From: Kocuria sp. p3-SID1428
Lineage (GTDB): Bacteria > Actinomycetota > Actinomycetes > Actinomycetales > Micrococcaceae
NCBI RefSeq assembly: GCF_025149945.1
Contig: NZ_JALXVH010000020.1
Span: 1 to 46,828, forward strand
DNA length: 46,828 bases
Direction: 5' to 3'
In this document: in pieces, positions 1 to 46,828 of the stretch
Layout of the letters: each line of letters begins with the position of its first letter
Position numbering within the stretch: position 1 is the stretch's first letter
Notes under the pieces: model-generated
The model's database searches: none
What the model was told of the DNA's origin: nothing
The model's input: only the letters and a program-made list of their open reading frames with translations
Program-made: the position numbers and the translations under genes

Positions 1-79
1 GCAGGACTTCAAGCACTGGACCGCGAGGCAGGACGGCCCCGGTGGCCGCCCCGGAAGCCCCGCTCAGCGAGAGGACATC
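1..79 (+). other. Upstream edge, 3' end of a preceding gene not resolved
   Basis: None of the three forward frames has a stop before the pgi start. The frame beginning at base 3 ends in a TGA at 81-83 that overlaps the pgi ATG as ATGA, the same coupling seen between zwf, opcA and pgl, so this could be the tail of the preceding gene. In related actinobacteria that gene is usually transaldolase, but the few residues visible are low in complexity and I cannot match them to it. The frame beginning at base 2 is in phase with pgi, so an N-terminal extension or fusion of pgi cannot be excluded from this edge. Confidence 0.3.
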
Positions 80-1705
80 ATGAGCACTCTTTCCGTCACC
101 GCCGCGGGCGCTGCCCGCGAGGCCATCGACCGTCACATCCCGCAGCTCGTCGAGGACCGCTTCGCGTCCCGGCTCTTCGCCAAGGACCACACGCTGTGGG
201 GTGCTGAGGCCGAGGACGAGGCCTCGAAGCGCCTCGGCTGGGTCGATGCCCACGACGTCTCCCGCCCGCTCGTGGAGGAGATCCTCTCCCTGCGCTCCTC
301 CTTCGAGGCCGAGGGCGTCGACCGCTTCGTGCTCGCTGGCATGGGCGGGTCCTCCCTGGCACCGGAGGTCATCACACGCACGGCAGGCGTCGAGCTGTTC
401 GTGCTCGACTCCACTGATCCTGTGATGGTCCAGGCGGCGCTGTCCGATCGCATCGGGCGCACCGCCGCGATCATCTCCTCCAAGTCCGGCTCCACGGTGG
501 AGACCGACTCTGCCCGCCGGGCCTTCGAGAAGGCGTTCTCGGACGCCGGGATCGACCCCGCACGCCGACTGGTGGTCGTGACCGACCCGGGCTCCCCCTT
601 CGACAGCACCGCTCGCGAGGCCGGCTACCGCGCCGTGTTCAACGCCGATCCCACCGTGGGCGGGCGCTTCTCGGCGCTGACGGCCTTCGGCCTGGTCCCC
701 TCGGGTCTGGCCGGTGCGGACATCGCCGGTCTGCTGGATGACGCCGAGGCCGCCGCCGAGATGCTGCGCGAGGACGCCGACGACAACCTGGCCCTGCGCC
801 TGGGTTCAGCGCTGGGCGGCACCTCTCCGCTGCGCGACAAGATCGTGCTGCAGGACCGCGGCTCGGGCATCGTCGGATTCGCCGACTGGGCCGAGCAGCT
901 GATCGCCGAGTCCACGGGCAAGCTGGGCACCGGGATCCTTCCGGTCGTCGTGGGCCAGGATGCCCCCGAGCTCGAGGCTCCCGTGGCCGCCGACGTCCTG
1001 CCCGCGCTGCTGGTCGGCTCCGATGACGAGTCCGTGCTCACCGGGGACGTCGACGCAGTTGCCGTCGCCGGGTCGCTCGGCGCCCAGATGCTGCTGTGGG
1101 AGGCCGCCACCTCGGTCGCCGGTGCCCTGCTGGGCATCAACCCGTTCGATCAGCCGGACGTGGAGTCCGCCAAGATCGCCACCCGCGCCCTGCTGGCCGA
1201 CAAGCCCGAGCCCACGCAGGCCGATCTGGTCGACGGCTCCGTGGAGATCCGCGGGGCAGCCGATCTGCTGGGCGGGGCTCAGGATCTGCGCGGTGCCATC
1301 CAGGCGCTGCTGAAGACCCTGCCGGAGTCCGGCTATCTGGCCGTGCAGGCGTACTTCGACCGCCTGACCTGGACCGAGCTCGAGGACGCGCGTCCGCTGC
1401 TGGCCAGCATCACCCACCGTCCCACCACGTTCGGCTGGGGCCCGCGCTTCCTGCACTCGACCGGTCAGTTCCACAAGGGCGGCACCCCGGTCGGATCGTT
1501 CCTGCAGATCACCGCGGCCTCGGACACCGACCTGGACATCCCGGGAGGCGACTTCACCTTCGGCGAGCTGATCTCCGCGCAGGCAGACGGCGACGCCCAG
1601 GTCCTGCGCGAGCACGATCGGCCGGTTCTGCAGCTGCGACTCACCGATCGCGAGACCGGTGTGAGCCAGATCCTCGACGTCCTGCACGCGATCCTCGGCC
1701 GCTGA
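80..1705 (+). CDS. pgi: Glucose-6-phosphate isomerase
   Basis: Interconverts glucose 6-phosphate and fructose 6-phosphate in the cytosol, linking glycolysis to the pentose phosphate pathway. The 541-residue product matches the PGI type found in Micrococcaceae and in transaldolase-PGI fusions: a GMGGSSLAPEV sugar-phosphate binding loop near residue 88 and an SSKSGSTVET SIS-domain phosphate loop near residue 134, followed by a GRFSALTAFGL segment. The ATG is preceded by GAGAGGA at 69-75, a good ribosome binding site. It is the first complete gene of the pgi-zwf-opcA-pgl group. A strong hairpin lies just after the stop, so zwf may also have its own promoter. The identity is secure from motifs and context. 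Confidence 0.93.
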   Translation: MSTLSVTAAGAAREAIDRHIPQLVEDRFASRLFAKDHTLWGAEAEDEASKRLGWVDAHDVSRPLVEEILSLRSSFEAEGVDRFVLAGMGGSSLAPEVITRTAGVELFVLDSTDPVMVQAALSDRIGRTAAIISSKSGSTVETDSARRAFEKAFSDAGIDPARRLVVVTDPGSPFDSTAREAGYRAVFNADPTVGGRFSALTAFGLVPSGLAGADIAGLLDDAEAAAEMLREDADDNLALRLGSALGGTSPLRDKIVLQDRGSGIVGFADWAEQLIAESTGKLGTGILPVVVGQDAPELEAPVAADVLPALLVGSDDESVLTGDVDAVAVAGSLGAQMLLWEAATSVAGALLGINPFDQPDVESAKIATRALLADKPEPTQADLVDGSVEIRGAADLLGGAQDLRGAIQALLKTLPESGYLAVQAYFDRLTWTELEDARPLLASITHRPTTFGWGPRFLHSTGQFHKGGTPVGSFLQITAASDTDLDIPGGDFTFGELISAQADGDAQVLREHDRPVLQLRLTDRETGVSQILDVLHAILGR

Positions 1706-1726
1706 TCGGCCGGGCTGAATCACACT

Positions 1727-1773
1727 CGTCCCGCTGCGCCGGCAGGCCCTGTCGCCGATGGCGCAGCGGGACG
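1727..1773 (+). terminator. Perfect 14-bp hairpin between pgi and zwf
   Basis: Bases 1727-1740 and 1760-1773 are perfect reverse complements (14 bp, GC-rich, 19-base loop), starting 21 bases after the pgi stop. A pyrimidine-rich stretch (TCTCTAT) follows but there is no true T tract, so this is a terminator or attenuator by structure only. The rest of the gap to zwf (1774-1961) holds a TAGTCT -10-like sequence near 1877 without a convincing -35. Confidence 0.6.
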
Positions 1774-1961
1774 TCTCTATCGGGAGTCCGGCCATCGTGC
1801 CTGCCTGATTCCAGGCCCGGCTCTCGCCCCGAGACTCCTCTCCCGCCGTCGCGTCTCGGCCGTCGTCGGGCAGGAGTAGTCTCGTCATTGCCCGACGCCC
1901 GGGTGCCGCGCGCACCCAGCGACGTGCCCGCACTCCACCGCCTGCTCTCCAGAGGAGCCCC

Positions 1962-3506
1962 GTGCCGCATTCCGCACCTCCTTCGACCAATCCGCTGCGC
2001 GATCCCCGCGATCGCCGCCTGGCCCGCGTTGCCGCACCGTCGGCCCTCGTGCTCTTCGGCGTGACGGGCGATCTCGCCCGCAAGAAGCTGCTGCCCGCCA
2101 TGTACGACCTCGTGAACCGGGGCCTGCTGCCGCCGTCGTTCTCGCTGGTCGGCTTCGGACGCCGCGAGTGGAGCCATGAGGACTTCGCCGCCTACGCCCG
2201 CAAGTCGGTGGAGGCCAACGCCCGCACCGAGTTCCAGGAGACCGTGTGGCAGCAGTTCGCCGCTGGCCTGCGCTTCGTGCAGGGCGAGTTCGACGACTCC
2301 GCCGCCTACGACCGCTTGGCCGAGGTCCTCGCCGAGCTCGACGAGGACCGCGGCACCCGGGGCAACCACGCCTTCTACCTCTCGATCCCGCCCAAAGCCT
2401 TCGAGCTCGTGTGCCAGCAGCTGGCCGAGCACGGCCTGGCGGAGAACCCCGAGGCCGAGGGCTGGCGCCGCGTGGTCATCGAGAAGCCCTTCGGCCACGA
2501 TCTCGAATCCGCCAAGGAGCTCAACTCGATCGTGGAGTCCGTGTTCTCCCACGACGCGATCTTCCGGATCGACCACTACCTCGGCAAGGAGACGGTCCAG
2601 AACATCCTGGCCATGCGCTTCGCCAACGCCATGTACGAGCCCCTGTGGAACGCCGATCACATCGATCATGTGCAGATCACCATGGCGGAGTCGATCGGCA
2701 TCGGGACCCGAGCCGGGTACTACGACGGCGTGGGCGCCGCCCGCGACGTCATCCAGAACCACCTGCTGCAGCTGCTGGCGCTGACCGCCATGGAGGAGCC
2801 CGGCAGCTTCACCGCGCGCGCGCTGCGCTACGAGAAGGCCAAGGTGCTCTCGGCGGTCGTGCTGGGAGACGACCTCGGCGAGTCCTCGGCCATCGGCCAG
2901 TACGGCGAAGGACTGCAGGGCGGCGGGGAGGTCAAGGGCTTCCTCGAGGAGCAGGACATCCCGGCCGACTCGCGCACGGAGACCTTCGCTGCGCTGCGTC
3001 TGGAGGTCGACAACCGCCGCTGGCAGGGGGTGCCGTTCTACCTGCGCGCCGGCAAGCGCCTGGGCCGGCGCGTCACGGAGATCGCGGTGATCTTCAAGCG
3101 CACCCCCAATCGCCTGTTCACCCCGCACGACACCGAGCAGTTCGGCCAGAACGCTGTCGTGATCCGCATCCAGCCGGACGAGGGCGTCACGATCCGCTTC
3201 GGCTCGAAGGTCCCGGGCACGCAGTCGGAGATCCGCGACGTCACCATGGACTTCGGCTACGGCCACGCCTTCACCGAGTCCTCCCCCGAGGCCTATGAGC
3301 GTCTGATCCTGGACGTGCTGCTCGGCGAGCCGCCGCTGTTCCCGGATCACGAGGAGGTCGAGCTGTCCTGGAAGATCCTCGACCCGTTCGAGCAGTACTG
3401 GGCCGACCACGACGTCCGCCCCGAGACCTACGCCCCCGGCTCCTGGGGACCCGCATCGGCGGACCGGCTGATGCAGCGAGAAGGAAGGACCTGGAGGCGA
3501 CCGTGA
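1962..3506 (+). CDS. zwf: Glucose-6-phosphate 1-dehydrogenase
   Basis: Oxidises glucose 6-phosphate to 6-phosphogluconolactone with reduction of NADP+, the entry step of the oxidative pentose phosphate pathway. The 514-residue protein has the N-terminal dinucleotide-binding signature LVLFGVTGDLARKK at about residues 29-42 and the active-site signature RIDHYLGKE at about residues 202-210, followed by the C-terminal G6PDH domain. The start is GTG at 1962 behind AGAGGAG at 1951-1957. The stop overlaps the opcA start as GTGA, so the two are translationally coupled, in keeping with the dependence of actinobacterial G6PDH on OpcA. Confidence 0.97.
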   Translation: MPHSAPPSTNPLRDPRDRRLARVAAPSALVLFGVTGDLARKKLLPAMYDLVNRGLLPPSFSLVGFGRREWSHEDFAAYARKSVEANARTEFQETVWQQFAAGLRFVQGEFDDSAAYDRLAEVLAELDEDRGTRGNHAFYLSIPPKAFELVCQQLAEHGLAENPEAEGWRRVVIEKPFGHDLESAKELNSIVESVFSHDAIFRIDHYLGKETVQNILAMRFANAMYEPLWNADHIDHVQITMAESIGIGTRAGYYDGVGAARDVIQNHLLQLLALTAMEEPGSFTARALRYEKAKVLSAVVLGDDLGESSAIGQYGEGLQGGGEVKGFLEEQDIPADSRTETFAALRLEVDNRRWQGVPFYLRAGKRLGRRVTEIAVIFKRTPNRLFTPHDTEQFGQNAVVIRIQPDEGVTIRFGSKVPGTQSEIRDVTMDFGYGHAFTESSPEAYERLILDVLLGEPPLFPDHEEVELSWKILDPFEQYWADHDVRPETYAPGSWGPASADRLMQREGRTWRRP

Positions 3507-4516
3507 TCATCACCCTCGAGAACACCACCACCACAGACGTCGACAAGACCCTGCAGCGCCTGCGCGAGGAGAGCGGGGTCGTCACCCTGGGCCGCGTCCT
3601 CACGCTCGTGATCGTGGCCGAAGCCGGGCACTCCGAGAAGGCCCTGGATGCTGCGATCGAGGCCTCCCACGAGCACCCGTGCCGCATCATCATGCACGTG
3701 GCGCACTCCGTGAACGACTCCACGCGCCTGGACGCCCAGGTCCGCGCCGGCGGCGACGCCGGCGCCTCGGAGGTCGTCGTGCTGCACGGCTACGGCGAGC
3801 TCGCCGAGCCCACCGAGACCCTGGTCTCGGCGCTGCTGCTGCCGGACGCCCCCATCGTGGTCTGGTGGCCGCACCGCGTGCCGGTCTGCCCGGCCGAGTC
3901 ATCGATCGGCCGGATCGCCCACCGCCGCATCACCGACTCCACCACCGCGGAGGACGTCGTGCAGACGCTGGCGGACCTGGCGGCCAACTACCGTCCCGGC
4001 GACACCGACATCTCCTGGACGCGGCTGACCATGTGGCGCGTCCAGCTCTCGGCGGCCTACGAGCAGGCCCCGGCCAGCCCCATGGTCGAGGTCGTCATCA
4101 CCGGCGCCGAGGACTCCTCCCGCGTCCGGCTGCTGGGGTCCTGGCTGGGTTCTCGGCTGGACTGCCCGGTGCGCCTGGAGCACACGGAGCACTCCGAGCA
4201 CGGCCTGGACACGGTCCGCCTGGTCCGCGAGGACGGCGAGATCGTCCTGGACCGCCCCGGCGACACCCTGGCCACGCTGAGCCAGCCGGGGCAGCGGGAC
4301 CAGAAGGTCGCACTGCCGCACCGCACCCTCAGCGCCTGCCTGGCCGAGGAGCTGCGCCGCTTGGACCCGGATGAGGTCTACGGCGATGTCCTGTGCTCCG
4401 TGGTCGACTTCGAGGCTCTGACGCGCGCCGAGCAGCACGGCGCACAGGACTCGGACACCGAGACCGACGGCGCGGAGGACTCCGAGCAGGAGCACAGCGA
4501 GGAGGAGCAGTCATGA
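3503..4516 (+). CDS. opcA: Glucose-6-phosphate dehydrogenase assembly protein OpcA
   Basis: OpcA is an allosteric activator and assembly factor of G6PDH in actinobacteria and cyanobacteria. The 337-residue product has the family features, including PIVVWWPHRVP near residue 115 and the following TDISWTRLTMWR segment near residue 171. The C-terminus (last 30 or so residues) is rich in Asp, Glu and Ser and is probably disordered. The GTG start overlaps the zwf stop by four bases and has GGAGG at 3493-3497. The gene ends in an ATGA overlap with pgl, so zwf, opcA and pgl form one coupled operon. Confidence 0.95.
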   Translation: MIITLENTTTTDVDKTLQRLREESGVVTLGRVLTLVIVAEAGHSEKALDAAIEASHEHPCRIIMHVAHSVNDSTRLDAQVRAGGDAGASEVVVLHGYGELAEPTETLVSALLLPDAPIVVWWPHRVPVCPAESSIGRIAHRRITDSTTAEDVVQTLADLAANYRPGDTDISWTRLTMWRVQLSAAYEQAPASPMVEVVITGAEDSSRVRLLGSWLGSRLDCPVRLEHTEHSEHGLDTVRLVREDGEIVLDRPGDTLATLSQPGQRDQKVALPHRTLSACLAEELRRLDPDEVYGDVLCSVVDFEALTRAEQHGAQDSDTETDGAEDSEQEHSEEEQS

Positions 4517-5274
4517 GCGCACCCGAGATCCGCGTCTGCGCATCCAAGGACGAGCTCGCCGAGCTGGTGACCCGTGAGGTAATCGGCGTCCTGGCGCAGG
4601 CCCAGGCCCAGCGCGGGCGCGCCTCGATCGCGCTCACCGGCGGAACCATGGGCACCAAGACGATCGCCGCCCTGGCCGCCGCGTCGCGGATCACGCAGGA
4701 GCAGCTCGACTGGTCCCGGATCGACTTCTGGTGGTCGGACGAGCGCTTCGTGCCGCGCGGCGACTCCGAGCGCAATGTCCAGCAGGCCATGGATGCCGTG
4801 ACCTCCGCAGCCCCCGAGCTGCAGCTGCCGCCGGAGAACGTCCACGTGATCGGCAGCTCCAGTGAGTTCGCCACCCCGGAGGCCTCGGCCCTGGACTATC
4901 TCGAGGAGCTGCGCGCCGCGGCCGCCGATCAGGGCACCGCCGAGCTGCCGCCGATCGACGTGGCCCTGCTGGGCGTCGGCCCGGACGGCCACGTGGCTTC
5001 GGTCTTCCCCGGCCACCCGGAGCTGGAGATCGAGGAGGCCACTGTCGTCGCCGTCCACGACTCCCCCAAGCCCCCTCCGCTGCGGGTGTCCATGACGCTG
5101 CCGCTGATCCGCACCGCGGAGCATGTGTGGTTCGTGGTGGCCGGTGCGGACAAGGCCGAGGCCGTGGGTCGTCTGCTGGCAGGCGGTCCGCGCGAGCAGA
5201 CCCCGGCCTGTGGTGCCACGGGCACCGTGAGCACGCGGCTCTACGGAACGGCGGACGCCCTTCCCGACAGCTGA
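4513..5274 (+). CDS. pgl: 6-phosphogluconolactonase
   Basis: Hydrolyses 6-phosphogluconolactone to 6-phosphogluconate, the step after G6PDH. The 253-residue product has the DevB/Pgl signatures LTGGTMGT near residue 41, WSDERFVP near residue 75 and LGVGPDGHVASVFPGH near residue 153. The open frame runs further upstream to 4393, but that part only mirrors opcA. The ATG at 4513 overlaps the opcA stop and follows GGAGGAG at 4501-4507, which fixes the start. It is the last gene of the operon and is followed by a strong terminator. Confidence 0.95.
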   Translation: MSAPEIRVCASKDELAELVTREVIGVLAQAQAQRGRASIALTGGTMGTKTIAALAAASRITQEQLDWSRIDFWWSDERFVPRGDSERNVQQAMDAVTSAAPELQLPPENVHVIGSSSEFATPEASALDYLEELRAAAADQGTAELPPIDVALLGVGPDGHVASVFPGHPELEIEEATVVAVHDSPKPPPLRVSMTLPLIRTAEHVWFVVAGADKAEAVGRLLAGGPREQTPACGATGTVSTRLYGTADALPDS

Positions 5275-5302
5275 GAGCTTCCGGGCCGCGTCCGGACATG
5301 GC

Positions 5303-5341
5303 AGAAGCCCCGCCTCCCCTTCACGGGGAGGCGGGGCTTCT
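5303..5341. terminator. Bidirectional terminator between pgl and secG
   Basis: A 17-bp perfect stem (5303-5319 with 5325-5341) with a 5-base loop. The outer pairs are A-T rich, so each strand ends in a short T-containing run. It sits between the converging pgl (plus) and secG (minus) genes and can serve both. Confidence 0.9.
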
Positions 5342-5360
5342 TCTGCCGGTGACCGCTGAT

Positions 5361-5630
5361 TCAGAGACCGGGGACGCCGGAGGCGGAGTCCACGAATCGC
5401 ATCGAGATGCCGTAGGCGGCGATGCACAGGGCCCAGACGATGATCACCGTGGTGGTCAGCCGCACGAGGTTCTTCTGCGCGACGCCCGAGGTGTTCAGCG
5501 ACTGGGTCATGCCGCCGCCGAACATGTCCGACAGTCCGCCGCCCTTGCCCTTGTTGAGCAGGACCAGGACGACCGCCAGGACGCTGGTGAGGACGATGAT
5601 CCCCAGCAGGATGTCTTGCAGGATCTCCAT
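5361..5630 (-). CDS. secG: Preprotein translocase subunit SecG
   Basis: Small accessory subunit of the SecYEG channel in the cytoplasmic membrane. The 89-residue product has two membrane segments (about residues 3-25 and 56-76) joined by the typical Gly-rich loop containing NKGKGGGLSDMFGGG. The ATG at 5630 follows GGGAGA. It is the last gene of the gap-pgk-tpiA-secG group, the usual actinobacterial arrangement. Confidence 0.95.
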   Translation of the reverse strand: MEILQDILLGIIVLTSVLAVVLVLLNKGKGGGLSDMFGGGMTQSLNTSGVAQKNLVRLTTTVIIVWALCIAAYGISMRFVDSASGVPGL

Positions 5631-5675
5631 GGATCTCCCTCTGAAGTCGTGATCCGTGCAGCCGACCGAGTCGGA

Positions 5676-6491
5676 TCAGTCGGTCGTGAGGTGCTGCTCG
5701 AACTTCGCAATGCTAGCAAACTCGTCCGCATCGAGGCTGGCGCCGCCGACCAGGGCGCCGTCGACATCCTTGCCGCGCAGGATCTCCGCCACGTTCTTGG
5801 ACTTCACGGAGCCGCCGTAGAGGATGCGGGTCGACTGGGCCGTCTGCTCGTCATAGAGCTTCCCGAGCTCGGCGCGGATGGCCGCGGACATCTCCTGGGC
5901 GTCCTCCGGGCCGGCGACCTTGCCGGTGCCGATGGCCCACACGGGCTCGTAGGCGATGACCAGCTCGGCGACCTTCTCGGCCGACAGGCCCTTGATCGAG
6001 CCGCGGACCTGCTCGAGGGTGTGCTCCACGTGCTGGCCGGCCTCCCGGACCTCCAGGCCCTCGCCGACGCACAGTACCGGGGTCAGGCCGTGGCGGTGGG
6101 CGGCCTCGATCTTGGCCAGGCACTGCTCATCGGTCTCGCCGTGGATCGTGCGGCGCTCGGAGTGCCCGACCAGCACGTAGGTGCAGCCGAGCTTGGTCAG
6201 CATCTCACCGGAGATGTCGCCGGTGTAGGCGCCGGAGTCCTGATCCGAGAGGTCCTGGCCGCCGAAGCGCACGGGCAGGTCATCGCCGGTCACGACGGTC
6301 TGCACGGAACGCAGGTGCGTGAAGGGCGGGAACACGGCGACCTCCACGCGGTCGAAGTCGTGCTTGGCGTCCTGCAGCGTCCAGGCCAGCTTCTGCAGCA
6401 GGGCCACGCCCTGCTGGTGGTCGAGGTTCATCTTCCAGTTGCCGGCGATCAGCGGAGTGCGATCGAATGCGCCATTGGTCTGCGAGGTCAT
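5676..6491 (-). CDS. tpiA: Triosephosphate isomerase
   Basis: Interconverts dihydroxyacetone phosphate and glyceraldehyde 3-phosphate. The 271-residue product carries the substrate lysine in AGNWKMN (residues 16-22), the catalytic histidine in VGHSERR, the catalytic glutamate in [11 protein letters not shown] and the phosphate-binding YGGSVK. I chose the ATG at 6491 because AAGGAG lies 8 bases upstream and homology starts just after it; a longer open frame to 6575 only adds sequence overlapping pgk. Its first 212 bases are overlapped by the abnormal run-on of the pgk frame, but tpiA itself and its ribosome binding site look intact. Confidence 0.96.
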
Positions 6492-7704
6492 GGGAGTCTC
6501 CTTCGTGTGCGGCCCACGGGGCCTGTCGGTGCGGGGGTGCGCCGCCGCCGGTGGAGATATGTCCGAACTGGTCATCCGAGAAGCCGAGCGTGCGCACGGC
6601 GGCTGCGGAGTCGCCGCCGCCGATGACGGACATGCCCGAGCCCTCGGCCAGCGCCTCGGCGATCGCCCGGGTGCCGCCGGAGAACGCCTCCATCTCGAAC
6701 ACGCCCGCGGGCCCGTTCCAGAAGATCGTCTTGGCGGCGCGGATGGCCTCCGCGAAGGCCTTGGCGGAGTCCGGTCCGATGTCCAGGCCCATGCCGGAGT
6801 CGCCGATGGAGCCGCCCTCGATGTCCTCGACGGGACGGACCTCGTGCTCGGCGTCGGCGCTGAACGAGGCCGAGTAGACGATGTCGGTGGGCAGCACGAT
6901 CTCCGTGCCCTCCCCCGCCGCGCGATCGAGGTAACCCTTCACGGTGTCGAGCTGATCGTCCTCCACGAGCGAGGAGCCGATCGAGTAGCCCTGCGCCTTG
7001 AGGAAGGTGAAGACCATGCCGCCGCCGATCAGCAGCTGATCGGCTCGGCCGATGAGGTTCTCGATCACGGCGAGCTTGTCCGAGACCTTGGACCCGCCCA
7101 TGACCACGACGAACGGGTGGTCCGGGTTGGAGACGACCTTGGTCAGGACATCGACCTCGGTCTTGACCAGATCGCCCAGGTAGGAGGGCAGGATCTTGGC
7201 GATGTCGTAGACGGAGGCGTGCTTGCGGTGCACGGCGCCGAAGGCATCGCCCACGAAGGCGCCGTCCTGCCCGGTGAGCGCAGCGAGCTCCTGCGCGAAC
7301 TGCTGGCGCTCGGCCTCGTCCTTGGAGGTCTCGCGCGGGTCGAAGCGCACGTTCTCGATGACCAGGACCTGACCGTCGGTCAGAGCCTCCGCCTTGGCCC
7401 GGGCGCCCTCGCCCACGACATCGGAGGCGACCTTGACGTCGAGATCAGAGAGCTCGGCCAGCTTCTTCGCGGCCGGGGCGATCGAGTACTGCGGGTCGAC
7501 TTGGCCCTTGGGACGGCCCAGATGGGCGCAGACGATGACACGGGCGCCAGCCTGGGAAAGCTTGGTGATCACGGGCAGCGAGGCCCGGACGCGGCCGTCG
7601 TCGGTGACGGTCGAGCCGTCGAGCGGCACGTTGAGATCGGAGCGGACCAGGACGCGGCGTCCGGAGACGCCCTCGGCGAGCAGATCATCCAGTGACTTGG
7701 CCAT
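6280..7704 (-). CDS. pgk: Phosphoglycerate kinase with lost C-terminus (run-on frame)
   Basis: Transfers phosphate from 1,3-bisphosphoglycerate to ADP. Residues 1-389 are a normal [13 protein letters not shown] near residue 21, HLGRPKG near 60, GGSKVSDKL near 203 and the nucleotide-binding [14 protein letters not shown] near 361. Homology stops at HISTGGGA (residue 389, ending at base 6538). The usual last 20 or so residues, beginning SLE and forming the C-terminal helix, are absent. The frame instead continues for 85 unrelated residues, passing into tpiA in another phase and stopping at 6280. Only 46 bases separate the break from the tpiA start, so the missing part has been deleted rather than frameshifted. 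This may be a real mutation or an assembly error. The ATG at 7704 has a weak GGGA site. Confidence 0.85.
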
Positions 7705-7949
7705 GGCGGTGTTCCCTTCTTGTGGCTTCAGGTGCGGCCCCCGCACGGGGTTCGGCGGGTCCGTGACGCGGACTGCCTCCAGTATCCCGTGTGCGGGGCC
7801 GAATGGCGCAGCGGATCGGAAGTCGCCGCGCGAAGACGCAGACGACAGCGCGCGGGGCGCCGCAGCGATCAGCTGCAGTGCCCCGCGCGCGAGGTGCCTC
7901 ACGACCAGGTGCCGGCCGGGGCCGAGCAGGCGGTCGTGCCGAGGCCGGA

Positions 7950-9278
<1,329 letters not shown>

Positions 9279-10262
9279 TCAGCCGCGGGCGTGCTCCTCG
9301 GGCCCCCCGCCCTCGGTGCCGGCGATCCCGAGCTCTTCGGCCCGTCGGTCTGCCATGGCCAGCAGACGGCGGATGCGACCGGCGATCGCGTCCTTGGTCA
9401 GCACGGGCTCCGAGAGCCGCCCCAGCTCATCCAGGGAAGCCTGCTTGTTGGCCAGGCGCAGCTCACCGGCCATGCGCAGATGCTCGGGGATGTCCTCGCC
9501 CAGGATCTCCATGGCCCGCTCCACGCGCGCTCCTGCCGCCACGGCGGCCTGCGCCGAGCGCCGCAGGTTGGCGTCGTCGAAGTTGGCCAGACGATTGGCG
9601 GTCGCACGGACCTCCTTGCGCATGCGCCGCTCCTCCCAGGTCATGAGGCAGTCGTGGGCGCCCATGCGAGTCAGCACGGCGGCGATCGCGTCGCCGTCGC
9701 GGATCACCACGCGGTCCCCGCCGCGGACCTCCCGCGCCTTGGCGATGACGTCCAGCCGACGCGCCGCGCCCACGAGGGCGAGCGCAGCCTCGGGGCCGGG
9801 GCAGGTGAACTCCATGGCTCCGGAGCGCCCGGGCTCGGTGAGCGAGCCGTGGGACAGGAACGCGCCGCGCAGGACGGCGGCTGCATCGCCGACCGAGCCG
9901 TTGACCACGATCGGCGGCAGTCCGCGCACCGGGCGTCCATGCGCATCAAGCAGACCGGTGCGACGTGCCAGCGCCTCGCCGTCGCGCACCACGCGCAGGA
10001 CATAGTTGCTGCCGCGGCGCAGACCCCCGCCGCCCGAGATCACGCCGAGCTCGCAGGCGTGGCCGAACTCCTCGATGACGATGGCCCTCATGCGCCGGGC
10101 GACCGCCGCCGTGTCCAGCTCGATCTCGATGACGATGCGCCCGGAGACGATGTGCAGACCGCCGCAGAAGCGCAGGACGGCGGAGAGCTCGGCGCGGCGC
10201 TCCGAGGCCTTGGTGACCTCGGTGCGGGCGAGCTCGTCCTTGACCGATGCCGTGAGGGACAT
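9279..10262 (-). CDS. whiA: DNA-binding regulator WhiA
   Basis: WhiA is a conserved Gram-positive DNA-binding protein with a degenerate LAGLIDADG homing-endonuclease-like domain and a C-terminal helix-turn-helix. In Streptomyces it controls sporulation septation; in non-sporulating relatives it is linked to cell division. The 327-residue product begins [15 protein letters not shown] and has the conserved [17 protein letters not shown], the central GAFLSHGSL region and the C-terminal HTH region around [20 protein letters not shown]. The ATG at 10262 follows AAAGGAA. It lies after yvcK and rapZ, the universal neighbourhood. Confidence 0.95.
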
Positions 10263-10404
10263 CAGATTCCTTTCGGTGCGGAAGGTGTCGGGGTGCTCCC
10301 CAAGCGCCTCACCGGCGCCGGAGGCACCGAGACACCATAGCCGCAGCCCCTGGACACCGCCCATTTCGCACGGAGCCCGCTGACCGCGCGAGCAGGCTGT
10401 CCGC

Positions 10405-11436
10405 TCAGCGCTCCATGACCTCCTGGTACGCGGCCGCGAGCTTCAGCGGGGAGTGGATCGCCAGGCCCTCGGCCCTGCGCAGATCCGCGAAGTGCACGAT
10501 CGCGCCCATCCGCGCCGCCGCTCGCTCCAGGGCCTGGCGGTCCTCCACCGAGGTGGGATCGGCCACGACGGCGTCGATGCCGATATCCGATGCGTAGTGG
10601 CGCAGGATCTCGAGCTCCTGGGCGCTCGTCTTGCCCTGGGTCTCCGAATCGCGGGAGAGGTTCATGGTCACGATCTTCATGCCCTCAGTCGCACGGATCG
10701 CCTGTCGCATCTCCGGCAGGAGCAGGTGCGGCAGCACCGAGGTGTGCCACGAGCCCGGCCCCAGGATCACGCAGTCCGCGGCCTCGATCGCGCTCAGGGC
10801 CTGCAGGCACGGCTCGGCATCGACCGGCAGGAGGCGGACGTCGCGGATGTACGGCTCCCGCGCCAGATCCACCTGACCGGTCACGGTGCGCAGTCCGTCG
10901 GGGGCGTTCTCATCAGGGACGTCGCCCTCGATCACCAGCGGAGTCAGCGACATGGGCAGCACCGTGCCCTCGGCCTCGAGCAGGGCACCGGCCCAGCGCA
11001 GACCCTCGACGGGATCGCCGAGCAGCTCCCACAGGGTCACGATCAGCAGGTTGCCCAGCGCGTGGCCGTCGAGTGAACTGAGCCGCTCCGGCCCTGAGTC
11101 GAAGCGGTGCTGCATGACGTCGCGCCAGGTCATCCCCCAGTCGGAGTCATCGCACAGCGCGGACAGCGCCATCCGGAGGTCTCCGGGCGGCAGGACGTCG
11201 AGCTCCTGGCGCAGACGGCCCGAGGAGCCGCCGTCGTCGGCGACGGTGACCACTGCGGTGAGCTGCTTGGTCAGCAGTCGCAGCGCGGACAGGGAGGCGG
11301 AGAGGCCGTGGCCGCCGCCCAGCGCGACGACGGAGCGGCCGGTCTGACTCCGCGGGCGGGGCGCGGCACCGGCGATGCGGGGGCTGTGCGGCGAGCGTCC
11401 CAGCGGCGGGACGGCGGAGAGGGGATTCTCGGTCAT
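10405..11436 (-). CDS. yvcK: YvcK/CofD-like gluconeogenesis factor
   Basis: YvcK proteins bind nucleotide sugars (UDP-GlcNAc in Bacillus and Listeria) and influence carbon flux and cell-wall synthesis; the fold is that of CofD. The 343-residue product has the N-terminal [14 protein letters not shown] glycine-rich loop near residue 39, [13 protein letters not shown] near residue 62 and [15 protein letters not shown] near residue 224. The first 30 residues are variable and probably disordered. It lies 43 bases after rapZ and 142 bases before whiA and is probably co-transcribed with both. Confidence 0.92.
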
Positions 11437-11479
11437 GGTGCGGTCCAGGTGTTCGTGGCGATCGTGGCTCGGCGAGGTG

Positions 11480-12400
11480 CTACTCGCGGCTCACGTCCCG
11501 GTGCTCGACGTTGACCACGACGCGCGGCAGCTTGGACAGCCGCTTGGCGACCTCCTCGGTCATGGCCACCGAGCGGTGCTTGCCGCCCGTGCAGCCGATC
11601 GCGATGGTCGCGTAGTGCTTGTTCTCCGTGCGGTAGCCCTCGAAGACCGGCTCGAGCATGGAGGTGAAGCGCTCCAGGAAGGTGCGGGCGCCCTCCCCCT
11701 GGAAGACGTAGTCGCGCACCTCCTTGTCCCGGCCTGTGCGCGGACGCAGCGCCGGCACCCAGTGCGGGTTGGGGATGAAGCGGACGTCGGCGACGTAGTT
11801 GGCATCGGCCGGCACGCCGTACTTGAAGCCGAAGCTCATGACGGTCAGGCGCAGGACCACCGGCCCGTTCGTGGAGTACAGGTCCGCAACGGCCTTGGAC
11901 AGACCGTGGACGTTGAACGACGACGTGTCCAGCACGACGTCGGCGGATTCCCGCAGCGCGGCGAGCAGCCGACGCTCGGCGGCGATGCCGTCCAGGATCC
12001 GCCCGCCCGCCTGCAGCGGGTGCGGGCGGCGCTGATGCTCGTAGCGCGCGACCAGGACCTCGTCCGAGGCCTCGAGGAACAGGATCGAGAACTCCACGCC
12101 GTTGGCCTCCAGGGCCGAGAGCGTGTCGTGCATGTCATCGAACAGGGCCTTGCCGCGGACATCGATCACGACGGCCAGGCGCGGGATGGCCTCCGGCGAG
12201 CGGGAGACCACATCCGCCAGCGTCTGCAGCATCTGCGGCGGCAGGTTGTCGACGACGTACCACCCCTGGTCCTCCAAGGCGTTCGCCGCCGTGGAGCGCC
12301 CCGCCCCGGACAGGCCGGTGACGACGAGCAGCTCGGCCGTGCGCGGACGCTCCGGTCGCGCGTGATCGGCGCCCGGAATCGAGTGAGTGTTCTCCGTCAT
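11480..12400 (-). CDS. rapZ: RNase adapter RapZ-like nucleotide-binding protein
   Basis: P-loop protein of the RapZ/YvcJ family. In E. coli RapZ directs decay of the small RNA GlmZ; in actinobacteria the role is less clear. The 306-residue product has the Walker A loop GLSGAGRS at residues 29-36, DNLPPQML near residue 51, and the conserved C-terminal half with [19 protein letters not shown] and [10 protein letters not shown]. The ATG at 12400 follows a strong AAAGGAGG. It begins the rapZ-yvcK-whiA cluster, 44 bases after uvrC. Confidence 0.94.
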
Positions 12401-12444
12401 GATCCGCCTCCTTTCTCCAGAGCCTATCCCGAGGCTCGGGCCTG

Positions 12445-14526
12445 TCAGTCGAGGATCTCGCCGGTGTCCATATCGACGGCGGGAAGCGATGTCTCGGCCT
12501 CGTCCTGCTGCCCGTGCAGCCCGGCGAAGACCTTCAGCGCCAGGGCGCTGCCGAAGCCCGGGACCTCCTCGAGCTGCTCGACCCTGGCCTGCTTGATCTT
12601 CTTGACGGAGCCGAAGTGCTTGAGCAGGGCCTTCTGCTTGGCCGGACCCACGCCCGGCAGATCGTCCAGCACGGAGGCCGTCATGGCTCGGCCGCGCTTG
12701 GCGCGGTGGAAGGTGATCGCGAACCGGTGGGCCTCGTCGCGCACGCGCTGGACCAGGTAGAGGGCCTCTGAGGCGCGCGGGAGAATCACGGGGAAGTCGT
12801 CGTCCGGGACCCAGACCTCCTCGAGGCGCTTGGCCAGGCCCACGACGGCGATGTCCGAGATCCCCAGATCCGCCAGCGCCCGTGCAGCCGCGGCGACCTG
12901 GGGCGGGCCGCCGTCGACGATGACGAGGTTCGGCGGGTACGCGAAGCGCTTGCGCTGGGCGGGGTCCTCGGCCAGGTCGTCCTGGTCGAGCTCGCCGGTG
13001 CGCGGGGCCTCCTGCTCCTGCTCCTGCTGCTGCTCCAGGTGGCGGCGGAAGCGGCGGTGGATGACGTCGTACATGGAGGCGGTGTCATCGCGGGCGGCCT
13101 CCCCCGTGATGGAGAACTTGCGGTACTCGGCCTTGCGCGGCAGCCCGTCCTCGAACACGACCATGGAGGCCACCACGTTGCTTCCCTGCACGTGGGAGAT
13201 GTCGTAGCACTCGATGCGCATGAGGGCATCGGGCAGGTCCAGGGCCTCCTGCAGCTGCTGCAGCGAGGCCGAGCGCGTGGTGATGTCCCCAGCCCGGCGG
13301 GACTTGTGCAGGGCCAGGGCCTGACGGGCGTTCTCCTGCACCGTCTGCATGAGCTGGGCCTTCTCACCGCGCTGCGGGGTGGACACGCTCACTCGGGAAC
13401 CGCGCAGCTGCGTGAGCCACTGCTCCATCTGCTCCCGGTCCTCCGGCTCCTGGGAGACCAGCACGGTGCGCGGCACCGCGTCCTCCCGGTAGTCGAGCTC
13501 GGCGCTGCGGGGGCGATGGTGGCTGCCCTCAGCGGCCTCGCGAGCCTGCTGCACCTCGCGCTGCTCCGCGGCCGCTGACTCCGTCTCGCCGTAGACCTGC
13601 TGCAGCAGCACCTGCAGCAGGTGCCCGGCGTCGGTCTCCTCGACCTTCTCCGTGACCCAGCCGCGCTGCCCGCGGATGCGCCCGCCGCGCACGTGGAAGA
13701 CCTGCACGGCCGCCTCGAGCTCGTCGTCGGCCAGGGCGAAGAAGTCGGCATCGACAGCGTCGGAGAGCACGACCGCGTTGCGCTCGAAGGCCTTGCGCAG
13801 GGCCTCGACGTCATCGCGGCGTGCGGCGGCGGTCTCGAAGTCCATCTCGGCCGCCGCCTGCTTCATCAGCCGCTCCTGCTCGCGGATGAAGGGCTCGGCG
13901 TGACCGGCCATGAAGCGGCAGAGGTCATCGACCAGATCGCGGTGGTCCTCCACCGAGATCTGCCCCACGCACGGTGCTGCGCACTTGCCGATGTAGCCCA
14001 GCAGGCAGGGCCGCCCGGAGGACTCGGCGCGGCGGTAGACGCCCTTGGAGCACGAGCGCACCGGGAAGACGCGCAGCACGGCGTCGAGGGTCTCGCGGAT
14101 GGCCCAGGCCTGGGAGTAGGGGCCGAAGTAGCGGGTGCCCTTCTGCTTGGCGCCTCGGGTCACCATGGCCCGGGGCACCTCCTCCCCCAGCGTGACGGCC
14201 AGGTAGGGGTAGGACTTGTCGTCCCGGTAGGCGATGTTGAAGCGCGGGCGGAACTGCTTGATCCAGGTGTACTCGAGCTGCAGGGACTCCATCTCCGAGC
14301 CGACCACGACCCACTCCACGCCGGCGGCCGTGGTGACCATGGCTCGGGTCTTGGGGGCCAGCGTGGACGGCGGGGCGAAGTAGGACCACAGCCGGTTGCG
14401 CAGGTTCTTGGCCTTGCCGACGTAGATGACGCGCCCGGTCTCGTCGCGGAAGCGGTAGACGCCGGGGTCCTGCGGTATCTCGGATCGCTGGGGGCGGTAG
14501 GAGACCGGATCAGCCACGCCGGGCAT
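12445..14526 (-). CDS. uvrC: Excinuclease ABC subunit C
   Basis: Endonuclease of nucleotide excision repair that makes both incisions around a lesion in the UvrB-DNA complex. The 693-residue protein has the N-terminal GIY-YIG nuclease (GVYRF at 22-26, YVGKAKNL at 35-42), the Cys cluster [13 protein letters not shown], a UVR domain around residues 208-240, the RNase H-like nuclease with CYDISHVQG, and a C-terminal double helix-hairpin-helix ([13 protein letters not shown]). A Gln/Glu-rich insert ([12 protein letters not shown]) interrupts the nuclease half and looks disordered. The ATG at 14526 follows GGAGG and overlaps the acyltransferase gene by 17 bases. Confidence 0.97.
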
Positions 14527-15231
14527 CCCCCTCCAAGGTCGTGGAGGTGTTGAAGGTCTCCGCGCGCTCCTGGCCCGACAGCTGCCCGATCGCCTCCATG
14601 ACCCGGTCGGTCAGCTCACGGCGCTGCCTGCCGGTCTGGCGGCCCTCGGCGCACGGGACCTGGATCAGCTCGCCCAGAGTCACGGTGAACCGGCGCGGGC
14701 GCGGCCACGTGGTCCCCAGCGGCTGGACGTCCTGCGTGCCCTCCAGGGCGACGGGGAGGATAGGAGCCCCCGTGCTCAGCGCGGCGTGCGCCACACCGGT
14801 GCGGCCGCGGTAGAGGCGTCCGTCGCGGGAGCGGGTGCCCTCCGGGAAGACGCCGAAGACTCCCCCGGCCTCGAGCAGCTCGATCGCCGGATCCATGGCG
14901 GCCGCCGCATCGCGACGCGACGAGCGGTCCACCGGGATGATGCCCAGCAGCTCGTAGACCTGGCGCATGGCCCAGCCGCGGATCCCCGGCGTGTTCAGCG
15001 GCGAGGCCTTGGCGATGAAGGAGACCCGTCGCGGGAAGATCGCGGAGAGGATGATGCTGTCGATCAGCGCGCGGTGGTTCGAGGCCACGATCACCGGCCC
15101 CTCGGCCGGGAAGTTCTCCTTGCCGCGGATCTGCGCGCGGCACAGGACCATGAAGGCGGCGGCCACGGCGCGCTGCGTAGTGCGGTAGAGCCCAATCTGC
15201 GAGGGGACCGCACGCAGCCTGTCCAGCGCGC

Positions 15232-15235
<4 letters not shown>
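14510..15235 (-). CDS. 1-acylglycerol-3-phosphate O-acyltransferase family protein
   Basis: Predicted PlsC-type acyltransferase that would acylate lysophosphatidic acid at the membrane face. The 241-residue product has the HX4D active-site box NHRALID (His54, Asp59) and the substrate-binding FPEGTRS loop about 75 residues later. The ATG at 15235 overlaps the uvrA stop as ATGA and its end overlaps uvrC, so it is inserted in a uvrA-uvrC operon. The open frame upstream of 15235 is a shadow of uvrA. Exact substrate is unknown; other lysophospholipid acyltransferase roles are possible. Confidence 0.88.
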
Positions 15236-18207
<2,972 letters not shown>

Positions 18208-18280
18208 GCCCCGAATGCTATCGGCCGGCCCCGACACCGCAGGCATGCGTCAGCCCACGGCGAAGCCTCCTCGAGGCGAC

Positions 18281-18700
18281 TCAGTGCAGGCCGCGCCGGT
18301 AGGCCACCAGCAGCCAGCCCACGTTCACGAAGATCCCGATGATCGCCGGCAGCGCGACCCCGAAGCTCCACAGCAGGCCCGTGGCCGCCGACAGCGCGAA
18401 AACCACCAGCCCCAGGAAGCACAGCACCGCCATGACGTGCAGCATCCAGTGCTGGCCCCACAGCCAGATCAGCAGCGGCACGACGTAGAGGATCGTCAGG
18501 CCCAGGGCTGTGGTCAGCGAGGGGCCCGGCTCGGTCCCCTGCACCTCTGGCAGGGAGGAGGCCTCGACGATCTCGGCGTCGTGGCTCTGGACGTAGATCA
18601 TGGCCAGGAAGCTGAGCAGCGAGGCGAGGCTCAGGACGATCAGCCGCGGCGGCCGCCGGGCCTCCCAGGCCTCGTCGGCGGGCGGGAGGATCTGGCGCAC
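18281..18700 (-). CDS. Four-helix membrane protein of unknown function
   Basis: A 139-residue integral membrane protein that I cannot assign to a named family. Hydrophobic segments lie at about residues 20-40, 66-84, 86-106 and 110-132. There are a few charged residues at the N-terminus and an Arg-Arg at the C-terminus, suggesting a cytoplasmic C-end. The start is GTG at 18700 with GGAG 6 bases upstream. It lies 73 bases upstream of uvrA on the same strand and could be co-transcribed. Confidence 0.75.
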   Translation of the reverse strand: MRQILPPADEAWEARRPPRLIVLSLASLLSFLAMIYVQSHDAEIVEASSLPEVQGTEPGPSLTTALGLTILYVVPLLIWLWGQHWMLHVMAVLCFLGLVVFALSAATGLLWSFGVALPAIIGIFVNVGWLLVAYRRGLH

Positions 18701-18872
18701 GGTGGGCTCCTGAGCTCGGCGGTCATGCGCCCGGCAGGACGCAGCAGGCGTCGGGCGCTCCCGGCCAGCGTATCTGCGGATGCCCCGGCACTCGCAGGCC
18801 GTGAAGGTGAGAGGGGCCTCACACCGTCGCCGTCACGAGACACGCCGGGGTGCCGCAGGGCGCAGGAATCTC

Positions 18873-18878
18873 TACAGT
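18873..18878 (+). promoter_or_regulatory. -10 box, probable leaderless start of the metallo-hydrolase gene
   Basis: TACAGT ends 7 bases before the ATG at 18886, so a transcript from it would begin at or next to the start codon. No Shine-Dalgarno sequence is present. The -35 is weak. Confidence 0.5.
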
Positions 18879-18885
18879 GGGCGCC

Positions 18886-19542
18886 ATGAACGTCACCGAG
18901 ACCGACACCATCGAACTGGCGGAGATCACCATCCGCCGCATCGTGGTGGGCGAGATGCAGAACAACGTGTACCTGCTCACCTCCAAGGAGCACGGCTCCC
19001 AGGTGCTGATCGATGCCGCGGACGACGCCCGTGCGATCGCCGGGCTCGTGGGCGCAGGCTGCAGCGACTGCTCCCTGTCGGGCAGCCTGCAGATGATCAT
19101 CACCACACACTCCCACCACGATCACGTCGGTGCGCTGGAGGAGGTCAAGTCCCGCTCCGAGGCCGTGACGGCCTGCGGCACCGATGACGAGGACGCCATC
19201 GACGTCGAGATGGACCTGACCCTCGATGACGGCGACGTCGCCGAATTCGAGGGCTTCGATCTGGAGATCATCGGCCTGCCCGGGCACACCCCCGGCTCGA
19301 TCGGGGTCGTCTACCGCGATCCCCAGGGCCCGGTGCGCATCTTCACCGGAGACGCCCTCTTCCCCGGCGGCGTCGGCAAGACCAGTTCGCCGGAGGCCTT
19401 CCAGCAGGCGTACTCGGCGGTCGTCGAGCGGATCTTCGAGCGCTTCGACGACGACACCGTCATCCATCCCGGCCACGGCGAGTCCACCACACTGGGGCGG
19501 GAGCGCCCGTCCCTGGACGAGTGGCGCGAGCGCGGCTGGTGA
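18886..19542 (+). CDS. Metallo-beta-lactamase-fold hydrolase
   Basis: A 218-residue hydrolase of the glyoxalase II-like branch. All metal ligands are visible: THSHHDH near residue 76, PGHTPGS near 134, FTGDALFPGG near 155 and HPGHGEST near 196. The substrate is unknown; hydroxyacylglutathione or mycothiol-linked thioesters are common guesses for this family, but nothing here decides it. The ATG at 18886 is preferred over the upstream GTG because it fits a leaderless start. The flavin reductase-like gene begins 30 bases downstream and is probably co-transcribed. Confidence 0.88.
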   Translation: MNVTETDTIELAEITIRRIVVGEMQNNVYLLTSKEHGSQVLIDAADDARAIAGLVGAGCSDCSLSGSLQMIITTHSHHDHVGALEEVKSRSEAVTACGTDDEDAIDVEMDLTLDDGDVAEFEGFDLEIIGLPGHTPGSIGVVYRDPQGPVRIFTGDALFPGGVGKTSSPEAFQQAYSAVVERIFERFDDDTVIHPGHGESTTLGRERPSLDEWRERGW

Positions 19543-19572
19543 GCCGACAGGCCACGGTCCGGACCCGCTGAG

Positions 19573-20187
19573 ATGGACGCCCGTCGCAGGTCCTTCGACC
19601 CGCAGCAGCTCGGCGCGCGGGAGACCACGCTGCTGGTCAAGTCCATGCTGATCCCCCGCCCCATCGCGTGGGTCGGCACGCGGGATCTCGACGGCATCGA
19701 CAATCTCGCACCGCACTCGTTCTTCACCATGGCCTCCGAGGACCCGCCCATCGTGGTCTTCACCTCGACCGGCCGCAAGGACACCGTGCGGGCCGTCGAG
19801 CAGACAGGCGAGTTCACGGTCTCGATCGTCAGCGCCGCTCAGCGCGAGGCCGCGAACCAGACCTCTGCGCCCTACGCCGCCGAGGTCAGCGAGTTCGACG
19901 CCGCTCAGGTGAAGTCCCTGTCCTCGGCTGTCGTCGCCGCCCCGGCAGTCGCTGACTCCCCCGCCGTCATGGAGTGCCGCTGCGAGCAGGTCATCCCGGT
20001 CGGGGACAGCTTCCTCGTCCTGGGGCGCGTGGTGCACCTCAGTGCTGCGGAGGCCGTGCTGCGCACCGACTCCCGGGGGCGCACGCTGCCCGAGGCGCGC
20101 CTGCTCGATCCCATGAGCCGGCTCGGGCGCAACGAGTGGGCCCAGCTCGGCACGATCCACGCGATGGACCGACCGCAGCAGGGCTGA
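19573..20187 (+). CDS. Flavin reductase-like FMN-binding protein
   Basis: A 204-residue protein of the flavin reductase-like (DIM6/NTAB) family. IPRPIAWVGTRD near residue 32, the FFTMASEDPPIVVF FMN-phosphate region near residue 54 and NEWAQLGTIHAM at the C-terminus fit a split-barrel flavin-binding fold. Members reduce flavins or act as FMN-dependent oxidoreductases; the substrate is not deducible. It follows the metallo-hydrolase closely with only a weak ribosome binding site, so translation may be coupled. Confidence 0.85.
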   Translation: MDARRRSFDPQQLGARETTLLVKSMLIPRPIAWVGTRDLDGIDNLAPHSFFTMASEDPPIVVFTSTGRKDTVRAVEQTGEFTVSIVSAAQREAANQTSAPYAAEVSEFDAAQVKSLSSAVVAAPAVADSPAVMECRCEQVIPVGDSFLVLGRVVHLSAAEAVLRTDSRGRTLPEARLLDPMSRLGRNEWAQLGTIHAMDRPQQG

Positions 20188-20239
20188 GCAGCCGCACGAC
20201 CCCGGCCGCCGACAGCGCTGCGCTGTCGCCGCCGCTGGC

Positions 20240-20245
20240 TAGGCT
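20240..20245 (+). promoter_or_regulatory. -10 box, probable leaderless start of the DUF3516 helicase
   Basis: TAGGCT with 8 bases to the ATG at 20254 and no Shine-Dalgarno sequence between them. Confidence 0.45.
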
Positions 20246-20253
20246 GGGCCACG

Positions 20254-22863
20254 ATGACACTGCTGAGCGCCCTCTCCCCCGACCTCGCCGCCGCCGGCTC
20301 CCGCTACCTGCGCGGAGACTTCGCGCGCAATCCCCTGACCTCGGATGAGATCTACGAGGGATTCCACGGCTGGGCCTCCGAGTCCGGGATCGAGCTGTAC
20401 CCGCATCAGGACGAGGCGGTGCTCGAGTTCGCCGGCGGGGCCAATGTCATCCTGGCCACCCCCACCGGCTCCGGGAAGTCGCTCGTGGCCATGGGCGCGC
20501 ACTTCGCGGCCATGGCGCGCGGGCAGCGCTCGTACTACACGGCTCCGCTCAAGGCACTCGTGTCAGAGAAGTTCTTCGCGCTGTGCCAGGCCTTCGGGGC
20601 CGAGAACGTCGGCATGGTCACGGGCGATTCCGCCGTGAACGCGGACGCGCCCATCGTGTGCTGCACCGCCGAGATCCTGGCCAACATCGCCCTGCGCGAG
20701 GGTCCGGACGCCGATCTCGGCCCCGTGGTGATGGATGAGTTCCACTTCTACGCCGACCCGCAGCGCGGCTGGGCCTGGCAGGTCCCCCTGATCGAGCTGC
20801 CGCAGGCCCAGTTCCTGCTCATGTCCGCCACCCTGGGCGACGTCACCCGCTTCGACGACCGGATGCGCGAGCTCACAGGACGGGAGACCGCGGTCGTCGA
20901 TGACGCCGAGCGCCCGGTTCCCCTGAGCTACTACTACTCGGAAGTTCCCGTCCACGAGCAGATCGACGAGCTCGTCTCGACCCATCAGGCCCCCGTCTAC
21001 GTGGTCCACTTCTCCCAGCTTCAGGCCATGGATCAGGCGCAGGCGCTGATGAGCGTGAACGTGCTGTCCAAGGAGGAGAAGGAGCAGGTCGCCGAGATGA
21101 TCGCCGGCTTCCGCTTCGCGGCCGGCTTCGGCAAGACCCTCAACCGGCTCGTGCGCCACGGCATCGGTGTGCATCACGCGGGCATGCTGCCCAAGTACCG
21201 GCGCCTGGTGGAGCAGCTGGCCCAGCGCGGGTTGCTCAAGGTCATCTGCGGCACGGACACCCTCGGCGTGGGCATCAACGTCCCCATCCGCACGGTGCTC
21301 ATCACGGCACTGTCCAAGTTCGACGGCAGCCGCACGCGGCGACTCAACGCACGCGAGTTCCATCAGATCGCAGGCCGCGCCGGTCGCGCGGGATTCGACA
21401 CCCAGGGCACCGTCGTCGTCCAGGCGCCCGAGCACGACATCGAGAACAAGCGCGCCCTCGAGAAGGCGCGGCGCAAGCACGGCGACGACGAGAAGAAGCT
21501 GCGTCAGATCCCCCGCAAGAAGCCCCCGCAGGGCTTCGTGGCCTGGTCCCGCAAGACCTTCGAGACCCTGATCGAGGCCCAGCCGGAGCCGCTGCGGGCG
21601 TCGTTCCAGATCACGCACGCCATGCTGCTGAATCTGCTGCAGCGCCCCGGCAACCCGGTCCAGGCCACCGCGCACCTGATCGCCCACACGGACGCACCCG
21701 CTCCCGAGCGGCGCCAGATGGTCCGCGATGCCCTCTCGATCCTGCGCGAGCTGCTGGCCACCGAGGTCGTCGAGAAGCTGTCGGAGCCGGATGAGCACGG
21801 CAGCCGCTACCGGCTCACGATCGACCTCCAGGAGAACTTCGCGCTCAACAGCCCGCTGTCGCCCTTCGCCCTCGCTGCACTGACCCTGCTGGATCCGGAG
21901 TCGCCCGAGTACACGCTGGACATCGTCTCGGTCATCGAGGCCACCCTGGATCGCCCGCGCCAGGTGCTGATCATGCAGGAGAAGAAGGCCAAGACCGAGG
22001 CCCTGGCCACCATGAAGGCCGATGGCCTGGAGTACAACGAGCGCATGCGCGAACTCGATGAGATCACCTGGCCCATGCCGCTGCGGGAGATGCTCGAGGA
22101 CGCGTTCGAGACCTACCGCACCTCCGCACCCTGGGTCGCCCAGCACGAGCTGACGCCCAAATCGGTCGTGCGCGACATGTTCGAGCGCGCCATGACCTTC
22201 GGCGACTACGTCCAGCACTACGGGCTGGCCCGCTCGGAGGGCATCCTGCTGCGCTACCTCTCGGACGCCTACCGCGCGCTGCGCCAGACCGTGCCCCAGG
22301 ACATGCGCACCGAGCCGTTCGACGACCTCGTCGAGTGGCTCGGCGAGACCATCCGCCAGACGGACAACTCCCTGCTCGACGAGTGGGAGAAGCTCACCGA
22401 GGGCGGCTCTCCCGCAGGCACGCCGCAGGACTCGGTCGAGGAGCTGCTCGAGGAGCAGGCCCCGGCCATCACCGGCAACCCCCGAGCCTTCCGAGTCATG
22501 GTCCGCAATGCCATGTTCCAGCGCGTGGAGCTGTTCGCTGACGAGAAGGAGAAGGTCCTCGGGGCCCTTGACGGCGATACCGGCTGGGACCGGGATCGCT
22601 GGGCGGAGGCCATGGACGCCTATTTCGGGGAGTACCAGGACATCTACACTGACGCACAGTCGCGCGGACCCGCGCTGATCCGCATCGACGAGTCCCCCCA
22701 GGGCCTCGACGGATTCTGGACGGTGCAGCAGGTCTTCGACGATCCCGCCGGGCACCATGACTTCGGCATCAACGCGCGGATCGACCTGGCCGCCTCGGAT
22801 GCCGACGGCTTCCCGGTGGTTCGGGTGGACAATGTGGGACCTATCACCCAGACCGGCAGATGA
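20254..22863 (+). CDS. DEAD/DEAH-box helicase with DUF3516 domain
   Basis: An 869-residue superfamily 2 helicase typical of actinobacteria. Motif I is ATPTGSGKS at residues 68-76, motif II is MDEFHFYADP near 164-173 (a DExH-type box with Phe), motif III is LLMSATLGD, and the second RecA domain carries GVHHAGMLPKYRR and QIAGRAGRAGFD. The C-terminal 350 residues match the DUF3516 extension. Resemblance to Ski2-like RNA helicases suggests an RNA role, but no substrate is shown by sequence. It stands alone behind its own promoter. Confidence 0.93.
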   Translation: MTLLSALSPDLAAAGSRYLRGDFARNPLTSDEIYEGFHGWASESGIELYPHQDEAVLEFAGGANVILATPTGSGKSLVAMGAHFAAMARGQRSYYTAPLKALVSEKFFALCQAFGAENVGMVTGDSAVNADAPIVCCTAEILANIALREGPDADLGPVVMDEFHFYADPQRGWAWQVPLIELPQAQFLLMSATLGDVTRFDDRMRELTGRETAVVDDAERPVPLSYYYSEVPVHEQIDELVSTHQAPVYVVHFSQLQAMDQAQALMSVNVLSKEEKEQVAEMIAGFRFAAGFGKTLNRLVRHGIGVHHAGMLPKYRRLVEQLAQRGLLKVICGTDTLGVGINVPIRTVLITALSKFDGSRTRRLNAREFHQIAGRAGRAGFDTQGTVVVQAPEHDIENKRALEKARRKHGDDEKKLRQIPRKKPPQGFVAWSRKTFETLIEAQPEPLRASFQITHAMLLNLLQRPGNPVQATAHLIAHTDAPAPERRQMVRDALSILRELLATEVVEKLSEPDEHGSRYRLTIDLQENFALNSPLSPFALAALTLLDPESPEYTLDIVSVIEATLDRPRQVLIMQEKKAKTEALATMKADGLEYNERMRELDEITWPMPLREMLEDAFETYRTSAPWVAQHELTPKSVVRDMFERAMTFGDYVQHYGLARSEGILLRYLSDAYRALRQTVPQDMRTEPFDDLVEWLGETIRQTDNSLLDEWEKLTEGGSPAGTPQDSVEELLEEQAPAITGNPRAFRVMVRNAMFQRVELFADEKEKVLGALDGDTGWDRDRWAEAMDAYFGEYQDIYTDAQSRGPALIRIDESPQGLDGFWTVQQVFDDPAGHHDFGINARIDLAASDADGFPVVRVDNVGPITQTGR

Positions 22864-22871
22864 TGTACTCA

Positions 22872-22900
22872 AGAGTGCATGGTCGTCATTAATGCACTCT
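22872..22900 (+). promoter_or_regulatory. Palindromic operator before the SatD-like gene
   Basis: AGAGTGCAT (22872-22880) and ATGCACTCT (22892-22900) are a perfect 9-bp inverted repeat around an 11-base spacer. It sits in the only intergenic space of a two-gene operon whose first product has a helix-turn-helix, which suggests autoregulation. The AT-rich spacer (CATTAAT) could hold the -10. Confidence 0.65.
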
Positions 22901-22920
22901 GAAACGCATAGGGGAATCGC

Positions 22921-23553
22921 ATGTACGCACTGACGGTCGATCGTCGCCGCTCCCGCCATGAGGGTCCCGCCCTGGACATGGCGGGCAGCCGCGATCGGCT
23001 GAATCAGCAGTTTCCGGAGGCCGTGCTCGCCTGGCATCTCTCCGCCGGAGACGAGCTCCAGGCCCTGTTCCGGGATCCGGAGCCCGTCGCTGAAGCTGCC
23101 CTGGCCCTGGCAGAGACCGGAAGGTGGCACGTGGGCATCGGCCTGGGAGCTGTGGAGGAGCCGCTGCCGGAGACGGTCGCCGAGGCCACCGGGTCCAGCT
23201 TGGTCCTCGCCCGTGAAGCCGTGGAGGCCGCCAAGAAGCTGTCCTGCCGCACAGCGGTGCGCGGAGGCCGACGGGCCGCCAGGGCCGCTCGCGACGCCGA
23301 CGCCCTGCTGGCCCTGCTGTCCGTCATGCGCCAGCGCCGCACCGACGCCGCTCGGGAAGCCGCCGCCTTCGCCGATCAGGGCCTGACCCAGGAGCAGATC
23401 TCCCACCGACTGGGGATCGATCAGTCCTCCGTCTCCCGACGCCTGCGCACCGCCATGTGGCTGGAGGAGTCGGAGGCGCGCAAGGTGCTGGTCGATCTGC
23501 TCGAGCTCGCCCATACCCGCTCCCTGGATGCGCCGCAGAAGCGATCAGCATGA
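22921..23553 (+). CDS. SatD-like protein with C-terminal helix-turn-helix
   Basis: A 210-residue protein. The N-terminal two thirds (DRRRSR, SAGDELQALFRDP, GRWHVGIGLGAVEEPLP) resembles the SatD family, whose biochemical role is unknown; assignment is from memory of the family pattern and moderately sure. The C-terminus has a helix-turn-helix at about residues 154-178 (LTQEQISHRLGIDQSSVSRR), so the protein is probably a regulator. It begins with ATG at 22921 after a weak GGGG site, just downstream of a palindromic operator. The stop overlaps the next start as ATGA. Confidence 0.7.
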   Translation: MYALTVDRRRSRHEGPALDMAGSRDRLNQQFPEAVLAWHLSAGDELQALFRDPEPVAEAALALAETGRWHVGIGLGAVEEPLPETVAEATGSSLVLAREAVEAAKKLSCRTAVRGGRRAARAARDADALLALLSVMRQRRTDAAREAAAFADQGLTQEQISHRLGIDQSSVSRRLRTAMWLEESEARKVLVDLLELAHTRSLDAPQKRSA

Positions 23554-24197
23554 GCCTCCATCGCCGTGGCGCTGCGAGCGGAACCGGGACCGCCGGGGCA
23601 CGCCGCACCTGGGCCCCCGAGCTGCGCAGCTCCCTGACCGGGCTGCGCGGCGGCCTGACGGTCTGGCTGCCGGTCCTGCTGCTGGTGACCACCATGGTCT
23701 GGTTCGCAGCACACGGGCCCGTGCCCCTGTGGTGGAGCGCCGGCGCACTCACCGCTGCCGGAGCACTGCTGGGTGACCCGGCCGTGCGCCTCATGCTGGC
23801 CATCGCGCGTGACACCGCCTCGGCAGAGCACGCCCGGAACGCTCACCTGGAGCAGATCCGAGCGGACACCGTGCTCACGGCTCCGCAGACGGCGGATCGT
23901 GAAGCAGCAGCCAGCGGTCGCAACTCCCGCGAACAGCCGATCCGCGACGAGGACGAGGCGCCTCCGCTGCGCGGAGGCCTCATGATCGGCGTCCTGGAGC
24001 GCCTGGCCGTGACAGTGTCCGTGGTCAGCGGGTACGCCTCCGGGATCGTCGTGGTCGTGGCGATCAAGGGGCTTGCCCGATACGGGGAGCTGTCCACCGC
24101 CGCGCAGCGCGAGCAGTTCATCATCGGCACGCTGGCCTCACTGCTGTGGGCCGCCGGAACGGCCGGGGCGATCCTGCTGCTGTCCGCCCCCGCCTGA
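23550..24197 (+). CDS. Membrane protein coupled to the SatD-like regulator
   Basis: A 215-residue protein with hydrophobic segments near residues 33-50, 56-72, 148-172 and 190-212. The C-terminal part (GVLERLAVTVSVVSGYASG through GTLASLLWA) resembles the end of DUF3307-type membrane proteins, which often neighbour SatD genes. The middle (residues 85-140) is hydrophilic and presumably cytoplasmic. The ATG at 23550 overlaps the SatD-like stop; the open frame further upstream is a shadow. Function unknown; the pairing suggests an envelope or stress function. Confidence 0.65.
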   Translation: MSLHRRGAASGTGTAGARRTWAPELRSSLTGLRGGLTVWLPVLLLVTTMVWFAAHGPVPLWWSAGALTAAGALLGDPAVRLMLAIARDTASAEHARNAHLEQIRADTVLTAPQTADREAAASGRNSREQPIRDEDEAPPLRGGLMIGVLERLAVTVSVVSGYASGIVVVVAIKGLARYGELSTAAQREQFIIGTLASLLWAAGTAGAILLLSAPA

Positions 24198-24281
24198 GAC
24201 ACGCATCGGATCCGTCCGGGGCGACACGATGGGTGGATGGGGCCCTGTCAGATCCGCGGCGAGAGCCGCAGCACCACGGGA

Positions 24282-25586
24282 TCAGTCCTCGGCGCCGCGC
24301 TCTGCCTTGGACGAGTCGCTGTCCGGGGCAGGAGCCTCGACGACGACGTCGCTGTCCTTCTGCACGGACACCGGCTGCGGCGCGCGACCGGTGCTCTGGT
24401 ACTGCTGGTGGGCGCCGCGGGCGCGCTCCACCAGCTCCTCGTAGGCGCGGTGATCGTCGATGAGCTCCTCGCGGTGCTTCTGCGGGATGTTCGGCATCTT
24501 CTCGACCAGCGCCGCGCCCTTGGCGGCGAGCTTCTGCCGCTGCTCGTCCGAGGCGTCCTCCGGCAGGGCCACGTACTCCTTGGACACCCGGCGCAGGCCG
24601 TCGACCACGCGCAGCGCCCGGCCCTTGGGACTGAGCAGCGAGACCACGACGGTCACCAGAAGGACGCCCACGATCACCGCCAGCGACTGCCCGATGGTCA
24701 CCTCCGGCGGGAAGTGCACCGCCTCGCCGCCGTTGATGAAGGGGAGGTCGTTCTCATGGAGGGCATGGACGATCAGCTTGTAGCCGATGAAGCCCAGGAT
24801 GATCGCCAGGCCCCACGAGAGGTAGATGAGGCGGTCGAGCATGCCGTCGATCAGGAAGTAGAGCTGGCGAAGGCCCATGAGCGAGAAGGCCACAGCGGTG
24901 AAGACCAGGTAGGTCTCCTGCGTGAGGCCGAAGATCGCCGGGATGGAGTCGAAGGCGAACAGGATGTCCGTGCCGCCGATGCAGACCATCACGAGCAGCA
25001 TGGGCGTCATGGCCCGCTTGCCGTTCTCATAGGTGAACAGCTTGTCGCCGTCGTAGTAGTCGGTGGTGTGCATGTACTTCTTGGCGGTGCGGACGATGAA
25101 GTTGTCCGCCTCATCATCGTCCTCGCCGGAGAGCTCGCCCTTGATGAGCCCTGCCGCCGTGAAGATGAGGAACGCGCCGAAGATGTAGAACAGCCAGGCG
25201 AGCTGATTGATCGCGGCCGCCCCGATGAAGATGAACGCGGTGCGAGCCACCAGGGCGAAGGTGATGCCGAACAGCAGCACCTTCTGCTGGTCCTCACGCG
25301 GCACCTTGAAGGAGGCCATGATGATCAGGAAGACGAAGAGGTTGTCGACCGACAGCGCCTTCTCCGTGATGTACCCGGCGTAGTACTCGGTGGCGTAGAC
25401 CCCGCCCCATTCGATCAGCACGAACAGGCCGAACAGCAGTGCGACGCCCACGTAGATCGCCGACCAGATGGCGGCTTCCTTGATGTGGGGCTCGTGCGCC
25501 TTGCGCACGTGGAAGACGTAGTCGAAGGCGAGCATGCCGATGATCACGGCGATGGTCAGCCCCCAGACCAGGGGTGAGACGTCCAT
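24282..25586 (-). CDS. TerC family membrane protein, probable manganese exporter
   Basis: TerC proteins are seven-to-nine-helix membrane proteins; several bacterial members export or handle Mn2+. The 434-residue product has the family motifs: VWGLTIAVIIGMLAFDYVFHVRK split over the first helix, TEKALSVDNLFVF near residue 75 and FAFDSIPAIFGLT near residue 210, which hold the conserved acidic metal-site residues. The last 100 or so residues are a hydrophilic tail, longer than usual in the family, ending in an acidic Ser/Asp-rich stretch. The ATG at 25586 follows GAGAGGAA. A manganese-riboswitch-like leader precedes it, supporting a role in Mn homeostasis. Confidence 0.92.
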   Translation of the reverse strand: MDVSPLVWGLTIAVIIGMLAFDYVFHVRKAHEPHIKEAAIWSAIYVGVALLFGLFVLIEWGGVYATEYYAGYITEKALSVDNLFVFLIIMASFKVPREDQQKVLLFGITFALVARTAFIFIGAAAINQLAWLFYIFGAFLIFTAAGLIKGELSGEDDDEADNFIVRTAKKYMHTTDYYDGDKLFTYENGKRAMTPMLLVMVCIGGTDILFAFDSIPAIFGLTQETYLVFTAVAFSLMGLRQLYFLIDGMLDRLIYLSWGLAIILGFIGYKLIVHALHENDLPFINGGEAVHFPPEVTIGQSLAVIVGVLLVTVVVSLLSPKGRALRVVDGLRRVSKEYVALPEDASDEQRQKLAAKGAALVEKMPNIPQKHREELIDDHRAYEELVERARGAHQQYQSTGRAPQPVSVQKDSDVVVEAPAPDSDSSKAERGAED

Positions 25587-25619
25587 GGGGAGTTCCTCTC
25601 GATGGCAGATCGGGGCGGA

Positions 25620-25757
25620 AACGCAAGTCTCTCCATCGGTCCGGCCCGGCCTGCGCGCTGAGCACGCTGGTCGACGGCGGCCCGATCACTGCACCCGGCG
25701 GGGCTTAGGCGCCCCGCGTGCTGACGTGCACAGTGCGATCGGATACTCCCCTACGCT
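25620..25757 (-). ncRNA. yybP-ykoY-like (manganese) riboswitch leader of terC
   Basis: Read on the minus strand, the leader opens with GCGTAGGGGAGTATCC (around 25758-25741) and closes with GGAGAGACTTGCG (around 25636-25622). These match the GGGGAGUA start and GAGAC end of the yybP-ykoY Mn2+-sensing element, and the outer bases GCGUA and UGCGU can pair (with wobbles) as the closing stem. The middle contains GC-rich arms. It lies directly upstream of a TerC gene, the classic target. Called by eye, without a covariance-model score. Confidence 0.65.
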
Positions 25758-25764
25758 GACCTGC

Positions 25765-25770
25765 ATCGTA
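25765..25770 (-). promoter_or_regulatory. -10 box of the terC transcript
   Basis: TACGAT on the minus strand, placed so that transcription would begin 7-9 bases later, at the 5' edge of the riboswitch-like leader. No clear -35. Confidence 0.45.
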
Positions 25771-25906
25771 CACCGCAGACTGCGAAGCTCCCCTTCCGCC
25801 GCTGGTCAGACGGCAGGAAGCACCAGCGGATACGGCCTGTGCCGAGCCGCAGCATGCGGCTCATGCGACCACGCGCCTCACCGACGGCGTCCGTGGTGGC
25901 GGCGGC

Positions 25907-28030
25907 TCAGGAGCCGCCGGCCTCCCGCACGTGGCGGATCTCCCGCTTGACGTCGTGCAGCTCATCGCGGATGCGCGCGGCGAGTTCGAACTTGAGGTCG
26001 GCGGCCGCCTGATTCATCTGCTCCGTGAGCTGCTGTGCCAGATCCTCCAGGCTGTCCGCCGGGACCTCGGAGCGGGTCTCTCGCAGCTTGGCGGCCTCGG
26101 CATCGGCCTCCTTGGTGCGCTCGTCCCGACGGCCCTTGGTGGGCGCCAGCTTCCCGCTGGCCCCGGCGCGGGCCGCCAGCAGCTCGTGCGTGTCCTCAGA
26201 TTCGCGGGCCAGCTGCTCGGTGATGTCCCCGATCCGCTTGCGCAGCGGCGTGGGGTCGATCCCGTGCTCCTTGTTGTAGGCGATCTGTACGTCGCGGCGG
26301 CGGTTGGTCTCGTCGATCGCGGTGCGCATGGAGTCCGTGACCTTGTCCGCGTACATGTGCACCTGCCCGCCGATGTTGCGCGCCGCGCGGCCGATGGTCT
26401 GGATCAGCGAGGTGGTGGAGCGCAGGAACCCCTCCTTGTCCGCATCCAGGATGGCCACCAGCGAGACCTCCGGCAGGTCCAGGCCCTCACGCAGGAGGTT
26501 AATGCCCACGAGGACGTCGAACACGCCCTGGCGCAGCTCGGAGAGCAGCTCCACCCGCCGCAGCGTGTCCACGTCCGAATGCAGGTACTGGACCTTCACC
26601 CCGTGCTCGAGCAGGTAGTCGGTGAGGTCCTCGGCCATGCGCTTGGTCAGCGTGGTCACCAGCACGCGCTCGTCGCGCTCGGTGCGGGTGGTGATCTCGT
26701 CCATGAGGTCGTCGATCTGGCCCTTGGTGGGCTTGAGGACGATCTCCGGGTCCACCAGCCCCGTGGGACGGATGATCTGCTCGACGTAGCCGTCCGCCTG
26801 ACCGAGCTCGTACGGTCCGGGGGTGGCGGACATGTAGACCGTCTGCCCGATCCGCTCCAGGAACTCGTCCCAGGTCAGCGGCCGGTTGTCCAGGGCTGAC
26901 GGCAGCCGGAAGCCGTGATCCACCAGGGTGCGCTTGCGGGACATGTCGCCTTCGTACATGCCGCCGATCTGCGGAATGGTCACGTGCGACTCGTCCACGA
27001 TGAGCATGAAGTCATCCGGGAAGTAGTCCAGCAGGCAGTGCGGTGCCGAGCCGGGATCGCGGCCGTCGATGTGGCGGGAGTAGTTCTCGATCCCGTTGCA
27101 GTAGCCCATCTGCTCCATCATCTCGAGGTCGTAGGTGGTGCGCATGCGCAGCCGCTGGGCCTCCACGAGCTTGTTCTGGGACTCGAGCTCCTCCAGCCGG
27201 TCGCGCAGCTCGTCCTCGATCTGGCCGATGGCACGGGCCATTCGCTCCGCACCGGCGACGTAGTGCGAGGCCGGGAAGACGTACATCTCCTGCTCGTCCC
27301 GGATGATCTCGCCGGTGACAGGATGCAGGGTGTAGATGGCCTCGATCTCATCGCCGAAGAACTCGATGCGGATCGCGTGCTCCTCGTACATGGGGATGAT
27401 CTCCACCGTGTCCCCGCGCACCCGGAAAGTACCGCGGTGGAAGTCCATGTCGTTGCGGGCGTACTGCATGTTCACGAACTGGCGCAGCAGGTCGTCGCGA
27501 TCGAGCTCATCGCCCACCCGCAGGGTGACCATCTGCTGAATGTACTCCTCCGGGGTGCCCAGGCCGTAGATGCAGGACACGGTGGAGACCACCACGACAT
27601 CCCGACGGGTCAGCAGCGCGTTGGTGGCGGAGTGGCGCAGCCGCTCGACCTCCTCGTTGATCGAGGAGTCCTTCTCGATGAAGGTGTCCGTCTGCGGGAC
27701 GTAGGCCTCCGGCTGGTAGTAGTCGTAGTACGAGACGAAGTACTCGACGGCGTTGTTCGGCAGCAGCTCGCGCAGCTCGCTGGCCAGCTGGGCGGCCAGG
27801 GTCTTGTTCTGCACCATGAGCAGCGTGGGGCGCTGCACGGACTCGATCAGCCATGCCGCAGTGGCCGACTTGCCCGTGCCGGTGGCACCGAGCAGGACGA
27901 TGTCCTTCTCCCCGTCCTCCACGCGCCGGGTCAGCTCGGCGATCGCCTTGGGCTGATCGCCTGCAGGCTGGAACTGCGAGATGACCTCGAACGGGGCGAC
28001 GACGCGGTGGATCTCCTGGGCAAGACTCAT
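25907..28030 (-). CDS. uvrB: Excinuclease ABC subunit B
   Basis: Central helicase-like subunit of nucleotide excision repair that verifies damage and recruits UvrC. From ATG 28030 the product has 707 residues: Walker A GATGTGKS at 48-55, the damage-probing beta-hairpin region [17 protein letters not shown], the DESH box ([11 protein letters not shown]), helicase motif [11 protein letters not shown] and a C-terminal UVR domain that contacts UvrC. The ATG at 28030 gives the canonical [15 protein letters not shown] start and lies 7 bases after a TATTCT box, so it is probably leaderless. No SOS box is seen. Confidence 0.97.
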
Positions 28031-28037
28031 GCCCGCC

Positions 28038-28043
28038 AGAATA
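28038..28043 (-). promoter_or_regulatory. -10 box, probable leaderless start of uvrB
   Basis: TATTCT on the minus strand with 7 bases to the ATG at 28030 and no Shine-Dalgarno sequence. Confidence 0.5.
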
Positions 28044-28116
28044 CGGCCGGGCACCGACAGCACAGTGGGTCGAGGTGTGTCGTCGTGTGCCGCTGAGGCG
28101 GCCCCGCCACGGCAGA

Positions 28117-28164
28117 GGACGCCTCAGCGGGAATCCGTGTCGACGGGTCCCCGCTGAGGCGTCC
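28117..28164 (-). terminator. 15-bp hairpin after the first BCCT gene
   Basis: Bases 28117-28131 and 28150-28164 are perfect 15-bp reverse complements with an 18-base loop, placed 8 bases after the BCCT stop on the minus strand. A third copy of the arm (CCGCTGAGGCG at 28090-28100) can compete for pairing. There is no T tract, so termination is inferred from position. Confidence 0.6.
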
Positions 28165-28172
28165 GGATCGGC

Positions 28173-29972
28173 TCACCGGCCGGAGGGCGTGTGCTGCTCG
28201 GCCTCGGTGCCCTCGGCGGCTGCGCCGTCGTCGACGACGGGCAGCTCGCCCGTCCGGCGCCGGTAGTCCTGCACCACGTCGGGCTGCTCCGGGTGCTCGA
28301 GCTCGGGCGAGTGCTCCGGCTCCGTGCCGTCGTAGTGATCGGGAGCGATCACGTACTCGGGATCCAGCTGCCCGGTCTCGGCCCGGCGCTCGTACTCCTC
28401 CGGGGGCAGCGTGCGGCGCCAGCGGCGGCTCTTCAGCGGTGCCACCTCGCCGGCGTCCTCCCGCATGGCCCGCAGCAGCGCCCACATCTGGAAGTAGCCC
28501 AGCACGAAGAACGGCAGCCCGATCAGGATCGCGACGTTCTGCAGGGCGCTCAGGCCCGTCTCGCCCGCGCCCACGAGGATCGTGGCGGCCACCAGGCCGA
28601 TGGCCACGACCCACCACACCCTCTGGTGCGCCGGGGCGACGTCGTCGTGCCCGCTGGCCATGTTGTCCATGACCAGTCCGGCCGAGTCCATGGAGGTGAT
28701 GAAGAACAGCGTCACGATGACGACGGCCAGCACCGAGAACACCTCGGTCAGCGGGAAGTGCTCCAGGAACGCGAAGATGGCCCCGGGGATGTCGCCCTCC
28801 CCCACGACGGTCTCCACCAGGCCGCCGCCCTGACGGAACTCGATGTCGAACACCGCGGTGCCGAAGATCCCGAACCAGATCACGGAGAACAGCACCGGCA
28901 GCCCCAGGACGCCGCCGATGAACTGCCGCAGGGAGCGCCCCTTGGAGATCTGCGCGATGAAGATGCCCACGAAGGGCGACCACGTGATCGTCCAGGCCCA
29001 GTAGAAGACCGTCCAGCCGTTCTGCCAGCCGGTGTCATCGAGGGTGTCGTTCCAGAACATGAGCCCCGGCAGCTCCTGCAGGTAGACGCCGACCCACTCG
29101 ATGGTGCCGCGCAGCAGCAGCACGGTGGGACCCGAGACCAGGATGAAGACCAGCAGTCCGATCGCCAGCAGGATGTTGGTGTTCGACAGCACCTTGATCC
29201 CCCGGTCGAGGCCCAGCGCCACGGAGACCGAGGCCACGATCGTCACGGCGGCGATGATCAGGATCTGGCTCAGCGCGGATTCGGAGAGCCCGAATAGACT
29301 GGCCAGACCCGCATTGATCTGCAGCGTGCCCAGGCCGATCGAGACCGCCACGCCGGTCAGCGTCCCCACGAGAGCGATGATGTCGATGGTCTTGCCGATC
29401 GGACCGTGGATCCTGGCCCCCAGCAGGGGCTGGAACATCGAGGACACGCGCGGGGGCAGGTTGCGCTTGTACATGAAGTACCCGAAGCACAGCGCCGGCA
29501 GGGCGAAGATCGTCCAGGTGTGCAGGCCGAAGTGATACAGCGTGATGGCCATCGCGCTGCGCGCGGCGTCCTTGGACTCCGGCTCCACACCGCGGAAGGG
29601 CGGGGCCGCGAAATGGGAGATCGGCTCGGCGACCGCCCAGAACATCAGGATCGTGCCGATGCCGGCTGCGAAGAGCATGCCGAACCAGGCAAGAGTCGAA
29701 TGCTCGGGGCGGGAGTCCTGCGTCCCCAATCGCAGCCCCCCGAACCTGCTGATCCCCACGTAGATGAGGAAGATGAGGAACACGGAGACGCCGAGGATGT
29801 AGAACCAGCCGAGGTTGGACATCACCCAGTCCGCTCCGGCGACGAAGACCGCGTTCAGCGTCTCCGTGAACAGCAGCGAGCACAGGACGAAGCCGAGCAC
29901 GATGACGACGGTGGCGAAGAAGATGATCGGATTGGTGCGCAGACGCAGAGCGTCGTGGAGTCTGTCGAGCAT
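28173..29972 (-). CDS. BCCT family osmolyte transporter (copy 1)
   Basis: Betaine/choline/carnitine-type secondary transporter with 12 predicted membrane helices, likely driven by Na+ or H+ and used for compatible-solute uptake. The 599-residue protein has the GMLFAAGIGTILMFWAVAEP region of helices 3-4 and the family signature WTVFYWAWTITWSPFVGIF near residues 323-341, with an aromatic-rich cage. The hydrophilic C-terminal tail (residues 520-599) is Glu/Pro-rich and may sense osmotic state as in BetP; this is an inference. The ATG at 29972 has a weak ribosome binding site. A paralogue lies at 31569-33335. Confidence 0.93.
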   Translation of the reverse strand: MLDRLHDALRLRTNPIIFFATVVIVLGFVLCSLLFTETLNAVFVAGADWVMSNLGWFYILGVSVFLIFLIYVGISRFGGLRLGTQDSRPEHSTLAWFGMLFAAGIGTILMFWAVAEPISHFAAPPFRGVEPESKDAARSAMAITLYHFGLHTWTIFALPALCFGYFMYKRNLPPRVSSMFQPLLGARIHGPIGKTIDIIALVGTLTGVAVSIGLGTLQINAGLASLFGLSESALSQILIIAAVTIVASVSVALGLDRGIKVLSNTNILLAIGLLVFILVSGPTVLLLRGTIEWVGVYLQELPGLMFWNDTLDDTGWQNGWTVFYWAWTITWSPFVGIFIAQISKGRSLRQFIGGVLGLPVLFSVIWFGIFGTAVFDIEFRQGGGLVETVVGEGDIPGAIFAFLEHFPLTEVFSVLAVVIVTLFFITSMDSAGLVMDNMASGHDDVAPAHQRVWWVVAIGLVAATILVGAGETGLSALQNVAILIGLPFFVLGYFQMWALLRAMREDAGEVAPLKSRRWRRTLPPEEYERRAETGQLDPEYVIAPDHYDGTEPEHSPELEHPEQPDVVQDYRRRTGELPVVDDGAAAEGTEAEQHTPSGR

Positions 29973-30175
29973 GAGAGGGTCCAGGGCCGACTCGCATGCG
30001 CCGCTGCGTCGGCGGGGGTGGTGGATGACGAGTGCGGAGGTCGCCCATGTGTGCTCACCAGCATCGATGAAGCACGGACTCTAGCCGCCTCGAGCGCACT
30101 TCTACAGTAGGCCGACGACGGCGCGGACCCCAGGCCGCACGGAAAACGCCGGTCTGACCTGGGGGTTCGTCCACG

Positions 30176-30775
30176 TCACACAATCCTCCTCTGCCACCAT
30201 GCGTCCACTGCGGCCTCGAGCTCGGCCACGGACCCGTCGTTGACCAGCACGTCATCAGCGACCTCACGGCGCTGCTCATCGCTGGCCTGAGCATCGATGC
30301 GCGCTGCCGCTTCCTCAGCGGTCATCCCCCGGTTCTCGATCATGCGCCGGATCCGGTGCTCCCTCGGGGCCTCGATCACCAGCACCAGATCCATCTCCCG
30401 CGCCTGCCCGGTCTCCACGAGCAGGGGGATATCCCGCACGATCACGACATCGGGGCCGTGCTGCGCCCGTGCCTGCTCGACGAGCTCGACCGAGCGCTCG
30501 CGCACCAGCGGATGCACGATCGCGTTGAGCCGCTCGCGCGCCTGCGACTCCGCGAAGATCCGACGTCCCAGCGCGGTGCGGTCCAGGGCGCCGTCGTCGT
30601 CAAGGATCCCCGGGCCGAAGGCCTCCACCATGGGGGCGATCGCGGCACCGCCGGGAGCCTGCAGCTCACGCACCACCGCATCCGCGTCGATCAGCACTGC
30701 CCCGTGCTCCTGAAGCCGCTCGGCCGCGGTCGATTTGCCGGAGGCGATGCCTCCTGTGAGCCCGATCGTCGTCAT
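30176..30775 (-). CDS. coaE: Dephospho-CoA kinase
   Basis: Last enzyme of coenzyme A synthesis; phosphorylates the 3'-hydroxyl of dephospho-CoA. The 199-residue product begins MTTIGLTGGIASGKST with Walker A at residues 8-15, then IDADAVVRELQAPGG, the VHPLVRE segment and the lid region DIPLLVETGQ. In Mycobacterium and others coaE lies between rpsA and uvrB, as here, but with BCCT genes inserted on both sides. A TAGCCT box ends 6 bases before the ATG, so translation may be leaderless, although GGAG also overlaps that gap. Confidence 0.95.
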   Translation of the reverse strand: MTTIGLTGGIASGKSTAAERLQEHGAVLIDADAVVRELQAPGGAAIAPMVEAFGPGILDDDGALDRTALGRRIFAESQARERLNAIVHPLVRERSVELVEQARAQHGPDVVIVRDIPLLVETGQAREMDLVLVIEAPREHRIRRMIENRGMTAEEAAARIDAQASDEQRREVADDVLVNDGSVAELEAAVDAWWQRRIV

Positions 30776-30781
30776 GGCTCC

Positions 30782-30821
30782 AGGCTAGCCCCGCCCCACC
30801 GGTTCCACATGCCTCTAGGAT
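30782..30821. promoter_or_regulatory. Divergent leaderless promoters of coaE and yigZ
   Basis: The 53-base gap holds a minus-strand TAGCCT (30787-30782, 6 bases before the coaE ATG) and a plus-strand TAGGAT (30816-30821, 7 bases before the yigZ ATG). Both genes would be read without, or nearly without, a 5' untranslated region. Confidence 0.5.
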
Positions 30822-30828
30822 CGGTCGC

Positions 30829-31530
30829 ATGCCCCAGCGCTACACCGTCCTGGCCCATCACCGCGAGATCTCCGCGGAGATCGAGATCAAGCGCTCCAGG
30901 TTCCTGTGCGTGCTGCGTCGTGTGCACTCCGAGCAGGAGGCCCGCGAGCTGATCACCGAGCTGCGCCGCCGCCACCACGACGCCCGCCATCACTGCAGCG
31001 CGTTCGTGCTGGGCCCGGATCGGATGATCCAGCGCTCGAACGACGATGGCGAGCCTTCGGGAACCGCGGGAGCGCCCATGCTCGAGGCCCTGACCCAGCA
31101 CCGCTTCGGCGCAGCGTCCTCCCAGGAGGAGGCCGAGGACCCCGGGCAGGACGGTGCGGATCTCTCGGATGTCTGCGCGGTCGTCGTGCGCTGGTTCGGC
31201 GGCACGCTGCTGGGAGCCGGCGGCCTGGTCCGCGCCTACTCCCAGGCCGTGACGGAGGCCCTGGAATCGGCGCCGACCCTGGTGCGGGAGCGTCGGCGGC
31301 ACATCAGCGTCAGCGTCTCCCCCGCCTTCGCGGGCAAGGTGGACAACGAGCTGCGGGCCTCGGGCATCGTCGTGATGGACACCGACTACGGAGCCTCCGT
31401 GGCCGTCCTGCACGCGGGCGTCCCCGACCGCGACGAGGCCGTGGAGCACCTGCGCGCCGTGGTCGCCGAGGTCACCTCGGGTCAGGGCCGGCTCCAGGAC
31501 GGCGGGACCGGCTGGATCGACCTGGACTGA
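30829..31530 (+). CDS. YigZ/IMPACT family protein
   Basis: A 233-residue member of the UPF0029/IMPACT family. The conserved core is present: EIEIKRSRFLCVL near residue 18, HHCSAFVLG and SNDDGEPSGTAGAPML near residues 54-84, and VVRWFGGTLLGAGGLVRAY near residues 120-138. Eukaryotic IMPACT binds GCN1; the bacterial role is unresolved. A short acidic insert (residues 96-112) interrupts the core. No neighbours share its strand and it stands behind its own -10 box. Confidence 0.9.
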   Translation: MPQRYTVLAHHREISAEIEIKRSRFLCVLRRVHSEQEARELITELRRRHHDARHHCSAFVLGPDRMIQRSNDDGEPSGTAGAPMLEALTQHRFGAASSQEEAEDPGQDGADLSDVCAVVVRWFGGTLLGAGGLVRAYSQAVTEALESAPTLVRERRRHISVSVSPAFAGKVDNELRASGIVVMDTDYGASVAVLHAGVPDRDEAVEHLRAVVAEVTSGQGRLQDGGTGWIDLD

Positions 31531-31568
31531 GGACCCGCGCCCCGCGGTCCCCGCCGACGGGCCTGGGC

Positions 31569-33335
31569 TCAGTCCCAACCGAAAGCCTTCTGCTGAGGCT
31601 CGCTGGGCTGCACGACGGGCATCCGGCCGGTGGCCTCGCGCTCGGTGCGCCAGGTCCGGGGCTGATGCGTCTCATACTCGGGCTCGGTCCCTGGCTCGAA
31701 GTCCGGGCGCATCGTGTACTCGCTCATGTCCGCGTCGTCCTCCTGGGAGCGGCGGTGGTACTCCTCCAGCGGGAGCACCTGCTTCCACTGCCGGGTGCGG
31801 ATCGGCCGGGCACCGCCGAAGTCCTCGCGCACCGCCTGGATGACCATCAGCGCCTGCACGAACATCATGGCGGTGATCGGCAGGCCGATGACCTTGATGA
31901 CCTCCTGCAGCGCACCCAGCGCATCCTTGCCCGAGCCGAGCAGCAGGGTCACGCAGATCCCGCCCACGGCCAGGGTCCAGAACACGCGCTGGCGCACCGG
32001 GGCCTCGTCCTCGTGCCCCGAGGCCATGGCATCCAGCACCAGCGCGCCGGAGTCCAGCGAGGTGATGAAGAAGACCGTGATCAGCACGAGCGCCACGACG
32101 GCCGTGAGCTCCAGGAACGGGAAGTGCCCCAGGAACTCGAACAGCGAGGCGGGGACGTTCCCCTCCTCGACGATGGTCTCCACCAGATCGCCGCCCTCGC
32201 GCTGGATCCGGAAGGCGTTGACGCCCATGATGCCGATCCAGCTCAGCACGAACAGCGACGGGATGATCAGCACGGCGATCACGAACTCGCGGATCGTGCG
32301 CCCGCGCGAGATCTTGGCGATGAACATGCCCACGTACGGCGCCCAGGTGGCCGTCCACGCGAAGTAGAACACCGTCCAGGTGCCGGTCCAGTCGCTGCCG
32401 CCCCAGGCCGTGTTGAAGAACGACAGGGTGGGCAGCATGGCCAGGTAGCGTCCGGCCGACTCGACCGTGCCCTTGAGCACCTCGGTCGTGGCGCCGAACA
32501 TCAGCAGGAACAGCAGCAGCGCGATCGCCAGGAAGATGTTGGCGTAGGACAGCCGCTTGACGCCCTTGTCCATGCCCGCGACCACCGAGACGAGGGCCAC
32601 GGCGGTGATCACCGCGACGATCAGCGCCTGCAGCCACCCGGACATGGGGATCCCGTACATGACGCCCATGCCGCCGTTGATCTGCATGGCGCCCTGGCCG
32701 ATGGAGACCGCCAGCCCGAAGATCGTGGCGATCACGGCCACCGAGTCGATGATCTTGCCGATCGGCCCGTGGATGCCGTCGCCGAGCAGCGGCTGGAAGG
32801 ACGACGAGACCCGCGGCGGCAGCTTGCGCTTGTACGTGAAGTAGGCGAAGGCCAGCCCCGGGACGATGAAGATGCCCCACATGTGCAGCCCGAAGTGGAA
32901 GTTGGCGATGCCCAGGGCATCCGAGGCCGCCTGCACCGACTCCGGCTCAACCCCGTACATGGGCGGCTGCGCGTAGTGGGTCACGGGCTCGGCCACGCCC
33001 CAGAACATCAGCACCGCCCCGACGCCGGCGGCGAAGAGCATCCCGAACCAGGCCAGCCCGGAGTGCTCGGGCTCGGCGTCGTCATCGCCCAGCTTGATCC
33101 GCCCGTACCGGCTCATCGCCAGGTAGAAGGCGAAGATCAGCATGCACGTGATGGCCATGACGTAGAACCAGCCCAGGTTCGCGGTGATCCAGGCGGCCAG
33201 GGTGCCGAAGACCCCGGCCACGCCGTCGGGGAAGGCCACCATGATGATCGCGAAGACCACCACGAATCCGGAGGTGGCGAAGAAGATCTGCGGGCTGGTC
33301 CGCAGCCCCAGTCGGTCGTGGAGCCTGGTGAGCAT
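31569..33335 (-). CDS. BCCT family osmolyte transporter (copy 2)
   Basis: A second 12-helix BCCT transporter of 588 residues, clearly a paralogue of the gene at 28173-29972: both begin ML-RLHD-L-LRT and share GMLFAAGVGAVLMFWGVAEP and the signature WTVFYFAWTATWAPYVGMF. Substrate likely glycine betaine or a related osmolyte. I start at ATG 33335 because it aligns with copy 1 and has GGGAG upstream; the frame is open to 33509 but that part is not membrane-like. The C-terminal tail is shorter and less acidic than in copy 1. Confidence 0.93.
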   Translation of the reverse strand: MLTRLHDRLGLRTSPQIFFATSGFVVVFAIIMVAFPDGVAGVFGTLAAWITANLGWFYVMAITCMLIFAFYLAMSRYGRIKLGDDDAEPEHSGLAWFGMLFAAGVGAVLMFWGVAEPVTHYAQPPMYGVEPESVQAASDALGIANFHFGLHMWGIFIVPGLAFAYFTYKRKLPPRVSSSFQPLLGDGIHGPIGKIIDSVAVIATIFGLAVSIGQGAMQINGGMGVMYGIPMSGWLQALIVAVITAVALVSVVAGMDKGVKRLSYANIFLAIALLLFLLMFGATTEVLKGTVESAGRYLAMLPTLSFFNTAWGGSDWTGTWTVFYFAWTATWAPYVGMFIAKISRGRTIREFVIAVLIIPSLFVLSWIGIMGVNAFRIQREGGDLVETIVEEGNVPASLFEFLGHFPFLELTAVVALVLITVFFITSLDSGALVLDAMASGHEDEAPVRQRVFWTLAVGGICVTLLLGSGKDALGALQEVIKVIGLPITAMMFVQALMVIQAVREDFGGARPIRTRQWKQVLPLEEYHRRSQEDDADMSEYTMRPDFEPGTEPEYETHQPRTWRTEREATGRMPVVQPSEPQQKAFGWD

Positions 33336-33494
33336 GGAGGGATCTCCCGGTGGGATGGGCAGGGGGAGGCCGCAGGCGCAGGATGCGCAAGCATCTCGGA
33401 CGGGGCCGCAGAACACCCTATCGGGCAGCGTCACGATGCCCAGTGATCTGATGATGCCAGGTGTCTCAGTGAGGCCTGCCCCGGACAGCACGAA

Positions 33495-33519
33495 GGCCCC
33501 CGTCATCATGACGGGGGCC
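33495..33519 (-). terminator. rpsA terminator
   Basis: A 10-bp GC-rich stem (33495-33504 with 33510-33519) around ATCAT, about 65 bases after the rpsA stop on the minus strand, followed by TTCGTGCT. It lies in the 249-base gap between rpsA and BCCT copy 2, which otherwise shows no gene. Confidence 0.75.
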
Positions 33520-33584
33520 GTCTGTGGTGCCGCTCAGCTCAGGGGCGCTGCCCCGGGCCGGTGGCGATGCCGATCAGCGGGTGA

Positions 33585-35078
33585 TCAGTTGCCGGTGAGC
33601 TTCTCGCGCAGTGCGGCGAGGGCCTCGTCCGAAGCCAGCGTGCCGGAATCCTCCGCCGGAGCATCCGACGAGTAGGACGACGGAGCCGACGATGCGGACG
33701 CGGGCGAGCTGGACGAGGAGGAGGAGGTGGCCACACCGGCGCCGGCGACAGCAGCCTCGGCATCCTCGTTGATGTGGCGGCGCACCTGCTCCTTGTGAGC
33801 CTCCCAGCGCGACTGGGCCTCGGCGTACTGCTGCTCCCAGGCCGCGCGCTGCTCCTCGAAGCCCTCGATCCACTCGTTGGTCTCGGGATCGAAGCCCTCG
33901 GGGTACTTGTAGTTGCCCTGCTCGTCGTACTCGGCGGCCATGCCGTACTGAGCCGGATCGAACTCGGTCGACTCCGGATCCACGCCCTCGTTGGCCTGCT
34001 TGAGCGACAGCGAGATGCGGCGGCGGTCCAGATCGATGTCGATGACCTTGACGAACAGCTCCTCGCCGACGGAGACGACCTGCTCGGCCATGTCCACGTG
34101 GCGCTGAGCCAGCTCGGAGATGTGCACCAGGCCCTCGATGCCGTCCTCGACGCGCACGAACGCGCCGAAGGGGACGAGCTTGGTGACCTTGCCCGGCACG
34201 ACCTGGCCCAGGGCGTGGGTGCGGGCGAAGAGCTGCCAGGGATCCTCCTGGGTGGCCTTCAGCGACAGGGAGACGCGCTCGCGGTCCATGTCGACGTCCA
34301 GGACCTCGACCTTGACCTCCTGGCCGACCTCGACGACCTCGCCCGGGTGGTCGATGTGCTTCCAGGACAGCTCCGAGACGTGCACGAGGCCGTCGACGCC
34401 GCCGAGATCGACGAAGGCGCCGAAGTTGACGATCGACGACACGTGGCCCGTGCGGACCTGGCCCTTCTGGAGCTTGTTGAGGAAGTCGGAGCGGACCTCG
34501 GACTGGGTCTGCTCGAGCCACGCACGACGCGAGAGCACGACGTTGTTGCGGTTCTTGTCGAGCTCGATGATCTTGGCCTCGAGCTGCTGACCGATGTACG
34601 GAGCCAGATCGCGCACGCGGCGCATCTCGACGAGCGAGGCGGGCAGGAAGCCGCGGAGACCGATGTCGAGGATGAGGCCGCCCTTGACGACCTCGATGAC
34701 GGTGCCGTTGACGACGCCGTCCTCCTCCTTGATCTTCTCGATGTCGCCCCAGGCGCGCTCGTACTGCGCGCGCTTCTTGGAGAGGATCAGGCGGCCTTCC
34801 TTGTCCTCCTTGGTGAGGACCAGGGCCTCGATCTCATCGCCGACGGCCACGACGGAGTCGGGGTTGATGTCGTGCTTGATCGACAGCTCGCGAGACGGGA
34901 TGACACCCTCGGTCTTGTAGCCGATGTCGAGGAGGACCTCGTCACGATCGACCTTGACGACGGTGCCTTCCACCAGGTCGCCGTCGTTGAAGTACTTGAT
35001 GGTCGCATCGACGGCGGCGAGGAAGTCCTCCTCGGTTCCGATGTCGTTGACGGCAACCTGCGGGGTGGTGGTGGTCAT
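33585..35078 (-). CDS. rpsA: 30S ribosomal protein S1
   Basis: Binds mRNA and aids translation initiation on the 30S subunit. The 497-residue product carries four S1 RNA-binding repeats (roughly residues 36-105, 123-188, 209-277 and 294-363), recognisable by GxVxxVxxxGAFVxLGGVDGLVHxSE patterns. The long C-terminal tail is acidic, aromatic and then Ser/Ala-rich (SSSSSSSPASASSAPSS) and probably disordered, as in other actinobacteria. The ATG at 35078 follows GGAG about 11 bases upstream. A well-formed promoter lies upstream with a leader of about 107 bases, where autoregulation could act. Confidence 0.96.
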   Translation of the reverse strand: MTTTTPQVAVNDIGTEEDFLAAVDATIKYFNDGDLVEGTVVKVDRDEVLLDIGYKTEGVIPSRELSIKHDINPDSVVAVGDEIEALVLTKEDKEGRLILSKKRAQYERAWGDIEKIKEEDGVVNGTVIEVVKGGLILDIGLRGFLPASLVEMRRVRDLAPYIGQQLEAKIIELDKNRNNVVLSRRAWLEQTQSEVRSDFLNKLQKGQVRTGHVSSIVNFGAFVDLGGVDGLVHVSELSWKHIDHPGEVVEVGQEVKVEVLDVDMDRERVSLSLKATQEDPWQLFARTHALGQVVPGKVTKLVPFGAFVRVEDGIEGLVHISELAQRHVDMAEQVVSVGEELFVKVIDIDLDRRRISLSLKQANEGVDPESTEFDPAQYGMAAEYDEQGNYKYPEGFDPETNEWIEGFEEQRAAWEQQYAEAQSRWEAHKEQVRRHINEDAEAAVAGAGVATSSSSSSSPASASSAPSSYSSDAPAEDSGTLASDEALAALREKLTGN

Positions 35079-35191
35079 GTAGTAGGGACTCCGATGGAAT
35101 TGATGATGGTCTGTTCGGGCTGCTGCTCGCCTGTGGAGCGCATGCGCCGATGGCTTGCAGTTCGTACAGGTGCGCATTACGCGCCCGAAGG

Positions 35192-35220
35192 AGTCTAACC
35201 GCCTGGCCTGCGGCCTTCAA
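35192..35220 (-). promoter_or_regulatory. rpsA promoter
   Basis: On the minus strand TTGAAG (35220-35215) and TAGACT (35197-35192) are separated by exactly 17 bases, a good match to a housekeeping promoter. Transcription would start near 35185. Confidence 0.65.
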
Positions 35221-35275
35221 CACGTCTGGACGCATCCGCTCCATCGTGTCAAGTCGCAGGCACCCACCGCGGCGC

Positions 35276-38182
35276 TCAGTGCGCTGCCGCGTTCCAGTCC
35301 GGGCCGGTGCCCACATTGACCTCCAGCGGCACGGTCAGCTCAGCGGCGGCGCCCATCTGCTCGCGCAGGATCTCGGTGACCCGGTCCACCTCCCCGGCGG
35401 CGGCCTCGACCACGAGCTCGTCGTGGACCTGCAGCAGCACCCTGGAGCGCAGGCCCTCCCGAGCCAGCTCGGCGTCCACATTGATCATGGCGCGCTTGAT
35501 GATGTCCGCGGCCGAGCCCTGGATGGGCGCGTTCAGAGCGGCTCGCTCGGCTCCCTGGCGGGCCTGGCGGTTGTCGCTGGCCAGGTCCGGGAGGTAGCGG
35601 CGGCGGCCGTCGATCGTGGCGGTGTAGCCGACCTCTCGGGCTTCTTCGACCACGCCGCGCAGGAAGTCGCGCACGCCGCCGAAGCGCTTGAAGTAATCGG
35701 ACATCATGGTCCGGGCCTCGTCCACGGAGATCTGCAGCTGCTGGGAGAGCCCGTAGGAGCTCAGGCCGTAGACCAGGCCGTAGCTCATGGCCTTGACCTT
35801 GGAGCGCATCTCAGGCGTCACGTCCTCCGGCTGGACGCCGAAGACCTTGGAGCCCACGTAGCGGTGCAGATCCTCGCCCTGGCGGAAGGCCTGGATCAGG
35901 CCCTCGTCGCCGGACAGGTGCGCCATCACACGCATCTCGATCTGGGAGTAGTCAGCGGTCACCAGGGTCTCGAACGGGCCCTGGTCGTCCTGTCCCACCA
36001 CGAACACCGCACGGGTGCGCCGCCCCTCCTGGCTGCGCACCGGGATGTTCTGCAGGTTGGGATCGGTCGAGGAGAGCCGGCCGGTGGCGGCCACCGTCTG
36101 CTGGTAGTCGGTGTGGATGCGACCGTCCTCGGCCACCGCCTGGCGCAGCCCCTGCACGATCTGTCGCAGCTTGGTGAAGTCGCGCCAGCGCATCAGCGCC
36201 AGCAGGAAGCGGGCGCCCTCGGAGTCCGGGTCGACCTTCCCGAGCAGGTCGGCCACCGCCGAGGCGGAGGTCGTGTATCCGGTCTTGATCTTCTTGGTCG
36301 GCGGCAGCCCCAGGGTCTCGAACAGTACGCTCTGCAGCTGCTTGGTGGAGCCCAGGTTGATCTCGGGGGCGCCGTCCTCACGGGGCACGATCTCCTGCGC
36401 CGTGTCCCAGGCCTGCTGGATGGGGCCGTCGAGGTCCTCGATCAGCTCCGTGACGCGCTGCCCGTCCACGGCCACGCCCGTGAGCTCCATCTGCCCCAGG
36501 ATCCGAGCCAGCGGGAGGTCCATGTCCGTGAGCAGCCCGAGCTGGTCATCGGCCTCCAGCTTCTGACGCAGCACGCGCGAAAGCTCGAGCGCCGACAGCG
36601 CCAGCGAGGCCTCGTGCAGCAGCCGCGCCGGAGAGGTGCCGGCGGCAGTGCCCGGCTCCCCCGCCGCGACGTCGAGCGCGGTCTGACCCGCGGCGGCGGA
36701 GGCATCCTCCTGGACGTCTTCGACCTCGACGTCCAGGTGGGTGGCCAGCAGCCCCTCGAGGTCGTAGTGGGTCCGCGCGGGCTCCAGCAGGTAGGCGGAG
36801 AGCTGGACGTCATCGACCGCACCGGCGAGCTCGAGCCCGCGCACGCTCAGCGACTTCCACAGCTCCTTGAGGCCCACGACCACCTTGGGCCGCTCGGTGT
36901 CGCCCAGCCAGGCGGCCAGGGCCGAGTCCAGGTCCGCGTCCGAAGCCGTGAGGTCCAGGCGCAGTGCGGACGGGGCCTGCTCCTCGGAGCCGGCGCGCAC
37001 GAGCAGCAGCTCGGTGATGTCGCGGGCACCGGGCAGGCGGGCGTCGTCGTCGTGGCGGATGGGGTGCACGACGACCTCGCCGTCGACGCCGTCCAGCCAG
37101 GAGGTGAGCTCGGCTGCGGTCTCGGCCTCCTGGACCGACTCGATCGTGGGCGCGGCGGCGCGGGGGGCGTCATCGTCTGCGGCCAGGGCGTCCAAGAGGC
37201 GTCCGCGAAGGCCCGAGCCGAACTCGAGGGTGTCGAACAGCTCGTCGACCTTCTCAACATCCGGGGCGGGCAGGGCGGCATCCGCCAGATCGAAGCCCAG
37301 GTCCAGGTCCGTCTCCAAGCGGTTGAGCTTGCGGTTGCGCCGAACCAGATCCAGGTTCCCGCGCAGGGCCTCGCCCTTCTTGCCGGTGATCTTCTCCGCG
37401 TTGTCGATGATCGACTCGACGCGCCCGTAGGCCTCGATCCACTTGGCCGCGAAGCCGGGGCCCACGCCCGGAACGCCGGGGAGGTTGTCCGCCTGCTCGC
37501 CGGTCAGCGCGGCGAGGTCCGGGTAGTTCTGCGGGGCGACCTTGTACTTGTCCATGACAGCCGCGGCGTCCATGAGGCGCAGATCCGACGGCGTGCGGCC
37601 CGGGTAGACGATCGTGACGTTCTCATCGACCATCTGGAAGGCGTCGCGGTCCCCGGAGAAGACGAGGACCTCGAACTCCTGGGCGGATCCGGCCGCTGAG
37701 AGGGTGGCCAGGAGGTCGTCCGCCTCGTAGCCCTCCTTGGTCACGATGGGGATGTTCAGCGCCTGCAGGATCTCCTGGATGCGCGGGACCTGGCCGTGGA
37801 ACTCCTCGGGGGTCTCATCGCGGCCACCCTTGTACTCGCCGTACTCCTGGGACCGGTGCGTGGGGCCCTCGAGGTCGAAGGTCACCACCAGGTGCGTGGG
37901 CTTCTGCTCGCGCAGCATCTTGGCCATGGTGTTCAGGAAGCCGTAGACGGCCTCCGTGTGCGTGCCGTCCGAGGTCACGAACGACGGACCGCTGCCGTAC
38001 TCGGCGGCCCGCGACAGCGCGAAGAACGCGCGGAAGGCCAGCGAGTGGCCGTCGATCAGCAGCAGGCGGCGCTCCGGGCGCTCGATCCGCTGCGGCAGCG
38101 GGATCTCGACGGGATTCTCGGTCTTGACCCCGATCGTGACGGAGGCGGGGGCGGCGGTCTCGGTGCTGGGCTTCGTGCTCAC
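35276..38182 (-). CDS. polA: DNA polymerase I
   Basis: Gap filling in repair and primer removal in replication. The 968-residue product has an N-terminal 5'-3' exonuclease (LLLIDGHSLAFRAFFAL near 40, FSGDRDAFQM, ALTGEQADNLPGVPGVGPG), a middle domain that appears to have lost the 3'-5' exonuclease carboxylates, and a family A polymerase with DYSQIEMRVMAHLSGD (motif A), KAMSYGLVYGLSSYGL (O helix, motif B) and LQVHDELVVEA (motif C). The start is GTG at 38182, 6 bases after TAGGAT, so it is probably leaderless. The polA-rpsA-coaE order is conserved in actinobacteria. Confidence 0.97.
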   Translation of the reverse strand: MSTKPSTETAAPASVTIGVKTENPVEIPLPQRIERPERRLLLIDGHSLAFRAFFALSRAAEYGSGPSFVTSDGTHTEAVYGFLNTMAKMLREQKPTHLVVTFDLEGPTHRSQEYGEYKGGRDETPEEFHGQVPRIQEILQALNIPIVTKEGYEADDLLATLSAAGSAQEFEVLVFSGDRDAFQMVDENVTIVYPGRTPSDLRLMDAAAVMDKYKVAPQNYPDLAALTGEQADNLPGVPGVGPGFAAKWIEAYGRVESIIDNAEKITGKKGEALRGNLDLVRRNRKLNRLETDLDLGFDLADAALPAPDVEKVDELFDTLEFGSGLRGRLLDALAADDDAPRAAAPTIESVQEAETAAELTSWLDGVDGEVVVHPIRHDDDARLPGARDITELLLVRAGSEEQAPSALRLDLTASDADLDSALAAWLGDTERPKVVVGLKELWKSLSVRGLELAGAVDDVQLSAYLLEPARTHYDLEGLLATHLDVEVEDVQEDASAAAGQTALDVAAGEPGTAAGTSPARLLHEASLALSALELSRVLRQKLEADDQLGLLTDMDLPLARILGQMELTGVAVDGQRVTELIEDLDGPIQQAWDTAQEIVPREDGAPEINLGSTKQLQSVLFETLGLPPTKKIKTGYTTSASAVADLLGKVDPDSEGARFLLALMRWRDFTKLRQIVQGLRQAVAEDGRIHTDYQQTVAATGRLSSTDPNLQNIPVRSQEGRRTRAVFVVGQDDQGPFETLVTADYSQIEMRVMAHLSGDEGLIQAFRQGEDLHRYVGSKVFGVQPEDVTPEMRSKVKAMSYGLVYGLSSYGLSQQLQISVDEARTMMSDYFKRFGGVRDFLRGVVEEAREVGYTATIDGRRRYLPDLASDNRQARQGAERAALNAPIQGSAADIIKRAMINVDAELAREGLRSRVLLQVHDELVVEAAAGEVDRVTEILREQMGAAAELTVPLEVNVGTGPDWNAAAH

Positions 38183-38188
38183 GGGCCC

Positions 38189-38194
38189 ATCCTA
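38189..38194 (-). promoter_or_regulatory. -10 box, probable leaderless start of polA
   Basis: TAGGAT on the minus strand, 6 bases before the GTG start at 38182, with no Shine-Dalgarno sequence. Confidence 0.5.
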
Positions 38195-38276
38195 GGGGCG
38201 GGCCCGGACAGCACGACGACGCCCTGCAGGTCTCGCAGCCGCGCCCTCGATCGGAGCACGGGCGGCGGCTGAGCGC

Positions 38277-38927
38277 TCAGCCGACCTGGTTCAGGATCGC
38301 CTCGGCGACCTCTCGCATGGACAGGCGGCGGTCCATGGACGTCTTCTGGATCCAGCGGAAGGCCTCGGGCTCGGACAGGCCCATGCGCGAGATCAGCAGC
38401 GACTTGGCACGCTCGACCAGCTTGCGGGTCTCGAACTGGTCCTTCATCTCGGTGACCTCGTCCTCGAGCGCCACGATCTCATCGAAGCGCGAGACGGCGA
38501 TCTCGATCGCGGGGATCAGATCCGCGGCGGTGTAGGGCTTGACCACATAGGCCATGGCTCCGGCCTCGCGGGCTCGCTCCACGAGCTCCTTCTGGCTGAA
38601 GGCCGTCAGCAGCACCACCGGGGCGATGCGCTCGGCGGCGATCTCCTCCGCCGCCGAGATGCCGTCGAGCACCGGCATCTTCACGTCCATGAGCACCAGG
38701 TCGGGCTCATGCTCGCGGGCCAGCTCGACGGCGCGACGACCGTCCGCGGCCTCCCCGACGACCTCATAGCCCTCGGCTGACAGCATCTCGACCACGTCCA
38801 TGCGGATCATGGAGTCGTCCTCGGCCACCACGACGCGACGGCGCTGAGCGGCTTCCTCCGGCGCTGCGGCCTGGGCCTCGGACTTGCCCGAGACGGGGAG
38901 ATCCAGCGGTTCGGGGTTCTCGGTCAC
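38277..38927 (-). CDS. pdtaR: ANTAR-domain response regulator (PdtaR-like)
   Basis: Two-component response regulator whose output is an RNA-binding ANTAR domain that acts by antitermination. The 216-residue product has an N-terminal disordered 30 residues, a receiver domain with AEDDSMIRMD near residue 35, phospho-acceptor Asp81 in LMDVKMP, and KPYTAADL near residue 127, then a coiled linker and an ANTAR domain from about residue 150 to 207 (RAKSLLISRMGLSEPEAFRWIQKTSMD). The homologue Rv1626 also sits near polA in Mycobacterium. The partner kinase (PdtaS) is not in this window. Confidence 0.93.
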   Translation of the reverse strand: MTENPEPLDLPVSGKSEAQAAAPEEAAQRRRVVVAEDDSMIRMDVVEMLSAEGYEVVGEAADGRRAVELAREHEPDLVLMDVKMPVLDGISAAEEIAAERIAPVVLLTAFSQKELVERAREAGAMAYVVKPYTAADLIPAIEIAVSRFDEIVALEDEVTEMKDQFETRKLVERAKSLLISRMGLSEPEAFRWIQKTSMDRRLSMREVAEAILNQVG

Positions 38928-39092
38928 GGCGGTGGCTCCTTCAGCGTGGGCGGCAGGCAGGCCTGCTCGGGCGGAGGCCTTCCGAGCAGTGCGTCGGAGA
39001 CCTCGAGGACGTGTCGGAGGCGCAGGGCAGCGCCCCGACAGGCGATGCTCCCAGCCTAGTCATCCGCGCCGCGGCGTGCCGGATCCCTGCGG

Positions 39093-39098
39093 TATGGT
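39093..39098 (+). promoter_or_regulatory. -10 box of the tRNA-Leu gene
   Basis: TATGGT 18 bases before the first tRNA base; -35 not distinct. Confidence 0.4.
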
Positions 39099-39116
39099 TC
39101 TTCCTGCGCCTCGCGC

Positions 39117-39196
39117 GCCCAAGTGGCGGAATCGGCAGACGCGCCGCACTCAAAATGCGGTTCTTCGGAGTGTGGGTTCGAGTCCCACCTTGGGCA
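39117..39196 (+). tRNA. tRNA-Leu (anticodon CAA)
   Basis: The acceptor arms GCCCAAG (39117-39123) and CTTGGGC (39189-39195) pair perfectly, with discriminator A at 39196. The anticodon stem CCGCA/TGCGG (39144-39148 and 39156-39160) encloses the loop CTCAAAA, giving anticodon CAA at 39151-39153. A short extra arm built on CTTCGGAG and a T arm GTGGG-TTCGAGT-CCCAC follow. The 3' CCA is not encoded (ACCC). It marks the left end of the integrated element: the integrase gene ends 58 bases downstream. Confidence 0.95.
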
Positions 39197-39200
39197 CCCT
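39165..39200 (+). other. Probable left attachment site (attL) in the tRNA-Leu 3' end
   Basis: The integrase gene lies directly after the tRNA, with its 3' end facing it, the usual arrangement for elements that integrate in the tRNA T-arm/acceptor region and restore the gene. The core cannot be delimited without the right-hand copy, which is outside the window; the T arm and acceptor strand are the expected identity region. Confidence 0.6.
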
Positions 39201-39206
39201 CAGATC

Positions 39207-39249
39207 GGCCCCTACTTCCCCGGAATCACGCGGGAGTAGGGGCCTTCTT
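39207..39249 (+). terminator. Terminator after tRNA-Leu
   Basis: GGCCCCTACT-T-CCC (39207-39220) pairs with GGG-AGTAGGGGCC (39232-39244), 13 bp with one bulge, followed by TTCTTC. It can also end leftward transcription of the integrase gene, whose stop is at 39255. Confidence 0.75.
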
Positions 39250-39254
39250 CATGC

Positions 39255-40376
39255 CTAGGCTGGGCCGTCTGCCCACATTTTGCCCACATTCGTCTGCGAG
39301 AACGCGTGATCCAGCGAGGTCGCCACGGCCTCAAGGTCGTCGTCGAACAAGTCGGCGTAAATGTCGAGGGTCATTGCGGCTGAGGCGTGTCCGAGCATCC
39401 GCTGCACGGCCTTCACGTTCGCCCCAGAGGCCACCGCCAGCGACGCCGCAGTGTGCCGTAGATCGTGCACTGTCATCTTGGGCAGGCCGGCGCGCTGCAA
39501 GGCCGCGGTGAACCACGAGCGGGTGCCGCCGTCGCCGGTGAACAGGTTGGGGCGCGGCTGGAATCCCCCGTCACGGCCTGGGAACACCAGATCGTCCCCG
39601 GCCTTGTCCTCGAGCTGCTGGACGATCAGCGGGGCCAAGAAGGCCGGGTACGGGACGCTGCGCTGCTTATGGCTCTTGGGGGTGCCCACCTCGAACTTGG
39701 AGCCGGTGATCTGCACGGCGTTCCGCTCGACTCGGATGCGCCGGCGGGTGGTGTCCACGTCCTTCACGCGCAGCCCGATCGCCTCGCCCCACCGCAGCCC
39801 GGCATACCCAAGCACGAGCACGAGTGCCGGCCGGTCGGAGGCGGCGGCCAAGGCGTGCAGCTGGTCATGCGACAGGTAGACGTGAGCCTTCGCCACTTTC
39901 CGGGGCAGCGCGACACCCTCGGCGGGGTTGGCGAGGATGCGGCGGTCCCGGACTGCGCTGGCCAGGATGGACGACAGCACTCCGTGGGCGCGCTTCACGG
40001 TCGTGGGCGACTTCTCCCGGGCGAGCTCCGCGACCCATTCCTCGACGGCGGAGAACCGCACATCCGTGACCGCCGTGGTGCCCCAACGCGGCTGCACATG
40101 GTTCCGCCACGCGGACTCCACTGTCCGCAGCGTGGACGGCTTCAAACTCGAGCGGCTGGCGATCCAACGCTCCCCCAGCGCCCCTATCGTGACGCGGGTG
40201 TCCGCGGGGTCGATCCACTCGCCTCTGTCCTTCGACACTTCGACGGTACGGGCGAAGCGCTCGGCGTCGCGCTTGGTGGTGAAGCCCCTCTTGTCTGTCT
40301 GCCGTCGATCCGGGGTGCGGTAGCGGACCCGGTAGCGACGGCCCGCCTTCGTCTCGTAGGACTCAATCGTTGCCAT
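39255..40376 (-). CDS. int: Tyrosine site-specific recombinase (phage integrase)
   Basis: Integrates and, with excisionase, excises the element. From ATG 40376 the product has 373 residues: an N-terminal arm-binding region (ATIESYETKAGRRYRVRYR), a core-binding domain (about 63-150) and a catalytic domain with Arg195 in GYAGLRWGEA, His304 and Arg307 in HDLRH, His330 in MLGH and nucleophile Tyr340 in IYADL. All active-site residues are present, so it should be functional. The open frame continues upstream to 40559 but only as a shadow of the repressor gene. The start overlaps the repressor end by 14 bases, so int is probably translated from the repressor transcript. Confidence 0.95.
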   Translation of the reverse strand: MATIESYETKAGRRYRVRYRTPDRRQTDKRGFTTKRDAERFARTVEVSKDRGEWIDPADTRVTIGALGERWIASRSSLKPSTLRTVESAWRNHVQPRWGTTAVTDVRFSAVEEWVAELAREKSPTTVKRAHGVLSSILASAVRDRRILANPAEGVALPRKVAKAHVYLSHDQLHALAAASDRPALVLVLGYAGLRWGEAIGLRVKDVDTTRRRIRVERNAVQITGSKFEVGTPKSHKQRSVPYPAFLAPLIVQQLEDKAGDDLVFPGRDGGFQPRPNLFTGDGGTRSWFTAALQRAGLPKMTVHDLRHTAASLAVASGANVKAVQRMLGHASAAMTLDIYADLFDDDLEAVATSLDHAFSQTNVGKMWADGPA

Positions 40377-41043
40377 GCCGCTGATCCTCGGCGATGCGCT
40401 GGCGCAGCTCGTCCAGCAGTTCCCGAGTGATGCGCCCCTTCTTCTGCGGCGTGGCACCGGCAGGGGCGCGGCGTTCCGTCTCCTGGGAGAGCGGGTGCCC
40501 CCACAGCCTGTAGCACCACCCCAGGTACTCGCTGCTATCCAGCCCGAGCTTCTCGGCATGCCGACGATCAGCCGGAGATGCAGCCGTCGACAGATCCTCC
40601 ATCTGCCCGTAAGTCAGCGACCCACCCGCAGCGGCCGACATCCTGGCCGGGCTCGCTCTGACCGCCTCGAGCATATGAGCAACCCGGCTGGATCCCCCGG
40701 GCGTCATGAGCACGCTGAAGCCGCCGTCCTCCCCCGTGAACATCTTTCGGAGGCCGGCCCCGGTTACAGCCGGCTCCCACGACAGCTGCACATCTTCATC
40801 TGTCCGCAGAAGATCGACGGGTCGAACCTCCTGATCCGTAGCAGCGGTGAGCAGGTTGGCGAGCATGAGCAACGTGTCCACCGAGAGAGTCTGGTCGCCG
40901 CGTTCAATGTGGCTGATCCGTCCAGCCGACCACCGGAGCCCGTTCTTACGCGCTTCCTGCACGAGACCTTCGATGGTGAGACCCGCGGATAGCCGGATGG
41001 CGCGTGCGTTCTTTCCCACGACGGTGGCGATTGTCTCGGTCAT
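40363..41043 (-). CDS. XRE-family HTH repressor of the element
   Basis: A 226-residue protein with an N-terminal helix-turn-helix (about residues 8-67: GKNARAIRLSAGLTIEGL, WSAGRISHIERGDQTLSVDTL), followed by a region without a recognised catalytic or self-cleavage motif. Position, orientation and a divergent operator region make it the likely lysogeny regulator. The ATG at 41043 lies 6 bases after TACGAT and has no Shine-Dalgarno sequence, so the mRNA is probably leaderless. The lack of a LexA/CI-type Ser-Lys cleavage signature suggests induction by something other than RecA-driven cleavage; this is an inference. Confidence 0.85.
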   Translation of the reverse strand: MTETIATVVGKNARAIRLSAGLTIEGLVQEARKNGLRWSAGRISHIERGDQTLSVDTLLMLANLLTAATDQEVRPVDLLRTDEDVQLSWEPAVTGAGLRKMFTGEDGGFSVLMTPGGSSRVAHMLEAVRASPARMSAAAGGSLTYGQMEDLSTAASPADRRHAEKLGLDSSEYLGWCYRLWGHPLSQETERRAPAGATPQKKGRITRELLDELRQRIAEDQRHGND

Positions 41044-41049
41044 GCGGGC

Positions 41050-41055
41050 ATCGTA
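41050..41055 (-). promoter_or_regulatory. -10 box of the repressor-int transcript
   Basis: TACGAT on the minus strand, 6 bases before the repressor ATG. The adjacent 23-bp operator at 41066-41088 would cover its -35 region. Confidence 0.5.
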
Positions 41056-41065
41056 CGGGACACCT

Positions 41066-41088
41066 CAGTCATCCGATTACGGAAACTG
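41066..41088. promoter_or_regulatory. Operator O1, imperfect 23-bp palindrome
   Basis: Begins CAGT and ends ACTG, with CCG and CGG at matching distances; 8 of 11 positions pair. It lies between the leftward -10 and the rightward -35, so a bound repressor could affect both promoters. Confidence 0.55.
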
Positions 41089-41117
41089 TTGCCTACCGGG
41101 CGTGATTGAAGTAGTCT
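41089..41117 (+). promoter_or_regulatory. Rightward (early/excision) promoter
   Basis: TTGCCT (41089-41094) and TAGTCT (41112-41117) with exactly 17 bases between. Transcription would start near 41124, inside the second operator, and read into the excisionase gene. Confidence 0.65.
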
Positions 41118-41122
41118 CAGAT

Positions 41123-41145
41123 CAGTTACCGAGATTCGGTGACTG
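41123..41145. promoter_or_regulatory. Operator O2, 23-bp palindrome
   Basis: Begins CAGT and ends ACTG like O1, with only one mismatch across nine arm positions next to the centre GAT. It covers the expected transcription start of the rightward promoter. Its first base is 57 bp from that of O1, about 5.4 helical turns. Confidence 0.6.
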
Positions 41146-41161
41146 AGACCAAGGAGGCGAC

Positions 41162-41359
41162 ATGAGCACCAAGCCCTACACCATCGAGGACATGATCCAG
41201 ATGTTCCCCGGAACCACCCGAGGGTCCTGGGCGCAGATGCGCTACCGCGGCACCGGCCCCGAGTTCTTCCGCGTCGGCAAGAAGGTCTTTTACACGCCCG
41301 AGGCCGTGGAGAAGTACGTCCAGGCGCAGACCCGGACCATCACGGGCTCCGCAGCCTGA
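41162..41359 (+). CDS. xis: Excisionase-like winged-helix protein
   Basis: A 65-residue DNA-binding protein. TIEDMIQMFPGTTRGSWAQMR followed by GTGPEFFRVGKKVFYTPEAVEKYV is the AlpA/Xis (MerR-like helix-turn-helix) pattern, split here around residue 28. Such proteins bend DNA to direct excision. The ATG has AAGGAGG upstream. It is the first rightward gene, divergent from the repressor and under the O1/O2 control region. Confidence 0.85.
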   Translation: MSTKPYTIEDMIQMFPGTTRGSWAQMRYRGTGPEFFRVGKKVFYTPEAVEKYVQAQTRTITGSAA

Positions 41360-41439
41360 TCCGAAACCCGTAGTCACTACGGCTCGTCCCGCAAGGGGCA
41401 GAAGGCCCTCCACCACGGGGAGGCCGGAGAGGAATCACC

Positions 41440-41661
41440 ATGCCCGCAACACCATTCATGGAAGCCAAGACCAAGCTGCTCGAGCACGCCGAACGGGAAG
41501 GGGTCCACCTGTCCAATCGGAAGCTCGACAAGGCCGCGAAGAAGCTGCTGTTGCTGGACGCCGGCAGGCACCTGGGCAGCGGGGAGAGCACCACGCTCAC
41601 CTACGCCGACCCCACCCCCGCCGAGGCGATCCGAAACGTCCTGCGGGAGTTCACCCGATGA
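41440..41661 (+). CDS. Small phage protein of unknown function
   Basis: A 73-residue charged protein with a helical, Lys/Leu-rich first half (KTKLLEHAEREGVHLSNRKLDKAAKKLLLL) broken by a Gly/Ser turn. No family recognised. The ATG follows AGAGGA. The 80 bases between it and xis include a perfect CCGTAG-TCA-CTACGG hairpin (41368-41382). The TGA overlaps an ATG at 41658 in the next frame. Confidence 0.6.
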   Translation: MPATPFMEAKTKLLEHAEREGVHLSNRKLDKAAKKLLLLDAGRHLGSGESTTLTYADPTPAEAIRNVLREFTR

Positions 41662-41822
41662 TCCGGCGCCGCGGTGATACCCCGCCGGAGCCGTTCGACA
41701 CGCTCGACACCGGGCGCGACCACATCACCGGCCCGCAGACGAAGAACGACGGCCTCCACACGCATTCCTGGCAGAAGAACGTGGAGACCGCCGCAGCACC
41801 CAACACCGTCCAGGAGGACAGC

Positions 41823-42119
41823 ATGAGCGTTACCGCCAATCCTACCCGTTTCCTTCGCGCAGAGCCCGAGTGGGCGCCAGAGTACGACCCGGAGACCGGC
41901 GAGCACTTCGCCATGGGCCCGTCGATCTGGGCACCCGGCATCGACATCTACACCGCCACCGATGCTCACCACGGCCCGCACGCCTATGACGCCGACGGCA
42001 ACATGATCCCCACCGGTCAGCTGCTGCGGTACGCGTGCCGCCTGCTCCGGATCCACGACGTGCTGCGCCGCGCCCAGCGGCAGCACGAACTCGCAGCCCG
42101 ACAGGAGGCCCGCAAGTGA
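41823..42119 (+). CDS. Small phage protein of unknown function (98 residues)
   Basis: From ATG 41823 the product has 98 residues, acidic and His/Tyr-rich in the middle (PEYDPETGEHFAMGPSIW) and basic at the C-terminal helix (CRLLRIHDVLRRAQRQHE). No family recognised. I chose this start because AGGAGG lies 6-7 bases upstream. The same frame is open back to an ATG at 41658 that overlaps the previous stop as ATGA and has a weaker GGAG site, which would give 153 residues; the extra part is Thr/Asp/His-rich and looks unlike a folded domain. Confidence 0.55.
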   Translation: MSVTANPTRFLRAEPEWAPEYDPETGEHFAMGPSIWAPGIDIYTATDAHHGPHAYDADGNMIPTGQLLRYACRLLRIHDVLRRAQRQHELAARQEARK

Positions 42120-42211
42120 GCGACCTCCGTGACTCTGCGCTGACCGTGCTCGCGTTCGCCGCGATCTTCTGGCTGAACACGCTGGGCGCGCACGCCCTCG
42201 TCACCTTCTAA
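42116..42211 (+). CDS. 31-residue single-helix membrane peptide
   Basis: GTG at 42116 overlaps the previous stop as GTGA and has AGGAGG at 42102-42107, a strong site at good spacing. The peptide is VSDLRDSALTVLAFAAIFWL followed by NTLGAHALVTF, one hydrophobic helix (about residues 9-21 and beyond) after a short charged N-terminus. It ends in TAA 15 bases before a terminator stem. Too short for routine gene callers. Such peptides in phages can be membrane-active, but no function is shown. Confidence 0.5.
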   Translation: MSDLRDSALTVLAFAAIFWLNTLGAHALVTF

Positions 42212-42226
42212 CACAACTTCCACAGC

Positions 42227-42263
42227 AAGCAGCCCCGCCAGGGACCAACCGGCGGGGCTGCTT
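42227..42263 (+). terminator. Intrinsic terminator between two phage operons
   Basis: A perfect 13-bp stem (42227-42239 with 42251-42263) with an 11-base loop and TT at its end. A second small hairpin, GTCGCC/GGCGAC (42270-42275 with 42282-42287), follows before the next ribosome binding site. No promoter is visible after it, so the downstream operon may depend on read-through or antitermination. Confidence 0.75.
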
Positions 42264-42303
42264 CATCCCGTCGCCCACCACGGCGACTGAGAGGAAAATC
42301 TGA

Positions 42304-42624
42304 ATGACTACGACCAGCGTAGCGGCACCAGGGCGCTCTGTCTCGCAGATGACCGCAGACCTGCTCGAGGCCGACGACCCCGTGGCGACGAACATCTGGT
42401 GGTGCGGCCACCGCGCCGGTGTCTCCGCTGAGCGCGCCCGCGTTCAGCTTCTCGCTGCGGACTTCGGGACCGACCTCGGCCCCTCGCCGGCCCTGCAGCC
42501 CCGCCTGCGCGCCGTACCGGACCAGGGCTCTCCGGAGGCCGGGAGGGCTGTCCGTGACGCCGCGGTGGCCGCATGGCGGCAGCTGTACGCCTCCGGCGCG
42601 ATCGTCTCGGAGGTGGCCGCATGA
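42304..42624 (+). CDS. Phage protein of unknown function (106 residues)
   Basis: Ala-rich, 106 residues, no recognised domain. A WWCGHRAGVSAERARVQLLA segment (about residues 32-51) could be a helix-turn-helix-like element, but the match is weak. The ATG follows GAGAGGAAAA. Its stop overlaps the ATPase start as ATGA, so it heads the replication operon and may assist the ATPase. Confidence 0.6.
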   Translation: MTTTSVAAPGRSVSQMTADLLEADDPVATNIWWCGHRAGVSAERARVQLLAADFGTDLGPSPALQPRLRAVPDQGSPEAGRAVRDAAVAAWRQLYASGAIVSEVAA

Positions 42625-43934
42625 GCGATCCCACCGCACCGAACATCGAGACCCGGCTCAAGATCACCGCCGCCTCTCAGATCAAGTCTCGCCGGCAACG
42701 GTGGTTCTGGGCACCGGACGGGTCCGGGATCATCCCGCTCGGTGTCGGCACGATGTTCGCCGGCAACGGGGGTGAGGGCAAGACCACCTTCGCGCAGCGC
42801 CTCGCCGCCGACCTCACCCGCGGAGAGCTCGAGGGCGATCTCGCCGGCGTCGTCGGAAGCGTCCTGTTCCTGGGACCGGAGGACGATTGGGCCACCGTCA
42901 CCATCCCCCGGCTCAAGGGAGCCGGCGCCGACCTCGACCGCGTGTACCAAGTCCAGGTGGAGACCTGGACGGACTTCACGACGATGGAGCGTGAGCTGAA
43001 GTTCCCGCTCGACGTGGCAATGCTGCGTGACGCAGTGGAGCAGACCGATGCCCGCATGATCGTCATCGACCCCGCGCCGTCGCTGATGGACGGGGACATG
43101 AACAAGGTCCAGGACGTGCGCCGCTCCTATGAACCTCTCATGGCCCTGGCCCAGCAGAAGGACCTCGCGGTCATCCTGATCAACCACTTCGGCAAGGGCG
43201 CAGGCAGCGTCCGCAACAAGCTGTCCGGCTCCCAGGCCTGGCGAGACTTGACGCGCTCCTATCTCGCCTTCGCGCTGGACCCCGAGACCGGGGAGCGGGT
43301 GCTCTCCCAGGACAAGAACAACTACGGCACGGGCCTCAAGTCGTACACCTTCGACCTTGAATCCGTGACCGTGCAGACCGACGACGGCGAGACCGCCGAA
43401 GTCGGACGAGCACGGTTCCTGGGCCTGTCCGAAGTCAGCGTGAACGACATCATCAACCGAGAAGCCGCCTCCGATGATGACGCCGAGGACCGCAACGCCG
43501 CCCAGGTGTTCATCCTCGACTACCTGCGCGGGTGCCAGGCACAGGAGGCCAGTGCTGGCGACGTGATCAAGGCCGGCATCGCTGCTGGCTTCTCGAAGGA
43601 CGAGATCAAGCACGCGCGCAAACGATCACGCGATCCGCAGATCGTCACGGCGAAGTCGAAGTTCAAGGCGGGTTGGATCTGGCAGATCGACCCGGAGGAT
43701 GTCGAAGGTGCCACGGGAACCCCCGAAGGTGCCCAAGGTGCCGAAGGTGCCAGCACACGAGAAGGGACGGCACCTTCGGCACCTTCGGTCGAAGGTGCCA
43801 CGAAGGAGCCAGGTGTCCACGTGTTGGCACCTTCGGCACCTTCGGCACCTTCGGCACCTTCGATCGGCTGTCCTCACGGCTTCGATCCGGCCGGATGCAT
43901 CCGTTGTCAGGCTGAGCGGATCGGTGCGGCATGA
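42621..43934 (+). CDS. RecA-like/RepA-type P-loop ATPase, probable replicative helicase
   Basis: A 437-residue AAA_25/RSF1010 RepA-like NTPase. Walker A is GNGGEGKT at residues 48-55, VLFLGPEDDW follows near residue 90, and Walker B is RMIVIDPAPSL near residue 150, then ILINHFGKG and SGSQAWRDLTRS, all typical of hexameric RepA-like helicases. Residues 362-414 are a low-complexity linker of EGA and APS triplets encoded by a striking 9-bp repeat array, followed by a small Cys cluster (CPHGFDPAGCIRC) that could bind zinc. The ATG at 42621 overlaps the previous stop. Likely drives replication of the excised element. Confidence 0.85.
   Translation: MSDPTAPNIETRLKITAASQIKSRRQRWFWAPDGSGIIPLGVGTMFAGNGGEGKTTFAQRLAADLTRGELEGDLAGVVGSVLFLGPEDDWATVTIPRLKGAGADLDRVYQVQVETWTDFTTMERELKFPLDVAMLRDAVEQTDARMIVIDPAPSLMDGDMNKVQDVRRSYEPLMALAQQKDLAVILINHFGKGAGSVRNKLSGSQAWRDLTRSYLAFALDPETGERVLSQDKNNYGTGLKSYTFDLESVTVQTDDGETAEVGRARFLGLSEVSVNDIINREAASDDDAEDRNAAQVFILDYLRGCQAQEASAGDVIKAGIAAGFSKDEIKHARKRSRDPQIVTAKSKFKAGWIWQIDPEDVEGATGTPEGAQGAEGASTREGTAPSAPSVEGATKEPGVHVLAPSAPSAPSAPSIGCPHGFDPAGCIRCQAERIGAA
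43704..43861 (+). repeat. Array of 9-bp repeats in both orientations (iteron-like)
   Basis: GAAGGTGCC occurs at 43704, 43725, 43743 and 43791, with one-mismatch copies at 43734 and 43802. Its reverse complement GGCACCTTC occurs at 43769, 43778, 43826, 43835, 43844 and 43853. Ten exact copies lie in 158 bases, many directly abutting with a 9-bp period. All are in phase with the ATPase frame, forward copies encoding Glu-Gly-Ala and reverse copies Ala-Pro-Ser. The opposed blocks can form long hairpins. Confidence 0.9.
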
Positions 43935-44137
43935 CGCAGCTCCCTTGGGGCGACCTGCCCCGCGTGACCGACAAGGACGGCCACTCCATCCCCATCACGG
44001 GGACGTGGTGCCGCGCCTGTTCCTACCCAACCCATCCAGACCACGGCGACCTACACCCGCTATGCGACGAGCCGGCCACCACCAGGGGGCCGGCTCTAGT
44101 CGTCCTACAACACCCCACAGAAGGAGCTACATCATGA
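43931..44137 (+). CDS. Small phage protein with Cys/His motif
   Basis: 68 residues; a CRAC...H...H...C arrangement (residues 27-45) suggests a small metal-binding fold, otherwise unrecognised. The ATG overlaps the ATPase stop and the TGA overlaps the next start. A 9-bp hairpin (44069-44077 with 44088-44096) lies inside its 3' end, within the coding sequence. Confidence 0.55.
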   Translation: MTQLPWGDLPRVTDKDGHSIPITGTWCRACSYPTHPDHGDLHPLCDEPATTRGPALVVLQHPTEGATS

Positions 44138-44316
44138 GCACCCCCGCATGGAGGGTCCGGTTCGCGCCGGCCCGCGGCACCGAGAACCCCACGCAGATCC
44201 GAGTGAAGCTCGGCAATCGCTTCAGGGACTTCTCACCGGCTGATGCCCGAGCGATCGCTGACCGGCTGCACGACCTCGCGGACCGCATTGAGAACGACGC
44301 GAGGACAGACGCATGA
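44134..44316 (+). CDS. Small phage protein, related to its downstream neighbour
   Basis: 60 residues. The N-terminal half looks like beta strands (WRVRFAP, QIRVKLGN) and the C-terminal half is a helix (ARAIADRLHDLADRIEND) that resembles AIAAELRAMADQIDNN in the next gene, so the two are probably distant duplicates. The ATG at 44134 has AAGGAG and overlaps the previous stop. Function unknown. Confidence 0.6.
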   Translation: MSTPAWRVRFAPARGTENPTQIRVKLGNRFRDFSPADARAIADRLHDLADRIENDARTDA

Positions 44317-44573
44317 CGCTTCCGTGGCGCGCGAGCTTCGTGCACGCCGGTGCGGTGGTGCCCGATGCACCCCCACGGCGCCCGGACTGGATCCAGTTCA
44401 CGATCGCCGGCCAGTCCCGGCAGATCCCAGCCGGGGCCGCCCGGCAGGCCACAGCCGAGTTCAGGCAGATCGCATCCAGCGGGACACCCCACGGGGACAC
44501 CGCCCTCGCTATCGCCGCCGAGCTGCGAGCGATGGCCGATCAGATCGACAACAACGGGAGGAACGAATCGTGA
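44313..44573 (+). CDS. Small phage protein, related to its upstream neighbour
   Basis: 86 residues with the same strand-then-helix plan as the preceding protein and a matching C-terminal helix. The ATG overlaps the previous TGA and the gene ends in a GTGA overlap with the next. No known family. Confidence 0.6.
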   Translation: MTLPWRASFVHAGAVVPDAPPRRPDWIQFTIAGQSRQIPAGAARQATAEFRQIASSGTPHGDTALAIAAELRAMADQIDNNGRNES

Positions 44574-44734
44574 CCGCGAACATCAGGCGCTACTACTGGC
44601 GCGAAGGCGAGCACGTCTGGGATGGGTACCTCATCGGCGGTTCCCTGAAGGGCTCCACCTGGATCAGCGATGCTGATGCTTGGGACCTCTGCGAAGCCCT
44701 CGCGAACTTCATCGACTCGGAGGCCGGCCAGTGA
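44570..44734 (+). CDS. Small phage protein (54 residues), unknown
   Basis: 54 residues, rich in Trp and Tyr (RRYYWREGEHVWDGYLIGG), probably a small beta-structured protein with a C-terminal helix. GTG start overlapping the previous stop, with GGGAGG upstream. No family recognised. Confidence 0.55.
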   Translation: MTANIRRYYWREGEHVWDGYLIGGSLKGSTWISDADAWDLCEALANFIDSEAGQ

Positions 44735-45039
44735 TCGATCTCCATGACCGGCTCCTGCGGGAGCTCGAGGACATCCAGCGCGCCGACCCCACCGCGATCC
44801 CGTGCCGACGCGCCAACGGGACGGCCTGGATCACCGGCACCCCCAAGGACACGTGGTACGCGCAATTGCACTGCGAGAAGTGCCCTGCCAAGGCGGCGTG
44901 CGGCGGGTACGCCCTCGCTGCCGACGAGCCCGCCGGAGTGTGGGGCGGGCTCACCGTCGCGCAGCGCAAGCAGCTCAACGCCCAGCGCCGCAAAGCCACC
45001 GCCCCCAAACCACTCGACAGCCGCGACACCGCGGCCTGA
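44731..45039 (+). CDS. Phage-encoded WhiB-like protein
   Basis: A 102-residue Wbl protein, a [4Fe-4S]-cluster regulator class found only in actinobacteria and their phages. The four cluster cysteines are Cys25, Cys48, Cys51 and Cys57 in the C-Xn-C-X2-C-X5-C arrangement, followed by the GVWGG turn at residues 69-73 and a basic C-terminus (QRKQLNAQRRKATAPK). Host Wbl proteins bind the housekeeping sigma factor; phage WhiB proteins such as that of TM4 can interfere with host WhiB2. The GTG at 44731 overlaps the previous stop and has GGAGG. Confidence 0.85.
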   Translation: MIDLHDRLLRELEDIQRADPTAIPCRRANGTAWITGTPKDTWYAQLHCEKCPAKAACGGYALAADEPAGVWGGLTVAQRKQLNAQRRKATAPKPLDSRDTAA

Positions 45040-45056
45040 ACCGGAAGGACACCACC

Positions 45057-45320
45057 GTGACCACCACCAACGATCGGCCCGTCGCCGTGCGGCACATCAT
45101 CGCGACCACCGTCCACAGCGCAGACGGCGGCGACACCCGCACCGAACACGCCGCCATGTGCGGTTGGTACTGGCCCCACGAGCTGCCCGAACCGCTCACC
45201 TCCGAGCCGCCGCGCACCTGCAAGGCGTGCGCCGAGGCCGCGCACGACTACAGCGTCTTCATTGTCGTGGGCCACGCCGCGGCAGACCTCGAGCACCTCC
45301 CGACCACCGACCAGAACTGA
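45057..45320 (+). CDS. Phage protein of unknown function (87 residues)
   Basis: 87 residues with a possible zinc-binding pair of motifs (HAAMCGWYWPHE and CKACAEAAH). No family recognised. The GTG at 45057 follows GGAAGGA. It lies between the WhiB-like gene and the scaffold-like gene. Confidence 0.55.
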   Translation: MTTTNDRPVAVRHIIATTVHSADGGDTRTEHAAMCGWYWPHELPEPLTSEPPRTCKACAEAAHDYSVFIVVGHAAADLEHLPTTDQN

Positions 45321-45331
45321 GGAACCCCACC

Positions 45332-45817
45332 ATGAGCGCCAACGACCAGCAGACCGAACAGCAGCCCACGGACGACCCGCAGGACGCCGCACAGGCCCCG
45401 CAGGATGCCCAGGAGACCACGGACGCCCAGGACACCGCACAGGAGTCCAAGCTCGCCGCTGAGGGCCACAAGTACCGGGAGAAGATCCGTGAAGCGCGGG
45501 CCGAGAACGAGGAGCTGCAGCAGCGCCTCGCCGCCTCGGAGGAACGCCGCGATGCCGTGCTGCGCGACTCCATCAGCCGGCAGCTGCCCGCCCACATCAC
45601 TGCGGACCTGTTCTGGGAACTCACCCCCGACCTGGACCCGCTGCTCACCGAGGACGGGCTGCCCGACGACGACGCCGTGCAGGCAGCCGCGCAGGCACTC
45701 GCCGAGCAGTACAAGATCACCCCGCCCCGCCCCGTGATCCCCAGCCAGGGCAAGAGCCCCGAGAAGTACGGCGGCGGCACGACCCTGGCCGATGCCTTCC
45801 GCCCCCGGCACGGCTGA
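45332..45817 (+). CDS. Putative capsid scaffolding protein
   Basis: 161 residues with the composition expected of a head scaffold: an acidic, Gln/Asp-rich disordered first 35 residues, a charged coiled coil (about 38-76, AAEGHKYREKIREARAENEE), then a C-terminal region ending in a small Gly-rich and basic tail (PEKYGGGTTLADAFRPRHG) that could bind the capsid protein. It precedes the major capsid gene, the usual place. The ATG at 45332 follows GAGGA. Assignment rests on composition and position, not on a recognised domain. Confidence 0.7.
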   Translation: MSANDQQTEQQPTDDPQDAAQAPQDAQETTDAQDTAQESKLAAEGHKYREKIREARAENEELQQRLAASEERRDAVLRDSISRQLPAHITADLFWELTPDLDPLLTEDGLPDDDAVQAAAQALAEQYKITPPRPVIPSQGKSPEKYGGGTTLADAFRPRHG

Positions 45818-45833
45818 GCACTAGTAGCCCGCC

Positions 45834-45884
45834 GCCCCTGGCCCCGGTATCATGGTGAGTAGCCGTGAGACCGGGGCCAGGGGC
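45834..45884 (+). terminator. Perfect 15-bp hairpin upstream of the capsid gene
   Basis: 45834-45848 and 45870-45884 are perfect 15-bp reverse complements around a 21-base loop, starting 17 bases after the scaffold stop. No T tract follows, so this may be a structured leader element rather than a terminator. Confidence 0.65.
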
Positions 45885-45930
45885 TCCCACTCCCGGCGAT
45901 GACACCGCCCAGGGGGCGCAACGGCAGGCC

Positions 45931-45977
45931 AAGGGCCACCGCTGAAACGAAGCAACACTCGTTCAACGGTGGCCTTT
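45931..45977 (+). terminator. Second hairpin and T run upstream of the capsid gene
   Basis: AAGGGCCACCG (45931-45941) pairs with CGGTGGCCTTT (45967-45977), and the stem extends inward (TGAA-A-CGA with TCGTTCA) to a short loop, followed by TTTCGT. This has the form of an intrinsic terminator, yet lies only about 14 bases before the capsid ribosome binding site. Confidence 0.7.
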
Positions 45978-46004
45978 CGTGCGCCACCAGGAAGGAGCCC
46001 GATC

Positions 46005-46828
46005 ATGGCTCTGAATCCCACCACCACCCGCGACGCCGCCAAGGCGTTCGCCCCCGACCTGGTCGCCTTCACCCCCCAGGAGGCCGTCCCCGAGGCCCTG
46101 ATCCTCAAGGCATCCACCGTCGTCTCGCAGTCCGGCATCGGAGACGCCCCCTCCGTCCTGGTCCCCTGGGTCCGAGAAGAGTCCGCCACCTGGGCAGCCG
46201 AGGGCGCCGAGCTCGACCTCACACCCCCCGGCCTCTCCCAGGTGCAGATCAACGTCCGCAAGGTCACTCAGTTCTTCACCGTCTCCAACGAGCTGTGGAA
46301 CGCCGAGGCAGCCAACAACCCCGAGGTGCTGTCCACCTCCTCGATGCGCGCCGTGACCAAGGCCGCGAACACCGCGTTCGTGCAGGGCGTCGCCACCGCA
46401 GCCAACCCGCTCGTCGGCATCGCCAACACCGAGGGCATCATCGAGGGCGGGAACATCACCACCAGCCTCGATCCGCTCGCTGACTCCATCGCGCAGATCG
46501 AAGCCAACGGCGGCGCCCCGAGCGTGATCCTCGCCAATCCGATCGCGTGGGGACGACTGCGCAACCTCAAGACCGCGACCAACGCGAACACCTCGCTGCT
46601 GGGAGCAGGCACCGAGGACCAGGGCAAGCGCCTGTTCGGCATCGAGGTCATCACCAGCGCCGCAGTGCCCGAAGACCAGATGGTCATCATCGACAAGAAC
46701 TCCATCGCGTCCGTGGTCTCGCAGGTCGATGTCGCCGTCAGCGAGCACGCGGCCTTCCGCAACGACTCGACCGCGCTGCGCACCACCTGGCGACTCGGCT
46801 GGGCAGTCCAGCACCCCGACCGCCTCGC
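46005..46828 (+). CDS. Major capsid protein, HK97 family (3' end outside window)
   Basis: The frame from ATG 46005 is open to the last base (274 codons and 2 bases), so the gene is cut by the edge. It begins MALNPTTTRDAAKAFAPDLV and carries the HK97 gp5-like pattern: VPWVREESATWAAEGAELD, KVTQFFTVSNELW (the strand leading to the spine helix), and a C-terminal IEVITSAAVPEDQMVIIDK segment with ALRTTWRLGWAVQHP near the end. No upstream delta domain or protease is seen; the separate scaffold gene fits that. GAAGGAG lies 8 bases before the start. Confidence 0.88.
   Translation, partial: MALNPTTTRDAAKAFAPDLVAFTPQEAVPEALILKASTVVSQSGIGDAPSVLVPWVREESATWAAEGAELDLTPPGLSQVQINVRKVTQFFTVSNELWNAEAANNPEVLSTSSMRAVTKAANTAFVQGVATAANPLVGIANTEGIIEGGNITTSLDPLADSIAQIEANGGAPSVILANPIAWGRLRNLKTATNANTSLLGAGTEDQGKRLFGIEVITSAAVPEDQMVIIDKNSIASVVSQVDVAVSEHAAFRNDSTALRTTWRLGWAVQHPDRL

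Follow-up and report, generated by a model that had tools for sequence, protein, structure and literature searches.

The stretch of DNA analysed here (46.8 kb, referred to throughout as the window) contains a phage-like element that adjoins a tRNA-Leu gene and carries a gene for an AAA_25 ATPase resembling RepA of RSF1010 (Table 1). Judging from its position next to the integrase, tRNA-Leu(caa) is the probable attachment site of the element; a tandem TGCCCACATTT close by, at 39270-39290 in the 3' end of the integrase gene, is possibly an integrase arm or attachment site. The order of the genes fits that of PICIs (int, divergent regulator, excisionase, rep); a capsid gene follows, and the right end of the element lies beyond the window. 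No primase was recognised among nine scanned ORFs of the element, and the 106-aa ORF upstream of the ATPase gene, whose stop is overlapped by the start of that gene, had no match in Pfam or PHROG within the limits set.

Table 1. Features of the element and of the repeat array, in window coordinates
Feature	Position	Strand	Remarks
tRNA-Leu(caa)	39117..39198	+	
Tyrosine integrase	39255..40559	-	
Helix-turn-helix regulator	40363..41043	-	ORF overlaps start of integrase ORF
Small helix-turn-helix protein, excisionase-like position	41162..41356	+	HTH_17 match under its cut-off
AAA_25 (RepA-like) ATPase/helicase gene, 437 aa (P0001)	42621..43934	+	
RecA-fold ATPase domain, residues 13-285	42657..43475	+	AlphaFold2 model, most blocks pLDDT >80
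Predicted winged-helix (WH) DNA-binding domain, residues 286-357	43476..43691	+	AlphaFold2 model
5' block, four forward sites (43704, 43725, 43734 with one mismatch, 43743)	43704..43751	+	Spacing 21-9-9
Disordered linker, residues 365-415, encoded by most of the array	43713..43865	+	pLDDT <50
Two inverted sites (43769, 43778)	43769..43786	-	
Forward site (43791) and one-mismatch site (43802)	43791..43810	+	
3' block, four inverted sites (43826, 43835, 43844, 43853)	43826..43861	-	
C-terminal tail with CPHGFDPAGCIRC and short helix	43866..43931	+	AlphaFold2 model
WhiB-like protein, within element	44731..45036	+	
Major capsid protein, cut by window end	46005..46826	+	

The ATPase protein (P0001) matched AAA_25 with 86.6 bits (cut-off 27), as well as RSF1010 RepA and RadA, and contains the AAA_25/RecA-fold ATPase domain of RSF1010 RepA-like helicases. 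Structure matches of its model cover residues 13-272, the ATPase part, and the match to RSF1010 RepA (PDB 1g8y) excludes the predicted WH. This domain is modelled as helices 285-303, 312-321 and 326-335 and strands 340-345 and 352-356, an H-H-H-E-E order, with a block pLDDT of 89-97 for residues 291-360. In whole-model structure searches the matches showed the ATPase and no WH structure match was seen; the isolated WH, modelled from its single sequence with no alignment (pLDDT 72.6), retrieved nothing below E 1, an uninformative outcome.

Directly after the predicted WH, the DNA encoding the disordered linker is occupied by an array of repeats. The 9-mer GAAGGTGCC occurs exactly ten times at 43704-43861, in the 3' end of the AAA_25 gene, four times forward and six times inverted (complement GGCACCTTC), with one-mismatch copies at 43734 (CAAGGTGCC) and 43802 (GAAGGAGCC). 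All forward copies lie in phase 0 and are read as Glu-Gly-Ala, while all inverted copies lie in phase 2 and are read as Ala-Pro-Ser; the exact count thereby confirms the preliminary description of this DNA, which had noted ten exact 9-bp repeats in both orientations, in phase, inside the ATPase gene. Rather than a single regular tandem, the array is made of blocks, with spacings of 21, 9, 9, 28, 9, 11, 11, 26, 9, 9 and 9 bp when the one-mismatch copies are included, and Tandem Repeats Finder reported three short period-9 arrays in this region. The rest of the window holds a single further exact GAAGGTGCC, at 8562. Its densest unrelated 9-mers reach 3 copies per 160 bp, none of 100 other 450-bp window tiles contains four copies of one 9-mer, and in 40 dinucleotide shuffles of the array region no 9-mer reached three occurrences.

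By protein-level comparison, a close relative (P0002, 97% identical to P0001) is 6 residues, or two units, shorter at the last Ala-Pro-Ser block, so that the distal block has some freedom to gain or lose units. Free variation in repeat number without effect on replication had been named beforehand as an argument against a replication origin; variation does occur in the 3' block, to the partial extent just described.

Arrays in related loci

The comparison draws on 186 readable loci, one of them the window itself. Their sources were IMG/VR contigs without an assigned host, GTDB genomes whose titles are those of actinobacteria, further genomes from three families, and three plasmids. The protein sample comprised the 120 listed of 202 proteins and the locus sample the best 80 of 164 loci, with a further set of loci for 30 of 43 matches; a 55-sequence alignment proved too diverse as a query for scanning genomes, and a closer alignment was used instead. 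Removal of 39 loci at least 90% identical to a kept one left a non-redundant set of 147, of which 146 were counted. L078, whose contig ends at the WH, was left out, L124, L125, L131 and L132 were dropped before the counts as the same places as other loci, L085, L101 and L138 were dropped from all counts, and L193-L197 stand outside them. In L085, L101 and L138 the reading frame of the AAA_25 gene is broken near the match.

Within 450 bp behind the WH, 63 of the 146 non-redundant loci contain at least four exact copies of one 9-mer. Tiles from other parts of these loci, the window's own excluded, reached this number in 15 of 2380 cases (Fisher p 7.6e-70), and shuffles in none of 5840. At least three copies were found in 94/146 loci, 74/2380 tiles and 17/5840 shuffles. 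In 50 of the 146, which count as zero, no 9-mer occurs three times behind the WH; part of these hide degenerate arrays, and the rest may be without any array. Two loci that are zero by exact count, L092 and L112, do have sites once a single mismatch is allowed, and these are arranged as in related loci. Both had appeared to keep the linker peptides without the DNA repeat, a pattern that the preliminary description had held against an origin, and their mismatched sites remove the objection for these two.

Among homologues on non-actinobacterial plasmids (L134, L194-L197) none of five has the array. L194 is no fair test of array presence, since it encodes a 208-aa protein without a WH; the other four, from plasmids of Campylobacter, Ruegeria and Subdoligranulum, encode AAA_25 proteins that do end in a WH-like part and show no such array. 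The WH end of the AAA_25 protein is near-identical in a Bifidobacterium genome, a Subdoligranulum plasmid and a Campylobacter plasmid (L130, L134 and L195), and the copy on the Campylobacter plasmid adjoins a TnpW gene; this type is a very mobile element without the array.

The arrays start at a median of 12 nt past the end of the WH, and both orientations occur in 90 of 94, a single orientation in four. Same-orientation spacings peak at 9 bp (126 cases), followed by 8, 12, 11 and 21 bp, and orientation changes at spacings of 21-26 bp. Loci whose repeated 9-mers (words) are unrelated share runs of three spacings together with orientation in 154 of 3243 pairs, as compared to a mean of 24.3 and a maximum of 42 with shuffled spacings. 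The order >>><<< with spacings of 12, 9, 24-27, 9 and 9-11 is found in L093, L094, L096 and L097, whose words differ, and >><< with 20, 23-25 and 19-20 in L044, L051, L054 and L080. In the gap between blocks GC is 5.6 points lower on average (mean difference -0.056) and is lower in 69% of 86 arrays; an AT-rich melting region of the classical kind is weak. L160 and L161 each have six sites (three exact) in a near-perfect palindrome, spaced 34-9-26-9-34 and 30-9-31-9-29, that starts just past the stop codon.

Most of the 63 strong arrays (47) lie within the gene, six straddle the stop codon and ten begin at or behind it. In the GAAGGTG family, tallied from 69 loci and not the final 94, in-gene copies are read as EGA (29), APS (34), GTF (9), KVP (5) and, in one copy, a fifth way, so that five of the six readings are used. 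Because arrays lie at or behind the stop and five of six readings are used, it is the DNA and not the peptide that appears to be selected, which bears out what had been proposed from the presence of both orientations; given that EGA and APS make up 63 of the 78 in-gene copies, some peptide constraint may also be present. Codon usage in the window linker differs from the rest of the gene: GAA encodes 5 of 6 Glu (5 of 20 in the rest), GGT 6 of 8 Gly (3 of 31) and CCT 6 of 8 Pro (1 of 12). The window and L081 agree in their word and in its 21-9-9 spacing; in their ATPase domains, by contrast, no more than 90 of 175 same-amino-acid codons are identical.

Repeat words and predicted winged helices

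Across the 94 loci, word similarity correlated with WH identity at r 0.531 and with ATPase identity at 0.245. The partial correlation of word with WH given the ATPase was 0.488 (reached by none of 2000 permutations) and that of word with ATPase given the WH 0.050 (reached by 48 of 2000), in distance-matrix permutations, from which shared ancestry is not fully removed. ATPase segments of 65 residues gave r values of 0.14-0.28, versus 0.53 for the WH. Of 312 alignment columns, the 30 most associated with the word include 27 in the WH (66 tested there); 13 of the 30 lie in the helix-turn-helix at 312-337 (25 tested) and six in the recognition helix at 326-337 (11 tested).

Pairs of loci with ATPases at least 50% and WHs less than 40% identical have a word similarity of 0.37-0.38, near the background of pairs low in both (0.35-0.38), and the 22 pairs with ATPases less than 30% and WHs at least 50% identical reach 0.73-0.75. 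Similar words are found despite ATPases only 25-45% identical (L192/L096, L191/L005 and L093/L001, for example). Exceptions occur among pairs whose WHs are alike but whose ATPases differ (the 30 listed of 79): the words of L164 (similarity 0.36-0.60) and L013 (0.42-0.50) depart from those of several WH relatives.

Words were also transferred blindly, at a threshold of 0.65, between loci with WHs at least 50% and ATPases less than 45% identical. The borrowed word predicted at least three sites in 25 of 56 loci and failed in 31; among the controls, this number was reached in 2 of 843 tiles and by 7 of 280 words taken from unrelated WHs. In a leave-one-out version with a strict threshold, at least two sites were found in 12/56 loci, 0/843 tiles and 0/56 unrelated words. 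These data suggest that the array word changes together with the predicted WH, such that the two look like lock and key carried together in the DNA. Of the two candidate binders named in the preliminary description, the ATPase and the 106-residue protein, the covariation favours the former, with its WH as the putative binder of the array.

Two loci from one metagenome by contig name, L001 and L002, have ATPases 93% identical and WHs 23% identical, with the words GAAGGTGCC and CCATACATC, respectively. Their DNA is ~78-95% identical per 60 columns through most of the ATPase, drops at the start of the WH, stays low across the array and the gene end, and comes back to ~80% some 280 bp past the L001 stop, after which it is patchy. 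At the DNA level, WH and array have been exchanged as a block between L001 and L002. The pair L089/L083 has the same pattern (ATPase 84%, WH 22%), but here DNA similarity does not return further on.

On the circular Streptomyces plasmid CP108844 (21.6 kb), no array lies behind the AAA_25 gene. We scanned it with a matrix built from the nine L025 sites, the proteins of L025 and CP108844 being 74% identical over 372 residues; 8 of the 12 best sites fall within 200 bp (14279-14475), 4.7 kb from the AAA_25 gene and in a stretch without a listed CDS (14095 to 15429), and in eight shuffles clusters held at most one site. The sister plasmid NZ_CP058979 (L193) has an alignable block directly after its AAA_25 gene, recognised by sequence reading and by alignment with L135 and L025, and a scan with the L025 word gave one site only (16704). 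No other replication protein was recognised on the two plasmids in the CDS tested (10/27 and 4/24).

As a clean plasmid test we dropped pCG2 (L133, NC_004534.1), which also encodes a Rep_1-like protein (E 9.7e-06, under the cut-off) and is placed in a rolling-circle family (PMC4379921, in excerpt). This plasmid has a Prim-Pol/AAA_25 protein, a non-coding ACATACAT-type array right after it and the weak Rep_1 match (469-2337, 2376-2639 and 4806-6155), and looks as if it were fused from two replicons.

A candidate origin and its alternatives

A number of features make the array an origin candidate: firstly, its place directly after the predicted DNA-binding domain of a helicase; secondly, its geometry; thirdly, the covariation of word and WH. 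We consider it likely, on this sequence evidence, that the repeats are double-stranded sites (iterons) for the helicase's own WH and together form the replication origin of the element; the preliminary description had already put the array forward as a candidate origin, and these features support that reading. The weak AT-richness, the copy-number variation of the 3' block and the four array-less plasmid loci count against a universal origin of the classical kind.

The alternative that survives best, although we hold it to be unlikely, is a cluster of WH sites that serves something besides initiation, such as autoregulation, partition, copy-number titration or incompatibility. Covariation of word and WH speaks for recognition only, and repeats of plasmid origins also act in incompatibility (PMC9455977, in excerpt). 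However, like the PICI, SCCmec and pRN1 origins, the arrays are placed late in the gene or behind it and not at its promoter, and both circular Streptomyces plasmids, on which the tested CDS (10 of 27 and 4 of 24) revealed no other replication protein, carry the block.

Two further readings seem to us very improbable and were rejected. In one, the inverted blocks fold the 3' end of the mRNA into a strong hairpin for stability, translation or termination; the RNA of window 43695-43870 indeed folds at -121.7 kcal/mol (z -12), and nearly all arrays contain both orientations. A hairpin does not, however, predict that word identity tracks the WH, the CP108844 array sits kilobases from its gene, block orders vary, and four arrays have one orientation only. 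In the other, the repeats are a functionless, recombination-driven microsatellite tied to the WH by linkage alone, in keeping with the differing unit number of the 3' block in P0001 and P0002 and with the joint movement of WH and array. Yet similar words persist across ATPases so divergent that unselected DNA should be unalignable, spacings are common to loci with unrelated words well beyond the shuffle maximum, and the CP108844 array does not adjoin its gene. Selection on the peptide, with a low-complexity linker favoured and the DNA repeat a by-product, is scarcely credible and was likewise rejected: EGA and APS readings predominate, but non-coding arrays contradict it, one word is read as EGA, KVP, APS and GTF, and the Glu, Gly and Pro of the window linker are mostly encoded by codons less used in the rest of the gene.

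If the array is an origin, initiation might proceed as follows. The C-terminal WH would bind the 9-bp word, as the covariation suggests. Sites 9-12 and 21 bp apart, in blocks of opposite orientation, would gather protomers, and two facing helicase rings could assemble, a step drawn from the array geometry and from what is proposed for SaPIs. ATP hydrolysis would then open the DNA between the blocks, and primase and polymerase would enter, as PICI/SaPI, Cch2 and RSF1010 suggest by analogy; that the host supplies the primase is a guess, made because none was recognised in the nine scanned ORFs of the element. The array may overlap coding sequence because the encoded disordered linker tolerates many sequences, and its place within linker-coding DNA would make WH and array one block that recombination can exchange whole, switching replicon specificity in one step.

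With some reserve, we favour the broader view that actinobacterial phages, satellites and plasmids share a widespread class of self-encoded origins, as yet without a name, in which recognition domain and array occupy one 3'-end stretch and are swapped whole, changing replication specificity (and escaping incompatibility or interference) in one crossover; dozens of WH/word pairs would make the code readable. Our analysis offers candidate origins for many phage-like elements of actinobacteria, a large group, and for some plasmids, and would explain the repeat linkers of AAA_25 proteins as DNA sites rather than protein features. The natural swaps offer a ready specificity experiment, with many WH variants each accompanied by its own word and, in L001/L002, a near-constant ATPase; in favourable cases the word is predictable from the protein and can be found elsewhere in the replicon.

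Relation to known systems

In phage lambda, ori lies in gene O, whose reading frame contains the iterons that the O protein itself binds. Those iterons are longer than the repeats of the window array, fewer in number and all in direct orientation, and O is not known to be a helicase. The likeness, iterons inside an initiator-type gene, is one of layout, by description only. SaPI Rep is an AAA+ helicase of superfamily 3, and P0001, as an AAA_25 protein, is not of that type.

According to excerpts of the published work, SaPI Rep and Cch2 each use their C-terminal domain to recognise repeats that follow directly on the gene encoding them (PMC7581432). In PICIs the origin is the region immediately 3' of the initiator gene, with two iteron sets flanking a stretch rich in AT, and a plasmid can replicate from rep-ori (PMC6092414). 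The PICI/SaPI rep-ori and SCCmec Cch2 resemble the window element as integrated satellites with an initiator helicase whose C-terminal domain recognises, or here would recognise, short repeats (PMC7581432, PMC6092414, in excerpt); these lie directly 3' of the gene in PICI/SaPI, and mostly inside it in our loci. Blocks of opposite orientation are common in our arrays, whose AT-rich centre is weak. The present loci differ from these rep-ori systems firstly in helicase type, the motor of the window being an AAA_25 RecA-fold protein like RSF1010 RepA; secondly, in that most arrays overlap the coding sequence; and thirdly, in that WH and array are exchanged together, which is absent from the excerpted text of PMC7581432 and PMC6092414.

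Other systems are alike in part. In the IncU plasmid RA3, oriV lies at the 3' end of repB, with one truncated 25-nt repeat in the ORF and an AT-rich region downstream (PMC9455977, in excerpt); an origin at the 3' end of an initiator gene with a partial repeat in the ORF is a likeness in layout only. ORF904 of pRN1 is a WH-bearing replication protein with its origin directly behind the gene, where the authors' model has the WH bind, but this origin is a 100-nt stem-loop and not a repeat array, and the helicase belongs to superfamily 3 (PMC4234260, in excerpt). RSF1010 leaves recognition of its iterons to another protein, RepC (same source). A literature search, with most subscription journals outside its scope, found no mapped origin for these actinobacterial phage-like elements or plasmids and no paper that we recognised as describing arrays in AAA_25 genes.

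Dense 9-mer clusters also occur elsewhere in viral contigs, with no tie to the AAA_25 gene (10 copies at 10557-10762 of L059 and 9 at 10692-10844 of L073). In L048 (2593-2662) and L049 (2308-2377), the array word ACTCGTGCC clusters again, as two forward and two inverted copies, ~1.1-1.4 kb upstream of the AAA_25 gene.
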